Shown here piece by piece: positions 1 to 64,000 of a stretch of DNA of 64,000 nucleotides. A program made the position numbers and the translations under genes. This DNA comes from Sphingobacteriia bacterium (GTDB lineage: Bacteria; Bacteroidota; Bacteroidia; Bacteroidales; UBA7960). The notes beneath the pieces were generated by a model. It ran no database searches. It worked only from the letters and a program-made list of their open reading frames with translations, and was not told the DNA's origin. The stretch's first letter is position 1; the number at the start of each line of letters is the position of its first letter. Location of the stretch: NCBI GenBank assembly GCA_011390575.1, contig JAABSE010000004.1, positions 1 to 64,000 of the forward strand, in the 5' to 3' direction.

Positions 1-306
1 TCTGTATCCTGGTCCAACATCGTGGCCGTTGATGCAGGTACTTTTACCGACCGCATCCTCTTGCAGGATGAAATTATCGTTTCGCCGAATCCCTTCAGGG
101 ATGTTACCACCCTTCGCTACAGCAATCCTGCTAACGAGGAGTTCACCCTTTACCTGACAGACAGCAAAGGGCAAACAGTATTGCGGATGACCGGTATACG
201 CACTGAAACCCTAACCCTCAGGGGCAATGACCTTACATCCGGAGTGTACTTCATTGAACTGCGCAGCGGCAATCGTATTCTGAAAGGGAAGATGATAGTG
301 AAATAA
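1..306 (+). CDS. C-terminal part of a secreted protein with a type IX sorting domain (5' end outside window)
   Basis: The frame is open to the left edge of the window, so only the last 101 codons are present; the GTG at 22 is probably internal. The visible part holds a typical type A type IX secretion (T9SS) C-terminal domain: an SPNPF motif, alternating beta strands and a final SGVYFIEL stretch followed by a short basic end (GKMIVK). Such domains send proteins across the outer membrane through the Por machinery and are then cleaved. The function of the missing N-terminal part cannot be told. It converges with the ygiQ-like gene 38 bases downstream. Confidence 0.85.
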   Translation, partial: SVSWSNIVAVDAGTFTDRILLQDEIIVSPNPFRDVTTLRYSNPANEEFTLYLTDSKGQTVLRMTGIRTETLTLRGNDLTSGVYFIELRSGNRILKGKMIVK

Positions 307-344
307 AACGATTTGTTCAGAAAAAATCAGTTGAGCAGTGAGCG

Positions 345-2108
345 TTACTTCTTCTTTTTGAAGAAGTACTCTTTCTGCCGGCGTTTCTCTTTATCGCCCC
401 GCACGATCGAAATGGATTTTCCGGAATAGGGATCGATGCCGGTATAGTACATGGTAGTAGCCAGCGTCATGGGAGTGGGCGTAAACTCCTGCACCTGTTC
501 GGGTCTGTAACCCAGTTTACGGACCAGCACCGAAAGGTCTTTCATGTCCTTTTCAAGGGTGCCGGGATGCCCCGAAATAAAATAGGGAACGAGTTGCCAG
601 GGAAGCGATTCTTTCTGGCACACATCCCTGAAAATTCGGTGGAACTCTTCAAAGCCTGCAAATGATGGCTTGCGCATCAGCTTCAACACCTGGGGTGAGG
701 TATGCTCGGGAGCTACCTTCAGTCGGCCCGACACGTGGTTTTTCAGCAATTTACGGATGTAGGGCTGAAGTCCGTATTGTTTGTTTTGCTGTGGTGTTTT
801 TCCCAGCAACATATCATAGCGCACGCCACTGCCAATGGTGATTTTTTTAATCCCCTGAATTTTTTCAGCCTTTTCATACAGCTGCAACAGGGGATTGTGA
901 TCAAAATTCAGGTTTTTGCAGGTATTGGGATAGATGCAGCTGGGGCGCTTGCAACGCCGGCACATTTCTTTGTCAATCCCTTCCATCTTGAACATATTGG
1001 CGGACGGGCCACCCAGATCACTGACATGCCCTTTAAAGTCGGGCATTTTGGCAATATCTTCCAGCTCGTTGAGGATGGATTTTTCCGAACGGCTTTGTAC
1101 AAATTTTCCCTGGTGCATGTTGATGGCGCAGAAACTACATCCACCAAAACAGCCCCTGTGAATATTGACCGAGAACTTTATCATTTCCCAGGCAGGAATA
1201 GGCGGCTTTTTCCGGTATTTAGGATGTGGTAGCCGGTTATAGGGCAATTCCCATGCTTCATCCACGGTTTGTTCATCAGCGGGCGGTACGGGTGGATTGA
1301 CAATCACCTGCTGACGGCCCACTTGTTGCATAAGGCGCGGCGCCTTAAGACTGTTGGATGTTTCTTCAATGATACGAAACGCATCAGCAAAAGTTTTTTT
1401 ACTGTGCAGACAATCTTCGTGGGAGGGAATTTGTTGTTCCGGGGTATTTTTCAGCGGAGGAATTTTTTCGTCAGAATCCCGCAGGAAGGCAGTTTGAGGC
1501 AGATTGTGAAGAGAATGTACCGGCACCCCTTTCTTTGTGAGTTCCAGCAGCATTTTCCAGGGCTGCTCAGCCATGCCATATAGCAGCAAATCGGCCCCGC
1601 TTTCTGCAAGCACCGGAGGTTTTACTTTATCCTGCCAGTAATCGTAATGGGTAAACCGTCGCATGGAGGCCTCTACACCCCCCAGCACCACCGGAATATC
1701 GGGATACAGCTTTTTAAGGATTTGTGTATACACCACCGAAGCATAATCCGGCCGGTAACCTGCGCGGCCACCCGGGGTATAGGCATCGTCACTTCTTTTG
1801 CGGCGCAGGGCCGTATAATGGTTGACCATGGAGTCCATGCTTCCTGCCGTAACCCCAAAAAAAAGTCGGGGTGTCCCCAGCTTTTTGAAGTCACGCAAAT
1901 CATCGCGCCAGTTGGGCTGTGCAAGGATCGCTACCCGCAAACCCTGTACCTCTGCCATGCGAGCCAGGATGGCTGTGCCAAAGGAGGGGTGGTCAATATA
2001 AGCATCGCCACTTACCAGGATGATATCGGCCTGATCCCATCCCCTGCTTTTCATTTCGTCGGCAGTAAGGGGAAGAAAAGAAGAATCATTTCCGCGGAAA
2101 GCTGTCAT
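345..2108 (-). CDS. YgiQ family radical SAM protein
   Basis: A 587-residue protein of the YgiQ (UPF0313) family. The N-terminal part (about residues 15-200) looks like the cobalamin-binding-like Rossmann region of this family, with VLGGVEASMRR as a recognisable block. The radical SAM core follows, with the [4Fe-4S] cysteines visible as CFGGCSFC at residues 320-327, and a second cysteine cluster (CRRCKRPSCIYPNTC) nearby. The C-terminus is very basic (FFKKKK). The family is widespread but its reaction is not established, so no substrate is proposed. It is a single gene with a -7 promoter box (minus strand 2129-2136) close upstream of the ATG. Confidence 0.9.
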   Translation of the reverse strand: MTAFRGNDSSFLPLTADEMKSRGWDQADIILVSGDAYIDHPSFGTAILARMAEVQGLRVAILAQPNWRDDLRDFKKLGTPRLFFGVTAGSMDSMVNHYTALRRKRSDDAYTPGGRAGYRPDYASVVYTQILKKLYPDIPVVLGGVEASMRRFTHYDYWQDKVKPPVLAESGADLLLYGMAEQPWKMLLELTKKGVPVHSLHNLPQTAFLRDSDEKIPPLKNTPEQQIPSHEDCLHSKKTFADAFRIIEETSNSLKAPRLMQQVGRQQVIVNPPVPPADEQTVDEAWELPYNRLPHPKYRKKPPIPAWEMIKFSVNIHRGCFGGCSFCAINMHQGKFVQSRSEKSILNELEDIAKMPDFKGHVSDLGGPSANMFKMEGIDKEMCRRCKRPSCIYPNTCKNLNFDHNPLLQLYEKAEKIQGIKKITIGSGVRYDMLLGKTPQQNKQYGLQPYIRKLLKNHVSGRLKVAPEHTSPQVLKLMRKPSFAGFEEFHRIFRDVCQKESLPWQLVPYFISGHPGTLEKDMKDLSVLVRKLGYRPEQVQEFTPTPMTLATTMYYTGIDPYSGKSISIVRGDKEKRRQKEYFFKKKK

Positions 2109-2128
2109 ATCAGGAGATTAATACCGTG

Positions 2129-2136
2129 CAAAGGTA
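2129..2136 (-). promoter_or_regulatory. Bacteroidota -7 box upstream of the YgiQ-family gene
   Basis: On the minus strand this reads TACCTTTG, a full match to TAnnTTTG, 20 bases upstream of the start codon. Confidence 0.6.
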
Positions 2137-2288
2137 CGAGTTTCAAAAACAATGAATTCTTAGAAAATAATTGTCCCTGACAAAAGGATTTGTATAACCC
2201 CGGGATGCTGCGCTTCACCCTGTTTCGCTCAGATTGACAGGCTGTTACGAAGCAAGAAGAGTCGATAAGAAGGGATTAGAGGAAGGTT

Positions 2289-2786
2289 TCAACGCATAAA
2301 CTGCAAAGTGCCAAGAATCAAAATACCTGCAGCAAGCAGAAAAATAATGGCAAGAATAATTTTACGGCTGCGTTTTAACAAAAGGTTCTCCCTTTTGATG
2401 TGATTTTCGAAAGTAATCCGGCGGATGATATTTCTGATACGCTCCATGGCAGCTTCAGATTTCACCACATAATCATAAGCTCCGGCCTTGATGGTATTGG
2501 TGGCAACTTCAAGCTTATCCAAAGCTGTAAGAAAAATCACCTGTGTATCAATCCCTGATTTGCGAATGGTTTTCAACACTTCCATGCCATCCATCAAATC
2601 TTCTCCCAGCCGATAATCGAGCAAGACAATTTCGGGCTTATGATGAAGGTTTTTCAGGCACTCCTCACCACTGGGAAATGTTTTCACATTCATGAAATTT
2701 CTTGACTCCAATGCTTTGCGGATAACATCAGCATAAAACTTATCATCCTCCACAATAAAAATAAGTGTGTAATCTGCTTTTCCCAT
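2289..2786 (-). CDS. Response regulator receiver domain with C-terminal membrane helix
   Basis: The 165-residue product starts with a complete CheY-like receiver: acidic pocket E13-D14-D15, phospho-acceptor D57 in LLDYRLG, conserved T87 and K109. No DNA-binding or enzymatic output domain follows. Instead a basic linker (about 128-142) leads to a hydrophobic stretch at 143-161 and a short end (QFMR), predicting a tail-anchored protein with the receiver in the cytoplasm. Soluble single-domain receivers are common; a tail anchor is not. No histidine kinase is adjacent; the nearest is at 47.3 kb. It stands alone between ygiQ and the long upstream region of the sulfur operon, which runs the other way. 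Confidence 0.85.
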   Translation of the reverse strand: MGKADYTLIFIVEDDKFYADVIRKALESRNFMNVKTFPSGEECLKNLHHKPEIVLLDYRLGEDLMDGMEVLKTIRKSGIDTQVIFLTALDKLEVATNTIKAGAYDYVVKSEAAMERIRNIIRRITFENHIKRENLLLKRSRKIILAIIFLLAAGILILGTLQFMR

Positions 2787-3184
2787 TTCAAAAATTTATT
2801 GGCAATTCGCGGGTATATTTTATAGCTAATATACGATTATTTTTTATGTTAGTTCCCGATTTTTTTTGATGAGATTTCATTGTTGTCCTGTGAAATACAG
2901 GGGAAATATTTTTGAAGACAGGCCTTATCTGGCACCTGCGGAATTGAAGGTGACAGTTTATTCGTTTCACATAACTGAATCATAAAATCCGTATTTCTTG
3001 TAGTTTTCAGCAAATTGAAAAGGGTACTTTTACTTTTTAATCAGGAATTGTTCTTTTTCTTGCAAAAATTAACATTCAAAAGACAATAAAAAGATAGCAA
3101 TGGGGAAGAAAAACAAAATTTTTATTTAGACCAAATCTTAATAATATCGTTAGAAGCTTACTTAGTGTTATTTACATCTCATTC

Positions 3185-3200
3185 ACATATATCTATATGT
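3185..3200. promoter_or_regulatory. Perfect palindrome, candidate operator of the sulfur operon
   Basis: ACATATA-TC-TATATGT is a perfect inverted repeat with 7-base arms, centred about 43 bases before the -7 box at 3236. That is a usual place for an activator site. The binding protein is unknown, and an AT-rich chance palindrome is possible. Confidence 0.4.
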
Positions 3201-3235
3201 AAAAAAAAGAAATTCAACATCCCGAACCGTATTCA

Positions 3236-3243
3236 TATATTTG
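3236..3243 (+). promoter_or_regulatory. -7 promoter box of the octaheme cytochrome/rhodanese operon
   Basis: TATATTTG matches TAnnTTTG and lies 72 bases upstream of the first ATG. No good -33 TTTG is seen at the usual spacing, which fits a promoter needing an activator. Confidence 0.6.
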
Positions 3244-3254
3244 CCACAGTATGT

Positions 3255-3279
3255 TCAGGTTTGTATCCTGATGACCTGA
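3255..3279 (+). promoter_or_regulatory. Small hairpin in the 5' leader of the sulfur operon
   Basis: TCAGGT and ACCTGA form a 6-base-pair stem (7 with a G-U pair) around a 13-base loop, just downstream of the predicted transcription start. It may stabilise the mRNA 5' end; no riboswitch family is recognised. Confidence 0.3.
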
Positions 3280-3315
3280 GCCCGGAATTGAAACCCATGC
3301 TATAAACCATACCAC

Positions 3316-4893
3316 ATGAAGAATACAGTAACGTTTATCTTGTCGGTGGTAGTGCCGCTGATCATTATCACAGTCGTTCTGCGAGATGCGAAGCAGGAAA
3401 ATCCGCTGCTTGCCGAACTCAAAGAAGAATACAGTCAGCCGCACATACCCAGTGTCGACCACAGCAAGCATGAAGCTTTGCAACGGGATTTTGACAATCC
3501 CCACGAAATTACAGCCACATGCATTTCGTGCCATACAGAAAGAGGAGAAGAAATGCTCAACAGTTTCCATTTTACATGGGAACGGGAAGATTTTATTGAG
3601 GGCAGAGGCGTAACCTATCTGGGCAAAAAGAACCTGCTAAACAACTTCTGCACGGGGATTTTCTCCAATGAATCTACCTGTAACCGTTGCCATGCTGGTT
3701 TCGGATGGGAGGACATGGATTTTGATTTCACCAACCAATACAATGTGGATTGCCTGGTTTGTCATGACAATACCGGCACCTACGAGAAACTCAAAGGAGG
3801 AGCAGGTTACCCGGAGCCAAATCAGGATTTTCAAACCATCGTACAAAACGTGGGTCGTCCCACCAAAACCAATTGTGGTTACTGCCACTTCCATGGTGGT
3901 GGCGGAAACAATGTAAAACATGGTGATCTGGAAGAGGCCTTGCTCACGGCCTCACGCCAGGTAGATGTGCACATGGGAGTAGACGGAGGCAACATGGATT
4001 GTGTAGACTGCCACACAGCCACCAACCACGTGATGAAAGGAAGGTATTACGGTGTTTCGTCTTCCAACACTCGCCGAGCCACCTGCGAAGATTGTCATAC
4101 TTCAACCCCTCACATGGAATCTATGCTCAATACCCACGTTCCCAAAATAGCTTGTCAAACCTGCCACATTCCTGAGTATGCCAAAGTAAATGCCACCAAG
4201 ATGTATTGGGATTGGTCAACGGCAGGAGATTTGGAAGACGGAAAAGCTTTTGAGCTATACGATAGCCTGGGAAATCCCATCTACCAATCCATTAAGGGCG
4301 ATGCTACCTGGCAAAGCAATGTAGAGCCCGAGTACATGTGGTTCAACGGAACTGCTGATCATTTCCTTCTATCGGACAAAGTGGATACCACAGCAGCCTT
4401 TTTACCCATCAACACCTTATTTGGATCAGCCACCGACCCCGAATCACGCATCATTCCGGCGAAAGTGCACCGCGGTCGCCAACCCTATGATCCGGTTTAC
4501 CTCAGCATACTACAGGCCAAACTATGGGACAGGGAAGCAGGCAAAGGTGCCCTGTGGCTCGATCTGGACTGGGAACGCGCCCTGGAAGAAGGGATGAAAT
4601 ACCTCGATCGCCCCTACAGTGGTCAATGGGATTTTGTGGACACCGAAATGTATTTGCCGGTCAATCACATGGTATCTCCGGCCAGCGAAGCTCTTACCTG
4701 TGAGGATTGTCATTCACGCAACGACAGCAGGATGCAGTTTGTGGAAGGGGCATACATCCCCGGGAAAACAACCTATGCTGCCATTGACACCATAGGAGTA
4801 TTGCTTATCATATTATCAGTTATGGGTGTAATAACCCACGCCATCATCAGGTATATTTCTTACAGGAAAATCAACCATTCATCCAATGCATAA
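3316..4893 (+). CDS. Octaheme c-type cytochrome, tetrathionate reductase (OTR) family, membrane-anchored
   Basis: A 525-residue protein with eight CxxCH heme sites whose first cysteines are C69, C122, C146, C187, C229, C257, C280 and C462. Number and spacing (seven close together, the eighth far downstream) fit the octaheme tetrathionate reductase family, known from Shewanella OTR, which reduces tetrathionate, nitrite and hydroxylamine in vitro; the natural substrate is not settled. An N-terminal hydrophobic segment (residues 5-22) is an uncleaved anchor or signal peptide, and a second helix near the C-terminus (about 488-512) ends in basic residues, so the heme part faces the periplasm. First gene of a seven-gene operon. 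The cytochrome b gene overlaps its end by 8 bases, suggesting a complex. Rhodanese and YeeE neighbours point to a sulfur compound as substrate. Confidence 0.9.
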   Translation: MKNTVTFILSVVVPLIIITVVLRDAKQENPLLAELKEEYSQPHIPSVDHSKHEALQRDFDNPHEITATCISCHTERGEEMLNSFHFTWEREDFIEGRGVTYLGKKNLLNNFCTGIFSNESTCNRCHAGFGWEDMDFDFTNQYNVDCLVCHDNTGTYEKLKGGAGYPEPNQDFQTIVQNVGRPTKTNCGYCHFHGGGGNNVKHGDLEEALLTASRQVDVHMGVDGGNMDCVDCHTATNHVMKGRYYGVSSSNTRRATCEDCHTSTPHMESMLNTHVPKIACQTCHIPEYAKVNATKMYWDWSTAGDLEDGKAFELYDSLGNPIYQSIKGDATWQSNVEPEYMWFNGTADHFLLSDKVDTTAAFLPINTLFGSATDPESRIIPAKVHRGRQPYDPVYLSILQAKLWDREAGKGALWLDLDWERALEEGMKYLDRPYSGQWDFVDTEMYLPVNHMVSPASEALTCEDCHSRNDSRMQFVEGAYIPGKTTYAAIDTIGVLLIILSVMGVITHAIIRYISYRKINHSSNA

Positions 4894-5617
4894 CAATCCG
4901 GCCATGGCAAAAACAGAAAAAGTTTACATCTATAAATTATACGAAAGATTCTGGCACTGGACACAGGCCTTTCTGATATTCTTCCTTGCCCTCACCGGCT
5001 TCGAGGTGCATGGCTCTTTTACCTTTTTCGGGTTTGAAAATGCTGTAGACCTTCACAATAAGGCGGCATGGGCTTTCATTATCCTTACCATTTTCACCAT
5101 CTTCTGGCACTTTACTACAGGAGAATGGAAACAATACATGCCTACCACCGAAAACCTGCGGGCACAGGCAGAATATTATGTTTTCGGCATTTTCCGCAAT
5201 GCCCCCCACCCTACCCGCAAAACGGTACTGAGCAAGCTTAACCCTTTGCAAAGACTGGTGTATCTCTCTTTGAAAATCCTGGTCTTTCCGGTAATGATTG
5301 CCAGCGGTCTGGCCTACATGTTTTACCGCTACCCCAGCCAGGGAGAAATCAAGGAACTGGGAGTCAGCAGCCTGGAAGCTGTTGCATACGCCCACACCAT
5401 CGGGGCCTATTTCCTTATGGCGTTTGTTATCGTTCACCTGTACCTTATTACTACCGGGCATACCGTAACATCCAACCTGAAAGCCATGGTGACAGGATGG
5501 GAAGAACTGGAAACGGAAGAAGGAGAAATACCCGAATCCAAAACCGCGGGAGAACCGGTAGGAGAAAAACTTGATAAACCGGGAGAACAACCAGACCCAG
5601 ACCCGGAGAAAATATAA
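4886..5617 (+). CDS. Membrane cytochrome b (b561/hydrogenase-type) partner of the octaheme cytochrome
   Basis: A 243-residue integral membrane protein with about four helices and histidines placed as heme b ligands: WHW in the first helix, LHN and FWHF around the second, AYAHT and VHLYL in the last. This is the di-heme cytochrome b fold that links quinones to periplasmic redox enzymes. The C-terminal 45 residues are a polar, Pro- and Glu-rich tail. The ATG overlaps the end of the cytochrome c gene; a second ATG at 4904 (MAKTEK) is an alternative start. Likely role: moving electrons between the quinone pool and the octaheme protein. The direction cannot be read from the sequence. Confidence 0.85.
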   Translation: MHNNPAMAKTEKVYIYKLYERFWHWTQAFLIFFLALTGFEVHGSFTFFGFENAVDLHNKAAWAFIILTIFTIFWHFTTGEWKQYMPTTENLRAQAEYYVFGIFRNAPHPTRKTVLSKLNPLQRLVYLSLKILVFPVMIASGLAYMFYRYPSQGEIKELGVSSLEAVAYAHTIGAYFLMAFVIVHLYLITTGHTVTSNLKAMVTGWEELETEEGEIPESKTAGEPVGEKLDKPGEQPDPDPEKI

Positions 5618-5650
5618 ATTAACCCCTAAAAACAACCAAAACGTAAAGAG

Positions 5651-6907
5651 ATGAAGAAAGCAACAGGATTATTGGTTTTTTTGATCATTTATATTCCTTC
5701 CGTCATGGCCCAGTTCAGCATCAGTGCCGACATCAGTCCAAGGGCAGAACTCAGGCACGGATACAGGTTCCTGCCGCAGGAGAATGAAAAGCCCGCCGGC
5801 CATGTAAGCCAGCGCACCCGTTTGAACTTAGCTTTTGGAAAAGATAACATCCGCACTCATGTCGCCATTCAGGATGTCCGAATATGGGGGCAGGAACCTC
5901 AAAAGCAAAACAATCCTTCTATGGCCATACACCAGGCATGGGCAGAATTGCTCTTTACCGATAGCTTATCCCTGAAAATCGGACGTCAGGAACTACGCTA
6001 CGACAACCAACGTTTTTTTGCCATCAATGACTGGAACCAAAACGGACAGAAGCATGATATGGCACTTCTTAAATATAATTCTCCTGCAGGGGAATTCCAT
6101 TTCGGAACTGCTTTTAATCAGCCCCCCGGAGCTTTTCAGCAGTTTTATTTCTCCGACTATGGCATCAACAATTACAAATACATGAATTTCGTTTGGTTCA
6201 ACACTGCCTTAAACAGTGATGCCAACCTTTCATTGCTGGGTATTGCGGATGGATACGAAAATGAAGACAACCAACAACTGTTGTATGTAAGAGGCACCTG
6301 GTCTGCTTATCTCACCTGGCAGCTCAATGAATTTAACCTGATGGTGAACCCTGGTTTTCAGCATGGCAAAACAGCAGGCGGACAGGACATCAGCGCATTT
6401 TACTTCAGGGCTGAGGCAGCCTCCACACTGGCAGACAATGTAAATTCCATCCTGGGTCTCGAAATAATATCAGGCAATGATCCGGAAGACAATACAACTT
6501 TCAGGGTATTTAACCCTACCCATGGCGCGGGCCATAGTGAAAACGGACTAATGGATTATTTTCTCAATTATCCGGTTCACACACGGGGCGCCGGCCTTGT
6601 AAATCCTTACCTGAAAAACAAAATAAAGCTATCGGATAATACAATGTTGGGGGCAGATCTCCATCTTTTCTTCATTCAAAATGATTTTGTTTACCAGGGA
6701 GAAACCATCAACAAATACCTGGGCACTGAAATTGACCTTACCCTCAATTACCGATTCAACGATTTTACCCGAATTCTTGGGGGATTCTCCACCATGTTTG
6801 GTTCTGAATCCATGGAAATCATCAACAGGGGGGGTACGCTGGCTTCCAAAGATGAACCTGCTTATTTTGCCTACATCATGCTGAGAATCAGACCGAAATT
6901 TCTGTAA
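5651..6907 (+). CDS. Outer-membrane beta-barrel (alginate-export-like porin)
   Basis: 418 residues with a signal peptide ending near residue 20 (VMAQ), then alternating strands to a C-terminus ending in aromatic and leucine residues (IRPKFL). Conserved-looking blocks (KIGRQELRYDNQRFF; about residue 115) are those of the alginate_export-type barrel family, used in Bacteroidota for many substrates besides alginate. It follows the cytochrome b by 33 bases and precedes the rhodanese lipoprotein by 76. In this setting it more likely passes a sulfur compound (thiosulfate, tetrathionate, polysulfide) than a polysaccharide, which is inference from neighbours only. Porin plus rhodanese lipoprotein also occurs in the Geobacter extHI pair. 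Confidence 0.75.
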   Translation: MKKATGLLVFLIIYIPSVMAQFSISADISPRAELRHGYRFLPQENEKPAGHVSQRTRLNLAFGKDNIRTHVAIQDVRIWGQEPQKQNNPSMAIHQAWAELLFTDSLSLKIGRQELRYDNQRFFAINDWNQNGQKHDMALLKYNSPAGEFHFGTAFNQPPGAFQQFYFSDYGINNYKYMNFVWFNTALNSDANLSLLGIADGYENEDNQQLLYVRGTWSAYLTWQLNEFNLMVNPGFQHGKTAGGQDISAFYFRAEAASTLADNVNSILGLEIISGNDPEDNTTFRVFNPTHGAGHSENGLMDYFLNYPVHTRGAGLVNPYLKNKIKLSDNTMLGADLHLFFIQNDFVYQGETINKYLGTEIDLTLNYRFNDFTRILGGFSTMFGSESMEIINRGGTLASKDEPAYFAYIMLRIRPKFL

Positions 6908-6983
6908 ATTTGCATATTAGCAGAATACTGAAAGGCTAAAACGTCCTTTTTCCAAAAAAACACAGAACCTAAAACAAAAACAT

Positions 6984-8069
6984 ATGAACTTCTTTAAATC
7001 AACCATGAGATTGCCAGGCATACTGTTGCTGGCTTTTATATTTGCATCATGCTCCAACTCCGGCACTTCCACCGAACAAGCCAGCTCCATCAATGAAGCC
7101 GAAGTATTGCTTCAATACCTGGAAGAAAATGGAGATATCGCAAACAACCCGTCCATTCCTTTTTTCATCAATGCAGATGAGGTTTACAACAACATTGATG
7201 CGGGTACCTACCATGTTATTGATGTGCGTTCGTCGGGAGATTTTTTCCGGGGTCATATTGAAAATGCCGTAAACATTCAGCCGGAAAACATCCTGGATTA
7301 TTTCGAAAACCGTATCGAACCCAACAGCTTCGAAAAAATTACCGTAGTTTGCAACAATGCTCACCTTTCGGGTTATGTAGTGGCTATTTTAAGGATGCTG
7401 GGCTATGACAACACTTTTAACATGCGCTTTGGCATGAGTGCCTGGCACGATGATATTGCCCGCCGGTTTTGGTATGCCAACCTGTCGGACGACCTTTTGG
7501 GAAACCTTGAAACAGCCTCTCATCCTAAAAACAGCCCGGGTTCACTTCCGCAACTAAGCACAGGAAATTCCAACGGATATGAAATTTTGCGGGAAAGGGC
7601 ACAAAAAGCCCTGGAGATCAGCTGGGAGTCTGTAGCCATAGACTTTATGGATATCCTGGAAGAAAAGGAAGATTATTACGTTATCAATTACTGGCCTGAG
7701 GCACTCTACAACCAGGGACACCTGCCCGGGGCCATTCAATACAACCCCAAAAAATCCTTCCACAGCAACGAAGACATTCTCACCCTGCCTACAGACCAGC
7801 CCATTGTGGTATATTGCTTTACAGGGCAAAATGCTTCTTATGCCAATGCCCTTCTGGCGGTAATGGGCTATGAATTCCGTAGCCTGGATTATGGTGCCAA
7901 TAGTTTTATCCATCAAACCATGGTGGCAACGCAGCCTCCGGGGCGCTCATTTACCGAAAGACATGTGCAGAACTTCCCGCTGGTTAAAGCCGGACTGGAA
8001 AACATCAGCACCGAACAGTCTGTTCCGGCAGAAAAAGTGGAGGTAACAACAGCCCAGGGAGGTTGTTAA
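6984..8069 (+). CDS. Tandem-rhodanese lipoprotein with C-terminal Gly-Gly-Cys
   Basis: 361 residues. A lipobox (IFASC, lipidated C23) marks it as a lipoprotein. Two rhodanese-type domains follow, at about 60-160 and 225-305. Both keep the loop cysteine that carries persulfide: C123 (VVCNNAHLS) and C278 (VYCFTGQNAS). The second is closer to an active rhodanese, with CxxG and a short loop. After a polar arm of about 50 residues the protein ends AQGGC-stop. The four cysteines are thus the lipid anchor, two loop cysteines and the terminal residue, with none left over. It probably moves sulfane sulfur in the periplasm or at the outer membrane together with the adjacent barrel and permease. Confidence 0.88.
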   Translation: MNFFKSTMRLPGILLLAFIFASCSNSGTSTEQASSINEAEVLLQYLEENGDIANNPSIPFFINADEVYNNIDAGTYHVIDVRSSGDFFRGHIENAVNIQPENILDYFENRIEPNSFEKITVVCNNAHLSGYVVAILRMLGYDNTFNMRFGMSAWHDDIARRFWYANLSDDLLGNLETASHPKNSPGSLPQLSTGNSNGYEILRERAQKALEISWESVAIDFMDILEEKEDYYVINYWPEALYNQGHLPGAIQYNPKKSFHSNEDILTLPTDQPIVVYCFTGQNASYANALLAVMGYEFRSLDYGANSFIHQTMVATQPPGRSFTERHVQNFPLVKAGLENISTEQSVPAEKVEVTTAQGGC

Positions 8070-8142
8070 GCAAACAATTGCAATTCAGAAGATTTCTCAG
8101 GCAAAAAACCGACACAAAAAATTATTCAAACCCATTTTACCT

Positions 8143-8667
8143 ATGACAACACAAACCCGACCCAAACCCTACATGAACCCTTACCTGGCAGGTTTTCTGC
8201 TGGGGCTGGTTTTACTGGCCTCCTTTGTAATCACCGGGCGTGGACTGGGAGCCAGCGGAGCCGCCAAGGATGTAATGGCCGCAACGGTCATCAATGTTGC
8301 CCCTGAGTATGCAAGCCAGTCTTCATTTTATGATGTTTACCTGGCAAGCGAAACAGGCCCTTTTCGCTCCTGGCTGGTTGTACTTGCCATTGGCGTTATT
8401 GTGGGTGGTTTTATCAGCGGTGCATCGTCCAACCGCCTGGGACTGAAAATGGAGCGTGGACCCCGCATCAACAAGCCCACACGGGCATTGTTTGCCATTG
8501 CCGGGGGTTTACTTTTCGGGCTGGGAGCTCAGTTTGGCCGCGGTTGCACCAGCGGAGCGGCGCTCAGTGGTATGGCAGTGCTCTCTACCGGGGGTATCCT
8601 TACCATGATGGCCATTTTTGGTTCCGGCTATATGATGGCTTACTTCTTCAGAAAACTTTGGCTTTAA
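8143..8667 (+). CDS. YeeE/YedE (TsuA-like) permease, first half
   Basis: 174 residues with about four hydrophobic segments. It opens with PYLAGFLLGLVLLASF and an ITGRGLGASGA block and contains GRGCTSGAALSG near the end; C135 is its only cysteine and matches the conserved pore cysteine of the first half of YeeE. YeeE/TsuA proteins take up thiosulfate through a pore lined with conserved cysteines and are usually one chain of about 350 residues with two pseudo-symmetric halves. Here the halves are separate genes with 24 bases between them and should assemble into one transporter. Confidence 0.85.
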   Translation: MTTQTRPKPYMNPYLAGFLLGLVLLASFVITGRGLGASGAAKDVMAATVINVAPEYASQSSFYDVYLASETGPFRSWLVVLAIGVIVGGFISGASSNRLGLKMERGPRINKPTRALFAIAGGLLFGLGAQFGRGCTSGAALSGMAVLSTGGILTMMAIFGSGYMMAYFFRKLWL

Positions 8668-8691
8668 CCCAACAAAAAAAAAGATTGTAAT

Positions 8692-9915
8692 ATGGCACCA
8701 TTTATTCCCGAGGGTATTGTAAACCCCGAATTAAACCTTTTCTTTGCCTTGCTGCTGGGTATAGGTTTCGGCTATGTGCTCGAACAAGCCGGTTTTTCTT
8801 CTTCACGCAAACTGGCTGGCGTATTTTACGGGTACGATTTTGTTGTGCTGCGCGTATTCTTTACTGCCGGAGTTACAGCCATGGTAGGATTAACTTTCTT
8901 AAGCTTTATGGGTTGGATCGACATGAGCCTTGTGTATGTCAATCCCCTCTTTCTGTGGTCAGCCATTGTAGGGGGTGCTATTATGGGGCTCGGATTTATC
9001 CTGGGGGGATATTGCCCGGGAACCAGCATCGTGGCAGCAACCGTAGGAAAACTTGATGCTATGCTATTCCTGGTAGGCGCCGTGACAGGCATCTTTATTT
9101 TCGGTCATTTTTATAACGACTGGGAATCTTTCTACAATGGCAGTTTCCTGGGTAATCCCTTTATTTACGAAACCTTTGGCATGCCCCGTTCATGGTTTGC
9201 CTTTGCCCTGGTCATCGTTGCTGTTCTGGCCTTTGCCATCACCCAGCGTATTGAAGACAATGTAAACCAGACCCCTAAAGAGATAATCAGCCAGCGTCCA
9301 TCTTACGTTATGCCGGGAATGCTGCTTATTCTTTCTATGTTTGCCTTGCTTTTTCTCCCCGAACAACGCAAAAGCAACGCGCAGGAAGTACCTCCCCATG
9401 AATTGCTGGCCATGTTGCAACAAAACGACAGGTTTGTGGATGTGGAAGAGGCAACCTACAAGATCATTCAACAGGACAGAGACTTTATCCTGATTGATGT
9501 GAGAGAACCGGAAGAGTTTGAAAGATTTGCCCTGCCCGGTGCGATCAATATCACCATGGATGAGTTGCTGGGAAGACGATACAGAGAGTTCTTCAGCGAC
9601 AACAAAGAAAAAAAGGTGTTTTACAGTTATGGCGAGAGCTCTGCAGACATGGCCTGGACGGTTGCCAAACGGGCAGGTTTTGAAGAGATTTACGTGCTGC
9701 AGGGAGGACTTAACGGAATGTTCGACACCTTGTTTAACGGATCGGATGTACCCGAAGACCCCAAAAACATGGATGAAGAGTTTTCGGTGCGCTTTATTAC
9801 CAAGGCACGTCAAATGTTTAAGGAAGGCGAGGCATTGCCCAAAGAAGCCACCCAGCCGGTTCCTGTAAGAACCATTATTGAACTGGAAACTCCCGGAGGA
9901 AGAGGAGGATGTTAA
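8692..9915 (+). CDS. YeeE/YedE permease second half fused to a rhodanese-like domain, C-terminal Gly-Gly-Cys
   Basis: 407 residues. Residues 1-190 form the second YeeE half, with GGYCPGTSIVAA carrying the conserved C108. A further helix (about 205-221) leads into a rhodanese-like domain (about 245-340) with the typical DVREPEEF and a final LQGGLNGM block. The loop that should hold the catalytic cysteine reads FYSYGESS: Y311 stands at the cysteine position, so classical sulfurtransferase chemistry there is not expected. A polar, Pro-rich arm follows and the protein ends GGRGGC-stop. Its only cysteines are C108 in the pore and the terminal C407. The fusion places a sulfur-carrying arm directly on the transporter. 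Confidence 0.87.
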   Translation: MAPFIPEGIVNPELNLFFALLLGIGFGYVLEQAGFSSSRKLAGVFYGYDFVVLRVFFTAGVTAMVGLTFLSFMGWIDMSLVYVNPLFLWSAIVGGAIMGLGFILGGYCPGTSIVAATVGKLDAMLFLVGAVTGIFIFGHFYNDWESFYNGSFLGNPFIYETFGMPRSWFAFALVIVAVLAFAITQRIEDNVNQTPKEIISQRPSYVMPGMLLILSMFALLFLPEQRKSNAQEVPPHELLAMLQQNDRFVDVEEATYKIIQQDRDFILIDVREPEEFERFALPGAINITMDELLGRRYREFFSDNKEKKVFYSYGESSADMAWTVAKRAGFEEIYVLQGGLNGMFDTLFNGSDVPEDPKNMDEEFSVRFITKARQMFKEGEALPKEATQPVPVRTIIELETPGGRGGC

Positions 9916-9990
9916 CAACAAAACAAATACCCCCTTCGCTCCCCGAAGATATTTCAGAAATTATAACAACAGAAGCTAAAAAAGTAAACC

Positions 9991-10608
9991 ATGAATAATA
10001 CCAGCAAACTTAATCACATCAGCCTGCTTGCCTTTGCATTTGTAGCCATTGTGGTAGTGGTGAATTTGTTTACTACCAACAATTACGGACGCTCCAACAG
10101 CCAGGTAGTGAATGCCATAACAGAAACCAACCCATTGATGAACTACCATCAACTACGAAATATCGCTGATGGGAAAACCAATGATTTTGTCCTGGTCGAC
10201 CTTCGTTCAGAGGAAGATTTTTTGAATGGTCACCTGCCTTCGGCTATCAACATTCCTTTTGCCAGTTTGCTCGAAAAGCAGAGCATCAAAACCCTGAACA
10301 GGCTAAAGGATCAAACTCCTGTTTTGTATGGCGCAAAGGAATCAGACGCCCAGAATGCCCGACTACTCTTACTGGCCAAAGGGCTCGATAAAAACATCAT
10401 GGTATTGGGCGGGAATTACGAAAGTGCTCTCAGGTATGCCGTGAAAGATTTCCAGCCTGCATTTTCCAGCTTTAGCGAAGAGAAAGCCCGGTTTGACTAC
10501 CCAAGACTTATGGGTGTGCCGCAAGCAGGGCCCAAAGAAGACAATCAACCTGCCGGCATTATACCTGCAGTAAAAACAGAGACACTCAGTGCACAGGGAG
10601 GCTGCTAA
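9991..10608 (+). CDS. Membrane-anchored rhodanese-like protein with a single, C-terminal cysteine
   Basis: 205 residues: short polar start, one membrane helix (about 9-27), a rhodanese-like domain (about 45-150) with VDLRSEEDFLNGHLPSAINIP, and a flexible arm ending SAQGGC-stop. At the catalytic loop the sequence is LYGAKESDAQ, with G114 in place of cysteine. C205, the last residue, is the only cysteine in the protein, so any thiol chemistry must use it. The domain should face the periplasm. Last gene of the operon, 75 bases after the YeeE-rhodanese fusion; no clear terminator follows. Confidence 0.87.
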   Translation: MNNTSKLNHISLLAFAFVAIVVVVNLFTTNNYGRSNSQVVNAITETNPLMNYHQLRNIADGKTNDFVLVDLRSEEDFLNGHLPSAINIPFASLLEKQSIKTLNRLKDQTPVLYGAKESDAQNARLLLLAKGLDKNIMVLGGNYESALRYAVKDFQPAFSSFSEEKARFDYPRLMGVPQAGPKEDNQPAGIIPAVKTETLSAQGGC

Positions 10609-10750
10609 AAGCTTCGGTCCGTTTCCGGCTTTCTTTTCCCCGGGCCGCTGATCCTTTTCTCAATCAGCCGTTGATCCGGGCAATTTGACCTTTAGGGAAA
10701 ATATATTTGTCTTTTATCTGGCATTTTAACAGATTCTTTTCTGATTTTTC

Positions 10751-10781
10751 TTGCCGTGGGAAGTAAAAATTGCTATTTTTA
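10751..10781 (+). promoter_or_regulatory. Probable promoter of the helicase gene
   Basis: A TTG at 10751 and TATTTTTA at 10774-10781 (one mismatch to TAnnTTTG) are 20 bases apart, ending 31 bases before the ATG. Confidence 0.4.
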
Positions 10782-10812
10782 AGCATTATTCCCTTTTTAA
10801 ACCCCAAAAGCA

Positions 10813-13299
10813 ATGGACTTTTCCCACAACCCGCAATTGAAGCTGGCTTACGACTTTATAGAAAACACCGGCACGAGTGTTTTTCTTACCGGAAGAGCGG
10901 GCACAGGCAAAACGACTTTTCTGCGAAACATCCGCAACTCTTCCTTCAAACGTTCGGTAGTAGTAGCCCCAACAGGAGTGGCAGCCATCAATGCCGGTGG
11001 CGTGACCATCCATTCTTTTTTCCAGTTGCCTTTCGGCCCCATTCTGCCGGGGAGCGCAAACAATCAGAACCAGGAGCCGGAAAAACGCTTCCTCAAACTC
11101 AATAAGGAGAAAATCAATATCATCCGCAGCCTTGACCTGCTCATCATCGACGAAGTAAGTATGGTGCGCGCAGACTTGCTGGATGGTATCGACAGGGTTT
11201 TGCGCAGATACCGCCAGCGCAACATGCCATTCGGGGGCGTTCAAATGCTTCTTATTGGTGATTTACAGCAATTACCACCGGTAGTTAAGGAGGAAGAGAA
11301 AGACCTGCTATCACCGTGGTACTCTACTTTCTTTTTCTTTGGAAGCCTTGCTTTGCGCGAAACACAATATATCAGCATCGAGCTGAAACATATATACCGC
11401 CAGACAGATCGTGAATTTATCGGCATGCTCAATAAGGTAAGAGACAACATGCTCGACAATCAGGTTCTTGCCTTGCTCAACCAGCGGTACCGGCCCAATG
11501 TGGCTGAGTTTCAAAACCAGGGTTATATAACCTTAACCACGCACAACCAGCAGGCCAGAGAGATCAACATCAGGCGCCTGGAAGAGCTCAAAAAAACCAA
11601 AAGGCATTTTACGGCCCGCATCGAAGGCGAATTTCCCGAATCCGCATACCCTACCGAACAGAACCTTGTCCTGAAAACCGGTGCCCAGGTTATGTTTGTC
11701 AAAAATGACCCATCGCCCGAAAAGCTGTTTTACAACGGCAAAACAGGAAAGGTCGCAGGGATGGATGATGAGGTGATTTACGTTGAATGCCCGGAGGACA
11801 AAGAAAACATCGCAGTATCAAGATTGACCTGGGAAAACAACCGCTATGCCCTGGACCCCGACACCAAAGAAATCAAGGAAAACACCATTGGCTCATTCAC
11901 CCAGTTTCCGCTTAAACTTGCCTGGGCTATCACCATACACAAAAGCCAGGGGCTTACCTTTGATAAAGCCATCATTGATGCCAATGCTGCTTTTGCCCAT
12001 GGCCAGGTGTATGTGGCCCTGAGCCGTTGCAAAACTTTAGAAGGTCTTATCCTAAGCACCCAGATCTCCCGGCAATCCATCAAGAGTGATCACAGCATCA
12101 AGGATTTCACGCAGAATATTGAACAGAACCCACCCAACGAAGGGGTGCTGAACCAGGCAAGGTTGCAATTTCAGTATGAATTGCTGGAGGATTTGTTCAA
12201 TTTTTCCCCTCTGCGCTACAGACTGAATTACCTCAGAAAAGCAGCCAACGACAACCCCGGTTCGGTTGATGAAGGGTTGTTGCCCCTGCTCAACGAGTCA
12301 GATCGATTCCTGCATAAAGAACTGATGGAGATCGCATCTAAATTCATGGTGGAAATCAACAAACACGTTGGCAGGCAAAAAGACATAGAAAACAATGCCC
12401 TTTTGCAGGAACGGGTTTCAAAAGCTTGCGATTATTTTTTACCCAAAATTGAGGCAGGTTTTGAAACCATGCTTACCAACCTGGATCTGGATGTGGACAA
12501 CCGGCAATTGAAAAAAAACCTCACCGAAGCCCACCAGAGACTCATCACGGAGCTCACCATCAAAAAAGCCTGTATGGAGGCTTGCCGGCAGGGTTTTAAA
12601 ACACCGCTTTATTTGGAAACAAGAGCAAAGGCAGCCATTGAGCCAGATGTAAAATCAGGAAGCAGAAAAGTAAAAACAGTATCAGAATCCGATACATCGC
12701 AACATCCCGAACTCATGAAAGCTATCAGGACATGGAGAGACAAAGTAGCAGATCAAACCAACAAGCCTATTTATGCGATCCTGCCCAAAAAATCCATGAT
12801 TACCATTACCAATACCCTCCCGGCCACCAAAAAAGCGTTGCAGGCCATCCACGGCATGGGAAAAGTAAAAGTAGCAGAATACGGCGACGATATCATTTCG
12901 CTGGTTATGGATTATTGTACCAACAACGACATTACCCCCTCGTGGGAAATTGAACAACCCCGGGAACACAAAGCCCAAAAACCCCTCAAAAAGCCTACCG
13001 CAGAAATCAGTCTTGAACTTTTCGAACAGGGTAAGACTGTTGAAGAGATTGCCGCAGAAAGGAACCTGGCAGTAAGCACCATTGAAGGGCACCTGGCAAC
13101 ATACGTAAAAACAGGACAGATTCCTGTTAACAAGCTGGTAGACATTCAAAAGACAGAACCCGTTTTAGAATTTCTGAAAAGCAAAAATGGGGAAGCCACC
13201 CTTTCAGAAACCAAAAATGCTATGGGTGAAAATTTCTCCTGGCCCGAAGTCAGGATTATTTTTGCCTACTACCAGTTTATTTCTCAACCTAATCAGTAA
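10813..13299 (+). CDS. Pif1/RecD2-like helicase with HRDC and helix-turn-helix C-terminal domains
   Basis: 828 residues. An SF1B helicase core starts at once: Walker A GRAGTGKTT (27-35), the APTGVAAINAGG block and Walker B LLIIDEVSMV, with a late helicase motif KSQGLTFDKAIID and VALSRCKTLEGL near 380-410. The middle (about 440-600) is helical and unassigned. Residues about 635-700 resemble an HRDC domain (QAIHGMGKVKVAEYG), and about 730-780 a helix-turn-helix of the type at the end of RecQ-like proteins (TVEEIAAERNLAVSTIEGHL). This combination is common in Bacteroidota. Probable roles are in resolving DNA structures or replication conflicts. It stands alone after the sulfur operon. Confidence 0.85.
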   Translation: MDFSHNPQLKLAYDFIENTGTSVFLTGRAGTGKTTFLRNIRNSSFKRSVVVAPTGVAAINAGGVTIHSFFQLPFGPILPGSANNQNQEPEKRFLKLNKEKINIIRSLDLLIIDEVSMVRADLLDGIDRVLRRYRQRNMPFGGVQMLLIGDLQQLPPVVKEEEKDLLSPWYSTFFFFGSLALRETQYISIELKHIYRQTDREFIGMLNKVRDNMLDNQVLALLNQRYRPNVAEFQNQGYITLTTHNQQAREINIRRLEELKKTKRHFTARIEGEFPESAYPTEQNLVLKTGAQVMFVKNDPSPEKLFYNGKTGKVAGMDDEVIYVECPEDKENIAVSRLTWENNRYALDPDTKEIKENTIGSFTQFPLKLAWAITIHKSQGLTFDKAIIDANAAFAHGQVYVALSRCKTLEGLILSTQISRQSIKSDHSIKDFTQNIEQNPPNEGVLNQARLQFQYELLEDLFNFSPLRYRLNYLRKAANDNPGSVDEGLLPLLNESDRFLHKELMEIASKFMVEINKHVGRQKDIENNALLQERVSKACDYFLPKIEAGFETMLTNLDLDVDNRQLKKNLTEAHQRLITELTIKKACMEACRQGFKTPLYLETRAKAAIEPDVKSGSRKVKTVSESDTSQHPELMKAIRTWRDKVADQTNKPIYAILPKKSMITITNTLPATKKALQAIHGMGKVKVAEYGDDIISLVMDYCTNNDITPSWEIEQPREHKAQKPLKKPTAEISLELFEQGKTVEEIAAERNLAVSTIEGHLATYVKTGQIPVNKLVDIQKTEPVLEFLKSKNGEATLSETKNAMGENFSWPEVRIIFAYYQFISQPNQ

Positions 13300-13859
13300 T
13301 TCCAGGGCAGAATTGCTTTTGTGCCCCTGTATTCGTCACACACCCTTCCCTGAATGCGGTTGTGTTCCTCTATAGTCTTATCCTGAAAAGGTTCTCTTCC
13401 TGGATAGAATCCTTTCAGTCTGCCTTACACCAGCTGAACATCGCATGAGTCGGGAATTTCTCTTCCGGAACGGAAATTAATTGAAATTTCTTTTTCAAAA
13501 TGGACGGCAAACTGCAACAAATAAATTAACATGAGGTAGATTTTCTTTTTATCAAAACAATGCGTGCGAATATTTCTACGTTTTAACTCTTAAAGAAATT
13601 ACGTAAACCACGGAGAAACAAAAAACGTATACAAGTGCAAATAAATTTAAGTCAGGAAGCATTTCAAGCATACTGCAGGAAGACAGGCAGAGATTACACA
13701 TGAGCTTTGGTATGTTATTTGTCATAGAATCAACAATCACCTAAACTTATGAACCGAGCCATGAACATAGCATTGACACATGTGAAGATAATTATTATTG
13801 GATAGCTATCCCACATGCACAGTGCGCACATATAATCTGTTTAATCAAAAACCAGCCAC
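13300..13859. other. 560-base non-coding region with several short palindromes
   Basis: No convincing gene. An imperfect hairpin (CAGGGCA at 13303 with TGCCCCTG at 13322) follows the helicase stop but has no T-run. Near the right end lie a perfect 12-base palindrome GGATAGCTATCC (13800-13811) and the 8-base palindromes CACATGTG and GTGCGCAC, all within about 110 bases of the next start. They may be operator sites for the orphan gene at 13860. No TAnnTTTG box was found there. Confidence 0.5.
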
Positions 13860-14510
13860 ATGAACACTTACACAGGGGAAACAAAAATACTGGAAGGAGA
13901 GCTCAGGGAAGTAATGGAAAGCTCATACATGGAAAAAACGTCAGTATACGAACGTTTTTTCTACACCCGCCATCTGCTGAAAAAGAAGTATCATGATTTC
14001 ATTATGAATCTTGACAACGCTGAGGTGCTCAACAAGTTAAGCTTGCTCCTGAAATCTCAGAATTTCAACGAAGGAGAGTTTGGTAAGCTCATGAAGCGTA
14101 TTGAAAAATGGAACAACCTGGAAGCTCCGGTGCCCTTGCAGTACATTGAGTTTATCGGCTTAAAGCCCTTAAGTCTGGAAACCACAGCCAAGGCAGATAT
14201 GAATGCTTTCAAGGAAGCTCTGCAAGCAACGTTTTATCCCGAAGCATTCTTTGTCAATGTGAGTTCAGGTGTTTTGAGAGTGGGGTTACCTGAAAAAACC
14301 ACTGAGAAGCAGGCCATTGAGATTGCCAGAGACTACCAAACTACGGAGCCGGTCAGAACCCGGTACATTTGCATAAAAGATTTGAAGACCATCGTGATTG
14401 AGTCCAGGGAACATCATTATACCTTAACTTATCCTCCTGTTCTGACCTTCAGAAAGAATCTGTTTATCCCCGGTAATTTCGAAAATACTAACGACCCAAA
14501 CTTCGGATAA
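13860..14510 (+). CDS. Hypothetical protein, unrecognised
   Basis: 216 residues, no signal peptide, no membrane helix and no motif I recognise. The N-terminal 110 residues are rich in charged and helical residues (LKKKYHDFIMNL, KLMKRIEKWNN); the rest looks alpha/beta, with a possible small domain at about 115-205 (ATFYPEAFFVNVSSGVLRVGLP). It is probably cytoplasmic. The ATG follows a long non-coding region and a hairpin with a T-run follows the stop, so it is a single transcription unit. The coding frame is well supported by composition and length, but no function is proposed. Confidence 0.7.
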   Translation: MNTYTGETKILEGELREVMESSYMEKTSVYERFFYTRHLLKKKYHDFIMNLDNAEVLNKLSLLLKSQNFNEGEFGKLMKRIEKWNNLEAPVPLQYIEFIGLKPLSLETTAKADMNAFKEALQATFYPEAFFVNVSSGVLRVGLPEKTTEKQAIEIARDYQTTEPVRTRYICIKDLKTIVIESREHHYTLTYPPVLTFRKNLFIPGNFENTNDPNFG

Positions 14511-14511
14511 C

Positions 14512-14532
14512 AACCCTTATTGAAGGTTTTTT
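14512..14532 (+). terminator. Terminator after the orphan gene
   Basis: AACCCTT and AAGGTT pair around a short loop (one bulged C) and are followed by a run of six T, directly after the stop codon. Confidence 0.55.
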
Positions 14533-14597
14533 CCTGGTAAATATCCGGAGCAAAAGGATAAACAGTCCGTTGCATGCCGCCTGATGTGCAATTTGCC

Positions 14598-15788
14598 TCA
14601 GGTTTCCATTTCACAAAACAAAGACAGGGTCTCTACCAACCTGTCAATTTCTTCCGTATTATTGAAGAAATTACAGGAAATCCTGATATTTCCTGCCCTT
14701 ACAGATGTTACGATGCCCTGCTTTTGCAAAAATGCAACGCCACTGCCATTATCAACCTGCCGCAGGTTAATGAGCACAATGGCCGACCGATGCTCTTCAC
14801 TCTCACAGGGAGAAAGAATCTCTACAGGCAATGCCCTCAACTCATCGATCAGGTATTTGCTGAGATAAGCAATTCTTTCTCTGATTTTATCCCTTCCGAT
14901 TTCGTTGACAAAATCAATGGCGGTATCCAGTCCGGCAAGGGCTTGAAAGTTCATGGTTCCGAAGTTATATTGGCCGGCATGCTCAAACTGCTCGTAATCA
15001 ATATTTTTCCGGGTAGGGATAAAATCGTCGGGTGGAGGCTTTACACCCAGCCATCCGGCCATAGCACTGGGATACATCTGCCTGAAACCCGGGGAGGTAT
15101 AGAACAGAGAGCCGGCCACTCCGCACAAACCCCATTTATGAAAAGAAACTGTAAGCACATCCACCTGCATCTTTTCCACATCTACTTCGTAAAGGGGGAA
15201 AGCCTGGGTAGCATTGACCATGAAAAGCAAATCCATTTCGTTGAGTGCTTTGCCCAGTTTCTCAACATCCAGCCTGAAACCGGTTGAGTACTGCACATAG
15301 CTGCAAACCACACCCATGGTTTTTTCATCAACGGCCTCCAGGATACTTTCGATTGAGTAAACACCGTCGACAGGCTTTACAAACTTCACCGGGATACCCT
15401 GAAATTCGAAAGGGATATGGGAAGAGGGAAACTCATCCATGAGAGAGACGAGATTAAATTCGAAGGGTGTGGAACGTTTCAGCGCAGCTGCAATAAAATT
15501 AAAAGCAGTGGAAGTATTGTGCGCAAAACAAAGGTTAGAGGCCGAAGTATTGATCATCTTACCCAGCTTTTCACGCAACCTGTCACTACGTTCAATATCT
15601 TCAAGGAAATGCATATCCCCGAAAAGATTGAGTTTTTGATACGCTTCATTTATAGCCTTCAACACCCTGTTAGGGATGGGGCTCATGCCGGCACTCTGAA
15701 AGTAGGCCAGATTTTTTGTTACAGGAAACTCTTCCCTGATTTCATCCCAGTATTTTTCTTCCATAGTGTTGGATTTATCTCTCCACAT
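14598..15788 (-). CDS. PLP-dependent enzyme, class V aminotransferase fold
   Basis: 396 residues with the class V (isopenicillin-epimerase/cysteine-desulfurase-like) fold. The PLP lysine is in SFHKWG (K218 from the first ATG). Other family blocks are AHNTSTAFNF (cofactor phosphate), DLLFMVNATQAFP and GTMNFQALAGLD near the C-terminus. Substrate unknown: the family includes desulfurases, kynureninase-like enzymes and epimerases, and no catalytic cysteine loop of a desulfurase is evident. An ATG at codon 9 (MEEKYW) is an equally good start. Last gene of a leftward housekeeping group, 8 bases after cvpA. Confidence 0.8.
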   Translation of the reverse strand: MWRDKSNTMEEKYWDEIREEFPVTKNLAYFQSAGMSPIPNRVLKAINEAYQKLNLFGDMHFLEDIERSDRLREKLGKMINTSASNLCFAHNTSTAFNFIAAALKRSTPFEFNLVSLMDEFPSSHIPFEFQGIPVKFVKPVDGVYSIESILEAVDEKTMGVVCSYVQYSTGFRLDVEKLGKALNEMDLLFMVNATQAFPLYEVDVEKMQVDVLTVSFHKWGLCGVAGSLFYTSPGFRQMYPSAMAGWLGVKPPPDDFIPTRKNIDYEQFEHAGQYNFGTMNFQALAGLDTAIDFVNEIGRDKIRERIAYLSKYLIDELRALPVEILSPCESEEHRSAIVLINLRQVDNGSGVAFLQKQGIVTSVRAGNIRISCNFFNNTEEIDRLVETLSLFCEMET

Positions 15789-15796
15789 AAAGGTTT

Positions 15797-16333
15797 TTAT
15801 TCCTCTTCTTCCGGTTCAGGTGCAAGAAAAGAATTTAAATCGGATTTAAAAGAAAACGTTTCAGAGCCGGGCAGCATCCGGGGAACCAGCCCGGCCACTT
15901 TGTCGTAAAGATAACTGGATTCCCGGGTTTCGTCAGACATGAATGCACTGTGGCGGTTGATGTAGTTAAAAAAGATAAGCACCACACTCAGGATAAAGGC
16001 CACCTTTAATGTGCCGGCTCCAACACCGGCAATACGGTTGAGAAAGTTGATCCCAACCAGTTTAAAAAACCTTTCAATGATTCGCGCTATGAGCTTCACC
16101 ACAATTATCACCAGGATAAAAACCACCACAAAGGCAATAATTTTGATGGCATTGGGGTTCCAGTCCACATATTCCGTGAGTAGGCCTGCCACCATTCCTC
16201 CGAACATGGCAGCCAGAAAAGCCCCTGCGATGATTCCGATAAGAGAAGCTATTTCAAGTAAAAAGCCTCTTGTAAAGCCTCTGATGGCCCCAATAGTGAG
16301 GGGTATAGCCAGTATTATATCAACATGGTTCAT
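15797..16333 (-). CDS. CvpA family membrane protein
   Basis: 178 residues with four hydrophobic segments and the family pattern: DIILAIPLTIGAIRGFTRG at the start, then a glycine-rich second helix and the FLNRIAGVGAGTLK block before the last helix. CvpA proteins are small inner-membrane proteins linked to colicin V export and envelope stress; their biochemical role is unclear. The acidic C-terminal tail (APEPEEEE) is cytoplasmic or periplasmic, not decidable here. It sits between the EVE-domain gene (14 bases) and the PLP enzyme (8 bases), so co-transcription is likely. Confidence 0.88.
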   Translation of the reverse strand: MNHVDIILAIPLTIGAIRGFTRGFLLEIASLIGIIAGAFLAAMFGGMVAGLLTEYVDWNPNAIKIIAFVVVFILVIIVVKLIARIIERFFKLVGINFLNRIAGVGAGTLKVAFILSVVLIFFNYINRHSAFMSDETRESSYLYDKVAGLVPRMLPGSETFSFKSDLNSFLAPEPEEEE

Positions 16334-16347
16334 TTCTGATTCAGTTT

Positions 16348-16755
16348 TTAGCTTTCTCCCAGTTGTACAATAGCATCAAACTCCTCTCTTTTCAGAGGCA
16401 TTACTGACAAACGGGATTGCTTTACCAGGGCTACATTTTCCAGTCTTTCGTCCTTTTTTACCTGATCAAGTGTCACAGGGTTTTGAAAGGCTTTCACAGG
16501 CACCAAATCTACTACCACCCAGCGATCATCGTCTGCAGTAGGATCAGGATAATGTTCTTTCACCACTTTGGCAATTCCCACAACCTCTTTGTCCGATACG
16601 CTGTGATAAAACAAGACCAGATCATCTTTTTTCATTTCTTTGAGATTGTTTCGGGCCTGGTAGTTTCTTACCCCCTCCCACATGGTCTTTCCCTCTTTCT
16701 TAAACCTTTCCCAGGAATAAGCAGCGGGTTCTGATTTTACTAACCAATAGTTCAT
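16348..16755 (-). CDS. EVE domain protein
   Basis: 135 residues, essentially one EVE domain (PUA-like fold). Diagnostic start MNYWLVKSEP, then WEGVRNYQARNNLK with the conserved Asn-Tyr-Gln-Ala-Arg block, and DLVLFYHS. EVE proteins are related to YTH domains and are thought to bind modified bases in nucleic acids. Length is normal for a single-domain member. 14 bases upstream of cvpA; 90 bases separate it from holA, in which no promoter was recognised. Confidence 0.9.
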   Translation of the reverse strand: MNYWLVKSEPAAYSWERFKKEGKTMWEGVRNYQARNNLKEMKKDDLVLFYHSVSDKEVVGIAKVVKEHYPDPTADDDRWVVVDLVPVKAFQNPVTLDQVKKDERLENVALVKQSRLSVMPLKREEFDAIVQLGES

Positions 16756-16845
16756 ACATCTAATTTTTAAATTCCTTAAGCTCCGCTACATAAAAATAAC
16801 CTTGTTAATCAAGGGCTATAGCATGCAAATTCCTTACAGTTATAA

Positions 16846-17853
16846 TCAATGCAATATTTTATAAATTAACTCTTTGAGCAACTCTCCGTCACTGGCCGAC
16901 TGGTTTTCAACTCCCTTTACCTTCAAATCATATTCTCTCAGGAGCGACATGATGGCAAAAAGCCTGGAAACCGGGAAACCGGCGGCTGCAGTTTGATAAT
17001 CTTTGGCAAAAAACGGGTTGATGCCCAGTTCTGAGGCTACATTTTTCGGGCTTCTGTCTTTCACGTAATGATAACGCAAAACTTTCACGAAAAATGCGTG
17101 CAAAACGGCCAGGGTAAAAACCATAGGATTTGCCTTTGGATTTTCACCAAAATACTTCACAATCTGAAAAGCTTTCAATGCGTTTTTTTCCGAGAGGGCT
17201 TTTTGCAATTCGAAGACATTGAAGTCTTTGCTGATTCCGATGTTCTGCTCTATAAGCCCCGGGGTTATTTCTCCTCCTTTGGGCAAAGAGATATACACTT
17301 TCCTGATTTCATTCACCACTTTCCCCAGGTCGGCACCCAAATGGTCGGCCAGAAGCTGGGTAGCTTTGTCTCCGATCTTATATCCATGCTGTTTCACGTA
17401 AGTGGAAATCCAGCCGGGTACAGCATCATCATAAAGTTTTTTGCTTTCAAGCACCACTCCGTTTTTGAGCACATTTTTGTAAAACCCCTTGCGCTTGTCT
17501 ACACTCTTGTATTTATGACAAATGACCAGGATGGTGCTTTTCAGGGGATTCGCGGCATAACCTTCCAGGTTTTCCAAATCTTTTATCAGGTGAGCTTCCT
17601 TTATAATTACCACCTGATGGTTGGCCATCATGGGATATCTTTTGGCCGTGCTGACAATGGTGGGAACATCAGTATCCCTGCCATAGAGAACGGTTTGGTT
17701 AAACTCTTTCTCTGTTTCGTTCAGGATGTTTTTTTCAATAATATCGGAGACCACATCAATAAAAAAGGGCTCCTCCCCCATGAGTAAATAGATGGGATGA
17801 TAGATTTTTTTTTTGATGTTTCCGTTAATCTCTTTCCAGTCTTTTGCGATCAT
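16846..17853 (-). CDS. holA: DNA polymerase III subunit delta
   Basis: 335 residues matching the delta subunit of the clamp loader. Recognised by its N-terminal block (YLLMGEEPFFIDVVSDIIE), the inactive AAA+-like core without Walker A, the ADHLGADLGKVVNEIRKVY segment and the helical collar domain at the C-terminus. Delta opens the beta clamp during loading. 8 bases after the AMP nucleosidase gene and in the same direction; in Bacteroidota holA often lies back to back with the lone HsdR-N gene, as here apart from the intervening nucleosidase. Confidence 0.9.
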   Translation of the reverse strand: MIAKDWKEINGNIKKKIYHPIYLLMGEEPFFIDVVSDIIEKNILNETEKEFNQTVLYGRDTDVPTIVSTAKRYPMMANHQVVIIKEAHLIKDLENLEGYAANPLKSTILVICHKYKSVDKRKGFYKNVLKNGVVLESKKLYDDAVPGWISTYVKQHGYKIGDKATQLLADHLGADLGKVVNEIRKVYISLPKGGEITPGLIEQNIGISKDFNVFELQKALSEKNALKAFQIVKYFGENPKANPMVFTLAVLHAFFVKVLRYHYVKDRSPKNVASELGINPFFAKDYQTAAAGFPVSRLFAIMSLLREYDLKVKGVENQSASDGELLKELIYKILH

Positions 17854-17861
17854 GGTGCTAT

Positions 17862-18647
17862 TTAATGGTCGTCGTAGTCAAATTTTAGATGCTTGACGGT
17901 AAGTCCGTTATTGATCAGTTCCCTGAGTGAATCTATGCCTATGTCCAGGTGCTTTTGAACAAAAGTCTCACTTACCTCCTTATCGCTTTCTTCCGTCTTA
18001 ACACCCGATGATATCATAGGCTGATCAGAAACCAGCAGCAATGCACCGGTTGGGATTTTATTGAAAAAACCTACTGAGAATATAGTAGCTGTCTCCATAT
18101 CAACACCCATGCAACGGATTTTCCTCAGGTAGTTTTTAAAATCATCATCATGTTCCCACACTCTGCGGTTGGTAGTGTAGATGGTACCGGTCCAGTAATC
18201 CAGGTTGTGATTACGGATATTGGTAGAAACCGCCTTTTGCAGGCTAAAAGCAGGCAATGCAGGCACTTCAGGCGGGAAGTAATCATTGGAAGTACCATCG
18301 CCCCTGATGGCTGCAATGGGAAGGATAAGATCTCCCAGACGGTTTACTTTTTTCAAACCTCCGCATTTGCCCAGAAAAAGAACAGCTTTGGGTTCAACAG
18401 CACTTAATAAATCCATAATGGAGGCTGCATTGGCACTTCCCATTCCAAAATTGATAATGGAAATGTTCTCGTGGGTGGCACACGGCATGGCGCGGTCCAA
18501 TCCATTTATTTTGGTATTAAAGGTTTTGGCAAAAAGGTTTACATACTGATTAAAGTTGGTAAGCAGAATATACTTTCCCATTTCACTGATTTTCGTGCCG
18601 GTATAGCGTGGCAACCAGTTTTCTACAATTTCTTCTCTTGTCCTCAT
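17862..18647 (-). CDS. amn: AMP nucleosidase
   Basis: 261 residues of the nucleoside phosphorylase fold in the short AMP nucleosidase form. Visible blocks: INFGMGSANAAS, LFLGKCGGLKK, IRGDGTSNDYFPPEVPA and GVDMETATIFSVGF with the base/ribose-binding Met-Glu pair. The enzyme splits AMP into adenine and ribose 5-phosphate. It lacks the extra N-terminal domain of the E. coli enzyme (about 480 residues), as usual in this phylum. First gene of the leftward group; no clear -7 box was found upstream. Confidence 0.88.
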   Translation of the reverse strand: MRTREEIVENWLPRYTGTKISEMGKYILLTNFNQYVNLFAKTFNTKINGLDRAMPCATHENISIINFGMGSANAASIMDLLSAVEPKAVLFLGKCGGLKKVNRLGDLILPIAAIRGDGTSNDYFPPEVPALPAFSLQKAVSTNIRNHNLDYWTGTIYTTNRRVWEHDDDFKNYLRKIRCMGVDMETATIFSVGFFNKIPTGALLLVSDQPMISSGVKTEESDKEVSETFVQKHLDIGIDSLRELINNGLTVKHLKFDYDDH

Positions 18648-18800
18648 ATCGACAGCTTATTTAATATGATCTGGCATAAAATGTTAAAAAAATACAGGAC
18701 TCCAAAAGACATCCTGTTATGGAAAGCAACCATGGGCAAATATAATGAAAGCATCCTTACTTTTTCGGTTTTGCAGGCCATTTTTTTATCATGCAGAAAA

Positions 18801-18833
18801 TTGCAGAAGGGTATTTTCAGTACCCTATCTTTG
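18801..18833 (+). promoter_or_regulatory. Promoter of the lone HsdR-N gene
   Basis: TTG at 18801 and TATCTTTG at 18826-18833, 22 bases between them. The box lies inside the longer reading frame that begins at 18745, which argues for the ATG at 18856 as the true start. Confidence 0.65.
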
Positions 18834-18855
18834 CAAAAAGATTATTTCAACAAGT

Positions 18856-19320
18856 ATGGAACCCTTAAACCTTCCTCCCTGTAAATTCAAACTCAGCCAA
18901 AAAGACGGCAAACATTATATCTTTGATGTTTTCCGTAAAACATCGGTCGTATTAACTCCTGAGGAATGGGTGCGGCAGCATTTTCTGATGTGGCTGGTCA
19001 ATCAACTTGAATACCCCAAAGGGCTGATTGCGGTAGAAACTGCATTGAAATACAATCAATTGCAGAAAAGAGCCGATGCCGTAGTGTATTCCAAAACCGG
19101 CCAGCCCCTGATGCTGGTAGAATGCAAAGCACCTCACATAAAAATAACACAAAAAACATTTGAGCAGGCAGCAAGTTACAATTTCACTTTCAAAACCCGC
19201 TACCTGGTTCTTACCAATGGAATAGACCATTATTGCTGCCGCATAGATCTTGAAAACGGGAAAATCACTTACTTGCAAAACATTCCCACTTACAGTGAAA
19301 TCATTGCAGAGGCAATCTGA
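18856..19320 (+). CDS. Stand-alone HsdR N-terminal (PD-(D/E)XK) nuclease-like domain
   Basis: 154 residues from the ATG chosen because the -7 box is 22 bases upstream. The protein is only the N-terminal nuclease domain of type I restriction R subunits. The catalytic pattern looks intact: the Asp in KRADAVVY, Glu-x-Lys in LVECKAPHI, and the QxxxY motif as EQAASY. There is no helicase part, no HsdM or HsdS nearby and no methylase, so it is not a working type I system. Such single domains recur in Bacteroidota beside holA; the function is unknown. Confidence 0.85.
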   Translation: MEPLNLPPCKFKLSQKDGKHYIFDVFRKTSVVLTPEEWVRQHFLMWLVNQLEYPKGLIAVETALKYNQLQKRADAVVYSKTGQPLMLVECKAPHIKITQKTFEQAASYNFTFKTRYLVLTNGIDHYCCRIDLENGKITYLQNIPTYSEIIAEAI

Positions 19321-19372
19321 CAAAAAACATGGACATTGTTAATATAATCAGCTGAAATCTTACCATATGTAA

Positions 19373-19459
19373 ACAATGGGGCTGAAACCCCTGTTCTTTT
19401 TAGGCAATCCTAACCGGCAATAGATAAGATTATAGCCATATCTTGTATTCATTGCCGGT
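19373..19459. repeat. REP-like pair of inverted repeats
   Basis: Two hairpins lie close together in a 274-base intergenic stretch. The first (19373-19394) pairs GGGG with CCCC around CTGAAA, with an outer ACA/TGT. The second (19413-19459) has perfect 9-base arms ACCGGCAAT and ATTGCCGGT and an inner AAGAT/ATCTT pair. A related ACCGGT occurs at 19491. The layout resembles the degenerate REP-type elements seen between Bacteroidota genes, but no second copy was found in this window. Confidence 0.4.
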
Positions 19460-19538
19460 GGAAAATCAAAACTTTAAGCACGTCATTTCTACCGGTTGAA
19501 AAACAGGGTTTTCTTTGATAGAAGATTCACCTGTTTAT

Positions 19539-19550
19539 TGTAAATTTACA
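19539..19550. promoter_or_regulatory. Palindrome with -7-like box upstream of the subtilase
   Basis: TGTAAATTTACA is a perfect 12-base palindrome that contains TAAATTTA (one mismatch to TAnnTTTG), 44 bases before the ATG. It could be the promoter, an operator over it, or both. Confidence 0.35.
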
Positions 19551-19594
19551 GGATTATAAAACCGGAAAGGCCGTTGGTATAAAACACGATAACT

Positions 19595-22447
19595 ATGAAC
19601 CCTCTTTACAAAAGCATCCTGAACAAAGTCATTCTAACCCTGCTTATTTCAGGGCTTTTCCAGCTAACATACAGCCAGCATGGCTTTTCTGCTGCATTTA
19701 CAATGCCCGAAGGAGCAACAAAAGAGAACCTATGGGAGGGCAGGATCATTTTTAAAATGAAAGAATCGGCAACGCCCTATCTTAAAACCGATGAGATACA
19801 AATAGAAGAAATCAAGAACGTTTTACAGGATATCAAAGCAAGCGAAACCCGCAAAATATTTCCTCACCACCAGCCCCCAGCACAAAAAACACATTTTACC
19901 GGACAACCCTACAGCGATTTGAGCAGAATTTATTATGCAGAAATCCCGGAAGATGCTTCACTGGAGGAAGCAATCAACCAACTTTACTACACCGGCATGG
20001 TGGAGTATGCACAACCGTGGTATGTACCTGAATTGCTTTATGAACCCGATGACCCGCTCATTGGCTCACAGTACTACCTTGAAAACATCAGTGCTTATGA
20101 TGCATGGGAAATAGAACAGGGAGACACCAGTGTGGTGATTGCTATCGTTGATACCGGTATTGATTTGTATCATCCCGATCTGATCAATGACATCGCTTAC
20201 AACCACTATGATTCCATCAATGGGGAAGACACCGACAATGATGGATATGTGGATAATTATTATGGTTGGGATTTAGGAGATAACAACAACGACCCTCAAT
20301 GGGATGTGCTTCCACACGGTGTGCACGTGTCAGGAATTGCCGGAGCCAGTGCGGACAATCAGACAGGCATGGCAGGTGTTGGATTCAAGAGCCGTTTGCT
20401 GCCTGTAAAAATCAGCGATCAGGATGGGCGGCTGGTGAGATCGTACGAAGGGATTGTATATGCCGCTGATCAGGGTGCACAGATTATCAACTGCAGCTGG
20501 GGTGGCGCAATATCTCCCGGTCAGTTCGGGCAGGATATCATCAATTATGCGGTGCTCAACAAAAATTCAGTGGTAGTAGCAGCAGCGGGAAATTCCGACA
20601 ACCAGGTCAGAATTTACCCTGCTTCGTATGTAAATGCCATCAGTGTGGCAGGCACCAATGCCGACGACCATAAGTGGGCCGGCTCGAGCTATGGCAAACT
20701 GGTGGATCTTTCAGCTCCGGGACAGGCCGTTTTTTCTACAATGCCCAATGGGTCGTACGCCACTTCCAACGGCACTTCCATGGCAGCACCCATAGTGGCA
20801 GGAGCAGCAGCATTGCTCAAATCACAGTTTCCCGAATTCAATGCCCTGCAAATTGCTGCCCAGCTCAAAGTTACCACCGACAACATCGATACACTTGCCG
20901 CCAACGAACCGTATGCAGGATTGCTGGGAACAGGAAGGCTGAACATTTACAGGGCCCTGACAGAAACCCACCACCCCTACCTCATGTTTTCGCAACTGCA
21001 ACATCCCGAAGATCATTACCAGCTTTTTAATCCCGGCGAAACCTTCGAACTGGGGGCAGAATTTATCAACCTGCTGGCTGATACCGATAATATTGCAGCA
21101 GTATTGTCCTCTCAATCTCCCTATATTGAAATCCTATCCGGAGAATCTTTGCTGGGCGAAGTGTTGCACATGGAAACCATCAACAACTACGATAATCCCT
21201 TTGTAATAAAAATCCTTGAAAATATGCCTGCCAGCCATGAGGTTACTTTTACCCTGAATTTCCTCAATGGGGCAAGTGGTTTTGCAGGTCAGCAAAGCTT
21301 CAGCATCGTATTCAACCTTGATTATATTGACATCCAGGCCAACCAGATTCAAACCACGATCAACAGCCGCGGCAATGTTGGATTCAACTATCCGGACTAT
21401 AACCAGGGAGTGGGGTTTTTGTATGGCAATGCCAACCAGAACCGCACCCTTATCAAAACGGCAGGATTTATGGCCGGAGTGAGTAATTCGAAAGTGGTAG
21501 ATAACATCTACGGCCCGGCGGAGGCTTCTTTTACCAACGCTTTTTATTCCCTGGAGAATGCACGCATGGAAGAGAGTCCTGCTACAGGAGATTGGCAAAT
21601 TACCGGAACTTTCAACGACAGCCTGGCTGCACATGCCAGAATCGGGCTTCAGGTAGATTATTCCATTTATTCCTTTGAAGATACCCCCCTGGATAAATTT
21701 CTCATCCTTGAATATACTATCATCAATCAATCGGGAGACAATCAACCCGGTTTTTATGCTGCCTTTTTTGCCGACTGGGCACTGCAGGATGTAAGAAATC
21801 ACCGGGCATCTTATGACACAGAAAATCTGATGGGGTATGCGTATTCGGCCAATGGCGGTAATTTTACCGGCATCCGGTTATTGAGCCACGACAACATCAA
21901 ACACTATGCCTTCGACAACCAGGGGTATGGCGGAAGCATGAGAATTAATAATGGGTTTACCTCCTTCCAGAAATATACTGCCATGAAAAGCAACAGGGAC
22001 AATGCCGGCTTCTTTGACAAGGACAATGATATTAGCACACTCATTTCTACCGGACCCTTTAACCTGCTGAAAGATGATACCCTGACAGTTGCTTTTGCCC
22101 TGCTGGCCGGTGACCACCTCAACGATTTGCAGGCAAGTGCACAACTGGCTTCTCTCATATATAATGACGAATATGTAGGAACGGAACCCACTGATTTTCA
22201 AAATCCTTTTCATATAAAAACCTTTCCCAACCCTTTTGAAAACAGCCTTACGGTAGAGTTCAGCAAACTTCAGAACGGGAAAGCCGAAATCTCAGTTTTC
22301 GACATGTATGCACGAAAAATATATCACCATGCGGATTGGGATAATGGTAAACATCAGATTCAAACTTCCCATTGGGAAGAAGGTTTTTACATTATACAGG
22401 TAAGAACCGGAGAATCGGTGCATAGCCGTAAAATCATGAAAAGATAG
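19595..22447 (+). CDS. Secreted subtilisin-like (S8) protease with type IX sorting domain
   Basis: 950 residues. A signal peptide (to about residue 28, TYSQ) is followed by a propeptide-like region (about 30-145), then the S8 catalytic domain (about 150-455). The triad is visible: D186 in VDTGID, H241 in PHGVHVSG and S395 in NGTSMAAP, with the oxyanion Asn in AAAGNSD. Residues about 460-860 are beta-rich and unassigned, probably a substrate- or surface-binding part. The last 80 residues are a type A T9SS domain (FPNPFENSLTVEF to SRKIMKR). It should be exported through the Por system and act outside the cell or on its surface. Confidence 0.9.
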   Translation: MNPLYKSILNKVILTLLISGLFQLTYSQHGFSAAFTMPEGATKENLWEGRIIFKMKESATPYLKTDEIQIEEIKNVLQDIKASETRKIFPHHQPPAQKTHFTGQPYSDLSRIYYAEIPEDASLEEAINQLYYTGMVEYAQPWYVPELLYEPDDPLIGSQYYLENISAYDAWEIEQGDTSVVIAIVDTGIDLYHPDLINDIAYNHYDSINGEDTDNDGYVDNYYGWDLGDNNNDPQWDVLPHGVHVSGIAGASADNQTGMAGVGFKSRLLPVKISDQDGRLVRSYEGIVYAADQGAQIINCSWGGAISPGQFGQDIINYAVLNKNSVVVAAAGNSDNQVRIYPASYVNAISVAGTNADDHKWAGSSYGKLVDLSAPGQAVFSTMPNGSYATSNGTSMAAPIVAGAAALLKSQFPEFNALQIAAQLKVTTDNIDTLAANEPYAGLLGTGRLNIYRALTETHHPYLMFSQLQHPEDHYQLFNPGETFELGAEFINLLADTDNIAAVLSSQSPYIEILSGESLLGEVLHMETINNYDNPFVIKILENMPASHEVTFTLNFLNGASGFAGQQSFSIVFNLDYIDIQANQIQTTINSRGNVGFNYPDYNQGVGFLYGNANQNRTLIKTAGFMAGVSNSKVVDNIYGPAEASFTNAFYSLENARMEESPATGDWQITGTFNDSLAAHARIGLQVDYSIYSFEDTPLDKFLILEYTIINQSGDNQPGFYAAFFADWALQDVRNHRASYDTENLMGYAYSANGGNFTGIRLLSHDNIKHYAFDNQGYGGSMRINNGFTSFQKYTAMKSNRDNAGFFDKDNDISTLISTGPFNLLKDDTLTVAFALLAGDHLNDLQASAQLASLIYNDEYVGTEPTDFQNPFHIKTFPNPFENSLTVEFSKLQNGKAEISVFDMYARKIYHHADWDNGKHQIQTSHWEEGFYIIQVRTGESVHSRKIMKR

Positions 22448-22562
22448 AAGGAAGGATTTGTCCTACTGCGGATTTTGTAAACCAAAGCAGATCTTCAAAA
22501 TCCTGCACAAAGAAGGATGTGTTAAGACTGATAAGGCTTAGAATGTAAAACGATAAAAAGAT

Positions 22563-25304
22563 ATGCGAAGAATTTCTCTCATTCCGATCATATTGTCATT
22601 GGTTACAATGGCCGTCATCATAACGGTATACTTTGTATTGAGAGATTTCCAGCAAAAGGCACAGCAAACATCTACCGACCCATTTTCTGGCATTGCTGCT
22701 GATGCAGAAATGATTTTTCACATCAAAAAACCGGCATTATTTCGCGAATCTTTTGCCCTCACAGGGCCGCTTGGACAAGACTTAGAAGCTATATTTACCG
22801 GAGGAAATCCCACCGGAATCATCCACCGGACAGACTCTCTTGCCTCAGAAGACCCCCTATTGTCGGAATACAGAAATTCAGCCAGCGCCCTGTTGTCTCT
22901 TCACCCTGAGGGCAACGTACCCCTGGCGAACTTCCTGCTTCAGGTATCTTTTCCTGCAAAGATAGATGAACAGGCACTCAATACTTTCATTCAGAAGAAG
23001 CTTTTCCCGGGTGTCGGTTTTACCTCAAGTACAGAAAACCGGCAAACATTGTTCTCCGCAGAAAAGGCAGACAATACTCCTTTGTTTCATTATACCATCA
23101 ACCATAATATCATTGCTGTATCCTCGAGTCTTAAACTGATACAACAAAAAGAACATGAAGACGACACTGCCATTGCATCCGACGCCCACTTCAGTGCACT
23201 TAGAAATGCTGCAGGCAGGTTTTCAGATAACCTTTTTATTCGGACCCGGACACTATGTCATCTCACACAAGAATTACAGAACAGTCATTATCCACTGAAT
23301 ATCCCTTGCGAAGATATAGCAGGGTGGCAACTCTGGGATGTTTCTTACAATGCCGGAGAGATGCTCTTTACAGGGTATGCCCAATCGGGGATGCATGGGC
23401 AGAAGTTTGTTGATAACCTTGCCGGTCAGCCAAAAAAAGAAAGCAATATAGCACAGCACATCCCTTTGAACACCCAAACCATTGTCTATCTGGGCATTGC
23501 TGACACCCAAAAATTCTCCTTTACCTTTGATCAATGGCTGTCCATCAACGAAAAGCAGGAAGGTTTTCATCGTCAACAGGAAAGATTCGAAGATCTTTCG
23601 GGTATTCACCCTGATAGTTTGCCTGGTATATGGAGTGGAGAACTTGCATGGGTGGTAACTGAATCCTCAAAATCCAGCCAGGGAACATTGTTGCTGGGAG
23701 TTCATGACAAGGAACAAATCCTGGAAAACAATGGTTTGAAGGAGTTTATTACAGAAGTATTGCCCGGCGAATCGTCAGAAATGATGTTCGCAACAAAAAT
23801 ATACCGCACAACTCTGCCCGGAATGCTTCCGGTCATTTCCGGAGGGCTGATAAAACATGATTTCCCTTATTTTTCATTTTCCGGCAACTATCTTTTGGCA
23901 GCTCAAGATCAGGAGGAACTGGAATCATATATGAATGTGTTGAGGTTTGGGTTCAACTTTGAAAGAAGTGAGGAAGCAGGCCTGATGGAGGAGTTTATGC
24001 AATCAGGGCACAACCTTTTCCTGTACCGGTCGCTTGCCGGAAGCTGGATGGGTAACCGACTCCTGGAAACGATGGAAAACCCAGAAAGCAACAGAGACAA
24101 TGAAAAGTCAGGAAAGAGCCGACGTTCCTTCAGTCTGCAAATCCTGTCTTCAGAGCGTGACCTGGCTTTTTCCAATGCCATGCTCCTTCACAAAAGCGAA
24201 TACAACGTGAGCAACCCTATCAACTGGGAAACCAACCTTGATGCCCCCATACACGCAGGGCCGTACAAGGTATTCAACCATAACACTGGAGAGACCGAAT
24301 TTATTTTGCAGGATCAGGCCCTGCAGCTATACCTTATCAATAAGGACGGAGAGATTTTATGGAAGCAGGAGATATCGGGACCTTCCATGTCAGATATTCA
24401 TCAGGTTGACATTTACAAAAACAGCCGTTATCAATATCTGTTCAATACACGCAACTATTTACACCTGATCGACCGTAACGGAAATTATGTAAGAGGATAC
24501 CCCATGCGCCTTCCTGCACCGGCATCAGCGGGTATCGCAGTATTTGACTATGACAACAATAAAAATTACCGGGTTATCTTTCCTTCAGAAAACCGGCGAA
24601 TATATAATTACAGCCTGAGGAGGGAGCCCGTTCCCGGATGGCAATACAGGCAATCGGACCATCTGATTCGGCAACCCCTGCAACATCTGCACCTGGAAGG
24701 AAAAGACTTTCTGCTGGCTACAGATACCACAGGCAGGGTGCAGATACTTGACCGCCGGGGGGTTTCCAGGCTCAGACCACAGCAAAAAATTACACTGCTG
24801 CCGGGTACCCGCATTTTTGCCCACGAACCCCGCGACGGAAAGCCCCACTTTATGGTTCCCGGCATACACGGAACTGTAAAACAGGTATTTACCGACGGAT
24901 CCGTTTTCAAAGTCACACCCGACACACTCGATGGTGATTACAGGTTTACCTATCAACCATTTACCGGAGATACAGAAAAAGACCTTATATTTCTGAACAA
25001 TGGAAACCTGAAGGTATACAGCATTGCCTCAAGGCTGATTTTTTCCCTTCCCATTGAAAGGGGCATGGATGGCGATATTCGTATCATTGAAACAAATGAC
25101 AACACCCATTACGTGGCCATTACCGACAAGGAAGGCAAACGGCTGTTTATGGTAAACCGGGAGGGAATTATTCCAGCTCCGTTTCCCCTTAGTGGTGACA
25201 CCCCATTCTATATCGAGCTGAAAGAGTCAGGCGATTATATCCTGGTGACGGGCCTTGGCAATCAACTAAGAAGTTACAACATTAACATCAAAGAGAAAGG
25301 CTAA
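22563..25304 (+). CDS. Large envelope protein: N-terminal membrane anchor, DUF3352-like part, C-terminal propeller-like part
   Basis: 913 residues. A hydrophobic segment (about 5-26) anchors or exports it. Residues about 40-540 loosely resemble DUF3352-type proteins (opening IAADAEMIFHIKKPALF, then repeated alpha/beta units), a tentative match. From about 555 the sequence changes to repeated short blade-like strands (LYLINKDGEILWKQEI, LHLIDRNGNYVRGYP, VQILDRRGVSRL), as in PQQ/WD-type propellers. It has no T9SS tail and no lipobox. 115 bases after the subtilase and in the same direction. Function unknown; binding or scaffolding in the periplasm is the most that can be said. Confidence 0.7.
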   Translation: MRRISLIPIILSLVTMAVIITVYFVLRDFQQKAQQTSTDPFSGIAADAEMIFHIKKPALFRESFALTGPLGQDLEAIFTGGNPTGIIHRTDSLASEDPLLSEYRNSASALLSLHPEGNVPLANFLLQVSFPAKIDEQALNTFIQKKLFPGVGFTSSTENRQTLFSAEKADNTPLFHYTINHNIIAVSSSLKLIQQKEHEDDTAIASDAHFSALRNAAGRFSDNLFIRTRTLCHLTQELQNSHYPLNIPCEDIAGWQLWDVSYNAGEMLFTGYAQSGMHGQKFVDNLAGQPKKESNIAQHIPLNTQTIVYLGIADTQKFSFTFDQWLSINEKQEGFHRQQERFEDLSGIHPDSLPGIWSGELAWVVTESSKSSQGTLLLGVHDKEQILENNGLKEFITEVLPGESSEMMFATKIYRTTLPGMLPVISGGLIKHDFPYFSFSGNYLLAAQDQEELESYMNVLRFGFNFERSEEAGLMEEFMQSGHNLFLYRSLAGSWMGNRLLETMENPESNRDNEKSGKSRRSFSLQILSSERDLAFSNAMLLHKSEYNVSNPINWETNLDAPIHAGPYKVFNHNTGETEFILQDQALQLYLINKDGEILWKQEISGPSMSDIHQVDIYKNSRYQYLFNTRNYLHLIDRNGNYVRGYPMRLPAPASAGIAVFDYDNNKNYRVIFPSENRRIYNYSLRREPVPGWQYRQSDHLIRQPLQHLHLEGKDFLLATDTTGRVQILDRRGVSRLRPQQKITLLPGTRIFAHEPRDGKPHFMVPGIHGTVKQVFTDGSVFKVTPDTLDGDYRFTYQPFTGDTEKDLIFLNNGNLKVYSIASRLIFSLPIERGMDGDIRIIETNDNTHYVAITDKEGKRLFMVNREGIIPAPFPLSGDTPFYIELKESGDYILVTGLGNQLRSYNINIKEKG

Positions 25305-25363
25305 CCTTCTGCAAAAACACTTATTTATTAACATTTTGCTTTTTTTATTTCCACATTTTAACA

Positions 25364-25371
25364 TACATTTG
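25364..25371 (+). promoter_or_regulatory. -7 box upstream of the lipoprotein/DUF5723 pair
   Basis: TACATTTG, full match to TAnnTTTG, 22 bases before the ATG; a TTTG lies at 25335. Confidence 0.6.
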
Positions 25372-25393
25372 AGACTAACAAAATATCAACCAC

Positions 25394-27001
25394 ATGAAAA
25401 CAACCCTAAAAAAAAGTAAGACAACCCTGCTGATAATGGCAGTCCTGTTCGTGCCATTGTTCATGCTACCCTCATGCGACCACAGTTATATTGACGAGAT
25501 TGACAACATCGGGGATTATACCTATGGTCCTGTTGTAGCAGTTCCATTGGTAAACGCAAGTATCAGCCTTGATGACCTGATTGATGTTGGCGATTTTGGT
25601 GGCATTGATGTAGACGAAGAAGACCTGATAACATTGGTGTATTCGGGACAGATATTCTCCGTTCCTGCCAGCGATATATTCTCGGTAAATGACCAGTCAC
25701 AGGTTATCACCTACGACAATATTGTGCCTGCAGGTCCTGATGGCATGACGCTACCCCCCAAAGTATTTCTCATCACTTTTGACAACAGTGAGATTCTTAC
25801 TTATATCAGTTTTCTGGAGGGCATGTTCAGAGTTTCGGCACAAGCCAGTCAGCTGGCCCAGGATGGCTACAACCTGGAAGCGACCTTCAGGATACTCAAC
25901 TCTTACGACAGCCAGGAACTGCCCATCAACGGTACAGTATCACTAAACAACCCCGGCGAGGTAGACTTATCGGGAAGCCGTATAGAATTTGATAACGAGG
26001 CCAACTTTTTCCTGGTAGAATACCAGCTGTTTATTACCGGCGACGGTTCTCCCGACAATGCTCCTTATACCATTGAGTTAAGTCAGGAAATGACTGGTCT
26101 GAAATACGACCTCATCAAGGGATATGTGGACCAGATTAACTTTCCGGTAGGAAACACCAGTGTTGCCCTGGGCCTTTTCAACAATGCAACTTTTGGCAGT
26201 TTGGTTTTCGAGAACCCGAGCATAGAATTTGCTATAGATAATTCTTTCGGGGCAGAGATAGACCTTTTTGTAGAAGAGTTCTATGCCACAACCATTGAAG
26301 ATGAAATCATCCCTGTCACCGGCCCGGCAATTGAGGAACCCTGGCGTGTGAATGCATCAGTTACGCACGAAGAACCTTTATTAACCACCTTCAAACTGCT
26401 GGATAACACCAACACGAACCTTTTTGATATTACCGAACAATCCCCCAAAGAACTTTTTTATGAAGTCACCGGTCTTATCAACCCCGATGCCGGCCAGCAG
26501 CCCACCAACTGGATTAAGCACGATAGCCAGCTCAGCATTGATATGGAAGTAAATTTGCCATTATGGGGTCGGATCAACATATTTGAACTGCAGGACACCA
26601 CTGAATTTTCTGTAAATGAACTCCCTGATGAAATGGAATGGGTTGAGTTAAAAATGAATTTTTCCAACGGGTTTCCGTTGGATGTTGAGCTTGACCTGAT
26701 CCTTCTGGATGAAAACAATAACGCTATTGATACACTGTTTGACCAACAGGATAAATTGCTGGATGCTGCACCGGTTAACCCGGCTACAAGCATTGCAGAA
26801 GAACCGATGATTTCCACCAGGATAGTATTACTGGATGATCAAAAAATAGAGAATCTTCGCAAGGCAACCAACCTGCTCATTGAGGCCAGACTCAGTAGCT
26901 TCGATCACGAAAACGGCACGACAGTAAAAATACTTGATACTTACAGAATCGGACTTGATCTGGGAATCAGAGGACAGGTTAAATATGTAGTTGAATTTTG
27001 A
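25394..27001 (+). CDS. Hypothetical lipoprotein encoded with a DUF5723 barrel
   Basis: 535 residues. The start carries a basic head, a hydrophobic stretch and a lipobox-like MLPSC with C28 as the likely lipidated residue. The rest is beta-rich and strongly acidic, with repeated sandwich-like segments (VSLNNPGEVDLSGSRIEFDN, VTHEEPLLTTFKLLDN). No enzyme motif is seen. It ends 35 bases before the ATG of the DUF5723 gene, so the two form a pair: probably a lipoprotein working with an outer-membrane barrel. Function unknown. Confidence 0.75.
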   Translation: MKTTLKKSKTTLLIMAVLFVPLFMLPSCDHSYIDEIDNIGDYTYGPVVAVPLVNASISLDDLIDVGDFGGIDVDEEDLITLVYSGQIFSVPASDIFSVNDQSQVITYDNIVPAGPDGMTLPPKVFLITFDNSEILTYISFLEGMFRVSAQASQLAQDGYNLEATFRILNSYDSQELPINGTVSLNNPGEVDLSGSRIEFDNEANFFLVEYQLFITGDGSPDNAPYTIELSQEMTGLKYDLIKGYVDQINFPVGNTSVALGLFNNATFGSLVFENPSIEFAIDNSFGAEIDLFVEEFYATTIEDEIIPVTGPAIEEPWRVNASVTHEEPLLTTFKLLDNTNTNLFDITEQSPKELFYEVTGLINPDAGQQPTNWIKHDSQLSIDMEVNLPLWGRINIFELQDTTEFSVNELPDEMEWVELKMNFSNGFPLDVELDLILLDENNNAIDTLFDQQDKLLDAAPVNPATSIAEEPMISTRIVLLDDQKIENLRKATNLLIEARLSSFDHENGTTVKILDTYRIGLDLGIRGQVKYVVEF

Positions 27002-27036
27002 AAAAATCCGCAAACCACACGAAAAAAAAGAAAATT

Positions 27037-28452
27037 ATGACAAATCATATACGCTCCTGTTTTGCAACTGTTTTTTTGCTTGCATCCATAATACTCCTGT
27101 CTGCAGGTACCGGAAAAGCCCAGCAGTATCAAACCCTATACTGGATGCAGGGTATTCCGCAGTCATCTTACAGCAATCCCGCACTCCAGCCTCTGCCCAA
27201 CTATTATGTGGGCCTCCCGGGTTTGTCTTCTGTCTACACCGGTTTCTATAATACCGGTTTTGCCGTGAAGGACTTGTTAAGACAGAATCCTGACGGATCA
27301 TTATATATAGACGACCAGAACATGCTTTCTAAACTCAAAACCCGAAACTATTTCATAGCTGATATGAACCTGGACATTCTGAGTTTTGGTTTCAGGTTTC
27401 AAGACATCAATTACCTCTCTTTTAACATCAGCGAAAGGATAGAAACACGCTTTGGCTACTCCAGAGATTTTATGCGCCTGCTCATTGAAGGAAATGATGG
27501 TTTCAGACAGGAAGGTGTGGCCGCACAAATTGGTTCTCCATCATTCGATTTTACCCATTTCAGAGAATTCGGAGTGGGGTTTTCACGGAAATGGACTGAC
27601 GAACTTACCGCTGGCGTTAGAGCAAAAGTTTTGCAGGGAATGTCAAATATCAATTTTGAAAAAACAGAACTCAGCCTCTTTACCGGCCCCGACAATTACG
27701 AATTGCTGCTCAACACCAACCTGCTTATCAACAAATCTTTTCCTTTCACCCTGGCACCCCTGGAGGATATTGGAGACAATGATTTCGATTTTGAGGACGA
27801 TGATCTTCAAAATTACTTAACCCAAACAGCCAACATGGGATTGGCCGTTGATCTTGGAGCAACCTATGAGCTGAACGAACAATTTACTTTCGCAGCCAGT
27901 ATCAGGGATTTGGGCTTTATCAACTGGAAAAGAGATGCAGAAAACTTTCGGGTAAACGGGGAGGTTGAATTTAAAGGACTTGACTTTGATGAAGTATTTG
28001 GCAACGACAACGACACTGTTTTCGAAGAAATTACGGACAGCATCATTGACTTGTTCAACCTGGAGGAAACCACCAATGCTTACACCCTGATGATGGCACC
28101 CAAATTTTTTATCTCTGCTGCATACAACCTCACTCCCATGCACAAATTTGCTCTGCTGGGAAGAGGAGAGTTATTTGCCGGGGATTTCTACCCGTCATTT
28201 ACGGCATCCTATAACTTTCAGCCCATCAATCGTTTCGGATCAACACTGAGCTATTCCATCATACACGGGAACTTCCACAACCTGGGATTAGGGTTTCATG
28301 TTAATATCTGGCCTGTACAGCTTTACGTGGTTGCCGACAACTACTTTCCGGCCTTTCAGCCCCAGACATTCCAGACATTTAACATCCATTTCGGGATCAA
28401 CATAGCAGCGGGATTCTCTTCCAAAGAACCTAAGCCCAGCTATCGCTGGTAA
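27037..28452 (+). CDS. DUF5723 family outer-membrane barrel protein
   Basis: 471 residues from the ATG at 27037, preferred over an upstream TTG at 26998 because it gives a clean signal peptide (ending near GKAQ). The mature start (QTLYWMQGIPQSSYSNPALQ) is typical of DUF5723, a PorP/FadL-like group of Bacteroidota outer-membrane barrels; the rest alternates amphipathic strands. An acidic insert (DNDFDFEDDDLQNY) lies near residue 250. It is the second gene of the pair with the lipoprotein and is closed by a strong terminator. No transport substrate can be assigned. Confidence 0.85.
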   Translation: MTNHIRSCFATVFLLASIILLSAGTGKAQQYQTLYWMQGIPQSSYSNPALQPLPNYYVGLPGLSSVYTGFYNTGFAVKDLLRQNPDGSLYIDDQNMLSKLKTRNYFIADMNLDILSFGFRFQDINYLSFNISERIETRFGYSRDFMRLLIEGNDGFRQEGVAAQIGSPSFDFTHFREFGVGFSRKWTDELTAGVRAKVLQGMSNINFEKTELSLFTGPDNYELLLNTNLLINKSFPFTLAPLEDIGDNDFDFEDDDLQNYLTQTANMGLAVDLGATYELNEQFTFAASIRDLGFINWKRDAENFRVNGEVEFKGLDFDEVFGNDNDTVFEEITDSIIDLFNLEETTNAYTLMMAPKFFISAAYNLTPMHKFALLGRGELFAGDFYPSFTASYNFQPINRFGSTLSYSIIHGNFHNLGLGFHVNIWPVQLYVVADNYFPAFQPQTFQTFNIHFGINIAAGFSSKEPKPSYRW

Positions 28453-28470
28453 CATCTTCTCATAGATACT

Positions 28471-28514
28471 AAAAAAAGGTTCTGCAGGCTACAGCCCTCC
28501 AGAACCTTTTTTTT
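28471..28514. terminator. Strong bidirectional-type terminator
   Basis: AAAAAAAGGTTCTG and CAGAACCTTTTTTTT form a perfect stem with A-run and T-run on either side, 18 bases after the DUF5723 stop. Confidence 0.9.
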
Positions 28515-28613
28515 AGGAACCGCAAAATAAATGTCAGAATTGAAGTGAAGGAATACATGCCAGATTAACATCATTACGGTAAGCAAATACCTTTTTATTG
28601 AAAAATATTTGTG

Positions 28614-28621
28614 TATTTTTG
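28614..28621 (+). promoter_or_regulatory. -7 box upstream of ccmF
   Basis: TATTTTTG, full match to TAnnTTTG, 35 bases before the ATG. Confidence 0.65.
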
Positions 28622-28656
28622 CCCCCGTAAACCTCTAATCAACAAACCGACATCCC

Positions 28657-31047
28657 ATGGACATTCAGTATGTAGGCGAACACCTGCTCCCAGGCCAGTT
28701 GGGCCATTTCTCTCTCATCATCGGACTTCTTGCAGCCTTTTTAACTGCATTCTTTTACCTGCAGGCTTCGCGCGAAAATCCTCAGGACATGAGCAGGTGG
28801 CGCAACTGGGCACGATATGCCTGGTATGCACACAGTTTCTTCATCGTTCTTGCATCGGTACTTTTAATGTACCTGTTGCTCAACCGGTATTATGAATACC
28901 GATATGTATGGGTTCATGTGGAAAACGACCTCGGTTTGGGGTACCTGATTGCCTCTTTCTGGGCGGGTCAGGAGGGCAGTCTTCTTTTCTGGGCCTTGTG
29001 TCAGGTAGCGATAGGCTTATTGTTGCTCAGGTATGCGGGTCGGTGGGAAAACAAAGTAATGTCTGTTGTTGCCTTCTCACAGGTTTTCATGAGTTCCATG
29101 TTGCTGGGGATCACATTTTTCGGGCAGCAGATAGGCTCAAGTCCATTTACGCTGCTGCGGGAGGTACCGGAGAATGCAGTCAGTGAGTTCTTCCAGAATC
29201 CCCATTATTTATCTCTCATAGTAGATGGTAACGGGCTTAACCCATTGCTGCGCAACTTCTGGATGATGTCGCACCCGCCGGTCTTGTTCATCGGTTTTGC
29301 CCTCACCCTTGTACCATTTGCCTACGCGCTTGCCGGTTTGTGGCGAAAACAATATTTAGAATGGATTCGTCCGGCATTGCCCTGGACCAACCTTGCCATC
29401 TTTTTCCTGGGAGCAGGGATTTTGCTGGGAGGAGTCTGGGCGTATGAATCGCTCACATTCGGAGGTTTCTGGGCCTGGGACCCCATCGAGAACGCTTCAC
29501 TGGTGCCATGGCTGGTCCTCGTAGCAGCCCTGCACCTGATGCTGGTAGCCCGAAAAAAGCAGGAAAATCTTTTCCCTGCATTTTTGTTTACCTTCCTGTC
29601 CTTCATTTTCGTGATTTACAGTACTTATCTCACCCGCAGCGGTGTGCTTGCCGACACATCGGTACACTCCTTTGGAAATGACGGGATGGGAAATCACATT
29701 CTTGTTTACCTGTTCTCATTGCTGATCCTTTCGGTAGTGGTACTGATAAGAAACTACCGGAAACTGCCTTCAAAAGATAATGAGGAACCCATCAGCAAAG
29801 AGTTCTGGCTTTTTATAGCCGCCATGGTGCTCGTATTATCTGCTTTTCAAATCATATTCACCACCTCTATTCCGGTCTGGAACAAAATTTTCGGAAGCGA
29901 ACTGAGTCCTCCTGCCGACGTGGTGCATCACTATAATACCTGGCAGCTTCCCTTTGCAGTGTTGGTTGCTGTTCTGATGGCACTGGCCCATTTTCTGAAA
30001 TGGGGCAGGACCGATATGAAGAAGTTTCTGACATCCTCTGCTTTGTCTTTCGGGCTTGCCCTGGCAACTTCGGTTTTGATTATTTTCTTCTCTGAAGTAA
30101 ATCAGCTGGCACACAGAATATTCCTGTTTGCAGGCATGTTTGCCCTGTTTTCCTCTCTTGACATGTTGCTCAGGTTTCGCAAAACCCTGGCCAACACTCC
30201 GGCACTCATCAGCCACCTGGGTATTGCTCTTTTCCTGGTAGCCATCGTGCTCACGTTTTCGCAAAAGGATACCATTTCCCAAAATACTTCTGGTTACAAT
30301 CTGGGAGAAGCATTCCCTGCCAATGAAAACCTGCTCTTGATCAAAGACGAGATTCTTCCCATGGGAAGTTATTTTGTTACTTACAAAGGACATCGCAGAG
30401 AAGGAGAAGATATTTTTTACCAGATTGACTTTCTGAGGAAAAACAACCAGGGGGAGTATTACAAGGTTTTCAGCTCACAACCCACCATCAAGCTGAACGA
30501 GACCATGGGCAACGTTTACAACCCTTACGCAAAAGTGTACCCTGGTAAAGATATCTTTACCTATATTACTTTTGCTGATGTGGAAAGCCATGCCGGTCAC
30601 ACCCATGCCCATGAACCGAAACTGCTGGAAACCCTTGAAATGACACGTAGCGATACCATCAGCTTTGAAAACAACCTCATGGTACTCAGCGCCATCGAAG
30701 CGGTAGATCCGGAAGAAGACGGGAGTATCATTGTTGAAGCCACCATTGATGTCATCACTCATTTTGGGCAGGAATTCCAGGTAAATCCAAGGTTTGCACT
30801 ACAGGGCAATTCCATCCATTATCATGATGATACCATCCGTGAACTGGATTACCGCTTCCGCTTCAGCGAGGTGAGCGAAAAACCTTTTACCATCATGGTA
30901 GAATTGTACCAGGAAGAGCCGGAATTTATCATCATTAAAACCATCATCTTCCCCTACATCAATTTGTTATGGCTGAGTTGTATCATTATGCTGACAGGCT
31001 TCTGGATGACTTTCCGCAAAAGATGGAAAACAAGGGAAGCAAAATAA
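28657..31047 (+). CDS. ccmF: Cytochrome c biogenesis protein CcmF
   Basis: 796 residues with about 13-15 membrane helices. The heme-handling WWD block (GGFWAWDPIENASLVPW) is at about 269-285, and conserved histidines sit in MMSHPP and SVHSFG. A long soluble insert (about 555-770) containing a His-rich HAGHTHAHEP stretch lies before the last helix. CcmF hands heme from CcmE to apocytochromes c. Here it is not next to ccmE or ccmH but has its own promoter; it could serve the octaheme protein at 3.3 kb. The His-rich stretch might bind heme or metal, which is inference. Confidence 0.9.
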   Translation: MDIQYVGEHLLPGQLGHFSLIIGLLAAFLTAFFYLQASRENPQDMSRWRNWARYAWYAHSFFIVLASVLLMYLLLNRYYEYRYVWVHVENDLGLGYLIASFWAGQEGSLLFWALCQVAIGLLLLRYAGRWENKVMSVVAFSQVFMSSMLLGITFFGQQIGSSPFTLLREVPENAVSEFFQNPHYLSLIVDGNGLNPLLRNFWMMSHPPVLFIGFALTLVPFAYALAGLWRKQYLEWIRPALPWTNLAIFFLGAGILLGGVWAYESLTFGGFWAWDPIENASLVPWLVLVAALHLMLVARKKQENLFPAFLFTFLSFIFVIYSTYLTRSGVLADTSVHSFGNDGMGNHILVYLFSLLILSVVVLIRNYRKLPSKDNEEPISKEFWLFIAAMVLVLSAFQIIFTTSIPVWNKIFGSELSPPADVVHHYNTWQLPFAVLVAVLMALAHFLKWGRTDMKKFLTSSALSFGLALATSVLIIFFSEVNQLAHRIFLFAGMFALFSSLDMLLRFRKTLANTPALISHLGIALFLVAIVLTFSQKDTISQNTSGYNLGEAFPANENLLLIKDEILPMGSYFVTYKGHRREGEDIFYQIDFLRKNNQGEYYKVFSSQPTIKLNETMGNVYNPYAKVYPGKDIFTYITFADVESHAGHTHAHEPKLLETLEMTRSDTISFENNLMVLSAIEAVDPEEDGSIIVEATIDVITHFGQEFQVNPRFALQGNSIHYHDDTIRELDYRFRFSEVSEKPFTIMVELYQEEPEFIIIKTIIFPYINLLWLSCIIMLTGFWMTFRKRWKTREAK

Positions 31048-31136
31048 ACTACAGCCAAACAGCCGATTCTCAATGATGTAATCAGCGTGCAGACATGAAT
31101 TTGAAAATCATAAGACTGTGGTAACGCTAAAATCCG

Positions 31137-31144
31137 TATTTTTG
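31137..31144 (+). promoter_or_regulatory. -7 box upstream of the DUF2520/KdsC/UbiA group
   Basis: TATTTTTG, full match to TAnnTTTG, 25 bases before the ATG at 31170. Confidence 0.6.
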
Positions 31145-31169
31145 ATCTTTAAACCATTCAGGGCTGAAG

Positions 31170-31949
31170 ATGGATCGGATCGAAAAGATTGTACTTTTAG
31201 GAGCAGGCAATGTGGCCACACACCTGGGAGCAGCACTGCAGGAAAACGGCAGACGCATCCTGCAGGTTTACAGCCGTACTATCGGAGCAGCCGAAATTCT
31301 CGCCCGCAAACTCGACACTGACTTCACCTCTGATTTGAGCTACGTATATCCGGGGGCGGACATGTATATTTTTTCCCTGGCAGATAATGCCTTGGAGGAT
31401 ATACTGAAGGCTTTTCCCCTGAAAGATGTATTTGCAGTACATACTTCAGGCAGTTTGCCCATTGAAATACTGCAAGAAGCAGGTCTGCGGGCCGGGGTAT
31501 TTTACCCCTTGCAAACCTTCTCTAAAAGCATACAGCCGGATTTTGCGAACATCCCTCTTTGTATTGAAGCAACCACCGATAACCACCGACAGGCATTATT
31601 TGAACTAGCTTCGGATATTAGCCACGATGTAAGATTCATTGATTCTCAACAACGGGAAACCATTCATATTGCAGCCGTATTCGCATGCAACTTCACCAAT
31701 CATCTTTTCAGCATTGCTGAAGAAATCCTTGAGAGCAAAGACATTTCATTCGATATCATGCATCCGCTGATTCAGGAAACCATCAGAAAGGCTGTGCAGC
31801 AGAAGCCTTCTCTTGTGCAAACCGGCCCCGCGGCAAGGAAAGATGACAAAATCATGCAAAAACACCTGGATCAACTTTCTTCTTTGCCCAATTATAGGAA
31901 TCTTTATAATTTTATATCGCAAAGTATCATGCAAAACAGCAAAAAATAA
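31170..31949 (+). CDS. Rossmann-like and DUF2520 domain protein
   Basis: 259 residues. The N-terminus has a dinucleotide-binding pattern (LLGAGNVATHLGAAL), as in F420-oxidoreductase-like and pyrroline-5-carboxylate reductase-like folds. The C-terminal helical half (from about 130) is DUF2520, with IHIAAVFACNFTNHLF and a QTGPAARKD block. The family is a putative NAD(P)-dependent oxidoreductase of unknown substrate, possibly in pantothenate metabolism in some relatives. 12 bases before the KdsC-like gene, suggesting one transcript. Confidence 0.85.
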   Translation: MDRIEKIVLLGAGNVATHLGAALQENGRRILQVYSRTIGAAEILARKLDTDFTSDLSYVYPGADMYIFSLADNALEDILKAFPLKDVFAVHTSGSLPIEILQEAGLRAGVFYPLQTFSKSIQPDFANIPLCIEATTDNHRQALFELASDISHDVRFIDSQQRETIHIAAVFACNFTNHLFSIAEEILESKDISFDIMHPLIQETIRKAVQQKPSLVQTGPAARKDDKIMQKHLDQLSSLPNYRNLYNFISQSIMQNSKK

Positions 31950-31961
31950 AACCCATCGATT

Positions 31962-32483
31962 ATGTCCAATTACAAAACCTTATTAGCTGATATCAAGACC
32001 TTTATTTTTGATGTTGACGGAGTAATGACCGATGGCATAGTTCTTCTTACTACCCAGGGAGATATGCTTCGCACCATGAATGTAAAAGATGGCTACGCCC
32101 TGCAACTGGCAGTAAAAAAGGGATACCGGATCATCGTCATTTCCGGTGGAAACTCTGAAGCGGTCAGGGAAAGATTTAAGGGGCTGGGCATAAATGAAAT
32201 ATACCTTGCCATAGGCAACAAACTGGAAGTTTTTCACAAGATTGTAAAGGAAGACAATCTTGAAATGAAAAGCATTTTATACATGGGCGATGATATCCCC
32301 GACTACGAGATAATGCGCGAAGTAGGTGTGTCAGCCTGCCCGGCTGATGCAGCCGAAGAGATAAAGCATGTCAGCAAATACATTTCTCCGGTTGCCGGGG
32401 GAAGAGGGTGTGCAAGGGATGTCATTGAACAGGTTATGAAAGTGCAGCAAACCTGGTTTGATGAAGATGGCTTTCACTGGTAA
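31962..32483 (+). CDS. KdsC-like HAD phosphatase (3-deoxy-manno-octulosonate-8-phosphatase family)
   Basis: 173 residues, a C0-type HAD phosphatase without cap. Nucleophile and acid/base aspartates D17 and D19 are in FDVDGVMTDG; motif II is VISGGNS and the Mg-binding motif IV is YMGDDIPD. Length and the GGRGCARDVIEQVM end fit KdsC, which makes KDO for lipopolysaccharide. Relatives include KDN-9-phosphatase and plant-type enzymes, so the exact sugar is not certain. Consistent with lpxB nearby at 38.1 kb. Confidence 0.87.
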   Translation: MSNYKTLLADIKTFIFDVDGVMTDGIVLLTTQGDMLRTMNVKDGYALQLAVKKGYRIIVISGGNSEAVRERFKGLGINEIYLAIGNKLEVFHKIVKEDNLEMKSILYMGDDIPDYEIMREVGVSACPADAAEEIKHVSKYISPVAGGRGCARDVIEQVMKVQQTWFDEDGFHW

Positions 32484-32518
32484 TTCTGCTTCACTGAAAC
32501 GGATATAAAAACTAAATC

Positions 32519-33472
32519 ATGCTGGCATATTTCAGACTTTTTCGTTGGCCCAACCTGGCAGTAGTGGCTTTGACACAATACCTTGTCAGATATGCCATCA
32601 TCATTCCCCTGCTTGCACAGAATGGTATTGAACCGGCACTATCCCATCTTTCGTTTGCCCTGCTGGTACTTTCTACCCTTTTTATAACAGCTGCAGGTTA
32701 TGCCATCAACGATTATTTCGACCTGCGCGCCGACCGCATCAACAAACCCGATAAAATAGTTCTGGGCAAACACATCTCCCGCCGTACAGCCATCTTTTAC
32801 CACTCATTGTTTAATGTAGCCGGTGTTGTCCTGGGTGTATTCCTTTCCCTAACCGTGGGCAACTGGCAACTTGCGTTCCTGTTTATCGTTATCCCCTTTT
32901 TATTGTGGATGTACTCCATTCGCTACAAAAAGAAGTATTTCATCGGGAATTTTATTGTAGCTGTACTGGCCGCTTTCGTGGTGGCAATTGTGTGGGTTTT
33001 TGATTTTCAGGCCCTCAACGGAACAGCCATCACCAACACTGCTGCTATCAACAGTATTTCTTTCCTGGTAAGGTCTTACGCGTTTTTTGCCTTTCTGGCT
33101 ACGCTTGTAAGAGAAATTATCAAAGATACTGAAGACATCAGGGGTGATGCCAAAACCGGATGCAAAACCATTCCCATCGTATCCGGGATAAGAACCACCA
33201 AAAGAATCATCATTTTTTTCAGTATTGCCCTGGTAGCTCTGGTCATTGCCATGCAGGTATACCTGGTGAGAAGAGATTTCGACCTGCTTTTTGTCTATCT
33301 TATTTTTGCTGTACAGCTTCCTTTTATCATGATGATCAACAAAACCATCAATGCGGCAGAAAAATCGGACTACAACTACCTGAGCAGGTTTGCCAAGCTC
33401 ACCATGCTTGGCGGGGTGCTCTCCATGGTGATTTTGTATTTTTACATTCAGGAGGGCTTTAGTATTTTGTAA
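32519..33472 (+). CDS. UbiA family prenyltransferase
   Basis: 317 residues with about eight or nine membrane helices. The first Asp-rich motif is NDYFDLRADRINKPDK near residue 68; the second is REIIKDTEDIRGDAKTG near 205. These bind the prenyl diphosphate through Mg. Bacteroidota proteins of this type are often labelled geranylgeranylglycerol-phosphate geranylgeranyltransferase, but the acceptor cannot be deduced; quinone or lipid synthesis are both possible. 35 bases after the KdsC-like gene. Confidence 0.85.
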   Translation: MLAYFRLFRWPNLAVVALTQYLVRYAIIIPLLAQNGIEPALSHLSFALLVLSTLFITAAGYAINDYFDLRADRINKPDKIVLGKHISRRTAIFYHSLFNVAGVVLGVFLSLTVGNWQLAFLFIVIPFLLWMYSIRYKKKYFIGNFIVAVLAAFVVAIVWVFDFQALNGTAITNTAAINSISFLVRSYAFFAFLATLVREIIKDTEDIRGDAKTGCKTIPIVSGIRTTKRIIIFFSIALVALVIAMQVYLVRRDFDLLFVYLIFAVQLPFIMMINKTINAAEKSDYNYLSRFAKLTMLGGVLSMVILYFYIQEGFSIL

Positions 33473-33542
33473 AATAAACAAGAAAAAAACCAATAGCCGG
33501 AGCCTTGTTGTTCCGGGTCATGAAAAATCTGACCAACACTTC

Positions 33543-34145
33543 ATGCAAATTTTCAACCAGTTAAAAAAAATCGACCTGATACTGGGCTCTCAGTCTCCCA
33601 GAAGAAAAGCATTGCTGCAGGATGCAGGCTTCCGTTTCACAACACAGGTTATCCCAACCCTGGAGAACTTTCCCTCCAACCTTGCCCCCGAAGAAATTGC
33701 TGAGTTTCTTTGCCGGCAAAAAGCCGAACCTTTCAGAAACCAGTTGCAGGAAAACAACCTCCTCATCACTGCCGACACCATCGTGGTGAAAGATAAGCAG
33801 ATACTCAACAAAGCTTCGGATGAGAAAGAAGCTTTCGAAATGCTTTCGATGCTCAACGGAACTCACCACAATGTGATAACGGGGGTTTGCCTGAGTTCAC
33901 AGGGGCAAAGTGAGTGTTTTCATGAAACCACCAAAGTATTTTTTCACACCCTTACCCGGGAAGAAATCAACTGGTATATTCAAAATTATAAACCTTTTGA
34001 CAAAGCCGGAGCCTATGGTATCCAGGAATGGATAGGAATGATTGGGGTAAAAAAAATAGAAGGATGTTTTTACAATGTGATGGGATTGCCTGTGGCGGCT
34101 CTTTTCAGACACATGAAAACGTTCCTGCAAAAGCATTTTTCTTAA
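33543..34145 (+). CDS. Maf family nucleotide pyrophosphatase
   Basis: 200 residues with the Maf signature at the start (ILGSQSPRRKALLQDAG) and the catalytic-region motif ITADTIVV, then GAYGIQEWIGM near 160. Maf proteins hydrolyse dTTP/UTP or modified nucleotides to the monophosphate and were first linked to septum inhibition. Length is usual. 70 bases after the UbiA gene and probably in the same transcript. The next gene has its own promoter. Confidence 0.88.
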   Translation: MQIFNQLKKIDLILGSQSPRRKALLQDAGFRFTTQVIPTLENFPSNLAPEEIAEFLCRQKAEPFRNQLQENNLLITADTIVVKDKQILNKASDEKEAFEMLSMLNGTHHNVITGVCLSSQGQSECFHETTKVFFHTLTREEINWYIQNYKPFDKAGAYGIQEWIGMIGVKKIEGCFYNVMGLPVAALFRHMKTFLQKHFS

Positions 34146-34164
34146 GGAGTACAGTTTTTTCTTT

Positions 34165-34172
34165 TACTTTTG
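34165..34172 (+). promoter_or_regulatory. -7 box upstream of the glycosyltransferase
   Basis: TACTTTTG, full match to TAnnTTTG, 26 bases before the ATG at 34199; it lies inside a longer possible frame and so supports the later start. Confidence 0.65.
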
Positions 34173-34198
34173 CCGGACCAACTACACCACAAACCAAT

Positions 34199-35344
34199 AT
34201 GAACATAGTAGTAAACACCCAGCTGATGCTATATGGCAAGCTCGATGGCATAGGCTGGTATACATACGAAACACTAAAGAGGATTACTGCCTCCCATCCG
34301 GAACACAATTTTTTTCTGGTATTCGACAGGAAACCCTCTGCTCATTTGAAATTTACTGACAATACGCGAATAATCATATTGCATCCGCAATCAAGACATC
34401 CGTTTCTCTGGTTTCTGCGGTTTGAGATTTTTATGCCGTTTCTGCTGAAGAAGTTAAAAGCCGACCTGTTTGTTTCTCCTGATGGCTGGATGACCCAACT
34501 GACTTCCGTGCCCTGCGTGCAGGTAATTCACGATCTGAATTTTGTTCATAATCCCGGGGACCTGCCTTTCTGGACGCGCAACTACTACAACAGGCTGTTT
34601 CCGCGCTATGCAAAAAAAGCTACACGTATTGCCACGGTAAGTGAATTTTCAAAAAGTGATATTGTTAAAACCTATAATATTCCCGAAGAGAAAATCGACG
34701 TAACGCCCAATGGCTGCAATCCGGATTACCAACCTACCCGTTTGGAAGAACAACAGCAAACCAGGGACAGATTTTCGCAGGGAAAACCCTTTTTTCTTTA
34801 CGTGGGAGCTCTCATCCCCCGTAAAAATATTGCCCGGATGTTTTCGGCATTTGACAGGTTTAAGAAACAGGACCGGGAAAACACCAAACTGGTCATTGTA
34901 GGCAATAAAAAATGGTGGACAAATACCATCAACGATGCCTATGATAAACTGGAACACCGGCAGGATGTTATTTTTCTGGGTCGGCAGGAAACACCTGAGT
35001 TAAGACAACTATATGCCGCCTCTCAGGCATTGGTTTTTGTCCCCTATTTTGAAGGCTTCGGCATTCCCATCCTGGAAGCATTTAATTGCGATACGGCCGT
35101 AATTACCTCCAACGTAACCTCCATGCCTGAGGTAGCTGCAGATGCTGCACTGCTGGTGGATCCTTTCAATATAGGAGCCATTGCAGAAGCCATGACAAAG
35201 ATCAGCACCAACGAAACCCTGCGTAACAGCCTTATCGAAAAAGGGCGTGAACGCAGAAAAATCTTTTCCTGGGACAATACAGCAGCGCGACTATGGGACT
35301 GCATTATGAAGGCAGCTGAAAAGCATAAAAAAACCGGCAAATAA
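34199..35344 (+). CDS. Glycosyltransferase family 4 (GT-B) protein
   Basis: 381 residues from the ATG at 34199. An upstream in-frame start at 34028 would overlap the maf gene and is rejected because of the promoter box at 34165. GT-B fold: N-terminal acceptor half, then FFLYVGALIPRKNIARM at the domain border and the nucleotide-sugar-binding EGFGIPILEAF (the E-x7-E motif) near 282. Sugar and acceptor are unknown; lipopolysaccharide or exopolysaccharide synthesis would fit the neighbours. Its stop codon lies within the loop of a terminator. Confidence 0.87.
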   Translation: MNIVVNTQLMLYGKLDGIGWYTYETLKRITASHPEHNFFLVFDRKPSAHLKFTDNTRIIILHPQSRHPFLWFLRFEIFMPFLLKKLKADLFVSPDGWMTQLTSVPCVQVIHDLNFVHNPGDLPFWTRNYYNRLFPRYAKKATRIATVSEFSKSDIVKTYNIPEEKIDVTPNGCNPDYQPTRLEEQQQTRDRFSQGKPFFLYVGALIPRKNIARMFSAFDRFKKQDRENTKLVIVGNKKWWTNTINDAYDKLEHRQDVIFLGRQETPELRQLYAASQALVFVPYFEGFGIPILEAFNCDTAVITSNVTSMPEVAADAALLVDPFNIGAIAEAMTKISTNETLRNSLIEKGRERRKIFSWDNTAARLWDCIMKAAEKHKKTGK

Positions 35345-35360
35345 CAATCCGCCGGTTTTT
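35329..35360. terminator. Bidirectional terminator between glycosyltransferase and zinc protease genes
   Basis: AAAAACCGGC and GCCGGTTTTT pair perfectly; the loop contains the stop codon of the glycosyltransferase gene. It also serves the convergent gene on the other strand. Confidence 0.85.
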
Positions 35361-35379
35361 AATAGTTTTTCAACAGCAA

Positions 35380-36060
35380 TTACCTTCTGCTTCCAAGAAA
35401 AATCATAATGTAATAGAGTAAGGTAGCCAACGACGCCAACGCTGCAACAACATAAGTGAGCGCAGCCCACTTGAGGGCGTCTTTTGCACTGCTGTGTTCT
35501 TCGCCAACCGTTAACCCTGTATCCCTTAACCATACCAGGGCCCTGTGTGTAGCGTCAAACTCAACAGGAAGCGTAATAAAGCTAAACAAAGTGGTAAGAC
35601 CAAACATGACAATACCTGCCAGCAAAATTCCCGGATAGGCCTGCACAGTAAGAATTCCGATGAGCAAAATCCATTGCATATAACGTGAGCTGACACTGAT
35701 AACAGGCACCAGGGCTGAACGCATTTTCAGAAAAGCGTAAGATCTTGCATGCTGAACCGCGTGACCACACTCATGCGCTGCCACAGCAGCTGCAGAGATA
35801 CTACGCCCGCTGTACACTTCAGGACTCAGGTTTACAGTTTTGTCCATCGGATTGTAATGGTCCGTCAGTTTACCCGGGGTTGATATTACACGAACCCCAT
35901 CTACTCCGCTCTCACGAAGCATCTTTTCGGCAATTTCTTTACCCGATAGACCTGATCGTAAACCCACCTTCGAATACTTTGTGAATTTTGATTTCAACCG
36001 ATTGGATACCAACCAGCTGATCAACATGAAGACACCAAAAATGACATATATTCCTATCAT
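35380..36060 (-). CDS. YugP-type membrane zinc metallopeptidase
   Basis: 226 residues. A first helix (about 2-18), then a soluble zinc-binding part with HECGH at 96-100 (HExxH), then two or three helices towards the C-terminus. The block DHYNPMDKTVNLSPEVY upstream of the motif is typical of the YugP/neutral zinc metallopeptidase family. Substrates are unknown; a role in membrane protein quality control is often supposed. It is a single gene converging on the glycosyltransferase. No exact -7 box was found upstream (a TACTTTTTG on its strand has one extra base). Confidence 0.87.
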   Translation of the reverse strand: MIGIYVIFGVFMLISWLVSNRLKSKFTKYSKVGLRSGLSGKEIAEKMLRESGVDGVRVISTPGKLTDHYNPMDKTVNLSPEVYSGRSISAAAVAAHECGHAVQHARSYAFLKMRSALVPVISVSSRYMQWILLIGILTVQAYPGILLAGIVMFGLTTLFSFITLPVEFDATHRALVWLRDTGLTVGEEHSSAKDALKWAALTYVVAALASLATLLYYIMIFLGSRR

Positions 36061-36277
36061 ATCTTTAGAGATTTAGTTTCTTTTTAATAATTTCGCTGAA
36101 ACTTTGACAAAAAGTAAGCCAGCCATCAAAGCAGTGCCATTCTGTCTGTAGTTAAAAATAGTTAACCTAATTTCATGTTTATTTAAATGAGCATATTATA
36201 AACAACAACTGCTTCATCTTGTTTAATCTGTTATTATTTACTCAACCTATACAATTCACTTTTGCCATTAGAAAACC

Positions 36278-36856
36278 ATGACTCCCATTAAAGATCTTCT
36301 GAAAAACTTCTTACGTAAATTCATAAACCATTTTCTGCAGGGTTTGCTCCTCATTGCCCCTATTTCCATCACCCTTTTTGTTATCTACACTTTGCTGGGC
36401 TGGGTAGACGGGCTTTTGCCTATGAAATTCCCCGGACTGGGACTGCTGATAATTGTGGGTTCCATAGCTCTAATCGGGTTTGCCGGAGCAGCTTTTATCA
36501 AAAAGCCACTGGCTTTTATTTTTCGCAGTGTAATTGAAAGAATACCGCTGGTAAAGATTCTCTACACTTCCATCTCAGATTTGCTTTCGGCATTTGTAGG
36601 GCAAAAAAAGAAATTTACCGAGCCTGTTATGGTAATCATGAACAGGGAAAGCAACATCAGGAAACTGGGTTTTATCACCGAGCGGGAATTAATGAATATT
36701 GGCATTAGCAATGACTTTGTGGCGGTTTACCTGCCTCACTCCTACAACTTCTCCGGGAACATGTTTATTGTGCCTGCAGAGAATGTAATTCCGGTAGAAG
36801 CCAATTCAGCAGAATTTATGAAGTTCATTGTTTCCGGCGGGGTTACCAAAGTTTAA
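36278..36856 (+). CDS. DUF502 family membrane protein
   Basis: 192 residues with two membrane helices near the start (about 17-38 and 53-75) and a soluble remainder. Family blocks: GLLLIAPISITLFVIYTLLGWVD and IPLVKILYTSISDLLSAF, then VYLPHSYNFSGNMFIVP. DUF502 proteins are widespread and uncharacterised in bacteria; plant relatives (LCV/COV) affect membrane trafficking. A near -7 box CACTTTTG is at 36257-36264 (first base differs). Single gene. Confidence 0.85.
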   Translation: MTPIKDLLKNFLRKFINHFLQGLLLIAPISITLFVIYTLLGWVDGLLPMKFPGLGLLIIVGSIALIGFAGAAFIKKPLAFIFRSVIERIPLVKILYTSISDLLSAFVGQKKKFTEPVMVIMNRESNIRKLGFITERELMNIGISNDFVAVYLPHSYNFSGNMFIVPAENVIPVEANSAEFMKFIVSGGVTKV

Positions 36857-36903
36857 ATCCGGCAAATTCAAATTAAGAAACGAAAACTGCAACAATTAAA
36901 TTG

Positions 36904-36933
36904 TTGCCAAAACATTTATTCTTAATAGCTTTG
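36904..36933 (+). promoter_or_regulatory. Promoter of surE
   Basis: TTG at 36904 and TAGCTTTG at 36926-36933, 19 bases apart, ideal for the Bacteroidota consensus. It lies inside a longer possible frame starting at 36901 and so fixes the start at 36952. Confidence 0.7.
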
Positions 36934-36951
36934 CCAAAAATTCAAACAACT

Positions 36952-37722
36952 ATGCATAAACCAGTAATATTAGTTACCAACGACGATGGCATTATGGCCC
37001 CTGGCATCCGCAACCTCATTTCCTTCATGCTGGAAATCGGAGAAGTAGTGGTGGTGGCTCCCGATAAAGGGCAAAGCGGGATGGGTCACGCGGTTACTAT
37101 CACCCACCCTTTGCGCCTGGAAAAACTCAGTACGGAAGGCGACCACCAGGAGTTCAGTTGCAGCGGCACCCCGGTAGATTGTGTAAAACTGGCCGTGAAC
37201 AAAGTGCTGCACAAAAAACCTGACATTCTGGTTTCAGGGATAAACCACGGCAGCAATGCTTCCATCAACGTAATTTACAGCGGCACCATGTCTGCAGCTA
37301 TCGAAGGAGCCATGGAAGGGATACCCAGTGTGGGGTTCTCTCTCCTTGATTATAAACTGGATGCCGACTTTGTTTCAGCAAAAAAATATATCCAGCAGAT
37401 TGTGCGCAATGTACTGGAGCATGGCCTGCCCAAAGGGAATTGCCTCAATGTGAATATTCCCGCCGTTAAAGAACATGAAATCAAAGGAGTGCGAATTTGC
37501 CGTCAGGCCAATGCCAACTGGGTGGAAGAGTTTGACCACAGAAAAGATCCCCGCGGAAAAGACTATTACTGGCTAACCGGTAAATTTCAACTGCACGAAG
37601 ATGTTGATGAAACCGATGAATGGGCCCTGGTACACAAATACATTTCAGTGGTACCTATCCAATATGATTTTACGGCACACAATCTCATCAGCAAACTAAA
37701 AGACTGGAAGTTTGATGCTTAA
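36952..37722 (+). CDS. surE: 5'/3'-nucleotidase SurE
   Basis: 256 residues from the ATG after the promoter. The metal-binding start ILVTNDDGIMAPGI carries the paired aspartates, followed by VVVVAPDKGQSGMGHAVT and VSGINHGSNASINVIYSGTMSAA, all diagnostic. SurE removes phosphate from nucleoside 5'- and 3'-monophosphates and may act in stationary-phase survival. Length is normal. The following small membrane protein gene overlaps its end by 8 bases. Confidence 0.93.
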   Translation: MHKPVILVTNDDGIMAPGIRNLISFMLEIGEVVVVAPDKGQSGMGHAVTITHPLRLEKLSTEGDHQEFSCSGTPVDCVKLAVNKVLHKKPDILVSGINHGSNASINVIYSGTMSAAIEGAMEGIPSVGFSLLDYKLDADFVSAKKYIQQIVRNVLEHGLPKGNCLNVNIPAVKEHEIKGVRICRQANANWVEEFDHRKDPRGKDYYWLTGKFQLHEDVDETDEWALVHKYISVVPIQYDFTAHNLISKLKDWKFDA

Positions 37723-37999
37723 AAGAGATAACTGGATACTGGGAGCTGCCCTGGGCATTTTATTACCCCTGGTTATTTATGGCATAATATATTTTGCCAT
37801 GGACCAATGGGGCCGCATTGACGAATCACTGAACATCTACTTCATTAAAGAATCTACCATGCAGCTGGCAGGTATATTTGCCAATATGTTTATCTTCAGA
37901 TATTATATGGTAAACCTGAAATTTGACAAAACCGGCAGAGGTATTCTGCTCTCTACGTTTTTCTATGCCGGTGTATTTGTTTATCTGCATGTTTTGTAA
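37715..37999 (+). CDS. Small membrane protein, unknown
   Basis: 94 residues from ATG 37715, overlapping the end of surE by 8 bases, which suggests translational coupling. Two or three hydrophobic stretches (about 9-28, 48-64 and 76-92); no motif recognised. Composition and coupling make it a real gene. The next gene, lpxB, starts 71 bases later. A role cannot be assigned. Confidence 0.7.
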   Translation: MLKRDNWILGAALGILLPLVIYGIIYFAMDQWGRIDESLNIYFIKESTMQLAGIFANMFIFRYYMVNLKFDKTGRGILLSTFFYAGVFVYLHVL

Positions 38000-38070
38000 T
38001 AAAACAATGGGTAATTGCAGACGCCCCTCTGCCCTAAAAGCGTTTGCAGGGTCAATCAAACCATGAAAAA

Positions 38071-39192
38071 ATGAAGTATTACATCATTGCGGGCGAAGCA
38101 TCGGGAGATTTGCATGGCTCCAACCTGATAAAAGAGATTAAGAACAAAGATGCTGAAGCGGCGTTCAGAGCCTGGGGTGGTGATTTGATGAAGCAGGAAG
38201 GGGCTGCACTCGTTAAGCATATCAATGAACTGGCTTTTATGGGATTTGCTGAGGTGCTCATGAACCTTTCCACCATATTGGGCAATATCAGGTTATGCAA
38301 AAGAGATATTCTGGAGTATAAACCCGACTGTGTAATTTTTATTGACTACCCGGGATTTAACCTTCGCATTGCACAGTTTTGTAAAGAAAACGGGATAAAA
38401 ACCATCTATTACATCTCTCCACAAGTATGGGCATGGAACAAATCACGGGTGAAGAAAATCCGCAGAGATATTGATAAGATGCTTGTGATTTTGCCTTTTG
38501 AAAAAGACTTTTTCCTGCAAAACCATTACGAGGTTGACTTTGTGGGGCACCCTTTGCTGGATGCACTCAAAAGCCATATTGCGGGTGAAGAATTCAGCCA
38601 TTTCACGCGTAAGCATCAACTTCCCGACAAAAATATCATAGCCCTTTTGCCCGGCAGCAGAAAACAGGAAATCTCCAGAATGCTGCCGGTCATGGCAGCT
38701 ACTGCAATGCATTTCCCGCAATACCAGTTTGTGATTGCCGGTACCCGTGCCCATACACAGGATTACTACCAGGGCTTTTTGCCGGAAAACACCAACATCC
38801 CGGTGATTTTTGGTGAAACTTACGCCTTGTTGCAGCACGCTCATGCTGCCCTGGTCACTTCCGGCACCGCCACCCTTGAAACCGCCCTGATAGGAACCCC
38901 TCAGGTCGTCTGTTACAAGGCCGGCTATCTCTCCTACCAGATTGCCAGAAAGCTGGTAAATATAAAATTTATTTCACTGGTAAACCTCATCATGGACAAA
39001 GAGGTAGTCAGAGAAATGATACAGGGAGAATGCAACCCCAAAAACCTGGTAAATGAGCTGAAAAACCTGACCGAAAACAGTGAATCCCGCAAAACCATGA
39101 CGGATAATTATGCCATCTTGCGGGAGAAGTTAGGGGGTAGCGGCGCATCGGAAAAAGCAGCAACTATCGTTGTGGATTTTCTCGAAAAATAG
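38071..39192 (+). CDS. lpxB: Lipid-A-disaccharide synthase
   Basis: 373 residues from ATG 38071. The start YYIIAGEASGDLHGSNL is diagnostic of LpxB, followed by MGFAEVL, IDYPGFNLRIA, YYISPQVWAWNKSRVKKI and LLPGSRKQEI, then TSGTATLE in the donor-binding half. It joins UDP-2,3-diacylglucosamine and lipid X in lipid A synthesis at the inner membrane. Length is normal. surE, the small membrane protein and lpxB are in one direction and may share the promoter at 36904. Confidence 0.93.
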   Translation: MKYYIIAGEASGDLHGSNLIKEIKNKDAEAAFRAWGGDLMKQEGAALVKHINELAFMGFAEVLMNLSTILGNIRLCKRDILEYKPDCVIFIDYPGFNLRIAQFCKENGIKTIYYISPQVWAWNKSRVKKIRRDIDKMLVILPFEKDFFLQNHYEVDFVGHPLLDALKSHIAGEEFSHFTRKHQLPDKNIIALLPGSRKQEISRMLPVMAATAMHFPQYQFVIAGTRAHTQDYYQGFLPENTNIPVIFGETYALLQHAHAALVTSGTATLETALIGTPQVVCYKAGYLSYQIARKLVNIKFISLVNLIMDKEVVREMIQGECNPKNLVNELKNLTENSESRKTMTDNYAILREKLGGSGASEKAATIVVDFLEK

Positions 39193-39361
39193 CTGGAAAG
39201 GAAGTTTTTTTTAGGAAGTCCGTTAGGTAAGAAACCATTTCTATCATGGATTTCCGCCTGAATGAACCCATTCTTTAATCATTTTTCATTTTGTTTTATC
39301 CGTATTTTTTGCTATTTTAGACATTCCTCCCACAGATTAGTCCTAATCTAAAATTACAGGT

Positions 39362-41515
39362 ATGACGCACTACTCACACATACCCATGGTGAGGATTCTG
39401 TTACCGTTGCTGGCGGGTGTAACCTGTTTTACCTTTATTGAATATTTTCTGCATTTGTACATTATCCTGGCTGTGCTGCTTATATTCTTTCTGGCAGGCA
39501 TTATCATTTACAAATATTTGCTCTCCCATTTTCATCTGAGTTTTATCTACGGACTTAATGTAATGCTTTTCCTTTTTTTCGCAGGGTATGTGCTGGCCCA
39601 AAGCCGCTATGAACTGACCAGCCCTGACCATTTCAGCCATCACAGCGAAGAAAATACCATGCTGCAGATAAGACTTACTGAACCTGTGGCGGAAAAAACC
39701 AATTCATTCCAGGTGGTAGGAAAGGTAACCCATGTTATAGGAGAAGATAAAATAAAATATGTCAGTGGCAGGATCATTCTCTGGTTCGAAAAATCACCGG
39801 AAGTAAACACCCTTCAGTATGGCGACATCATCTTGATAGAAAACTTCTACCAGGAAACACGGGAGCCGCAAAATCCCAACTCCTTCAATTACAAACACTT
39901 TTTATCGAGGCAGAACATATTTCATCAGTCATATCGCCGCACAGGAGAATGGTATCATACAGGAAGAAATGAAGGCAATCCTATTGTTACGGCGGCCCAT
40001 TCCATGCGCAGCACGGCCCTGAAGACCCTGGAGGCAAACAATATCAAGGGGCGTGATTTTGCCGTAGCATCTGCCCTTTTGCTGGGATACCGCGAATACC
40101 TTGATGAGGATCTGCAGCGTGAGTTTGCAGGTGCAGGAGCTATGCACATTCTTTGCGTGTCAGGGCTGCATGTGGGCATTATATTCCTGGCGCTGAATGT
40201 GATGTTTGGATTTCTCACACGGTTTAAAGGAGGCAAATATCTGAAAACAGTGATAATTATTATTCTCATTTGGTTCTATGCAGCTATTACCGGATTTGCC
40301 CCTTCAGTTTTGCGGGCATCCACTATGTTTAGTTTTGTGGCGGTGGGGCAAACCTTTCTCCGATCTACCAATATCTATAATACACTTGCGGCATCAGCAC
40401 TGGTTCTGTTGATAACCAACCCCTTTATCATCAGCAGAATCGGATTTCAACTTTCCTATATCGCAGTTATCAGCATCGTGTCTCTTCAACCCCTGTTTTA
40501 CAAGCAGCTTTTCTTTAAAAATAAAATACTTGACCATGCCTGGGGAATCATAACAGTTTCTCTGGCAGCCCAACTGGGCACCGGACCGCTGGCACTGTAT
40601 TATTTCAATCAGTTTCCCAATTATTTTCTCCTTACCAATCTGGCTGTAATTCCACTAACAGGCTTGATTATTAAAGGCGGACTTCTTTTGTTTCTCACAG
40701 CTCCTGTAGCATTTATATCTCAATACGTCGGGATGGTGCTGTCATGGATAATATTGTTGCTGCACACAGCAGTTCGCATAATTGAGGGTCTGCCGGGATC
40801 CACTGCCAACAATCTTGTCATAGGCTTTCACGATAAGCTCTTGATTTTCTTTTTAATCGCTGTAACCGGTTTGTTATGGATGAATAAACAGAAAAGGCTG
40901 ATTTATCCATTGGTGGCAGGTTCATTGCTGTTGAGCATTTCTCTCACCAGTCAACATCTCACAAACAAAAACAGGAAGCAACTGGTGGTTTACCACATAC
41001 CCCGGGGGACCGCTGTAGATATTCTACACCAGGGAAACTGCTACTTTTTTGCCTGTGAAAATGTACTTGACAATCCCGGTGCTATTCAGTTCAACATCAA
41101 AGATCATCGGCTAAAAAGTGGTTACCGCTCAGCTAACCCTAAATTATTAACAGACGAAACAATAAAGGAGCGCTATCTTTTCAAATATAAAGACTTTATC
41201 AACATAGAAGGGCACACTGTCCGAATCATCGACAATCAATTTGAAATCCCATCCCAACGACTTTTCCCCGATACCCTTGACCATCTTATCATCCGGGGCA
41301 ACCCGCGCTTGTCAGTTTCACAACTTACAGAGGTAATGCCTGCCCGCGCACTTGTGTTTGACAACTCCAATGCCCTGCGCCAGCACCGGCAATGGAAAAA
41401 CGAATGCGACAGCCTGGGCATCAACTGCTGGAGTGTGGCCTTGCAGGGTGCGTATGTGTATAACTTTGAAAACAGACAGCGAAGCAGTATTAAAAATTTG
41501 TTAGCAGACCGCTAA
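39362..41515 (+). CDS. ComEC/Rec2 family membrane protein with degenerate C-terminal domain
   Basis: 717 residues. Two or three helices at the start, a soluble OB-like DUF4131 part (about 95-210), then the Competence membrane domain (about 235-510) with the marker ILCVSGLHVGII. In ComEC a metallo-beta-lactamase domain follows; here residues about 540-717 seem to be its remnant (VVYHIPRGTAVDILHQGNC, later DHLIIRGN) without the HxHxDH metal site. ComEC is the inner-membrane channel for DNA uptake. Other competence genes are not present in this window. A near -7 box (TATTTTTTG, one base too long) lies 60 bases upstream. Confidence 0.85.
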   Translation: MTHYSHIPMVRILLPLLAGVTCFTFIEYFLHLYIILAVLLIFFLAGIIIYKYLLSHFHLSFIYGLNVMLFLFFAGYVLAQSRYELTSPDHFSHHSEENTMLQIRLTEPVAEKTNSFQVVGKVTHVIGEDKIKYVSGRIILWFEKSPEVNTLQYGDIILIENFYQETREPQNPNSFNYKHFLSRQNIFHQSYRRTGEWYHTGRNEGNPIVTAAHSMRSTALKTLEANNIKGRDFAVASALLLGYREYLDEDLQREFAGAGAMHILCVSGLHVGIIFLALNVMFGFLTRFKGGKYLKTVIIIILIWFYAAITGFAPSVLRASTMFSFVAVGQTFLRSTNIYNTLAASALVLLITNPFIISRIGFQLSYIAVISIVSLQPLFYKQLFFKNKILDHAWGIITVSLAAQLGTGPLALYYFNQFPNYFLLTNLAVIPLTGLIIKGGLLLFLTAPVAFISQYVGMVLSWIILLLHTAVRIIEGLPGSTANNLVIGFHDKLLIFFLIAVTGLLWMNKQKRLIYPLVAGSLLLSISLTSQHLTNKNRKQLVVYHIPRGTAVDILHQGNCYFFACENVLDNPGAIQFNIKDHRLKSGYRSANPKLLTDETIKERYLFKYKDFINIEGHTVRIIDNQFEIPSQRLFPDTLDHLIIRGNPRLSVSQLTEVMPARALVFDNSNALRQHRQWKNECDSLGINCWSVALQGAYVYNFENRQRSSIKNLLADR

Positions 41516-41602
41516 TCTGCCGGATGTATTTTCACAGGAAAAACAACATTCTCAATCACCCAAGGGAGCGCTTGCACTATCACCAACATTCAATAAATTC
41601 AT

Positions 41603-41610
41603 TATCTTTG
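41603..41610 (+). promoter_or_regulatory. -7 box upstream of the DoxX-like gene
   Basis: TATCTTTG, full match to TAnnTTTG, 44 bases before the ATG at 41655. Confidence 0.6.
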
Positions 41611-41654
41611 AGTCGCAAGTGATATTTATTATAACGCACTATTATTTGAAGATT

Positions 41655-42107
41655 ATGGAATTAGCCAAAAAACTCAATTGGGCATACAATGTCAAAACAA
41701 ACTGGTTTCGCAGCCTTTTAAGAATTTTACTGGGAGCCTTTCTCCTGTTTGCAGGCATTGCTCACCTGACATTTCAAAGAATGGAATTTACTGCCCAGGT
41801 ACCCGACTGGGTACCTATGTCTACCGATCTGGTGGTGGTTCTTTCGGGGATTGTTGAAATAACCCTTGGAACGGCATTGATTCTGTTGCCCAAATGGAAA
41901 GCTGTGACCGGTTGGATAGTGGCTGTATTTTTTGTACTGATTTTCCCGGGAAATATTGCACAGTATGTCAATGAGGTTGATGCTTTTGGTCTTGACACAG
42001 ATCGGGCAAGATTTATCAGGTTATTATTTCAACCCGTCCTCGTGGCATGGGCACTTTGGTCAACCGGGGCATTTTCAGCGTATATGAAAAGAAAACGGCA
42101 GGATTAG
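41655..42107 (+). CDS. DoxX-like membrane protein
   Basis: 150 residues from ATG 41655 with four hydrophobic segments. The pattern RILLGAFLLFAGIAHL, then VVVLSGIVEITLGTALI and PGNIAQYVNEVDAF is that of DoxX-like/MauE-related four-helix proteins. Some relatives form part of thiosulfate:quinone oxidoreductase (DoxD/A), but this subgroup is generally uncharacterised and no link to the sulfur operon 31 kb away is claimed. Single gene. Confidence 0.78.
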   Translation: MELAKKLNWAYNVKTNWFRSLLRILLGAFLLFAGIAHLTFQRMEFTAQVPDWVPMSTDLVVVLSGIVEITLGTALILLPKWKAVTGWIVAVFFVLIFPGNIAQYVNEVDAFGLDTDRARFIRLLFQPVLVAWALWSTGAFSAYMKRKRQD

Positions 42108-42258
42108 TTTCCTGTTGTAATAGGGCATTTTTATAAATTTCACAAAGCCTCAGAGGGTTCAACCGGGTTTAAAAATTCCATAGCATCCCATAGTAACTTT
42201 TTCGTCGGGAACACCACTAAAACAGTAGTTTATCACCAACACATGTAAAGCAAAATCA

Positions 42259-42287
42259 TTGTTTATCATAAAAAAAAACTACTTTTG
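42259..42287 (+). promoter_or_regulatory. Promoter of the TPR gene
   Basis: TTG at 42259 and TACTTTTG at 42280-42287, 18 bases apart, 58 bases before the ATG. Confidence 0.65.
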
Positions 42288-42345
42288 CGTTACCATGGCA
42301 TGATTTTTACGTATCACAGATACACTAACCATAAAACATTACCCG

Positions 42346-42870
42346 ATGAAGTACATTTTTATAACCCTGACATTTGCCTTCCTGTTTTTTTCGGACATTC
42401 AAAGCCAGACAGTCCGGGATTTTGCCCGAATGGCAAAGGCAAAGATGGAGCTTGGGGATTACAAAGGTGCCGTTGAAGATTTTTCGAGTATCATCCGCTT
42501 GCAGCCTGAGTATGAAGAGCTTTACCAGGCACATTTTGGTCGCGGATATGCCCAGTTTCAACTGGGTGAATATGAAAAAGCCAAAACCGATTTCGACCGG
42601 GCTATCCGAATCTACCCCAATGATGCCGAAGTTTTTTTCTGGCGTGCCTATACCAAGTATCGCCTGCGTTACAGGGCAAGCAGTGAAATTGCCGATTACA
42701 ACAGGGCCATCCTGTTAAAACCTGATTATGCAGAAGCTTATTTTAACCGCGGCCAGGCCAAAATCAAAAACCGGCAACTGCGGTCAGGTTGCAAAGATTT
42801 ACGACAGGCTCTGGAACTGGGTTATGAAGAAGCCGAAACCCATGTGAAAATACACTGCGGTGAACCCTGA
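42346..42870 (+). CDS. Exported tetratricopeptide repeat protein
   Basis: 174 residues: signal peptide (to about residue 20, DIQSQ), then three TPR units beginning near 24, 61 and 94 (AKMELGDYKGAVEDFSSII, GYAQFQLGEYEKAKTDFDRAI, and a third ending YAEAYFNRGQAKIKNRQ). A single cysteine pair (C143 region and C171 near the end) is not obviously functional. Such small periplasmic TPR proteins usually serve as protein-binding adaptors. It converges with the glucosaminidase gene 12 bases away, with no terminator between them. Confidence 0.85.
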   Translation: MKYIFITLTFAFLFFSDIQSQTVRDFARMAKAKMELGDYKGAVEDFSSIIRLQPEYEELYQAHFGRGYAQFQLGEYEKAKTDFDRAIRIYPNDAEVFFWRAYTKYRLRYRASSEIADYNRAILLKPDYAEAYFNRGQAKIKNRQLRSGCKDLRQALELGYEEAETHVKIHCGEP

Positions 42871-42882
42871 AACAAGGCTTTC

Positions 42883-43878
42883 TTAACGGCGAATTCTCGC
42901 CCGCAGCTGTAACCGCTGTCCCGGCTGAGGCTCCGTGCCGGGCTCAATATCATTTCTCCTGTACAACATTTTTAGGCGGACACCATATTTCTGCGATATT
43001 TCCAGCATGGTCTCTCCTTCTTCAACCACATGCCAGTTTTGACTGGCACTTCTTCTTTTAGGCTGCAGGTATACAATCTCTCCTTCAGTAAGTTTGCCTG
43101 TTTTTTCCAAATCATTGTATCTCCGAATTTCCCATGTCCAAATACCCATCTCATCGGCCAGGGATTCCGGTGTATCCCCTGTACGGGCATAAACATAACG
43201 AATTCGATTGTTCTCGTGCACTTCACGTCCGATTCCTACCGAAGGAAAATCATCTCCTCTGCTTTGAGGCGTGTTTCCCGAAGCAACAGGCCGTTGCGCC
43301 GGCCGATTGATTCTGCCGGGTTTATAATCTTCTCCGGCAACCACCATCCTGTCAAACTCATACAAGTTATTTCGCTCAATAACTCCAATCAACAGTTCCG
43401 GGTATCGTGGATTGGTAGCATAGCCGGCCCGCCGCAAACCTCTTGCCCAGCCTTTATAATCGGTCACGTCCAGTTCGAAAAGGGCTGCATAACGCGTTCT
43501 GCCGGTAAGAAAAGCGGAATGGTCTCTGAAAGACTGCAGCGGATCGTCATATGCCCGGAAGCACTCATCAGGTTTGTCATCATCTTTGTGAAATGTTCGC
43601 CCATTCCAGCCATGGCATTTGATCCCAAAGTGATTGTTGGCAATAACAGCCAAATCACTGTTGCCAAAACCAGACTCCAGAATGCCTTGTGCCAGTTTGA
43701 TGCTCGCCGGGATGCCATGCATTCGCATCTCCTCCATAGCAATCTCCTGGTAGTTTTCAATGTAATCGGTAAGGCTCAAACCTTCCTGTGAAATTGACTT
43801 GACAGGAAAAAGGGTAACAAAACCCAAAAGCAATAAAAACGTTGCCTTGTGAATGGAAAACCGGAAAGTATTGATCAT
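42883..43878 (-). CDS. Peptidoglycan glucosaminidase with C-terminal LysM domains
   Basis: 331 residues. Signal peptide (about 1-30), then a glucosaminidase (LytG/FlgJ-like) domain at about 35-190: IPASIKLAQGILESGFGNSDLA with the catalytic Glu in ILESG, then NNHFGIKCHGW and FRAYDDPLQSFRDHSAFL. The C-terminal part has one clear LysM domain (about 280-325, WHVVEEGETMLEISQKYGV) and a weaker one at about 220-265. It should cut between N-acetylglucosamine and muramic acid during wall remodelling. It has its own promoter (minus strand, 43893-43900). Confidence 0.88.
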   Translation of the reverse strand: MINTFRFSIHKATFLLLLGFVTLFPVKSISQEGLSLTDYIENYQEIAMEEMRMHGIPASIKLAQGILESGFGNSDLAVIANNHFGIKCHGWNGRTFHKDDDKPDECFRAYDDPLQSFRDHSAFLTGRTRYAALFELDVTDYKGWARGLRRAGYATNPRYPELLIGVIERNNLYEFDRMVVAGEDYKPGRINRPAQRPVASGNTPQSRGDDFPSVGIGREVHENNRIRYVYARTGDTPESLADEMGIWTWEIRRYNDLEKTGKLTEGEIVYLQPKRRSASQNWHVVEEGETMLEISQKYGVRLKMLYRRNDIEPGTEPQPGQRLQLRARIRR

Positions 43879-43892
43879 AATATTTTTTTATG

Positions 43893-43900
43893 CAAATTTA
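43893..43900 (-). promoter_or_regulatory. -7 box upstream of the glucosaminidase gene
   Basis: On the minus strand TAAATTTG, full match to TAnnTTTG, 14 bases before the start codon. Confidence 0.6.
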
Positions 43901-44035
43901 CACGTTAACAATTCAACTTTAAGAGCAGAAATCCAACAACTATCATGTTCTATGCACGAAAAATGCATTGTTGATTTTTCCAATGACAAACCTACTTAAT
44001 TTTTGCAAAATAGCCACCAGGCAATTTACTTTCAA

Positions 44036-44043
44036 TAATTTTG
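44036..44043 (+). promoter_or_regulatory. -7 box upstream of rsmG
   Basis: TAATTTTG, full match, 48 bases before ATG 44092. It overlaps a possible TTG start at 44041 and rules that start out. Confidence 0.6.
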
Positions 44044-44091
44044 CAGGCAAATAGGTATCTGCAGCAGCAGTTCATTCATTATCAACTAACG

Positions 44092-44709
44092 ATGGAAGCA
44101 ATCAAAAAGTATTTTCCTCACCTGGATTCCACCCAGATGGCAAAGATGGAACAGCTATTTCCCCTTTACCACGATTGGAACCAGAAAATCAATGTAATAT
44201 CGCGCAAAGACATGGACAACTTTTACACCAACCATGTATTGCATTCGCTGGCCATTGCAAAGGTAATCAACTTCGCCCCCGGCACCCGGATTCTGGATGT
44301 GGGAACCGGCGGGGGATTTCCGGGCATCCCCCTGGCCATCATGTTTCCCGGAAGTGATTTCTTCCTGCTTGACTCCATTGAAAAAAAAGTAAAAGTGGTT
44401 AAGGAAGTGTCTGCTTCTCTTCAGCTTGACAATGTGACAGCTATCCGGGACAGGGCTGAAAACGCAAAAGGACAATATGATTTTATTATCAGCAGAGCCG
44501 TAACAGCTTTGCCAAAATTTGCGGGTTGGATCAAAGGAAAAATCGCAAAGGAACAAAAAAATGAAATCCCCAATGGAATCCTGTACCTGAAGGGAGGCGA
44601 CTTCATGGAAGAACTCAACCAAATCCATTATAAGTGCAGATTATATGATATTTCAGCATTTTTTGAAGAAGATTTTTTTGCCACCAAAAAAGTTGTCCAT
44701 TTGTATTAA
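44092..44709 (+). CDS. rsmG: 16S rRNA (guanine(527)-N7)-methyltransferase
   Basis: 205 residues from ATG 44092. GidB/RsmG family: a short helical start, NVISRKDMDNFYTNHVLHSLAIA, then the SAM-binding ILDVGTGGGFPGIPLAI and the motif ISRAVTALPKF. It methylates G527 of 16S rRNA in the 530 loop. Length matches the family. Single gene diverging from the glucosaminidase gene. Confidence 0.93.
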   Translation: MEAIKKYFPHLDSTQMAKMEQLFPLYHDWNQKINVISRKDMDNFYTNHVLHSLAIAKVINFAPGTRILDVGTGGGFPGIPLAIMFPGSDFFLLDSIEKKVKVVKEVSASLQLDNVTAIRDRAENAKGQYDFIISRAVTALPKFAGWIKGKIAKEQKNEIPNGILYLKGGDFMEELNQIHYKCRLYDISAFFEEDFFATKKVVHLY

Positions 44710-45035
44710 ATCCGGATTTCTTTTTGAAATACGGCCTAGGCAATGAAAAATCAGGATTCTCAGCCAGGATTACCCATCTTCTTTCCGGCATCTTTCCGAT
44801 AACGATTTTTTATGCATTTTTGCCGTGTAATTGAAAAAAAAATCAGTAGGTTTGCATTTGGCAGGCAAAGCAAAGAGTTGATTTCCAATTTTAAATCATC
44901 TTTAAGAGGTCTTCCCTGCAGACTGCAGAACCCGGAAAACAACATCATTGTTAAAGAAACGGTCAACCGTTTTTATCCTGGCATTAAATTCACAAACCCT
45001 TAAAAAACAACAAATACATAAAATAACATTAGAAT
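44710..45035. other. 326-base intergenic region between rsmG and pepD
   Basis: No gene seen. It holds a weak hairpin after rsmG (GATTTC/GAAATA) and the pepD promoter box at 44847, leaving a leader of about 180 bases before the pepD start. No riboswitch is recognised in it. Confidence 0.5.
44847..44854 (+). promoter_or_regulatory. Candidate -7 box for pepD
   Basis: TAGGTTTG, full match to TAnnTTTG, with a TTTG at 44819. It is 181 bases from the ATG, so the leader would be unusually long. Confidence 0.4.
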
Positions 45036-46496
45036 ATGGAAAAGAAACTATCAGATCTGGCTCCTCAGCCAATGTGGAACTATTTTGCAGAGATTTGCAA
45101 CATTCCCCACCCTTCCAAGAAAGAAGAAAAAATCATTGAATATGTAAAAAGTTTTGGAGAAAAACTCGGGCTTGAGACCCATGTGGATGAGGCTGGAAAT
45201 ATTGTCATCAGAAAACCTGCCACACCGGGATTTGAAAACCGTAGCACTGTAATCCTGCAAAGCCACCTGGATATGGTTCCCCAGAAAAATAACGATACGG
45301 AGCACGACTTTGACAAAGACCCCATTCAGCCTTACATTGACAACGAGTGGGTAAAGGCCCGAGGCACCACCCTGGGTGCTGACAATGGTATGGGAGTAGC
45401 AGCTGCAATGGCTGTACTTTCGGATAATACCATGAAGCATGGCCCGGTGGAAGCACTGTTTACCATTGATGAAGAAACCGGTATGACAGGAGCTTTTGCC
45501 TTGAAAGAAGGCTTTCTTAAAGGGGACATTCTGCTCAATCTTGACTCGGAAGACGAAGGTGAATTGTATATAGGATGTGCCGGTGGTGTAGACACTACTG
45601 CTGTATTTCCCTATAAAACCGTAAATGTTGTAGGTGCTACCGAAGCCTGGAAACTGGAAGTAAAAGGCCTCAAGGGAGGTCACTCCGGACTTGATATCCA
45701 TTTGGGCCGTGGCAATGCCAATAAAATCCTTACCCGTATTCTGTGGCAGGCACACCGTGAATTGCAACTGCAAATCAGCTCCATTGACGGAGGAAGTCTG
45801 CGAAATGCAATCCCTCGCGAGGCCAGTGCCCTGGTTGTGGTTCCCAAAGAAAACCAGGATGAGTTTAAAAACCTGGTTGAAAACCTTACGACCCGTATTA
45901 AAAATGAGCTCAAAAACATGGAGCCCGACCTGGTCATTCAACTCGTTAAAACAGATATACCTGATACTGTAATTGACTCGGAAGTTACCTCCCGGATGCT
46001 CAATGGAGTTTATGCCTGTCCCAATGGAGTTATCCGCATGACTGATGATATGCCCGGAGTGGTGGAAACCAGCACCAACCTGGCCATTGTAAAATCTGAC
46101 GGAAATAAGATTGAAATATGCACCCTGCAGAGAAGCGCGGTAGACTCGGCCAAAGACGATTTGTGTCATATGCTGCGCAGCGTATTTGAAATGGCAGGAG
46201 CCGAAGTGGAACACAGCGGTTCGTATCCGGGATGGAAGCCCAATATGGAATCTCCTATCCTTAACACCATGAAAAATGTTTACAGCAATAAGTATGGAAA
46301 AACACCCGCTGTAAAAGTGATACATGCAGGTCTTGAATGCGGCATCATCGGAGGGGTATATCCCAATCTTGATATGATTTCTTTCGGGCCCACCATCCGC
46401 AACCCCCATTCTCCCGATGAGAAAGTAAACATCAAAACGGTTGCTCTTTTCTGGGATTTCCTGAAAGAAACCCTTGCCAATGCTCCCGAAAAATAG
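45036..46496 (+). CDS. pepD: Aminoacyl-histidine dipeptidase (Xaa-His dipeptidase)
   Basis: 486 residues, M20 metallopeptidase family, PepD type. Zinc ligands and catalytic residues lie in LQSHLDMVPQ, GTTLGADNGMGVAA, FTIDEETGMTG and LLNLDSEDEGELYIGCAGG; the lid domain (about 195-380) is typical. The C-terminal HAGLECGIIGG and NPHSPDEKV carry the last ligands. It cleaves dipeptides such as carnosine and acts as a tripeptidase-like enzyme in the cytoplasm. A long hairpin terminator follows. Confidence 0.93.
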   Translation: MEKKLSDLAPQPMWNYFAEICNIPHPSKKEEKIIEYVKSFGEKLGLETHVDEAGNIVIRKPATPGFENRSTVILQSHLDMVPQKNNDTEHDFDKDPIQPYIDNEWVKARGTTLGADNGMGVAAAMAVLSDNTMKHGPVEALFTIDEETGMTGAFALKEGFLKGDILLNLDSEDEGELYIGCAGGVDTTAVFPYKTVNVVGATEAWKLEVKGLKGGHSGLDIHLGRGNANKILTRILWQAHRELQLQISSIDGGSLRNAIPREASALVVVPKENQDEFKNLVENLTTRIKNELKNMEPDLVIQLVKTDIPDTVIDSEVTSRMLNGVYACPNGVIRMTDDMPGVVETSTNLAIVKSDGNKIEICTLQRSAVDSAKDDLCHMLRSVFEMAGAEVEHSGSYPGWKPNMESPILNTMKNVYSNKYGKTPAVKVIHAGLECGIIGGVYPNLDMISFGPTIRNPHSPDEKVNIKTVALFWDFLKETLANAPEK

Positions 46497-46560
46497 TTGA
46501 TTGTTTTTGGCGTTACTATTTGTTGCCCGGGAACCTGATTACTTATTGATATAAAACAAC

Positions 46561-46616
46561 AAACCTGAATGGAACACGAACGGACCTCCGACTGTGTTAC
46601 CAATCAGGTTTTTTTC
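46561..46616. terminator. Long hairpin terminator shared by pepD and arfB
   Basis: AAACCTGA pairs with TCAGGTTT, continued by an inner GGAACAC/GTGTTACC pairing, then a T-run on the + strand. The arm on the right overlaps the last codons and stop of arfB on the other strand. Confidence 0.8.
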
Positions 46617-47010
46617 TTTGCTGTTTTTGCTCCGACTGTTTCTTTTTCAGTTGAAGTCTTTTTTCACGGCTTCGGCGCCCGGCACGGGTAGGAATCCGCT
46701 TTTTGACAGGCCTGAACGCCTCGAATATCATTGCACGAAACCGTTCAACACAATCCTCCCGGTTTCTTAGCTGCGATCGGGTTTTCTCTGAAACGATTAT
46801 CAACTCCCCTTCTTTATTAATTCTTGCTGAAAGCTTTTCCTTCAACACCAGCTTCTCTTCGGGGGTGAGCAAATCAGACCCCTGTAGGTCCCACCTCAGC
46901 TCCACACGTGTATTCACTTTGTTAACGTGCTGCCCACCGGCACCACTGCTTCTTGAGGCTTGAAAAGTGCATTCAGAAAGGAGAATATCCGGATTGGGTC
47001 CTGTATACAT
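46597..47010 (-). CDS. arfB: Alternative ribosome-rescue peptidyl-tRNA hydrolase ArfB (YaeJ)
   Basis: 137 residues: a class-I release factor catalytic domain with GGQ at 25-27 (SGAGGQHVNKV) and no codon-recognition domains. The basic C-terminal tail (RRSREKRLQLKKKQSEQKQQ) is the part that enters the empty mRNA channel of stalled ribosomes. It frees ribosomes on mRNAs without a stop codon. Its stop codon lies within the arm of a hairpin terminator, so transcripts ending in the hairpin could be short of, or barely include, the stop. Own promoter at 47051-47058 on the minus strand. Confidence 0.92.
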   Translation of the reverse strand: MYTGPNPDILLSECTFQASRSSGAGGQHVNKVNTRVELRWDLQGSDLLTPEEKLVLKEKLSARINKEGELIIVSEKTRSQLRNREDCVERFRAMIFEAFRPVKKRIPTRAGRRSREKRLQLKKKQSEQKQQRKKPDW

Positions 47011-47050
47011 TGCGTTGTTTTTGGTGAGATTAAACAGTTGATCCTGACTT

Positions 47051-47058
47051 CAAATTTA
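47051..47058 (-). promoter_or_regulatory. -7 box upstream of arfB
   Basis: On the minus strand TAAATTTG, full match to TAnnTTTG, 40 bases before the start codon. Confidence 0.6.
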
Positions 47059-47297
47059 CATAAGTTTGATTCACAAAACAATCCTGTCTCAAAATACACA
47101 TCACCTGCCGCACCTTACCTTCTGATTTACTGCATATTACCATTTCCCGATTCAACGCACAGTAATTAATTTCATTCTAATTGAAGAATTCAACAAGTTG
47201 GATTGTTTTTTTTTGCTTTCTGTCTGCATAAGGCTGTTTTACAATCTACAACACAAAAAAACTTTGTAGCTTTATCCAGCAAAACAAAAAACATTCT

Positions 47298-49265
47298 GTG
47301 AACCGACTTATCATAAGCTTTATTTTTATCATCTTCTGCCATGCAGCCGCAGGGGAGGAACAGACTATTCCCCTTGAATCAGTTCAATGGGATGAAGATA
47401 CAGAAAGATGGACAGATACAGGCACAGAGACAGGAAGCAAGAGCTTTTTTTTGCAACAGGCCGCGCAAATTGAAGACCCCCGGGAAAGACTGGAATATCT
47501 TGTTAATCAAACCTGGGCAAACCGCAACTCGCTCCCGGAGGTTTCACTGGCATTAGGCTTGAAAGCTATTGAAATGGCTGACAGCCTGGGGGATTACTAC
47601 AACCTGGTTAAGTCACATAGTTTTACAGGGGTAGCCTATCGGTTGCTTGGAGACTATAACAAAGCTATTGAATTGTTCTTCAAAGGACTGCAATTATCAA
47701 GGGAGCATAACATTCCTCAACAGGAAGGCTATGCCTACATCAACATTGCCAATCTCTATATCTACATTGAATTTTATACCCAGGCACTTGAAAACCTCGG
47801 GCCTGCCATGGACATAGCCCGCGAGATCGGGGATCAGGAAATGCTCTCTTATGCATTCTTAAACCAGGGTCGTGTGCTTATGCATCTGAACCGCACAGAA
47901 GAAGCCATTGAGAGTATTACCCGTTCGCTGGAAATCAGAAAAGAAACCGATAATGTACCCGGACAGGCTGTTTGTTACAAATACCTGGGAGACATCCACT
48001 TCAATCATGAGAACCTTGCTGCAGCAGGTGAAAACTATGAACTCGCCCTCAGCACAGTGAGAACAGAACAGGACCGACATCTGCATGCCAACATTGTATT
48101 AAAACAATCGCAGATCCATTGCAAAGCAAAGAATTTCCAGGCTGCGCAGCCACTGGCTCAAAAAGCCCTGGAGCTGGGCAGGGAGGTCAACTCAAGGCTT
48201 CTGATACACGATGCATTGAAGGTATTATCCAAAGTAGATCTGCAGAATGGCAACTATCGTTTAGCTACGCAGAAACTCAATGAAATGAATTTGTATGCTG
48301 ATACACTTTTCAACCAGCAGCTGTCGGAAAAAGTCCTCAGCATGGAGTTTCAACTGGAGAGACAAAAACAGGAGGCAGCCCTTGATATTCTTAAAAAAGA
48401 CAAGGAAATTCAGGCATTAACACTTGACAGACAACGCTTTATTAATGCAGGGCTAATCATTTTCATACTGTTCCTGGGAATTTCAGGCAGTATCATGCTT
48501 ATCCTAATCAGAAAACTCAACGAAAAAAACAAGCTTCTCCTTGTGCAAAAAGAAGAACTGAAGCAAACCAATACGGCCAAAGACAGGATGTTTATGGTCA
48601 TTGGACATGATTTGCGCGGACCTGTATGGAATCTGAGAGCGCTCATTGAGTTGCTCAAAGAAGAACAGGATTCTTTTGCCAATGCCGATATGCATGAAAA
48701 CTTTACAGCGCTGTCCAGGGCTGTTCAGTCTGTTAGCGATTTGCTGGAGAATCTTTTATACTGGGCCAAGTCACAGGATGGTAAAATCATTTTTAAGCCC
48801 GGCCCCACCGACTTGAAGTACCTTACCACCAAAAGCATTGAACCCTATAAAACATGGGCTGACACAAAAAACGTATCTATTGAATTACAAACGGAAATGA
48901 AAACGGCCATGGTCAATGCAGATGAAAACATGGTTCAGACCGTTATCAGGAATCTTTTGTCCAACGCCATCAAGTATTCCTTCAAGGATGGCGTCATCTC
49001 CATTACGTTGACAGAAATAAATCAGCATTGCAGATTTTCTATCAGAGACAACGGGACGGGCATTAAACAGGAGCAGATTGATCTGATTTTCAGCAACGAA
49101 ACGGCCCTTACTACCAAAGGAACAGGCAATGAGATAGGTTCAGGGATTGGTCTGGGACTTTGCCGGGACTTTATCAACAGGCATGGAAGCGACATCCAGG
49201 TTGAAAGTGCACCCAATAAAGGCACCCGCTTCTTTTTTGACTTACCTTTGATGAAAAGACCCTGA
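47298..49265 (+). CDS. Sensor histidine kinase with periplasmic TPR domain
   Basis: 655 residues starting at GTG. Signal peptide (about 1-20), then TPR repeats (about 80-340, e.g. YRLLGDYNKAIELFFKGLQ and EAIESITRSLEIRKE), a coiled segment, one membrane helix (about 380-402), a second coiled coil, the dimerisation domain with phospho-His H437 (IGHDLRGPV) and the ATPase domain with NLLSNAIKYS, DNGTGI and GSGIGLGLC. No receiver domain is attached and no response regulator is adjacent. The signal sensed is unknown. A near -7 box (AAACTTTG) lies upstream. Confidence 0.9.
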   Translation: MNRLIISFIFIIFCHAAAGEEQTIPLESVQWDEDTERWTDTGTETGSKSFFLQQAAQIEDPRERLEYLVNQTWANRNSLPEVSLALGLKAIEMADSLGDYYNLVKSHSFTGVAYRLLGDYNKAIELFFKGLQLSREHNIPQQEGYAYINIANLYIYIEFYTQALENLGPAMDIAREIGDQEMLSYAFLNQGRVLMHLNRTEEAIESITRSLEIRKETDNVPGQAVCYKYLGDIHFNHENLAAAGENYELALSTVRTEQDRHLHANIVLKQSQIHCKAKNFQAAQPLAQKALELGREVNSRLLIHDALKVLSKVDLQNGNYRLATQKLNEMNLYADTLFNQQLSEKVLSMEFQLERQKQEAALDILKKDKEIQALTLDRQRFINAGLIIFILFLGISGSIMLILIRKLNEKNKLLLVQKEELKQTNTAKDRMFMVIGHDLRGPVWNLRALIELLKEEQDSFANADMHENFTALSRAVQSVSDLLENLLYWAKSQDGKIIFKPGPTDLKYLTTKSIEPYKTWADTKNVSIELQTEMKTAMVNADENMVQTVIRNLLSNAIKYSFKDGVISITLTEINQHCRFSIRDNGTGIKQEQIDLIFSNETALTTKGTGNEIGSGIGLGLCRDFINRHGSDIQVESAPNKGTRFFFDLPLMKRP

Positions 49266-49370
49266 CAAATTCTCAAAAAGCCATCGAATCATAATCTGCT
49301 AACAGGCAATACATTGAAAAATATATTGTAAAAAAACGGGAAAAGGGCTATCATACATAGATTTTTTTCC

Positions 49371-49378
49371 TACTTTTG
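49371..49378 (+). promoter_or_regulatory. -7 box of the tRNA-Tyr/tRNA-Gly unit
   Basis: TACTTTTG, full match to TAnnTTTG, 38 bases before the first tRNA. Confidence 0.65.
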
Positions 49379-49416
49379 CCCTCACAATTTCAACAGCATA
49401 TTGTTCTTTACACAAC

Positions 49417-49498
49417 GGGGGGGTTCCAGAGCGGTCAAATGGGGCAGACTGTAAATCTGTTGGCTAAGCCTTCGGAGGTTCGAATCCTTCCCCCCCCA
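49417..49498 (+). tRNA. tRNA-Tyr (anticodon GTA)
   Basis: 82 bases without encoded CCA. Acceptor arms are seven G against seven C, the anticodon loop is CTGTAAA with GTA at 34-36, there is a long class II variable arm, and the T-arm is GGAGG-TTCGAAT-CCTTC. Confidence 0.95.
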
Positions 49499-49505
49499 CT
49501 TTTTT

Positions 49506-49581
49506 GCGGAAGTAGCTCATCCGGTAGAGCGACAGCCTTCCAAGCTGTAGGTGGCGGGTTCGAGTCCCGTCTTCCGCTCCA
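49506..49581 (+). tRNA. tRNA-Gly (anticodon TCC)
   Basis: 76 bases including an encoded CCA. Acceptor GCGGAAG/CTTCCGC, anticodon loop CTTCCAA with TCC, T-arm with TTCGAGT. It starts 7 bases after tRNA-Tyr and is probably processed from one transcript. Confidence 0.95.
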
Positions 49582-49594
49582 GACAAATAAATCG

Positions 49595-49625
49595 AGGATA
49601 TCTGATTTTCAGGTATCCTTTTTTT
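49595..49625 (+). terminator. Terminator of the tRNA unit
   Basis: AGGATA/TATCCT stem extended by CTGA/TCAG, followed by seven T. Confidence 0.8.
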
Positions 49626-49672
49626 ATGCCATTAATGGAGAGGAGCTGCTGTAAAGAGTATTTTTTCCAATG

Positions 49673-50131
49673 TTACAGCGACAAATATCTCACTTTAAGC
49701 AACGGAATGATTTTCTGGTCAATGGGAAAAGTAAGCATATCAGCTTTCAGATCGGCAAGCCTTACCCACCGGAAAGATTGGGCCCCTTCTATGGTCTCTT
49801 TAAAATCAAAAGCTTTGCCTGAAGTACGGAAAGAAAGGGGATCTTTAATTTCTACCCTGTAATAAATGCTTATAAGCTGCTGGGGTTCTTCCAGCAGCCG
49901 GGTAGGCTGAAAGTAATCAGTGGTATATATGTGCTCTATGATTTCGATATCCTGACCTGTTTCTTCCTGAAATTCCCTCCTGAGGCAGTCAGCAGTACCC
50001 TCGCCCAATTCCAGGCCACCTCCCGGAAATTTTGTCATCCGCATTCCCAGTCGAAATTCGTCGGTAAGCAGTATGGATCCATCTCGCAATACTATGCCAT
50101 ACACCCGGATATTAAAAGTAGTAATCTTCAT
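49673..50131 (-). CDS. Nudix hydrolase
   Basis: 152 residues with a full Nudix box (GGGLELGEGTADCLRREFQEETG, split here as GGGLELGEG and REFQEETG, about residues 36-58). The family hydrolyses nucleoside diphosphates linked to other groups; the substrate is not known. Beginning ITTFNIRVYGIVLRDG is a normal Nudix first strand. Last gene of a leftward operon of four (DUF1801, methyltransferase, mnmD, this gene), 26 bases after mnmD. Confidence 0.88.
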   Translation of the reverse strand: MKITTFNIRVYGIVLRDGSILLTDEFRLGMRMTKFPGGGLELGEGTADCLRREFQEETGQDIEIIEHIYTTDYFQPTRLLEEPQQLISIYYRVEIKDPLSFRTSGKAFDFKETIEGAQSFRWVRLADLKADMLTFPIDQKIIPLLKVRYLSL

Positions 50132-50157
50132 CTCTTGATAATTGTGTTCAGAATATT

Positions 50158-50844
50158 TTACACAGGCTTAACCGCTCTGCTCATTTCGCGTTTTCCTTTG
50201 GGGCCCGGTATTTTATTTACCTCAAACCCGGCAGCTTTCAGGGCTCTGCGTACGTCACCCTTTACACAGTAGGTTACCAGCACCCCTCCGGGTTTCATGC
50301 TGCTGTAAATTTTCTCAAACATCTGCGCTGACCACATCTCCGGTTGGGTGTCTGGGCCAAAAGCATCAAAAAACACCAAATGATACTTGCTTTCATCAAA
50401 CACCTTGTCCTGCAACGGCGTTTGAAAACATCTGATAAAAAACCAATCCTTATAATTGGTGTAGTTCTCATCTCCTGCTAAATGAATACATCCAAACAAG
50501 TCCTCAATCCAGGGTTCTTTGAACAACCGCGGATAATTCAGGAGTTGTAGCAACGAGGGTTCAACCGGATAGGGTTCAAGAGCTTCATACAGAATTCTGG
50601 ATTTTCTCAACAAAGCCTCCCTGCCGGCAAGTAAGGCATTCAAGCCAGTGCCCAGGCCTATTTCAAGAATAAACAGCGGGTTGGGCAACACTTCAAAAGC
50701 ATGCAAACCACTGTTGATGAAAACATGCTGCGATTCCTGCAAAGCACCGTTTACCGAATGATATTGCTCATCAAACCCCTGGAGTTTCAGGGTGTGTGAG
50801 CCGTCTGAGGTTTCTATCAGTTCCGGGCGGAAAGGATTTTCCAT
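50158..50844 (-). CDS. mnmD: tRNA (5-methylaminomethyl-2-thiouridine)(34)-methyltransferase MnmD
   Basis: 228 residues, the stand-alone methyltransferase half of MnmC. Family marks: GSHTLKLQGFDEQYHSVNGA and ESQHVFINSGL at the start, the SAM site LEIGLGTGLNALL, and VFFDAFGPDTQPEMW later. It completes mnm5s2U at the wobble position of several tRNAs. The oxidase half of MnmC is absent, as usual in Bacteroidota. Middle of a four-gene operon; 12 bases after the upstream methyltransferase gene. Confidence 0.88.
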   Translation of the reverse strand: MENPFRPELIETSDGSHTLKLQGFDEQYHSVNGALQESQHVFINSGLHAFEVLPNPLFILEIGLGTGLNALLAGREALLRKSRILYEALEPYPVEPSLLQLLNYPRLFKEPWIEDLFGCIHLAGDENYTNYKDWFFIRCFQTPLQDKVFDESKYHLVFFDAFGPDTQPEMWSAQMFEKIYSSMKPGGVLVTYCVKGDVRRALKAAGFEVNKIPGPKGKREMSRAVKPV

Positions 50845-50856
50845 GGAGTTTGGGTA

Positions 50857-51591
50857 TTATTTTTTGTTTGGGACTTGCCCGGCCACAGACAATCGGGCGA
50901 TAAAATTATCATTTTCTCCCCTGTAAAATATTTCACAGTCCAACGCGGCAAGGGAGGCCACATTACTAAGGCTTTCATAATCAACAAAAAGCCATTTGAA
51001 AGGTTCGCCCCGATGGCTTTTGTATTGAAGCTGGTAAATGATTTCGCCATAATAATCTCCGGTAAGGTCAATCATTACTGAACCGTCTTCCTCTTCGTAC
51101 ATGTAAAGTAAGTCTGTAGATTCGAGATAAATACTGCCCCCGGGAGCAAGCAGGCCCGCAGCATGCAAAAGCAAGTCCTTTAGCTTGTCCAGGGTTTGCG
51201 CCATTCCGGTTCCATTCATCAAAAACAGAATAGTATCATATTTCTGATCCCTGAAGGAAAAAAAATCTTTTACCTGTGCTTTTTCAATTCCACGTTGCCG
51301 CATACATTCCACCGCTCCGGGGCTTACATCAATGGCCGTTACGTCAAGTCCCTTTTCTTTGAGATACAAGGTATGACTTCCGGCACCGGCTCCCACATCC
51401 AGAACACTTCCCCTGCATGCCTCGAGCGTAAGCTTCTCCCATTCTGGCATTTGAGAATAGTCACGAAAAAAATAAGACACCGGCAATACTTCCGTTTCGG
51501 AAATATTGATGTCTACCAGGATGCTTTCCCGGGTTTGTCCTTCCATGTAATCTTTAAATGCCAGGCCAAAAATATCGGTTGCGTTCGTCAT
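50857..51591 (-). CDS. Class I SAM-dependent methyltransferase
   Basis: 244 residues with a Rossmann methyltransferase core: motif I VLDVGAGAGSHTLYL near 80, VTAIDVSPGAVECM next, and ILFLMNGTGMAQ near 145. The first 60 residues are helical and less conserved. Substrate unknown; the block DLTGDYYGEIIYQLQY suggests a small-molecule enzyme but this is weak. Its start overlaps the DUF1801 gene by 4 bases, showing translational coupling. Confidence 0.85.
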   Translation of the reverse strand: MTNATDIFGLAFKDYMEGQTRESILVDINISETEVLPVSYFFRDYSQMPEWEKLTLEACRGSVLDVGAGAGSHTLYLKEKGLDVTAIDVSPGAVECMRQRGIEKAQVKDFFSFRDQKYDTILFLMNGTGMAQTLDKLKDLLLHAAGLLAPGGSIYLESTDLLYMYEEEDGSVMIDLTGDYYGEIIYQLQYKSHRGEPFKWLFVDYESLSNVASLAALDCEIFYRGENDNFIARLSVAGQVPNKK

Positions 51592-51959
51592 TTTTTTCTT
51601 TTTGATTTGTAAGGAATTGTTTTATCCAGCAGCAGTGCCTCATGGATGATTTCCAATATTTTTTCAACAGGTATATCTGCCACGTTGTGAAAGGCGATTC
51701 CGGCAATCTGTTTACGTCCGTTAAAGGAAAGCAATTGCTGAGCATCCGATAACTCATTGCCTCTCAGAAAGGCCAGTTCTATCTGCCCGTCTTTCAGTGG
51801 ATTCAAATAACAAATCCAGCTTTTCTGATAATAAAAGGGAATCCTGAACCGGATCTTATCTGCCAGGTTCAGCTCCTTTTTAAGCAACCGATGAAAGAAC
51901 TCCATCAAAGCTTTCTGTTCACCCTCAAAGTCGGTTATATACTCTTCTACATCTGTCAT
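51588..51959 (-). CDS. DUF1801 domain protein
   Basis: 123 residues of the DUF1801 (YdhG-like) family: MTDVEEYITDFEGEQKALM at the start, IPFYYQKSWICYLNPLKDG in the middle and AGIAFHNVADIP near the end. The B. subtilis relative has been described as a frataxin-like iron chaperone; others are uncharacterised. First gene of the four-gene leftward operon, with a -7 box (minus strand 52056-52063) about 97 bases upstream. Confidence 0.85.
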   Translation of the reverse strand: MTDVEEYITDFEGEQKALMEFFHRLLKKELNLADKIRFRIPFYYQKSWICYLNPLKDGQIELAFLRGNELSDAQQLLSFNGRKQIAGIAFHNVADIPVEKILEIIHEALLLDKTIPYKSKRKK

Positions 51960-52055
51960 GCCGATGGTATTATTTCAGCCGTGAGTGTCAATAGTATTGT
52001 CATGGCCCGGTTCGATTTCACAAATGAGTTTCCACAATCGGGCTGGTAAAATTAC

Positions 52056-52063
52056 CAAATTTA
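52056..52063 (-). promoter_or_regulatory. -7 box of the DUF1801/methyltransferase/mnmD/Nudix operon
   Basis: On the minus strand TAAATTTG, full match to TAnnTTTG; it overlaps a GGTAAAATTACC palindrome (52045-52056) next to it. Confidence 0.55.
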
Positions 52064-52257
52064 TCAGCAATGAAAGCATACTGTTTCCACAGATGCAAAT
52101 ATGGGATCATATTATTTTCCTCTGATTTTTATTTTTATTTAGCAAAATAATTGGTAAATTCATAGCATGTAATGCCATGATACCAGTTTAACGCCCTCCC
52201 CTGAAGCATCAAAAAGGCGATTACACTCAACAACTTATTCATCAATACCCGTAAATC

Positions 52258-53496
52258 ATGAAAGAATTTTTGGAAAATGCAGAATTTCAGCAACTAGTGA
52301 AATCTGTTGATGAGATTGTCAAAAGCAAAAAGCGGTTTTCTGACGTAGAAGATGCGCAGGGTTATCAATATGTAGACCTTGTGCAGGAAGGAGGTGGTGT
52401 GCTGGGAATCGCACTGGTAGGATACACCTATATTCTGGAAAGAGCGGGAATCCGCTTTTTCAGCCTTGCAGGAACCTCTGCAGGGGCCATCAATACGATG
52501 ATGATCGCAGGACTGGGACCCCTGGAAGAGCCCAAATCAGAAAAAATACTGGAAATCCTCAGCAACAAAGACCTTTTTGAGCTTGTGGACGGAGACCGTT
52601 CTGTGAGAAGTCTGGTACAAAAAGCCATAAGAGGCGAATCGGGTATCGGCTGGCTGATTGTATGGAATATCCGCCGGTTTTACCGAACACTCAAGCAGAA
52701 GCTGGGCCTCAACCCGGGAAATGATTTTGAAAAATGGATTACTGCTGAACTGAAGAGTGTAAACATCAATAGCATGGGAGATATTATGCGGCTCAGAGAA
52801 AAGCTTCCGGAGGGATTAAAACATGTATCGGGAACTGATATTTCTAACATGACCCCACGACTTGCTATCATTGCAGCCGATATTACTACCCACAGTAAAA
52901 TAGAATTTCCCCGCATGTCTGAATTGTTTTATGCAGACCCCCTGGCTGTAACCCCCGCGTCGGTAGTAAGAACCTCCATGTCGATTCCCATTTTCTTTGA
53001 ACCTGTCACCATAAAGGATATCCCTAATCATGGAGTAAGTCAGGACAAAAAATGGGCAGAGCATTGCGGTTACCATGGCGAAGTGCCTCCTGAAATAAAT
53101 TTTGTTGACGGTGGATTGTTATCCAACTTTCCTATCAATGTATTTCACCGACGGGATGGTGGCGTGCCCAACAAACCAACTTTTGGGGTCCGATTGAGCA
53201 CCTATCGCAAGGAGTACTCCAAAATCAACGGCCTGATGCCCATGATGGGCGCCATGATCAGTTCCATGCGCCAGATTCATGATTATGACTTTCTGTTGCG
53301 CAACCCCGACTACTCGCATCTGATATGCCATGTGGACGCTGACAAGGATTTCAACTGGCTCGACTTCGGAATCGAAAGACCCGATCAGGTGAAGATGTTT
53401 ATCCATGGGGCAAGAGAGGCGCTGAAATTTCTCCAGACATTTAACTGGGAAAACTATAAAGATATCCGCAGATCGCTTGCCAAAAAAGGAAAGTAG
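52258..53496 (+). CDS. Patatin-like phospholipase
   Basis: 412 residues. The patatin fold is marked by GGGVLGIALVG (oxyanion Gly-rich loop), the nucleophile S74 in GTSAG and the catalytic D284 in VDGGLLSNFPI. An extra helical insert (about 95-190) lies between them. No signal peptide, so the enzyme is cytoplasmic, and PlpD-type barrel export is excluded. It hydrolyses acyl esters, probably of phospholipids. It converges with the DUF2237 gene 5 bases away. No -7 box found upstream. Confidence 0.9.
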   Translation: MKEFLENAEFQQLVKSVDEIVKSKKRFSDVEDAQGYQYVDLVQEGGGVLGIALVGYTYILERAGIRFFSLAGTSAGAINTMMIAGLGPLEEPKSEKILEILSNKDLFELVDGDRSVRSLVQKAIRGESGIGWLIVWNIRRFYRTLKQKLGLNPGNDFEKWITAELKSVNINSMGDIMRLREKLPEGLKHVSGTDISNMTPRLAIIAADITTHSKIEFPRMSELFYADPLAVTPASVVRTSMSIPIFFEPVTIKDIPNHGVSQDKKWAEHCGYHGEVPPEINFVDGGLLSNFPINVFHRRDGGVPNKPTFGVRLSTYRKEYSKINGLMPMMGAMISSMRQIHDYDFLLRNPDYSHLICHVDADKDFNWLDFGIERPDQVKMFIHGAREALKFLQTFNWENYKDIRRSLAKKGK

Positions 53497-53501
53497 CGTT
53501 C

Positions 53502-53870
53502 TTAACCTGATGCATCTTCCTGGTATTGGATCAGAACATCAAGACTTACATATTCAAGGGTTTTTTCGTGTGTGGCTTCCAGTTTTAAGGTGGGAGCTAC
53601 ACCCGCTTTAAGAGCTTCCACCCAACGACTGGCACAAAGGCACCAGTAATCGCCGGGCTTAAGCCCCGGAAATTGATAAGCAGGAACCGGAGTTATCAAG
53701 TCGTTTCCACGCTCACGTGAAAACTGTAAAAAAGCGTCTGTCACTTTTGCACATACGGTATGGGTTCCCAAATCAGACGGCCCTGTAAGGCAACTCCCAT
53801 CACGGTAATAACCGGTAAGCGGATCCCTGCTGCATTCCATCAGGGGACCTCCTAAAACATTTTTTCCCAT
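53502..53870 (-). CDS. DUF2237 family protein
   Basis: 122 residues covering the entire DUF2237 domain: NVLGGPLMECSRDPLTGYYRDG, CAKVTDAFLQFSRERGNDL, and DYWCLCASRWVEAL. Several conserved cysteines (about C15, C28, C41, C79 and C81) suggest metal or redox function, but the family has no known activity. Single small gene, convergent with the patatin gene. Confidence 0.85.
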   Translation of the reverse strand: MGKNVLGGPLMECSRDPLTGYYRDGSCLTGPSDLGTHTVCAKVTDAFLQFSRERGNDLITPVPAYQFPGLKPGDYWCLCASRWVEALKAGVAPTLKLEATHEKTLEYVSLDVLIQYQEDASG

Positions 53871-54032
53871 AAATACCTGCTAAAGGATTAGTATTGAGAT
53901 AAAAAACACAAACCTCACGAAGTTGTTTAATAGTGTGGAAGATCCAATCTCATTTTCCCGTCGAAGGATCGCTTATACAATCTGCAATTTTTACTATTTT
54001 CGTAAAAGAAACCGAACATCAAATTATACGTT

Positions 54033-54725
54033 ATGTCCAAAAAAAGAATTGTTGTTTTAACCGGTGCAGGCGTAAGTGCCGAAAGTGGCATCAGCACATT
54101 CCGCGACAGCGGAGGGTTGTGGGAAAAATATGACATATCAGAGGTTGCCACCTTTGAAGCCTGGCAGCGAAACCAGGCCCTGGTACTGGAATTTTACAAC
54201 CAGCGGAGAAAACAACTCTACGAAGTCGAGCCCAATGCAGCTCATTACGCCCTGGTAAAACTGGAGGAGAAATATGACGTTCGTATCATCACCCAGAATG
54301 TGGACGATTTGCACGAGAGAGCAGGATCAACACAGGTTATGCACCTGCACGGGGAATTGAAGAAAGTCAGAAGTTCGGTGGATGAAAACCTGGTATACGA
54401 ACTGGAAGGCTGGGAGTTGAAAAAAGGAGACAATTGTGAAAAAGGCTCACAGCTGCGCCCTCATATTGTCTGGTTTGGAGAGCCTGTGCATATGATACCC
54501 CATGCAGCCGATGTTTGCGCCACTGCCGATGTTTGCATCATCATTGGCACTTCCCTCAATGTTTACCCTGCTGCAGGTCTGGTGAGTTATACTCCCCCCG
54601 GCTGCCCTGTCTACCTTATTGACCCGGCAGAAGTAAATTCAGCACACATTCCCGGGGTTAAAATTATCAGGGAAAAAGCCGGAACCGGAACCGTAAAACT
54701 GGTAAACGAACTGCTGGAGAAATAA
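54033..54725 (+). CDS. NAD-dependent protein deacylase (sirtuin)
   Basis: 230 residues, short bacterial sirtuin. NAD-binding GAGVSAESGISTFRDSGGLW is at the start, the catalytic His in MHLHGELK near 109, TQNVDDLHERAG near 87 and IIGTSLNVYPAAGL near 173. The zinc cysteines of most sirtuins are lacking, as in some class III bacterial forms. It removes acyl groups from lysines. A weak -7 box (TATTTTCG, 53995-54002) lies 30 bases upstream. Followed after 2 bases by the TrmH-like gene. Confidence 0.9.
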   Translation: MSKKRIVVLTGAGVSAESGISTFRDSGGLWEKYDISEVATFEAWQRNQALVLEFYNQRRKQLYEVEPNAAHYALVKLEEKYDVRIITQNVDDLHERAGSTQVMHLHGELKKVRSSVDENLVYELEGWELKKGDNCEKGSQLRPHIVWFGEPVHMIPHAADVCATADVCIIIGTSLNVYPAAGLVSYTPPGCPVYLIDPAEVNSAHIPGVKIIREKAGTGTVKLVNELLEK

Positions 54726-54727
54726 AC

Positions 54728-55294
54728 ATGATGAAAAAACTTTCTATGGATGAGCTGGGTCGAATGGATGCCCGGCAATTTAAGCAGGAGAAAAAGTTTC
54801 CCCTGGTTATTATCCTCGACAACATCAGAAGCATGATGAACGTTGGCTCTGTATTTCGCACTGCTGATGCTTTCAGGATAGAAAAAATCCTTTTGTGCGG
54901 CATAACTGCCTGCCCACCGAACAAAGAAATCCATAAAACGGCCCTGGGAGCCACCGAATCTGTTGACTGGCAATACTATGAATCTACAGAAGAGGCCGTC
55001 AATGAACTCAACCAAAAAGACTACAAGGTTTACGCTTTGGAGCAAACTACCAACAGTCAATCCCTCAGCCAGTTTCAGCCGGAATCGGACGCCAGGTATG
55101 CACTGGTATTCGGAAACGAAGTAAAAGGGGTGCAGGATCCGGTGTTGTCTCTTTGCCATGGGAGCATCGAAATTCCTCAGTTTGGCACCAAACATTCCTT
55201 CAACATATCCGTAACGGCAGGTATCACGCTCTGGGATTTTTTCACCAAAATGGGGCAGTTTGAAAACATCGGGTCATCGCAAAGCCGACCTTAA
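54728..55294 (+). CDS. SpoU/TrmH family RNA 2'-O-methyltransferase
   Basis: 188 residues of the SPOUT fold. Motif 1 [20 protein letters not shown], motif 2 [12 protein letters not shown] and motif 3 [18 protein letters not shown] are all present and form the knotted SAM site. It methylates ribose in tRNA or rRNA; the target nucleotide is not known. Two adjacent ATGs (54728, 54731) are possible starts. It follows the sirtuin by 2 bases, so they are co-transcribed. Confidence 0.9.
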
Positions 55295-55378
55295 GGATCA
55301 GGATTTGTGTTTTTCCGTACTGCATTTTCCGGCAACCCGTTCCAGGTATAGCCCTGAGTGCATTTCAGGCAAAAAGCG

Positions 55379-55386
55379 TACTTTTG
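55379..55386 (+). promoter_or_regulatory. -7 box upstream of trmD
   Basis: TACTTTTG, full match to TAnnTTTG, 14 bases before ATG 55401. It lies inside a longer possible frame and supports the later start. Confidence 0.6.
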
Positions 55387-55400
55387 CAAAAAAATTCCAT

Positions 55401-56081
55401 ATGCGAATAGACATTCTTACCATTTTCCCCGAAATGTTTGACGGGCCTTTTTCCCACTCTATTGTAAAACGAGCCAGAGAAAAGGGACTGGTGGATATCC
55501 ATCTGCACAACATCCGCGATTATGCTACCAATAAACACCGGCGGGTAGACGATTATCCCTTTGGTGGAGGGGCAGGCATGGTAATGATGATAGAGCCGGT
55601 GCTCAATTGCATCAATGATTTGAAGAATAGCCGTGAATACGACGAAATCATATTCATGACACCCGATGGGGAGCTTTTTGATCAACCCACTGCCAATCAG
55701 TTCTCGACCCTGAAAAATATCATTATGCTTTGTGGTCATTACAAGGGGATTGACGAGAGGCTTCGAGAGCATGTGATAACCCGCGAAATTTCCATCGGAG
55801 ATTATGTTTTATCAGGAGGAGAACTGGCAGCAGCAGTGGTCACTGACAGCATTGTACGATTGCTGCCCGGTGTATTGGGTGATGAGACTTCAGCATTGTC
55901 CGATTCTTTTCAGGACGGATTGCTTTCGCCACCTGTCTATACCCGCCCTGCCGATTACCAGGGATGGAAAGTGCCTGAGATCCTGCTTTCAGGGCATGAC
56001 CGCAATATTGCCGAGTGGCGCCATGAACAATCCCTTGACCGCACCAAAAAAAGAAGACCCGGCTTGCTGGAAAACCAGTAA
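55401..56081 (+). CDS. trmD: tRNA (guanine(37)-N1)-methyltransferase TrmD
   Basis: 226 residues from ATG 55401. Classic start [20 protein letters not shown], then [20 protein letters not shown], the SAM knot [16 protein letters not shown] and [18 protein letters not shown]. It makes m1G37, which prevents frameshifting. Length is normal. In many bacteria trmD is next to rplS; here rplS lies 0.9 kb away, with a leftward gene between. Confidence 0.95.
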
Positions 56082-56094
56082 ACCGGGCCTTGAC
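56058..56094 (+). terminator. Likely terminator overlapping the end of trmD
   Basis: CCCGG/CCGGG with an inner CTGG/CCAG pair; a short T-rich stretch (ACTTTCTTT) follows. The hairpin includes the stop codon. Confidence 0.45.
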
Positions 56095-56127
56095 TTTCTT
56101 TAAAAGCTTAATAATATTTTATCTTGT

Positions 56128-56703
56128 TCAAAATTTATACCCCAGGGTAAGCTTCAGTACCCTGTTATAAATCTTCATTTCATCCACATTGACAGGAGTA
56201 ACCCCTAAATCATATCCGGCACTAATCCTTAATCCCCCCGGAACATTAACCCCTGCACCCATAACCAGGGCATAATCAGGAGAGGTGAAATTATCAGCAT
56301 CAAACTCAAAATCAGTGTCCTTGATACTACCATCCAAAAACAAAGAGGCTTGAGGACCGACATACAAATGAAACAAGGGTAAAGGACTAAACTTCAGCAC
56401 CAAAGGAATATCAATGTAATTATAAACAAGCTCCATTCCATCCCCGGAGCCCAGAAAATATCCTTTCTGGGAGTAATAGGCACCTCCTTCAACGGCAACA
56501 ATGCCCAGAAAAGATAAACCTAAAAACCCTCCTACATGAAAACCTGCGCGGGCTTCAGAATCAGGAGCATCAGAACCCCCGATATTGGCCATGTTCAAAC
56601 CACCTTTGATGCCATAACTTATCATTTGTGCCTGGGCACTATGCATGGTGGTAAGGCCAGCCAGCAGGGCAATCGCTGTAATCAATCTGATTGTCATTTT
56701 CAT
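56128..56703 (-). CDS. Small outer-membrane beta-barrel protein
   Basis: 191 residues from ATG 56703, chosen because the -7 box (56739-56746) is 36 bases upstream and because it gives a clean signal peptide ending AQAQ. The mature part has eight or so strands with YGIKGGLNMANIGG at the start, as in the PorT/OmpX-like OMP_b-brl_2 group, and ends LGYKF, a usual C-terminal aromatic. Function unknown; such proteins are common structural or assembly barrels in Bacteroidota. Confidence 0.85.
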   Translation of the reverse strand: MKMTIRLITAIALLAGLTTMHSAQAQMISYGIKGGLNMANIGGSDAPDSEARAGFHVGGFLGLSFLGIVAVEGGAYYSQKGYFLGSGDGMELVYNYIDIPLVLKFSPLPLFHLYVGPQASLFLDGSIKDTDFEFDADNFTSPDYALVMGAGVNVPGGLRISAGYDLGVTPVNVDEMKIYNRVLKLTLGYKF

Positions 56704-56738
56704 ACACAATGTGTTTTTGATGAATAAAATAAACCTGC

Positions 56739-56746
56739 CAAAACTA
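56739..56746 (-). promoter_or_regulatory. -7 box upstream of the small barrel gene
   Basis: On the minus strand TAGTTTTG, full match to TAnnTTTG. Confidence 0.6.
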
Positions 56747-56899
56747 AGGAAAAAATATTTAACCACAAAATGAATCTAATAGTCGTAGCAGGCATCATCA
56801 AAAGCACTACCTTTGCGCTCTATTGCGGGCTGTTTTTATGGAGGCCGGAGGTTTTTCAAAATAAATTATCATTATCTTTTTTTATTTGAATTTAATCCC

Positions 56900-56907
56900 T
56901 AACTTTG
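56900..56907 (+). promoter_or_regulatory. -7 box upstream of rplS
   Basis: TAACTTTG, full match to TAnnTTTG, 91 bases before the ATG, leaving a leader that could hold an autoregulatory site; none was recognised. Confidence 0.65.
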
Positions 56908-56998
56908 CACTCCCATTTTCGCAAGAAAAATCATAATCTATTCATATTGAAAGCCTCCCGTACGGGGCAATGCCATAAACGAATAAATATACTGAGTC

Positions 56999-57355
56999 AT
57001 GAACAAGACGGAAATAATGAATTTTGTGCAGGATGTATTGACGGAGAAAAAAGAAACTCCTGCATTCAAGGCTGGCGACACCATCACTGTGCACTATAAA
57101 ATCAAGGAAGGTAACAAGGAACGTATCCAGCCTTTTCAGGGAGTTGTAATTCAGAGAAGAGGTGAAGCTGCAACGGAAACTTTTACCGTGAGAAAAATCG
57201 CCAGCAACGTAGGTGTGGAAAGAATCTTCCCTATCAACTCTCCTTTTATCGAAAAGATTGAGCTCAATCGTCGCGGGGTAGTTCGCAGAGCAAGAATATT
57301 CTATCTCAGAGCATTGCGCGGTAAAAAAGCAAGAATCAAGGAAAAAAGAATGTAG
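56999..57355 (+). CDS. rplS: 50S ribosomal protein L19
   Basis: 118 residues with the typical L19 blocks: [51 protein letters not shown] and the basic end [20 protein letters not shown]. It sits at the interface of the subunits. Single gene with a promoter at 56900 and a clear terminator at 57378. Confidence 0.96.
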
Positions 57356-57377
57356 TATTATCATACTTCAAAAAACC

Positions 57378-57411
57378 AAAAGCCATTGGAAGTATCCGAT
57401 GGCTTTTTTTT
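57378..57411 (+). terminator. Terminator of rplS
   Basis: AAAAGCCAT and ATGGCTTTT pair, extended by GG/CC, followed by a T-run. Confidence 0.85.
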
Positions 57412-57493
57412 ATAATTTCGTAGCAGAAAAGACAGAAAATTGCAAAAAGAAAAGGTTTCACCCCCTATAAATCTTTAAAATCAAAATATCACT

Positions 57494-59179
57494 ATGAAGA
57501 AACTGATAGAATGCGTACCTAATTTTAGTGAAGGAAGCGATATGGGTATCATTAACCAGATAACCCGTGAGATTGAAAATGCAGAAGGCGTAAAACTTCT
57601 GGATGTGGACCCGGGTAAAGCTACCAACCGCACGGTAGTAACCATGGTGGGTACTCCTGATGAAGTGATTGAAGCAGCCTTTCGTGCTGTAAAAAAAGCA
57701 TCGGAACTTATTGATATGAGCAAGCACAAAGGAGAGCACCCGCGCATGGGGGCTACGGATGTTTGCCCGTTGGTGCCGGTAGCTAATATTTCGATGGAAG
57801 AAACCGTTGAATATGCACACAAGCTGGCTGAACGCATTGGCAGCGAACTCAATATCCCTGTATATTGCTATGAGAATGCAGCCCTGGAAGAAAAACGCCG
57901 CAACCTTGCCAACTGTCGCAGCGGAGAATACGAAGGATTGCAAGACAAACTCAAAAAACCAGAATGGAAACCCGACTTCGGACCTGCTGAATTTAACCCC
58001 AAAGCGGGTGCAACCGCGGTGGGAGCCCGTGATTTCCTGGTAGCTTACAACGTAAACCTTAATACTACCTCCACCCGCAGGGCCAATGCCATCGCTTTTG
58101 ATGTGCGCGAAAAAGGCCGTGTAAAAAGAGAAGGAAATCCCATTACCGGCAAAGTTGTGACCGACGAAAAAGGAGAAAAGGTGTTTATTCCGGGTTCTCT
58201 GAAAGCGGTTAAAGGAATTGGCTGGTTTATTGAAGAATATGGCATTGCCCAGATATCACTGAATCTGACCAATATTTCCATTACCCCCGTGCACATAGCT
58301 TTTGAGGAAGTAGTAAAGAAAGCTGCCGAGCGTGGAGTAAGAGTTACCGGCTCCGAGCTGGTAGGGCTTGTTCCTTTGCAGGCAATGATTGACGCCGGGA
58401 AATACTTCTTGCGCAAACAGCAACGCAGCGTAGGAATTTCAGAAGCTGAAATCATCAAAATAGCGGTTAAGTCGCTGGGACTTGACGATCTTAAACCCTT
58501 CAACCCCAATGAAAAAATCATTGAATACATGATTGCCGAAGATGAAGGCCAAAAGCTTGCGGATATGAATCTGCAGGATTTTGCTGATGAAACAGCCAGT
58601 GAATCTCCGGCACCCGGAGGTGGCTCTATTTCTGCCTACGTGGGAGCATTGGGCATATCGCTGGCTACCATGGTGGCCAACCTCTCTTCTCACAAAAGAG
58701 GCTGGGACGACAAGTGGGATTTCTTTGGCAACTGGGCAGAAAAGGGTCAGGCTATCAAAGATGAACTCATGTTTCTGGTAGATGAAGATACCCGTTCTTT
58801 CAACCGTATTATGGATGCCTTTGGTCTTCCCAAATCCAATGATGAGGAGAAAAAGGCACGCAAAAAAGCCATTCAGGATGCCACCAAATATGCCATTGAG
58901 GTTCCTTTCAAAGTAATGGTGAAGTCTTATGAGAGCATGGATATTATTTTTGAGATGGTGGAAAGAGGCAATCCCAACTCAGTTACCGATGCCGGAGTGG
59001 GCGCTTTGTGCGCTCGTACTGCTGTGATGGGCGCTTTCATGAATGTAAAAATCAATGCGGCAGACCTGGAAGACAAAAACTACGTAGCTGATATCATCAA
59101 AAAAGGAAACGACATTCAGGATGCTGCCATTAAGAAGGAACAGGAAATCCTGAAAATGGTAGAGGATAAAATCGGCTAA
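57494..59179 (+). CDS. ftcD: Bifunctional glutamate formimidoyltransferase / formimidoyl-THF cyclodeaminase
   Basis: 561 residues, both halves in one chain as in animals and many Bacteroidota. Residues 1-330 are the transferase (start LIECVPNFSEG, then PRMGATDVCPLVP with the catalytic His region, and KAVKGIGWFIEEYG). Residues about 350-561 are the cyclodeaminase (DETASESPAPGGGSISAY and the helical core with NPNSVTDAGVGALCA). It moves the formimino group from histidine degradation to tetrahydrofolate and releases ammonia. No other hut genes are in view. A strong terminator follows. Confidence 0.92.
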   Translation: MKKLIECVPNFSEGSDMGIINQITREIENAEGVKLLDVDPGKATNRTVVTMVGTPDEVIEAAFRAVKKASELIDMSKHKGEHPRMGATDVCPLVPVANISMEETVEYAHKLAERIGSELNIPVYCYENAALEEKRRNLANCRSGEYEGLQDKLKKPEWKPDFGPAEFNPKAGATAVGARDFLVAYNVNLNTTSTRRANAIAFDVREKGRVKREGNPITGKVVTDEKGEKVFIPGSLKAVKGIGWFIEEYGIAQISLNLTNISITPVHIAFEEVVKKAAERGVRVTGSELVGLVPLQAMIDAGKYFLRKQQRSVGISEAEIIKIAVKSLGLDDLKPFNPNEKIIEYMIAEDEGQKLADMNLQDFADETASESPAPGGGSISAYVGALGISLATMVANLSSHKRGWDDKWDFFGNWAEKGQAIKDELMFLVDEDTRSFNRIMDAFGLPKSNDEEKKARKKAIQDATKYAIEVPFKVMVKSYESMDIIFEMVERGNPNSVTDAGVGALCARTAVMGAFMNVKINAADLEDKNYVADIIKKGNDIQDAAIKKEQEILKMVEDKIG

Positions 59180-59189
59180 ATTCAGCAAC

Positions 59190-59247
59190 CACAAAGGGCT
59201 ACCTGCGAAGTGCCCACCAAAGCTTTCAGGCAGCCCTTTGTGTTTTA
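59190..59247 (+). terminator. Terminator of ftcD
   Basis: CACAAAGGGCT and AGCCCTTTGTG pair perfectly over 11 bases, with an inner CCTG/CAGG, then a T-rich tail. Confidence 0.85.
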
Positions 59248-59267
59248 TATATATTAAAAAAACTTTC

Positions 59268-60368
59268 ATGGATGATATAGTGTCGCCTGCTCTTCTGATA
59301 GATGAAGACAAATGCCGCCGAAACATCAGGCACATGATTGCCAAGGCAAAGCAATCAAAGGTAATCTTCAGACCTCATTTCAAGACACATCAGTCACGGA
59401 TCATCGGTCGCTGGTTCAGAGAAGCAGGCACAGAAAAGATTTGTGTATCGTCAGTTACCATGGCAAAGTACTTTGCCGCTGATGGCTGGCAGGATATCAT
59501 GATCGCTTTCCCGGTAAACATCAGGGAGATAGAAGAAATCAACGAGCTGGCTTCACGCATACAGCTGAGCATTCTCATAGCAGACAGTTCCGTTTTGCCT
59601 TTTCTGCAAACCCATTTGAAACAACCCACCGGCTTTTACATAAAACTGGATGTGGGCAATTACCGCAGTGGCTTTCATCCGGATGAAACAGACGACATTT
59701 CCCGCACTCTTGAACAAGCCACCCTGAACACATTGCTTAGCTTTAAAGGATTTGTAGCCCATGCGGGACAAACCTATCAAACCCACTCGCTGAATGATGT
59801 TCAGAAAGCCTACAGACAAGGAAGCCGCTTATTGACAGCCATTACGGAGCATTTCAGAAATGATTACCCCAGTATTATTGCCTCATGGGGAGACACCCCC
59901 ACCTGTAGCCTGGTAAATGAATTTGAAGGAATTGATGAAATCCGGCCGGGCAACTTCGTTTTTTACGATTTGATGCAATTTCACCTTGCCTCCTGCGACT
60001 GGGACCATATCTCCGTAGCTGTGGCAGCTCCGGTGGTAGCCAAACGTAAAATGAGAAACGAAATCATTATTTATGGAGGCGCTGTGCATGTATCAAAAGA
60101 CGCTATCGAAGTGCATGATACCGGCTACGTATATGGAGAAATTGTAAAACTGACAGAGAAAGGCTGGGAGAGGTTCAATGAACCTCTTTACCTCAACCGG
60201 ATCTCGCAGGAGCATGGCATATTTCATTGTCCGGATGAACTATGGGATGAATTCAATCCCGGAGACCTGGCCGGAGTAGTCCCTGTCCACTCTTGCCTGA
60301 CAGCAGATTTGCTTCGGGATAAATTTTACAACCTGAAAACAGGTGCGTTCTTTGTTGAAGAACGCTGA
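59268..60368 (+). CDS. D-threonine-aldolase-like PLP enzyme
   Basis: 366 residues from ATG 59268 (an upstream ATG at 59238 falls in the ftcD terminator). Alanine-racemase-type TIM barrel with the PLP lysine in IFRPHFKTHQS near 36, then DVGNYRSGF, SWGDTPTC and the C-terminal beta domain with conserved metal ligands HCPDELW and VPVHSC (His and Cys). Members of this D-TA family include D-threonine aldolase and D-serine dehydratase; the conserved His/Cys pair is the divalent metal site of both. The exact substrate is open. Single gene. Confidence 0.85.
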   Translation: MDDIVSPALLIDEDKCRRNIRHMIAKAKQSKVIFRPHFKTHQSRIIGRWFREAGTEKICVSSVTMAKYFAADGWQDIMIAFPVNIREIEEINELASRIQLSILIADSSVLPFLQTHLKQPTGFYIKLDVGNYRSGFHPDETDDISRTLEQATLNTLLSFKGFVAHAGQTYQTHSLNDVQKAYRQGSRLLTAITEHFRNDYPSIIASWGDTPTCSLVNEFEGIDEIRPGNFVFYDLMQFHLASCDWDHISVAVAAPVVAKRKMRNEIIIYGGAVHVSKDAIEVHDTGYVYGEIVKLTEKGWERFNEPLYLNRISQEHGIFHCPDELWDEFNPGDLAGVVPVHSCLTADLLRDKFYNLKTGAFFVEER

Positions 60369-60393
60369 GGCAATAAAAAAAACAACAAAAGGG

Positions 60394-60424
60394 TTTGGGA
60401 TTAAAAAAGTATTGTCTATCTTTG
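60394..60424 (+). promoter_or_regulatory. Promoter of rpmH
   Basis: TTTG at 60394-60397 and TATCTTTG at 60417-60424, 19 bases apart: an ideal -33/-7 pair and the best in the window. It leaves a leader of about 110 bases. Confidence 0.8.
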
Positions 60425-60542
60425 CAGTCCCAAATTCCGGTCTATCAGAATTAAGTTATTATAATCAGAGTATAAAGCTGTTAAGATTGCTACAGCAAAG
60501 AAACACAAGCGGAAAAATACTCACAGCAAAATATAGTTAGCA

Positions 60543-60698
60543 ATGAAAAGGACATTTCAACCATCAAGAAGACGCAGAAAAAACAAGCATGGCTTCAGAA
60601 AAAGAATGGAATCATCCAATGGCCGTAAAGTTTTAGCTGCAAGAAGAGCAAAAGGCAGAAAGAAACTTACCGTTTCCAGTGAAAAAACGCATAAGTAG
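60543..60698 (+). CDS. rpmH: 50S ribosomal protein L34
   Basis: 51 codons, below usual ORF cut-offs. The sequence starts [19 protein letters not shown] and continues [21 protein letters not shown], diagnostic of L34, followed by a short tail ([10 protein letters not shown]). The ATG at 60543 is followed by a stop at 60696. A strong promoter is upstream and a perfect 13-base-pair terminator follows. The usual partner rnpA does not follow here; the unit is a single gene. Confidence 0.95.
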
Positions 60699-60732
60699 AA
60701 AATTTTGATTAATCATTAGTTTTTGGTTTATC

Positions 60733-60768
60733 AAGGCTGTTTCAATTCCCTTTGAAACAGCCTTTCTT
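60733..60768 (+). terminator. Terminator of rpmH
   Basis: AAGGCTGTTTCAA and TTGAAACAGCCTT form a perfect 13-base-pair stem followed by a T-rich tail. Confidence 0.9.
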
Positions 60769-61112
60769 CGTTTACCCCCACCCGGGTTTTCTCAACCTTA
60801 TCTGTTTTTAAACATTATTAACTCACACCTCTTTCGTGACCAGGATTTAATCCCGTAAGGATTTCATTTTTAGCGTAAAAACAACTCTTTTAGCATAAAC
60901 CATTCTGGTCCTGTACATTAAACAAATAATTGCGATAGCACACTATTTGACTCAATTTCTTTTGCGCATTATCGGTTCCATGCTGGCATACTCTTTAAAA
61001 ATCATTGATTTTTCTTACTTTTGCTTTGCCTTTTTAAAAAGCTACAGGCTTTTTTTGCGGGCAGCCGGCTTTGCTAAAAAACCGGCAAAATTCAGGCATT
61101 AAAATAATTCAC
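60769..61112. other. 344-base intergenic region upstream of the DUF4834 gene
   Basis: No gene seen. Its right end holds the promoter of the next gene (61016-61023) with an operator-like palindrome (60997-61013) next to it; the left 220 bases hold nothing recognised. Confidence 0.5.
60997..61023 (+). promoter_or_regulatory. Promoter of the DUF4834 gene with overlapping palindrome
   Basis: AAAAATCA-T-TGATTTTT (60997-61013) is a perfect 8-1-8 palindrome ending 2 bases before the -7 box TACTTTTG (61016-61023). It would cover the space between -33 and -7, a place where a repressor or a MerR-type activator can act. Confidence 0.5.
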
Positions 61113-61406
61113 ATGACCCTCATCAGAATCATAGCGACTTTCCTGCTTTTTTACCTGGCTTTTCGCTTATTCACCATGTATATTTTCCCCTTGCTGGTAA
61201 GGTGGTTTATCAATAAACAAAAGAAAAAATTTTACCAGCAGAACCCTCACATGCGTCCACCAGAAACCGAAGAGAAGAAAAAACGCGGGGTAAAATTCAG
61301 CAGCCCCGAAAGTTCTTCAAAAACCAAAAAATCAACTGACCAGATTGGAGAGTATGTAGATTTTGAGGAGTTGAAGGATGAGGAACAGAAAAAAAAGAAA
61401 AAATAA
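61113..61406 (+). CDS. DUF4834 family small membrane protein
   Basis: 97 residues from ATG 61113 (an upstream TTG at 61071 is less likely; the promoter box at 61016 allows either). One helix at the start (about 5-28, IIATFLLFYLAFRLFTMYIF), then a highly charged cytoplasmic tail with KKKFYQQNP and a final run of lysines. The family is limited to Bacteroidota and has no known role. The next gene is 70 bases away, in the same direction. Confidence 0.8.
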   Translation: MTLIRIIATFLLFYLAFRLFTMYIFPLLVRWFINKQKKKFYQQNPHMRPPETEEKKKRGVKFSSPESSSKTKKSTDQIGEYVDFEELKDEEQKKKKK

Positions 61407-61476
61407 AGAATCATTTCCCAACAAGCAACTGAAAGCAAATCATTTCTGAATAAAACCAAACCTTAATTCCAATACT

Positions 61477-63954
61477 ATGCAAATGCCCGACTGGAATAAA
61501 TTGCTTCCTTACATTGGCTCAGTCCTGATATTTTTGATATTGAGTATTGCTTATGTGCACCCTGTTTTGCAAGGCAAAAGACTTATGCAATCCGATATTG
61601 TAAAATTTGAAGGGATGGCAAAGGAAATCAAGGATTTTCGCTCAGAAACAGGTGAAGAAGCCTTATGGACCAACTCCATGTTTGGAGGAATGCCGGCTTT
61701 CCAGATATCTGTATATTATGCCAATAACATTTCCAACTTTTTCCATAAAGTATTCACCCTGGGTCTTCCCCGTCCGGTAGATATGATTTTTCTCTATTTT
61801 GCAGGATTTTTTGTGTTTCTGCTGGTGCTAAAGGTGAATGTATGGATAGCCTTCCTGGGGGCACTGGGGTTTGCACTCTCCTCCTATCATTTTATCATCA
61901 TTGTGGCAGGGCACAATTCCAAAGCACTTGCCATTGCATACATGGCTCCGGTTCTGGCATCAATTATTCATACCTTCAGAGGAAATTATTACTCGGGTGG
62001 TATTTTATTTGCTTTATTTCTGGCCCTGCAGCTTTTCTCCAACCACCTGCAAATCACTTATTATCTGCTAATTATCGTAATATTTTACGGTATTTTTGAA
62101 TTCATACAACAGATTCGCCAGGGCAACTTCCCTCAATTTCTGAAAGCAGCCGGAGTACTGGTAATTGCAGCCATCATTGCTGTTGGAGTAAATATCGGAA
62201 ATTTCTGGAGCACCTGGGAGTATACTTCCGAAACCATGCGTGGAGGCAGTGAGCTCACAACAGGAGAAGAGCCCAATGCCAGTGGTCTGAGCAAAGAATA
62301 TATTACCAACTGGAGCTACGGAGTGTCAGAAACCTTTTCCCTGCTTATTCCCAATGTAAAAGGGGGCGCTACCGGCAGTATCAGCGAGAATAGTCATGCC
62401 ATGAATGCGGTTGAACCGGCAGCCCGTCGCAATGTGGGGCAGGCAAACCAATACTGGGGCGACCAGCCCTTTACCTCCGGACCCGTATACGCAGGTGCTG
62501 TAGTGCTTTTCTTTTTCTTCCTTTCATTGTTTTTTATCAAGGGTCCCCTTAAGTGGGGATTGCTCACAGCAACCATACTGGCCATCATGCTGTCATGGGG
62601 TAAAAACTTCATGCCGCTTACTGACTTTTTTATTGACTACATTCCGGGATATAACAAATTCAGGGCTGTTTCCATGACTTTGGTGGTGGCCGAACTGGTC
62701 ATTCCGGCCCTTGCATTCCTGGGACTTCACCAGCTATACAAGGGCAATGTAAAAATAAACCTGAAACACCCCGCCTTCATAACTGCGCTATCTCTTACTG
62801 CCGGTCTTGCTCTGCTGTTTTATATGGGGCCACGGCTGTTTTTCTCAATTTTTGATCAGGATGCCTTCTTTAGTAAGGAAGAAACTATCATGTTCAGCGA
62901 CTGGATGATGCAGGAACAGGGGCAGGCAGAAATGATCAGACAAATACAATACAATCTCGAAAATGCCAGGGTGGCTATCTTCAGAGCTGATGCCATAAGA
63001 AGTGCCCTGTTTGCACTGGCTGCCGGAGCCGTCGTATTGCTGTTTGCCGGCAATAAGATTAAAAAGCCCTTATTTATTGCCCTTATCGCCGGGCTTATCG
63101 TGCTGGATATGTGGCCTGTTAACCGCAGGTATTTCGACGACAGCAACTTTGTCTCCAAAAGACAGGTGGAAAATCCCTATCAGCCCACAAAGGCAGACAT
63201 GCAGATTCTGCAGGATACAGACACCCCTTACCGGGTTTATAACGTTACCGTAAGCAGCTTCAATGATGCTTCTACCAGCTGGTTTCACCATTCCATTGGA
63301 GGGTATCACGGTGCAAAACTGCAGCGCTACCAGGAGTTGATTGACAACCACATCTCCGAGGGCAACATGGAAGTGCTCAATATGCTCAATACCCGTTACC
63401 TCATCGTACCCGATCAGAACCGGCAACCTGCAGTAAGTTTCAACGAAGATGCCCTTGGCAATGCCTGGTTTGTGAGCGAAATACAATGGGTTGAAAATGC
63501 GGATGAAGAAATAGAAGAATTGTGGGAAATTGACCCGGCCCGCACGGCATTGGTAGATCGACGTTTTGAAGAAAAAGTAACCATCGATCCTTCTGCGGCA
63601 GGCAGCCCCGACAGAATAGAACTGGTGCATTATCAACCCAACGAGTTGCGCTACGAGGCCGTTACTTCCGCCCCCCGGGTAGCGCTGTTTTCAGAAATTT
63701 ATTATCCCAATGGATGGAAGGTATTTATTAATGGTGAAGAGGCAGAATATTTCAGAGCCAACTACATTTTGAGAGGCATGGTGGTTCCGGAAGGTGAAAA
63801 TGTAATTGAGTTCCGGTTTGAGCCACGCTCCTATTATACAGGCGAGACTATTGCTCTTATATTCAGTGCTTTGCTGGTACTTTCCATGATAGGATATATA
63901 GTGCTTCAATGGAAAAAAAGTAAAGAAACTGTCAAAGAACAGGAAAAAACCTGA
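61477..63954 (+). CDS. YfhO family membrane protein
   Basis: 825 residues with about 12-13 helices. Family blocks are MQSDIVKFEGMAKEI, WTNSMFGGMPAFQI and GALGFALSSYHF near the start, then FRAVSMTLVVAELVIPALAFLGL, and a large periplasmic part (about 555-790) with SEIYYPNGWKVFINGEEAEYFRANY before the final helix. YfhO proteins are GT-C-like, linked to glycosylation of lipoteichoic acid or lipids in Bacillus and of unknown role in Bacteroidota. The neighbour starting at 63964 looks like a glycosyltransferase, which fits envelope glycosylation. Confidence 0.88.
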   Translation: MQMPDWNKLLPYIGSVLIFLILSIAYVHPVLQGKRLMQSDIVKFEGMAKEIKDFRSETGEEALWTNSMFGGMPAFQISVYYANNISNFFHKVFTLGLPRPVDMIFLYFAGFFVFLLVLKVNVWIAFLGALGFALSSYHFIIIVAGHNSKALAIAYMAPVLASIIHTFRGNYYSGGILFALFLALQLFSNHLQITYYLLIIVIFYGIFEFIQQIRQGNFPQFLKAAGVLVIAAIIAVGVNIGNFWSTWEYTSETMRGGSELTTGEEPNASGLSKEYITNWSYGVSETFSLLIPNVKGGATGSISENSHAMNAVEPAARRNVGQANQYWGDQPFTSGPVYAGAVVLFFFFLSLFFIKGPLKWGLLTATILAIMLSWGKNFMPLTDFFIDYIPGYNKFRAVSMTLVVAELVIPALAFLGLHQLYKGNVKINLKHPAFITALSLTAGLALLFYMGPRLFFSIFDQDAFFSKEETIMFSDWMMQEQGQAEMIRQIQYNLENARVAIFRADAIRSALFALAAGAVVLLFAGNKIKKPLFIALIAGLIVLDMWPVNRRYFDDSNFVSKRQVENPYQPTKADMQILQDTDTPYRVYNVTVSSFNDASTSWFHHSIGGYHGAKLQRYQELIDNHISEGNMEVLNMLNTRYLIVPDQNRQPAVSFNEDALGNAWFVSEIQWVENADEEIEELWEIDPARTALVDRRFEEKVTIDPSAAGSPDRIELVHYQPNELRYEAVTSAPRVALFSEIYYPNGWKVFINGEEAEYFRANYILRGMVVPEGENVIEFRFEPRSYYTGETIALIFSALLVLSMIGYIVLQWKKSKETVKEQEKT

Positions 63955-63963
63955 GTACAGCCA

Positions 63964-64000
63964 ATGGAAAAGGTGCTGATTATAACCTACTACTGGCCGC
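63964..64000 (+). CDS. Start of a probable glycosyltransferase (3' end outside window)
   Basis: An ATG 9 bases after the YfhO stop opens MEKVLIITYYWP, a start typical of GT-B family 4 glycosyltransferases. Only 12 codons are in view, so the assignment is tentative. Confidence 0.5.
   Translation, partial: MEKVLIITYYWP

Follow-up and report, generated by a model that had tools for sequence, protein, structure and literature searches.

Rhodaneses with a conserved C-terminal (Gly)Gly-Cys tail beside YeeE half-pairs: candidate periplasmic sulfur carriers

The window, a 64-kb stretch of DNA from a Sphingobacteriia bacterium, carries genes for an octaheme c-type cytochrome, a cytochrome b561-type subunit, an outer-membrane β-barrel, the two halves of a YeeE-type transporter, and three rhodanese-type proteins (Table 1). 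The cytochrome, known here by family membership, passes the cut-off of the octaheme tetrathionate reductase (OTR) family and aligns with the Shewanella OTR chain 1sp3 over the whole of the latter (E 6e-122). It contains eight CxxCH hemes; the 16 heme cysteines and a single non-heme cysteine, Cys112, which aligns with the cysteine at residue 64 of 1sp3, are invariant in 78 of 78 cluster OTRs. Substrates reported for the Shewanella enzyme include nitrite, hydroxylamine, and tetrathionate (PMC4484225). What distinguishes the window protein from that family is an added C-terminal transmembrane helix and the company of a cytochrome b subunit, YeeE, and tailed rhodaneses. The b561-type subunit, for which thiosulfate reductase cytochrome B is the top NCBIfam hit at a score under that model's cut-off, is the probable quinone partner of OTR. 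The β-barrel gene has a counterpart in close relatives only, and its position is conserved in loci of the same genus.

Table 1. Genes and C-terminal tail motifs of the locus, in window positions
Feature	Position	Strand	Evidence or remark
Octaheme c-type cytochrome, tetrathionate reductase family (OTR), C-terminal TM helix	3316..4893	+	TIGR04315 555 bits, cut-off 375
Cytochrome b561-type membrane subunit	4886..5617	+	PF01292 2.6e-28
Outer-membrane beta-barrel (Alginate_exp family)	5651..6907	+	PF13372 4.2e-14
Double-rhodanese lipoprotein, 361 aa	6984..8069	+	PF00581, two stretches; ends AQGGC then TAA
GGC-stop tail, double rhodanese	8058..8069	+	GGA GGT TGT TAA
YeeE half A (PmpA-like)	8143..8667	+	PF04143 3.7e-19; single Cys in RGCTSG (8545-8547)
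YeeE half B (PmpB-like) fused via TM helix to rhodanese domain, 407 aa	8692..9915	+	PF04143 + PF00581; ends GRGGC then TAA
GGC-stop tail, YeeE-rhodanese fusion	9904..9915	+	GGA GGA TGT TAA
Single-domain membrane-anchored rhodanese, 205 aa	9991..10608	+	PF00581 1.9e-11; N-terminal hydrophobic segment; ends AQGGC then TAA
GGC-stop tail, single rhodanese	10597..10608	+	GGA GGC TGC TAA

The PF04143 matches of the two YeeE halves cover opposite halves of the profile, and each half-length protein has one conserved pore cysteine, as in the half-size YeeE/YedE transporters PmpA and PmpB. In half B this is Cys108 (9013-9015) of the motif GGYCPGTS; the cysteine of GGxCPGTS is invariant in all 58 aligned half B sequences. 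The next cysteine on the cytoplasmic side is described as that of YeeD (PMC11073785). Two features set the present pair apart from PmpA and PmpB: half B frequently carries a tailed rhodanese as a fusion, and the two halves are linked to OTR or a Psr-like complex.

That the three rhodanese-type proteins all terminate in Gly-Gly-Cys-stop had been pointed out in the initial annotation, and the open reading frames bear this out. All three contain a rhodanese-like domain and pass the PF00581 cut-off of 22.2 bits, scoring 106, 53, and 45. The roles assigned to the cysteines also hold. The terminal residue is the sole cysteine of the 205-residue protein, the lipoprotein has a lipobox Cys23 (7050-7052), loop Cys123 (7350-7352) and Cys278 (7815-7817), and tail Cys361, and the fusion has its pore cysteine and tail Cys407, the loop cysteine being absent from its rhodanese domain. 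A scan of the whole 4.1 Mb assembly for GGN-GGN-TGY-stop yielded no other credible gene with this ending; two further GGC-ending ORFs of more than 100 residues were discarded as antisense to longer genes.

To a large extent, the tail is kept across phyla. In 140 related loci drawn from Bacteroidota, Ignavibacteria, Acidobacteriota, Armatimonadota, and LCP-89, 227 of 238 YeeE-adjacent rhodaneses end in (G)GC(x). The ending is absent from the remaining genes of these loci, about 1,083 in all; two initial hits in this background were family members omitted from the set. Together with the assembly scan, these counts exclude chance as the source of the shared end, and the tail is not lost at random among homologues. 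The strict GGC form holds in the window; in distant members the termini read EGC, MGC, or VGC, at times with one extra residue (GGCS, GGCG, GGCE), and Gly-Cys at the terminus is the invariant part. Only three positions, Asp70, Gly204, and Cys205, never vary in an alignment of 24 members that share about 20% identity. The tail cysteine is the most conserved residue in fused and single-domain members, and GGC and the lipobox cysteine are invariant in the double-rhodanese alignment. The extreme C-terminal position and the conserved Gly-Gly might also mark a sorting or anchoring signal, processed or lipidated at the terminal cysteine. This is extremely unlikely: the proteins are anchored otherwise, by lipobox, N-terminal TM helix, or YeeE fusion, the tail occurs on no other protein of the window genome, a hydrophobic segment ahead of the motif is absent, and the variants tolerate one residue past the cysteine.

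The three tails in the window are encoded by different codon sets (GGAGGTTGT, GGAGGATGT, GGAGGCTGC), and related loci draw on the full set of glycine, cysteine, and stop codons (four, two, and three), which indicates selection at the protein level and rules out that the end of the gene is conserved as a DNA or RNA motif. Tail-less members occur at L060, L077, and L084/L085, the last pair through frameshift or truncation, and one base close to the end of L119 is unresolved. When the stops of the tail-less members L060, L063, and L077 were read through, no in-frame TGA replaced the cysteine, so selenocysteine was rejected, and the losses at these three loci look like truncation or frameshift.

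When a profile of the tailed rhodaneses was applied to 247 genomes of the phylum, matches reaching the tail, among those listed, fell only in genomes that have a YeeE half-pair and at the sites where it lies, and other rhodaneses matched in the domain alone. The half-pair is the constant partner, present at every locus; the plasmid-borne YeeE pair of Sulfuricella has no adjacent rhodanese. Tails of one locus resemble each other (31% versus 12% identity, 0 of 500 permutations), a likeness that a common partner would account for. Searches of solved structures and folds with the tailed proteins returned the generic rhodanese fold only, and we came across no account of such a tail in freely accessible papers.

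Inspection of the rhodanese loop revealed a cysteine in 70 of 75 double-rhodanese domains, but in none of 93 fused and only 6 of 110 single-domain proteins. The active-site cysteine of a catalytic rhodanese (thiosulfate sulfurtransferase) is thus lacking in all 93 fused forms and in 104 of the 110 single-domain forms; the lipoprotein alone qualifies as such an enzyme, and many annotated YeeE-adjacent rhodaneses are not loop-cysteine sulfurtransferases. Since the loop cysteine is lost in exactly these tailed proteins, the tail, which with some 50 residues past the domain has the length to reach back, might fold in cis into the emptied pocket, where its cysteine would be the catalytic residue of a sulfurtransferase and not the load point of a carrier serving other enzymes. 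We consider such a relocated catalytic cysteine unlikely. The double rhodanese has loop and tail cysteines together; the reading offers no reason for the strict linkage to YeeE; and the structure models give no confident placement of the tail in the pocket.

In these models, the tails are predicted to be disordered. In the AlphaFold2 model of the double rhodanese, the domains exceed a pLDDT of 90, and values drop under 50 from residue 344 onward; in the YeeE-rhodanese fusion, pLDDT is below 50 at 386-407, with only moderate confidence in the YeeE part and an overall pTM of 0.53. Neither model gives the tail a docked position. The polar arm proposed at 50-60 residues is present as a post-domain stretch, but it measures about 37-50 residues in the window-type family, the last 20 or so being predicted disordered. 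A positive-inside reading predicts the fusion's rhodanese domain on the periplasmic side, and a weak positive-inside bias (46 versus 29 proteins) predicts the same for single-domain forms.

The genes do cluster with OTR-type cytochromes as expected, in 81 of 141 loci, although OTR cannot be called their defining partner. Loci have OTR in 81 cases, PsrA and PsrC in 37, and both in one; Balneola-like genomes have neither OTR nor a Phs/Psr-like complex. Because OTR can be replaced or absent, a tail specific to OTR is rejected. OTR-less clusters encode a PhsA/PsrA-like Mo subunit, a 4Fe-4S subunit, and an NrfD membrane subunit (Fer4 and NrfD Pfam matches). Full-length Mo subunits score 454-475 bits with the PhsA model, under the equivalog cut-off of 694, which makes the Phs/Psr-like assignment one at family level. 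Tail conservation, loop-cysteine loss, YeeE linkage, and this exchange of redox partner are all apparent in the sequences.

These partners also bear on two further explanations. Tail cysteines could form disulfides with each other, OTR, or the YeeE pore, as a redox tether or switch for assembly or channel gating that carries no sulfur; as many as three tailed proteins per operon, the likeness of their tails, and the invariant non-heme OTR and YeeB pore cysteines would fit. Many clusters, however, have one tailed protein (the fused form only), the tail is kept when the partner with the spare cysteine is swapped for an unrelated Mo enzyme, and the rhodanese scaffold speaks for sulfur chemistry, which renders a tether distinctly unlikely. 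The terminal thiols might instead bind a metal or metalloid (As, Hg, Cu), which some Cys-ended proteins do; C-terminal cysteine motifs are described for metalloid-handling selenoproteins (PMC13188914). Such binding is very improbable here, as each tail has one cysteine with no second cysteine or histidine nearby, and the clusters examined showed no metal genes but neighbors for sulfur respiration.

Known carriers offer a point of comparison. As proposed for these proteins, SoxY is a periplasmic carrier with its binding cysteine on a flexible, Gly-flanked C-terminal arm, and it is the proposed donor to the YeeE-like SoxT. The likeness is one of anatomy only, a terminal GGC on a disordered tail: the fold is that of rhodanese, the cysteine stands at the very end and not in GGCGG, and SoxXAB and SoxZ are missing. 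The tailed proteins match PF00581 only, YeeE apart, with no SoxY domain (PF13501); SoxY has no match in the window genome and is missing from 58 of 59 relatives, which rules out Sox membership. A divergent SoxY with SoxZ has been described adjoining an otr gene (PMC11237559). No DsrC domain was found in the tailed proteins either, and only the anatomy of the arm is comparable. DsrC carries sulfur between enzymes on a flexible C-terminal arm with a Gly-Cys motif, but it is cytoplasmic, has another fold and a penultimate cysteine (GCV), and partners with DsrAB. Convergence of the tail arm with SoxY and DsrC is the best reading by analogy. Among periplasmic rhodaneses, the polysulfide-sulfur transferase Sud of Wolinella, whose structure 1qxn gives a weak match, has a single essential cysteine and feeds a Psr-type respiratory enzyme; Sud bears sulfur on the loop cysteine and has no GC tail, whereas here the loop cysteine is gone and the tail cysteine conserved.

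Our preferred reading (probability about 0.6) is that the tailed rhodaneses are membrane-tethered periplasmic sulfur carriers whose disordered (Gly)Gly-Cys arm serves a redox enzyme and the YeeE pore. A swinging C-terminal arm would have taken over the sulfur-binding cysteine from the rhodanese loop. In single-domain and YeeE-fused forms, which have lost the classical loop cysteine, sulfur would be carried by the tail cysteine, and the fold would probably be left for docking or anion binding. The double-rhodanese lipoprotein, in the loci that have it, keeps its loop cysteines and would probably load or unload the arms; these retained cysteines speak against its tail being a plain replacement for them. 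Persulfide sulfur or a thiosulfonate group may travel on the arms between the Cys-lined pore of the YeeE half-pair and a redox enzyme of the periplasm, which is OTR with cytochrome b in the window and a Phs/Psr-like complex in other loci. Of the swinging-arm proposal in the initial annotation, the arm itself stands, being kept, disordered in models, and paired with loop-cysteine loss in fused and single-domain forms; the sulfur chemistry is what we infer, including the sulfur species on the arm, the way it travels, and docking at pore or heme. The chances are even, in our judgment, that rhodaneses of several phyla form a third class of swinging-arm carrier after SoxY and DsrC, having lost the catalytic cysteine and gained a terminal one to exchange sulfur with half-size YeeE pores coupled to OTR/Psr respiration.

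The candidate carriers bear on two questions, namely what octaheme tetrathionate reductase does in the cell and how zero-valent sulfur passes from periplasmic respiratory enzymes to YeeE-type pores or back; if they are carriers, OTR would gain a carrier-bound physiological substrate. Both questions are directly testable, as the terminal cysteine is conserved, easily mutated, and common to all proposed carriers of an operon, and OTR and Psr are exchangeable. Cultured hosts of the tailed proteins include Maribacter and Carboxylicivirga.

The three rhodaneses of the operon end in AQGGC, GRGGC and AQGGC, each followed by TAA, and the suspicion of the initial annotation that this shared end is not a product of chance was borne out when all 4.1 Mb of the assembly were scanned. 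The pattern GGN-GGN-TGY plus stop gave 62 sites, a count that includes TGG, and when the frames were read, the only credible genes among these were the three operon proteins. Two further ORFs of more than 100 amino acids at GGC-stop sites were discounted, as they are antisense to longer genes. An operon-type tail was not found on other rhodaneses of the same genome. One of these (L007) has a different, Cys-rich end, SGCGCGCGPVSGEPNGGCC (CGCGCG...NGGCC), and two more rhodaneses lie close to it on the same contig.

Coordinates of the operon and of further genes discussed in the text
Feature	Position	Strand	Remarks
Operon	window 3316-10608	+	OTR-family octaheme cytochrome, cytochrome b561-type subunit, outer-membrane barrel, double-rhodanese lipoprotein, YeeE half A, YeeE half B-rhodanese fusion, single membrane-anchored rhodanese, in this order
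Outer-membrane barrel (Alginate_exp)	window 5651-6907		between cytochrome b and lipoprotein; match in closest relatives only
Double-rhodanese lipoprotein	window 6984-8069
YeeE half B-rhodanese fusion	window 8692-9915
Single rhodanese	window 9991-10608
L007 rhodanese	G000:C109:62607-62885
L249, acidobacterial genome	8154-10253 and 5611-7623	-	metallo-beta-lactamase-plus-triple-rhodanese protein with KKRKSVGC tail; adjoining YeeE-triple-rhodanese fusion without tail

In 80 named loci, gathered through similarity to the YeeE half alone, GGC plus 0-3 residues ends 132 of the 140 YeeE-adjacent rhodaneses. With 35 further loci from near relatives and another 40 sampled evenly across the phylum, and duplicates removed, the (G)GC(x) end is present in 227/238; the tail is thus kept and not lost at random, the outcome that would have spoken against the original proposal. 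The 11 exceptions include several other rhodaneses located farther away; the remainder are mostly truncated or frameshifted, one with an unresolved base near its end. None of about 1,083 other genes in the same loci has a GC end. Since the codons for the tail Cys (TGC 101, TGT 89), Gly (all four) and stop (all three) vary, selection acts on the protein. Distant members end in KKKKEGC or LVRMGC; a rhodanese ending in RLRRRGC adjoins a YeeB-like match on a Gemmatirosa plasmid, and in Acidobacteriota KKRKSVGC ends a metallo-beta-lactamase-plus-triple-rhodanese protein.

All domains were aligned to one rhodanese model, from which the catalytic Cys position was read. This Cys is present in 70/75 domains of the double lipoproteins, 0/93 fused domains and 6/110 single-domain proteins, and of 100 tailed single-domain proteins, 68 have no Cys in the ORF besides the one in the tail. 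When 24 divergent members are aligned, the sole residues conserved without exception are Asp70 and the Gly-Cys at the terminus; invariant tail columns in alignments A2 and A3, which were drawn from tailed members, are not independent evidence, as the 132/140 and 227/238 counts are. With the loop Cys mostly absent and the terminal Gly-Cys invariant, the sulfur-capable Cys of the fused and single-domain proteins has, in effect, shifted from the loop to the tail end.

AlphaFold2 predicts confident rhodanese domains and disordered tails: pLDDT is below 50 in the fusion at residues 386-407 and in the lipoprotein from residue 344 onward. YeeE half B carries positive charges in loops 36-45 and 190-206 and none at the N-terminus or in loop 74-87, a distribution that places the fusion rhodanese, by prediction, in the periplasm; this side also agrees with the lipoprotein and with the export of the redox enzymes. 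The charge bias of the single-domain anchors is weak.

The constant partner of the tailed rhodaneses is the YeeE half-pair, in part through the search design. When a tailed-protein profile was run against 247 genomes, among the matches listed those reaching the tail occurred only where the YeeE pair was found, and other rhodaneses matched over the domain only. The expected clustering with OTR-type cytochromes held in part: OTR with cytochrome b occurs in 81 loci, but the partner is exchangeable, 37 loci having a Phs/Psr-like set (Mo, 4Fe-4S and NrfD subunits). Both occur together in one locus and neither in 22, mostly at contig ends; truly neither is present in four loci that we take to be Balneola-like. 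In L212, L213, L215 and L223, a YeeE pair and an RMGC-ended rhodanese have no OTR/Psr gene nearby, and a second rhodanese, without tail, lies upstream of the pair. Another locus (L102) has two YeeE-rhodanese sets within 18 kb, the second behind OTR and cytochrome b. All 78 OTR sequences share one non-heme Cys, whose aligned counterpart in the Shewanella structure 1sp3 is residue 64. Tail likeness is 31% within a locus versus 12% elsewhere (0/500 permutations), as if the tails of one locus met a common partner.

The best reading of the tailed rhodaneses is that of membrane-tethered, sulfur-passing arms; a thiosulfonate group or sulfane sulfur would be their cargo on the path connecting the redox enzyme and the Cys-lined YeeE pore, with the lipoprotein loop cysteines as a putative loading station; we infer the sulfur species on the arm, the transfer direction and the docking sites. 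At the cytoplasmic exit, a YeeD cysteine receives thiosulfate (PMC11073785). The tailed rhodaneses would share their way of working with SoxY and DsrC but belong to neither. A divergent SoxY with SoxZ has been described beside an otr gene (PMC11237559); SoxY was not found in the window's genome nor in 58/59 relatives. Rhodanese scaffold, transporter, cytochrome and arm principle are each separately known; a rhodanese that has lost the loop Cys and bears a conserved terminal Cys arm was not found in the open literature searched, in agreement with the novelty claimed initially. In L251, an ORF with the typical DsrC end KVAGLPKPDGCV lies near a YeeE-rhodanese gene ending in KRKEGC; here two proteins of the swinging-arm type are neighbours.
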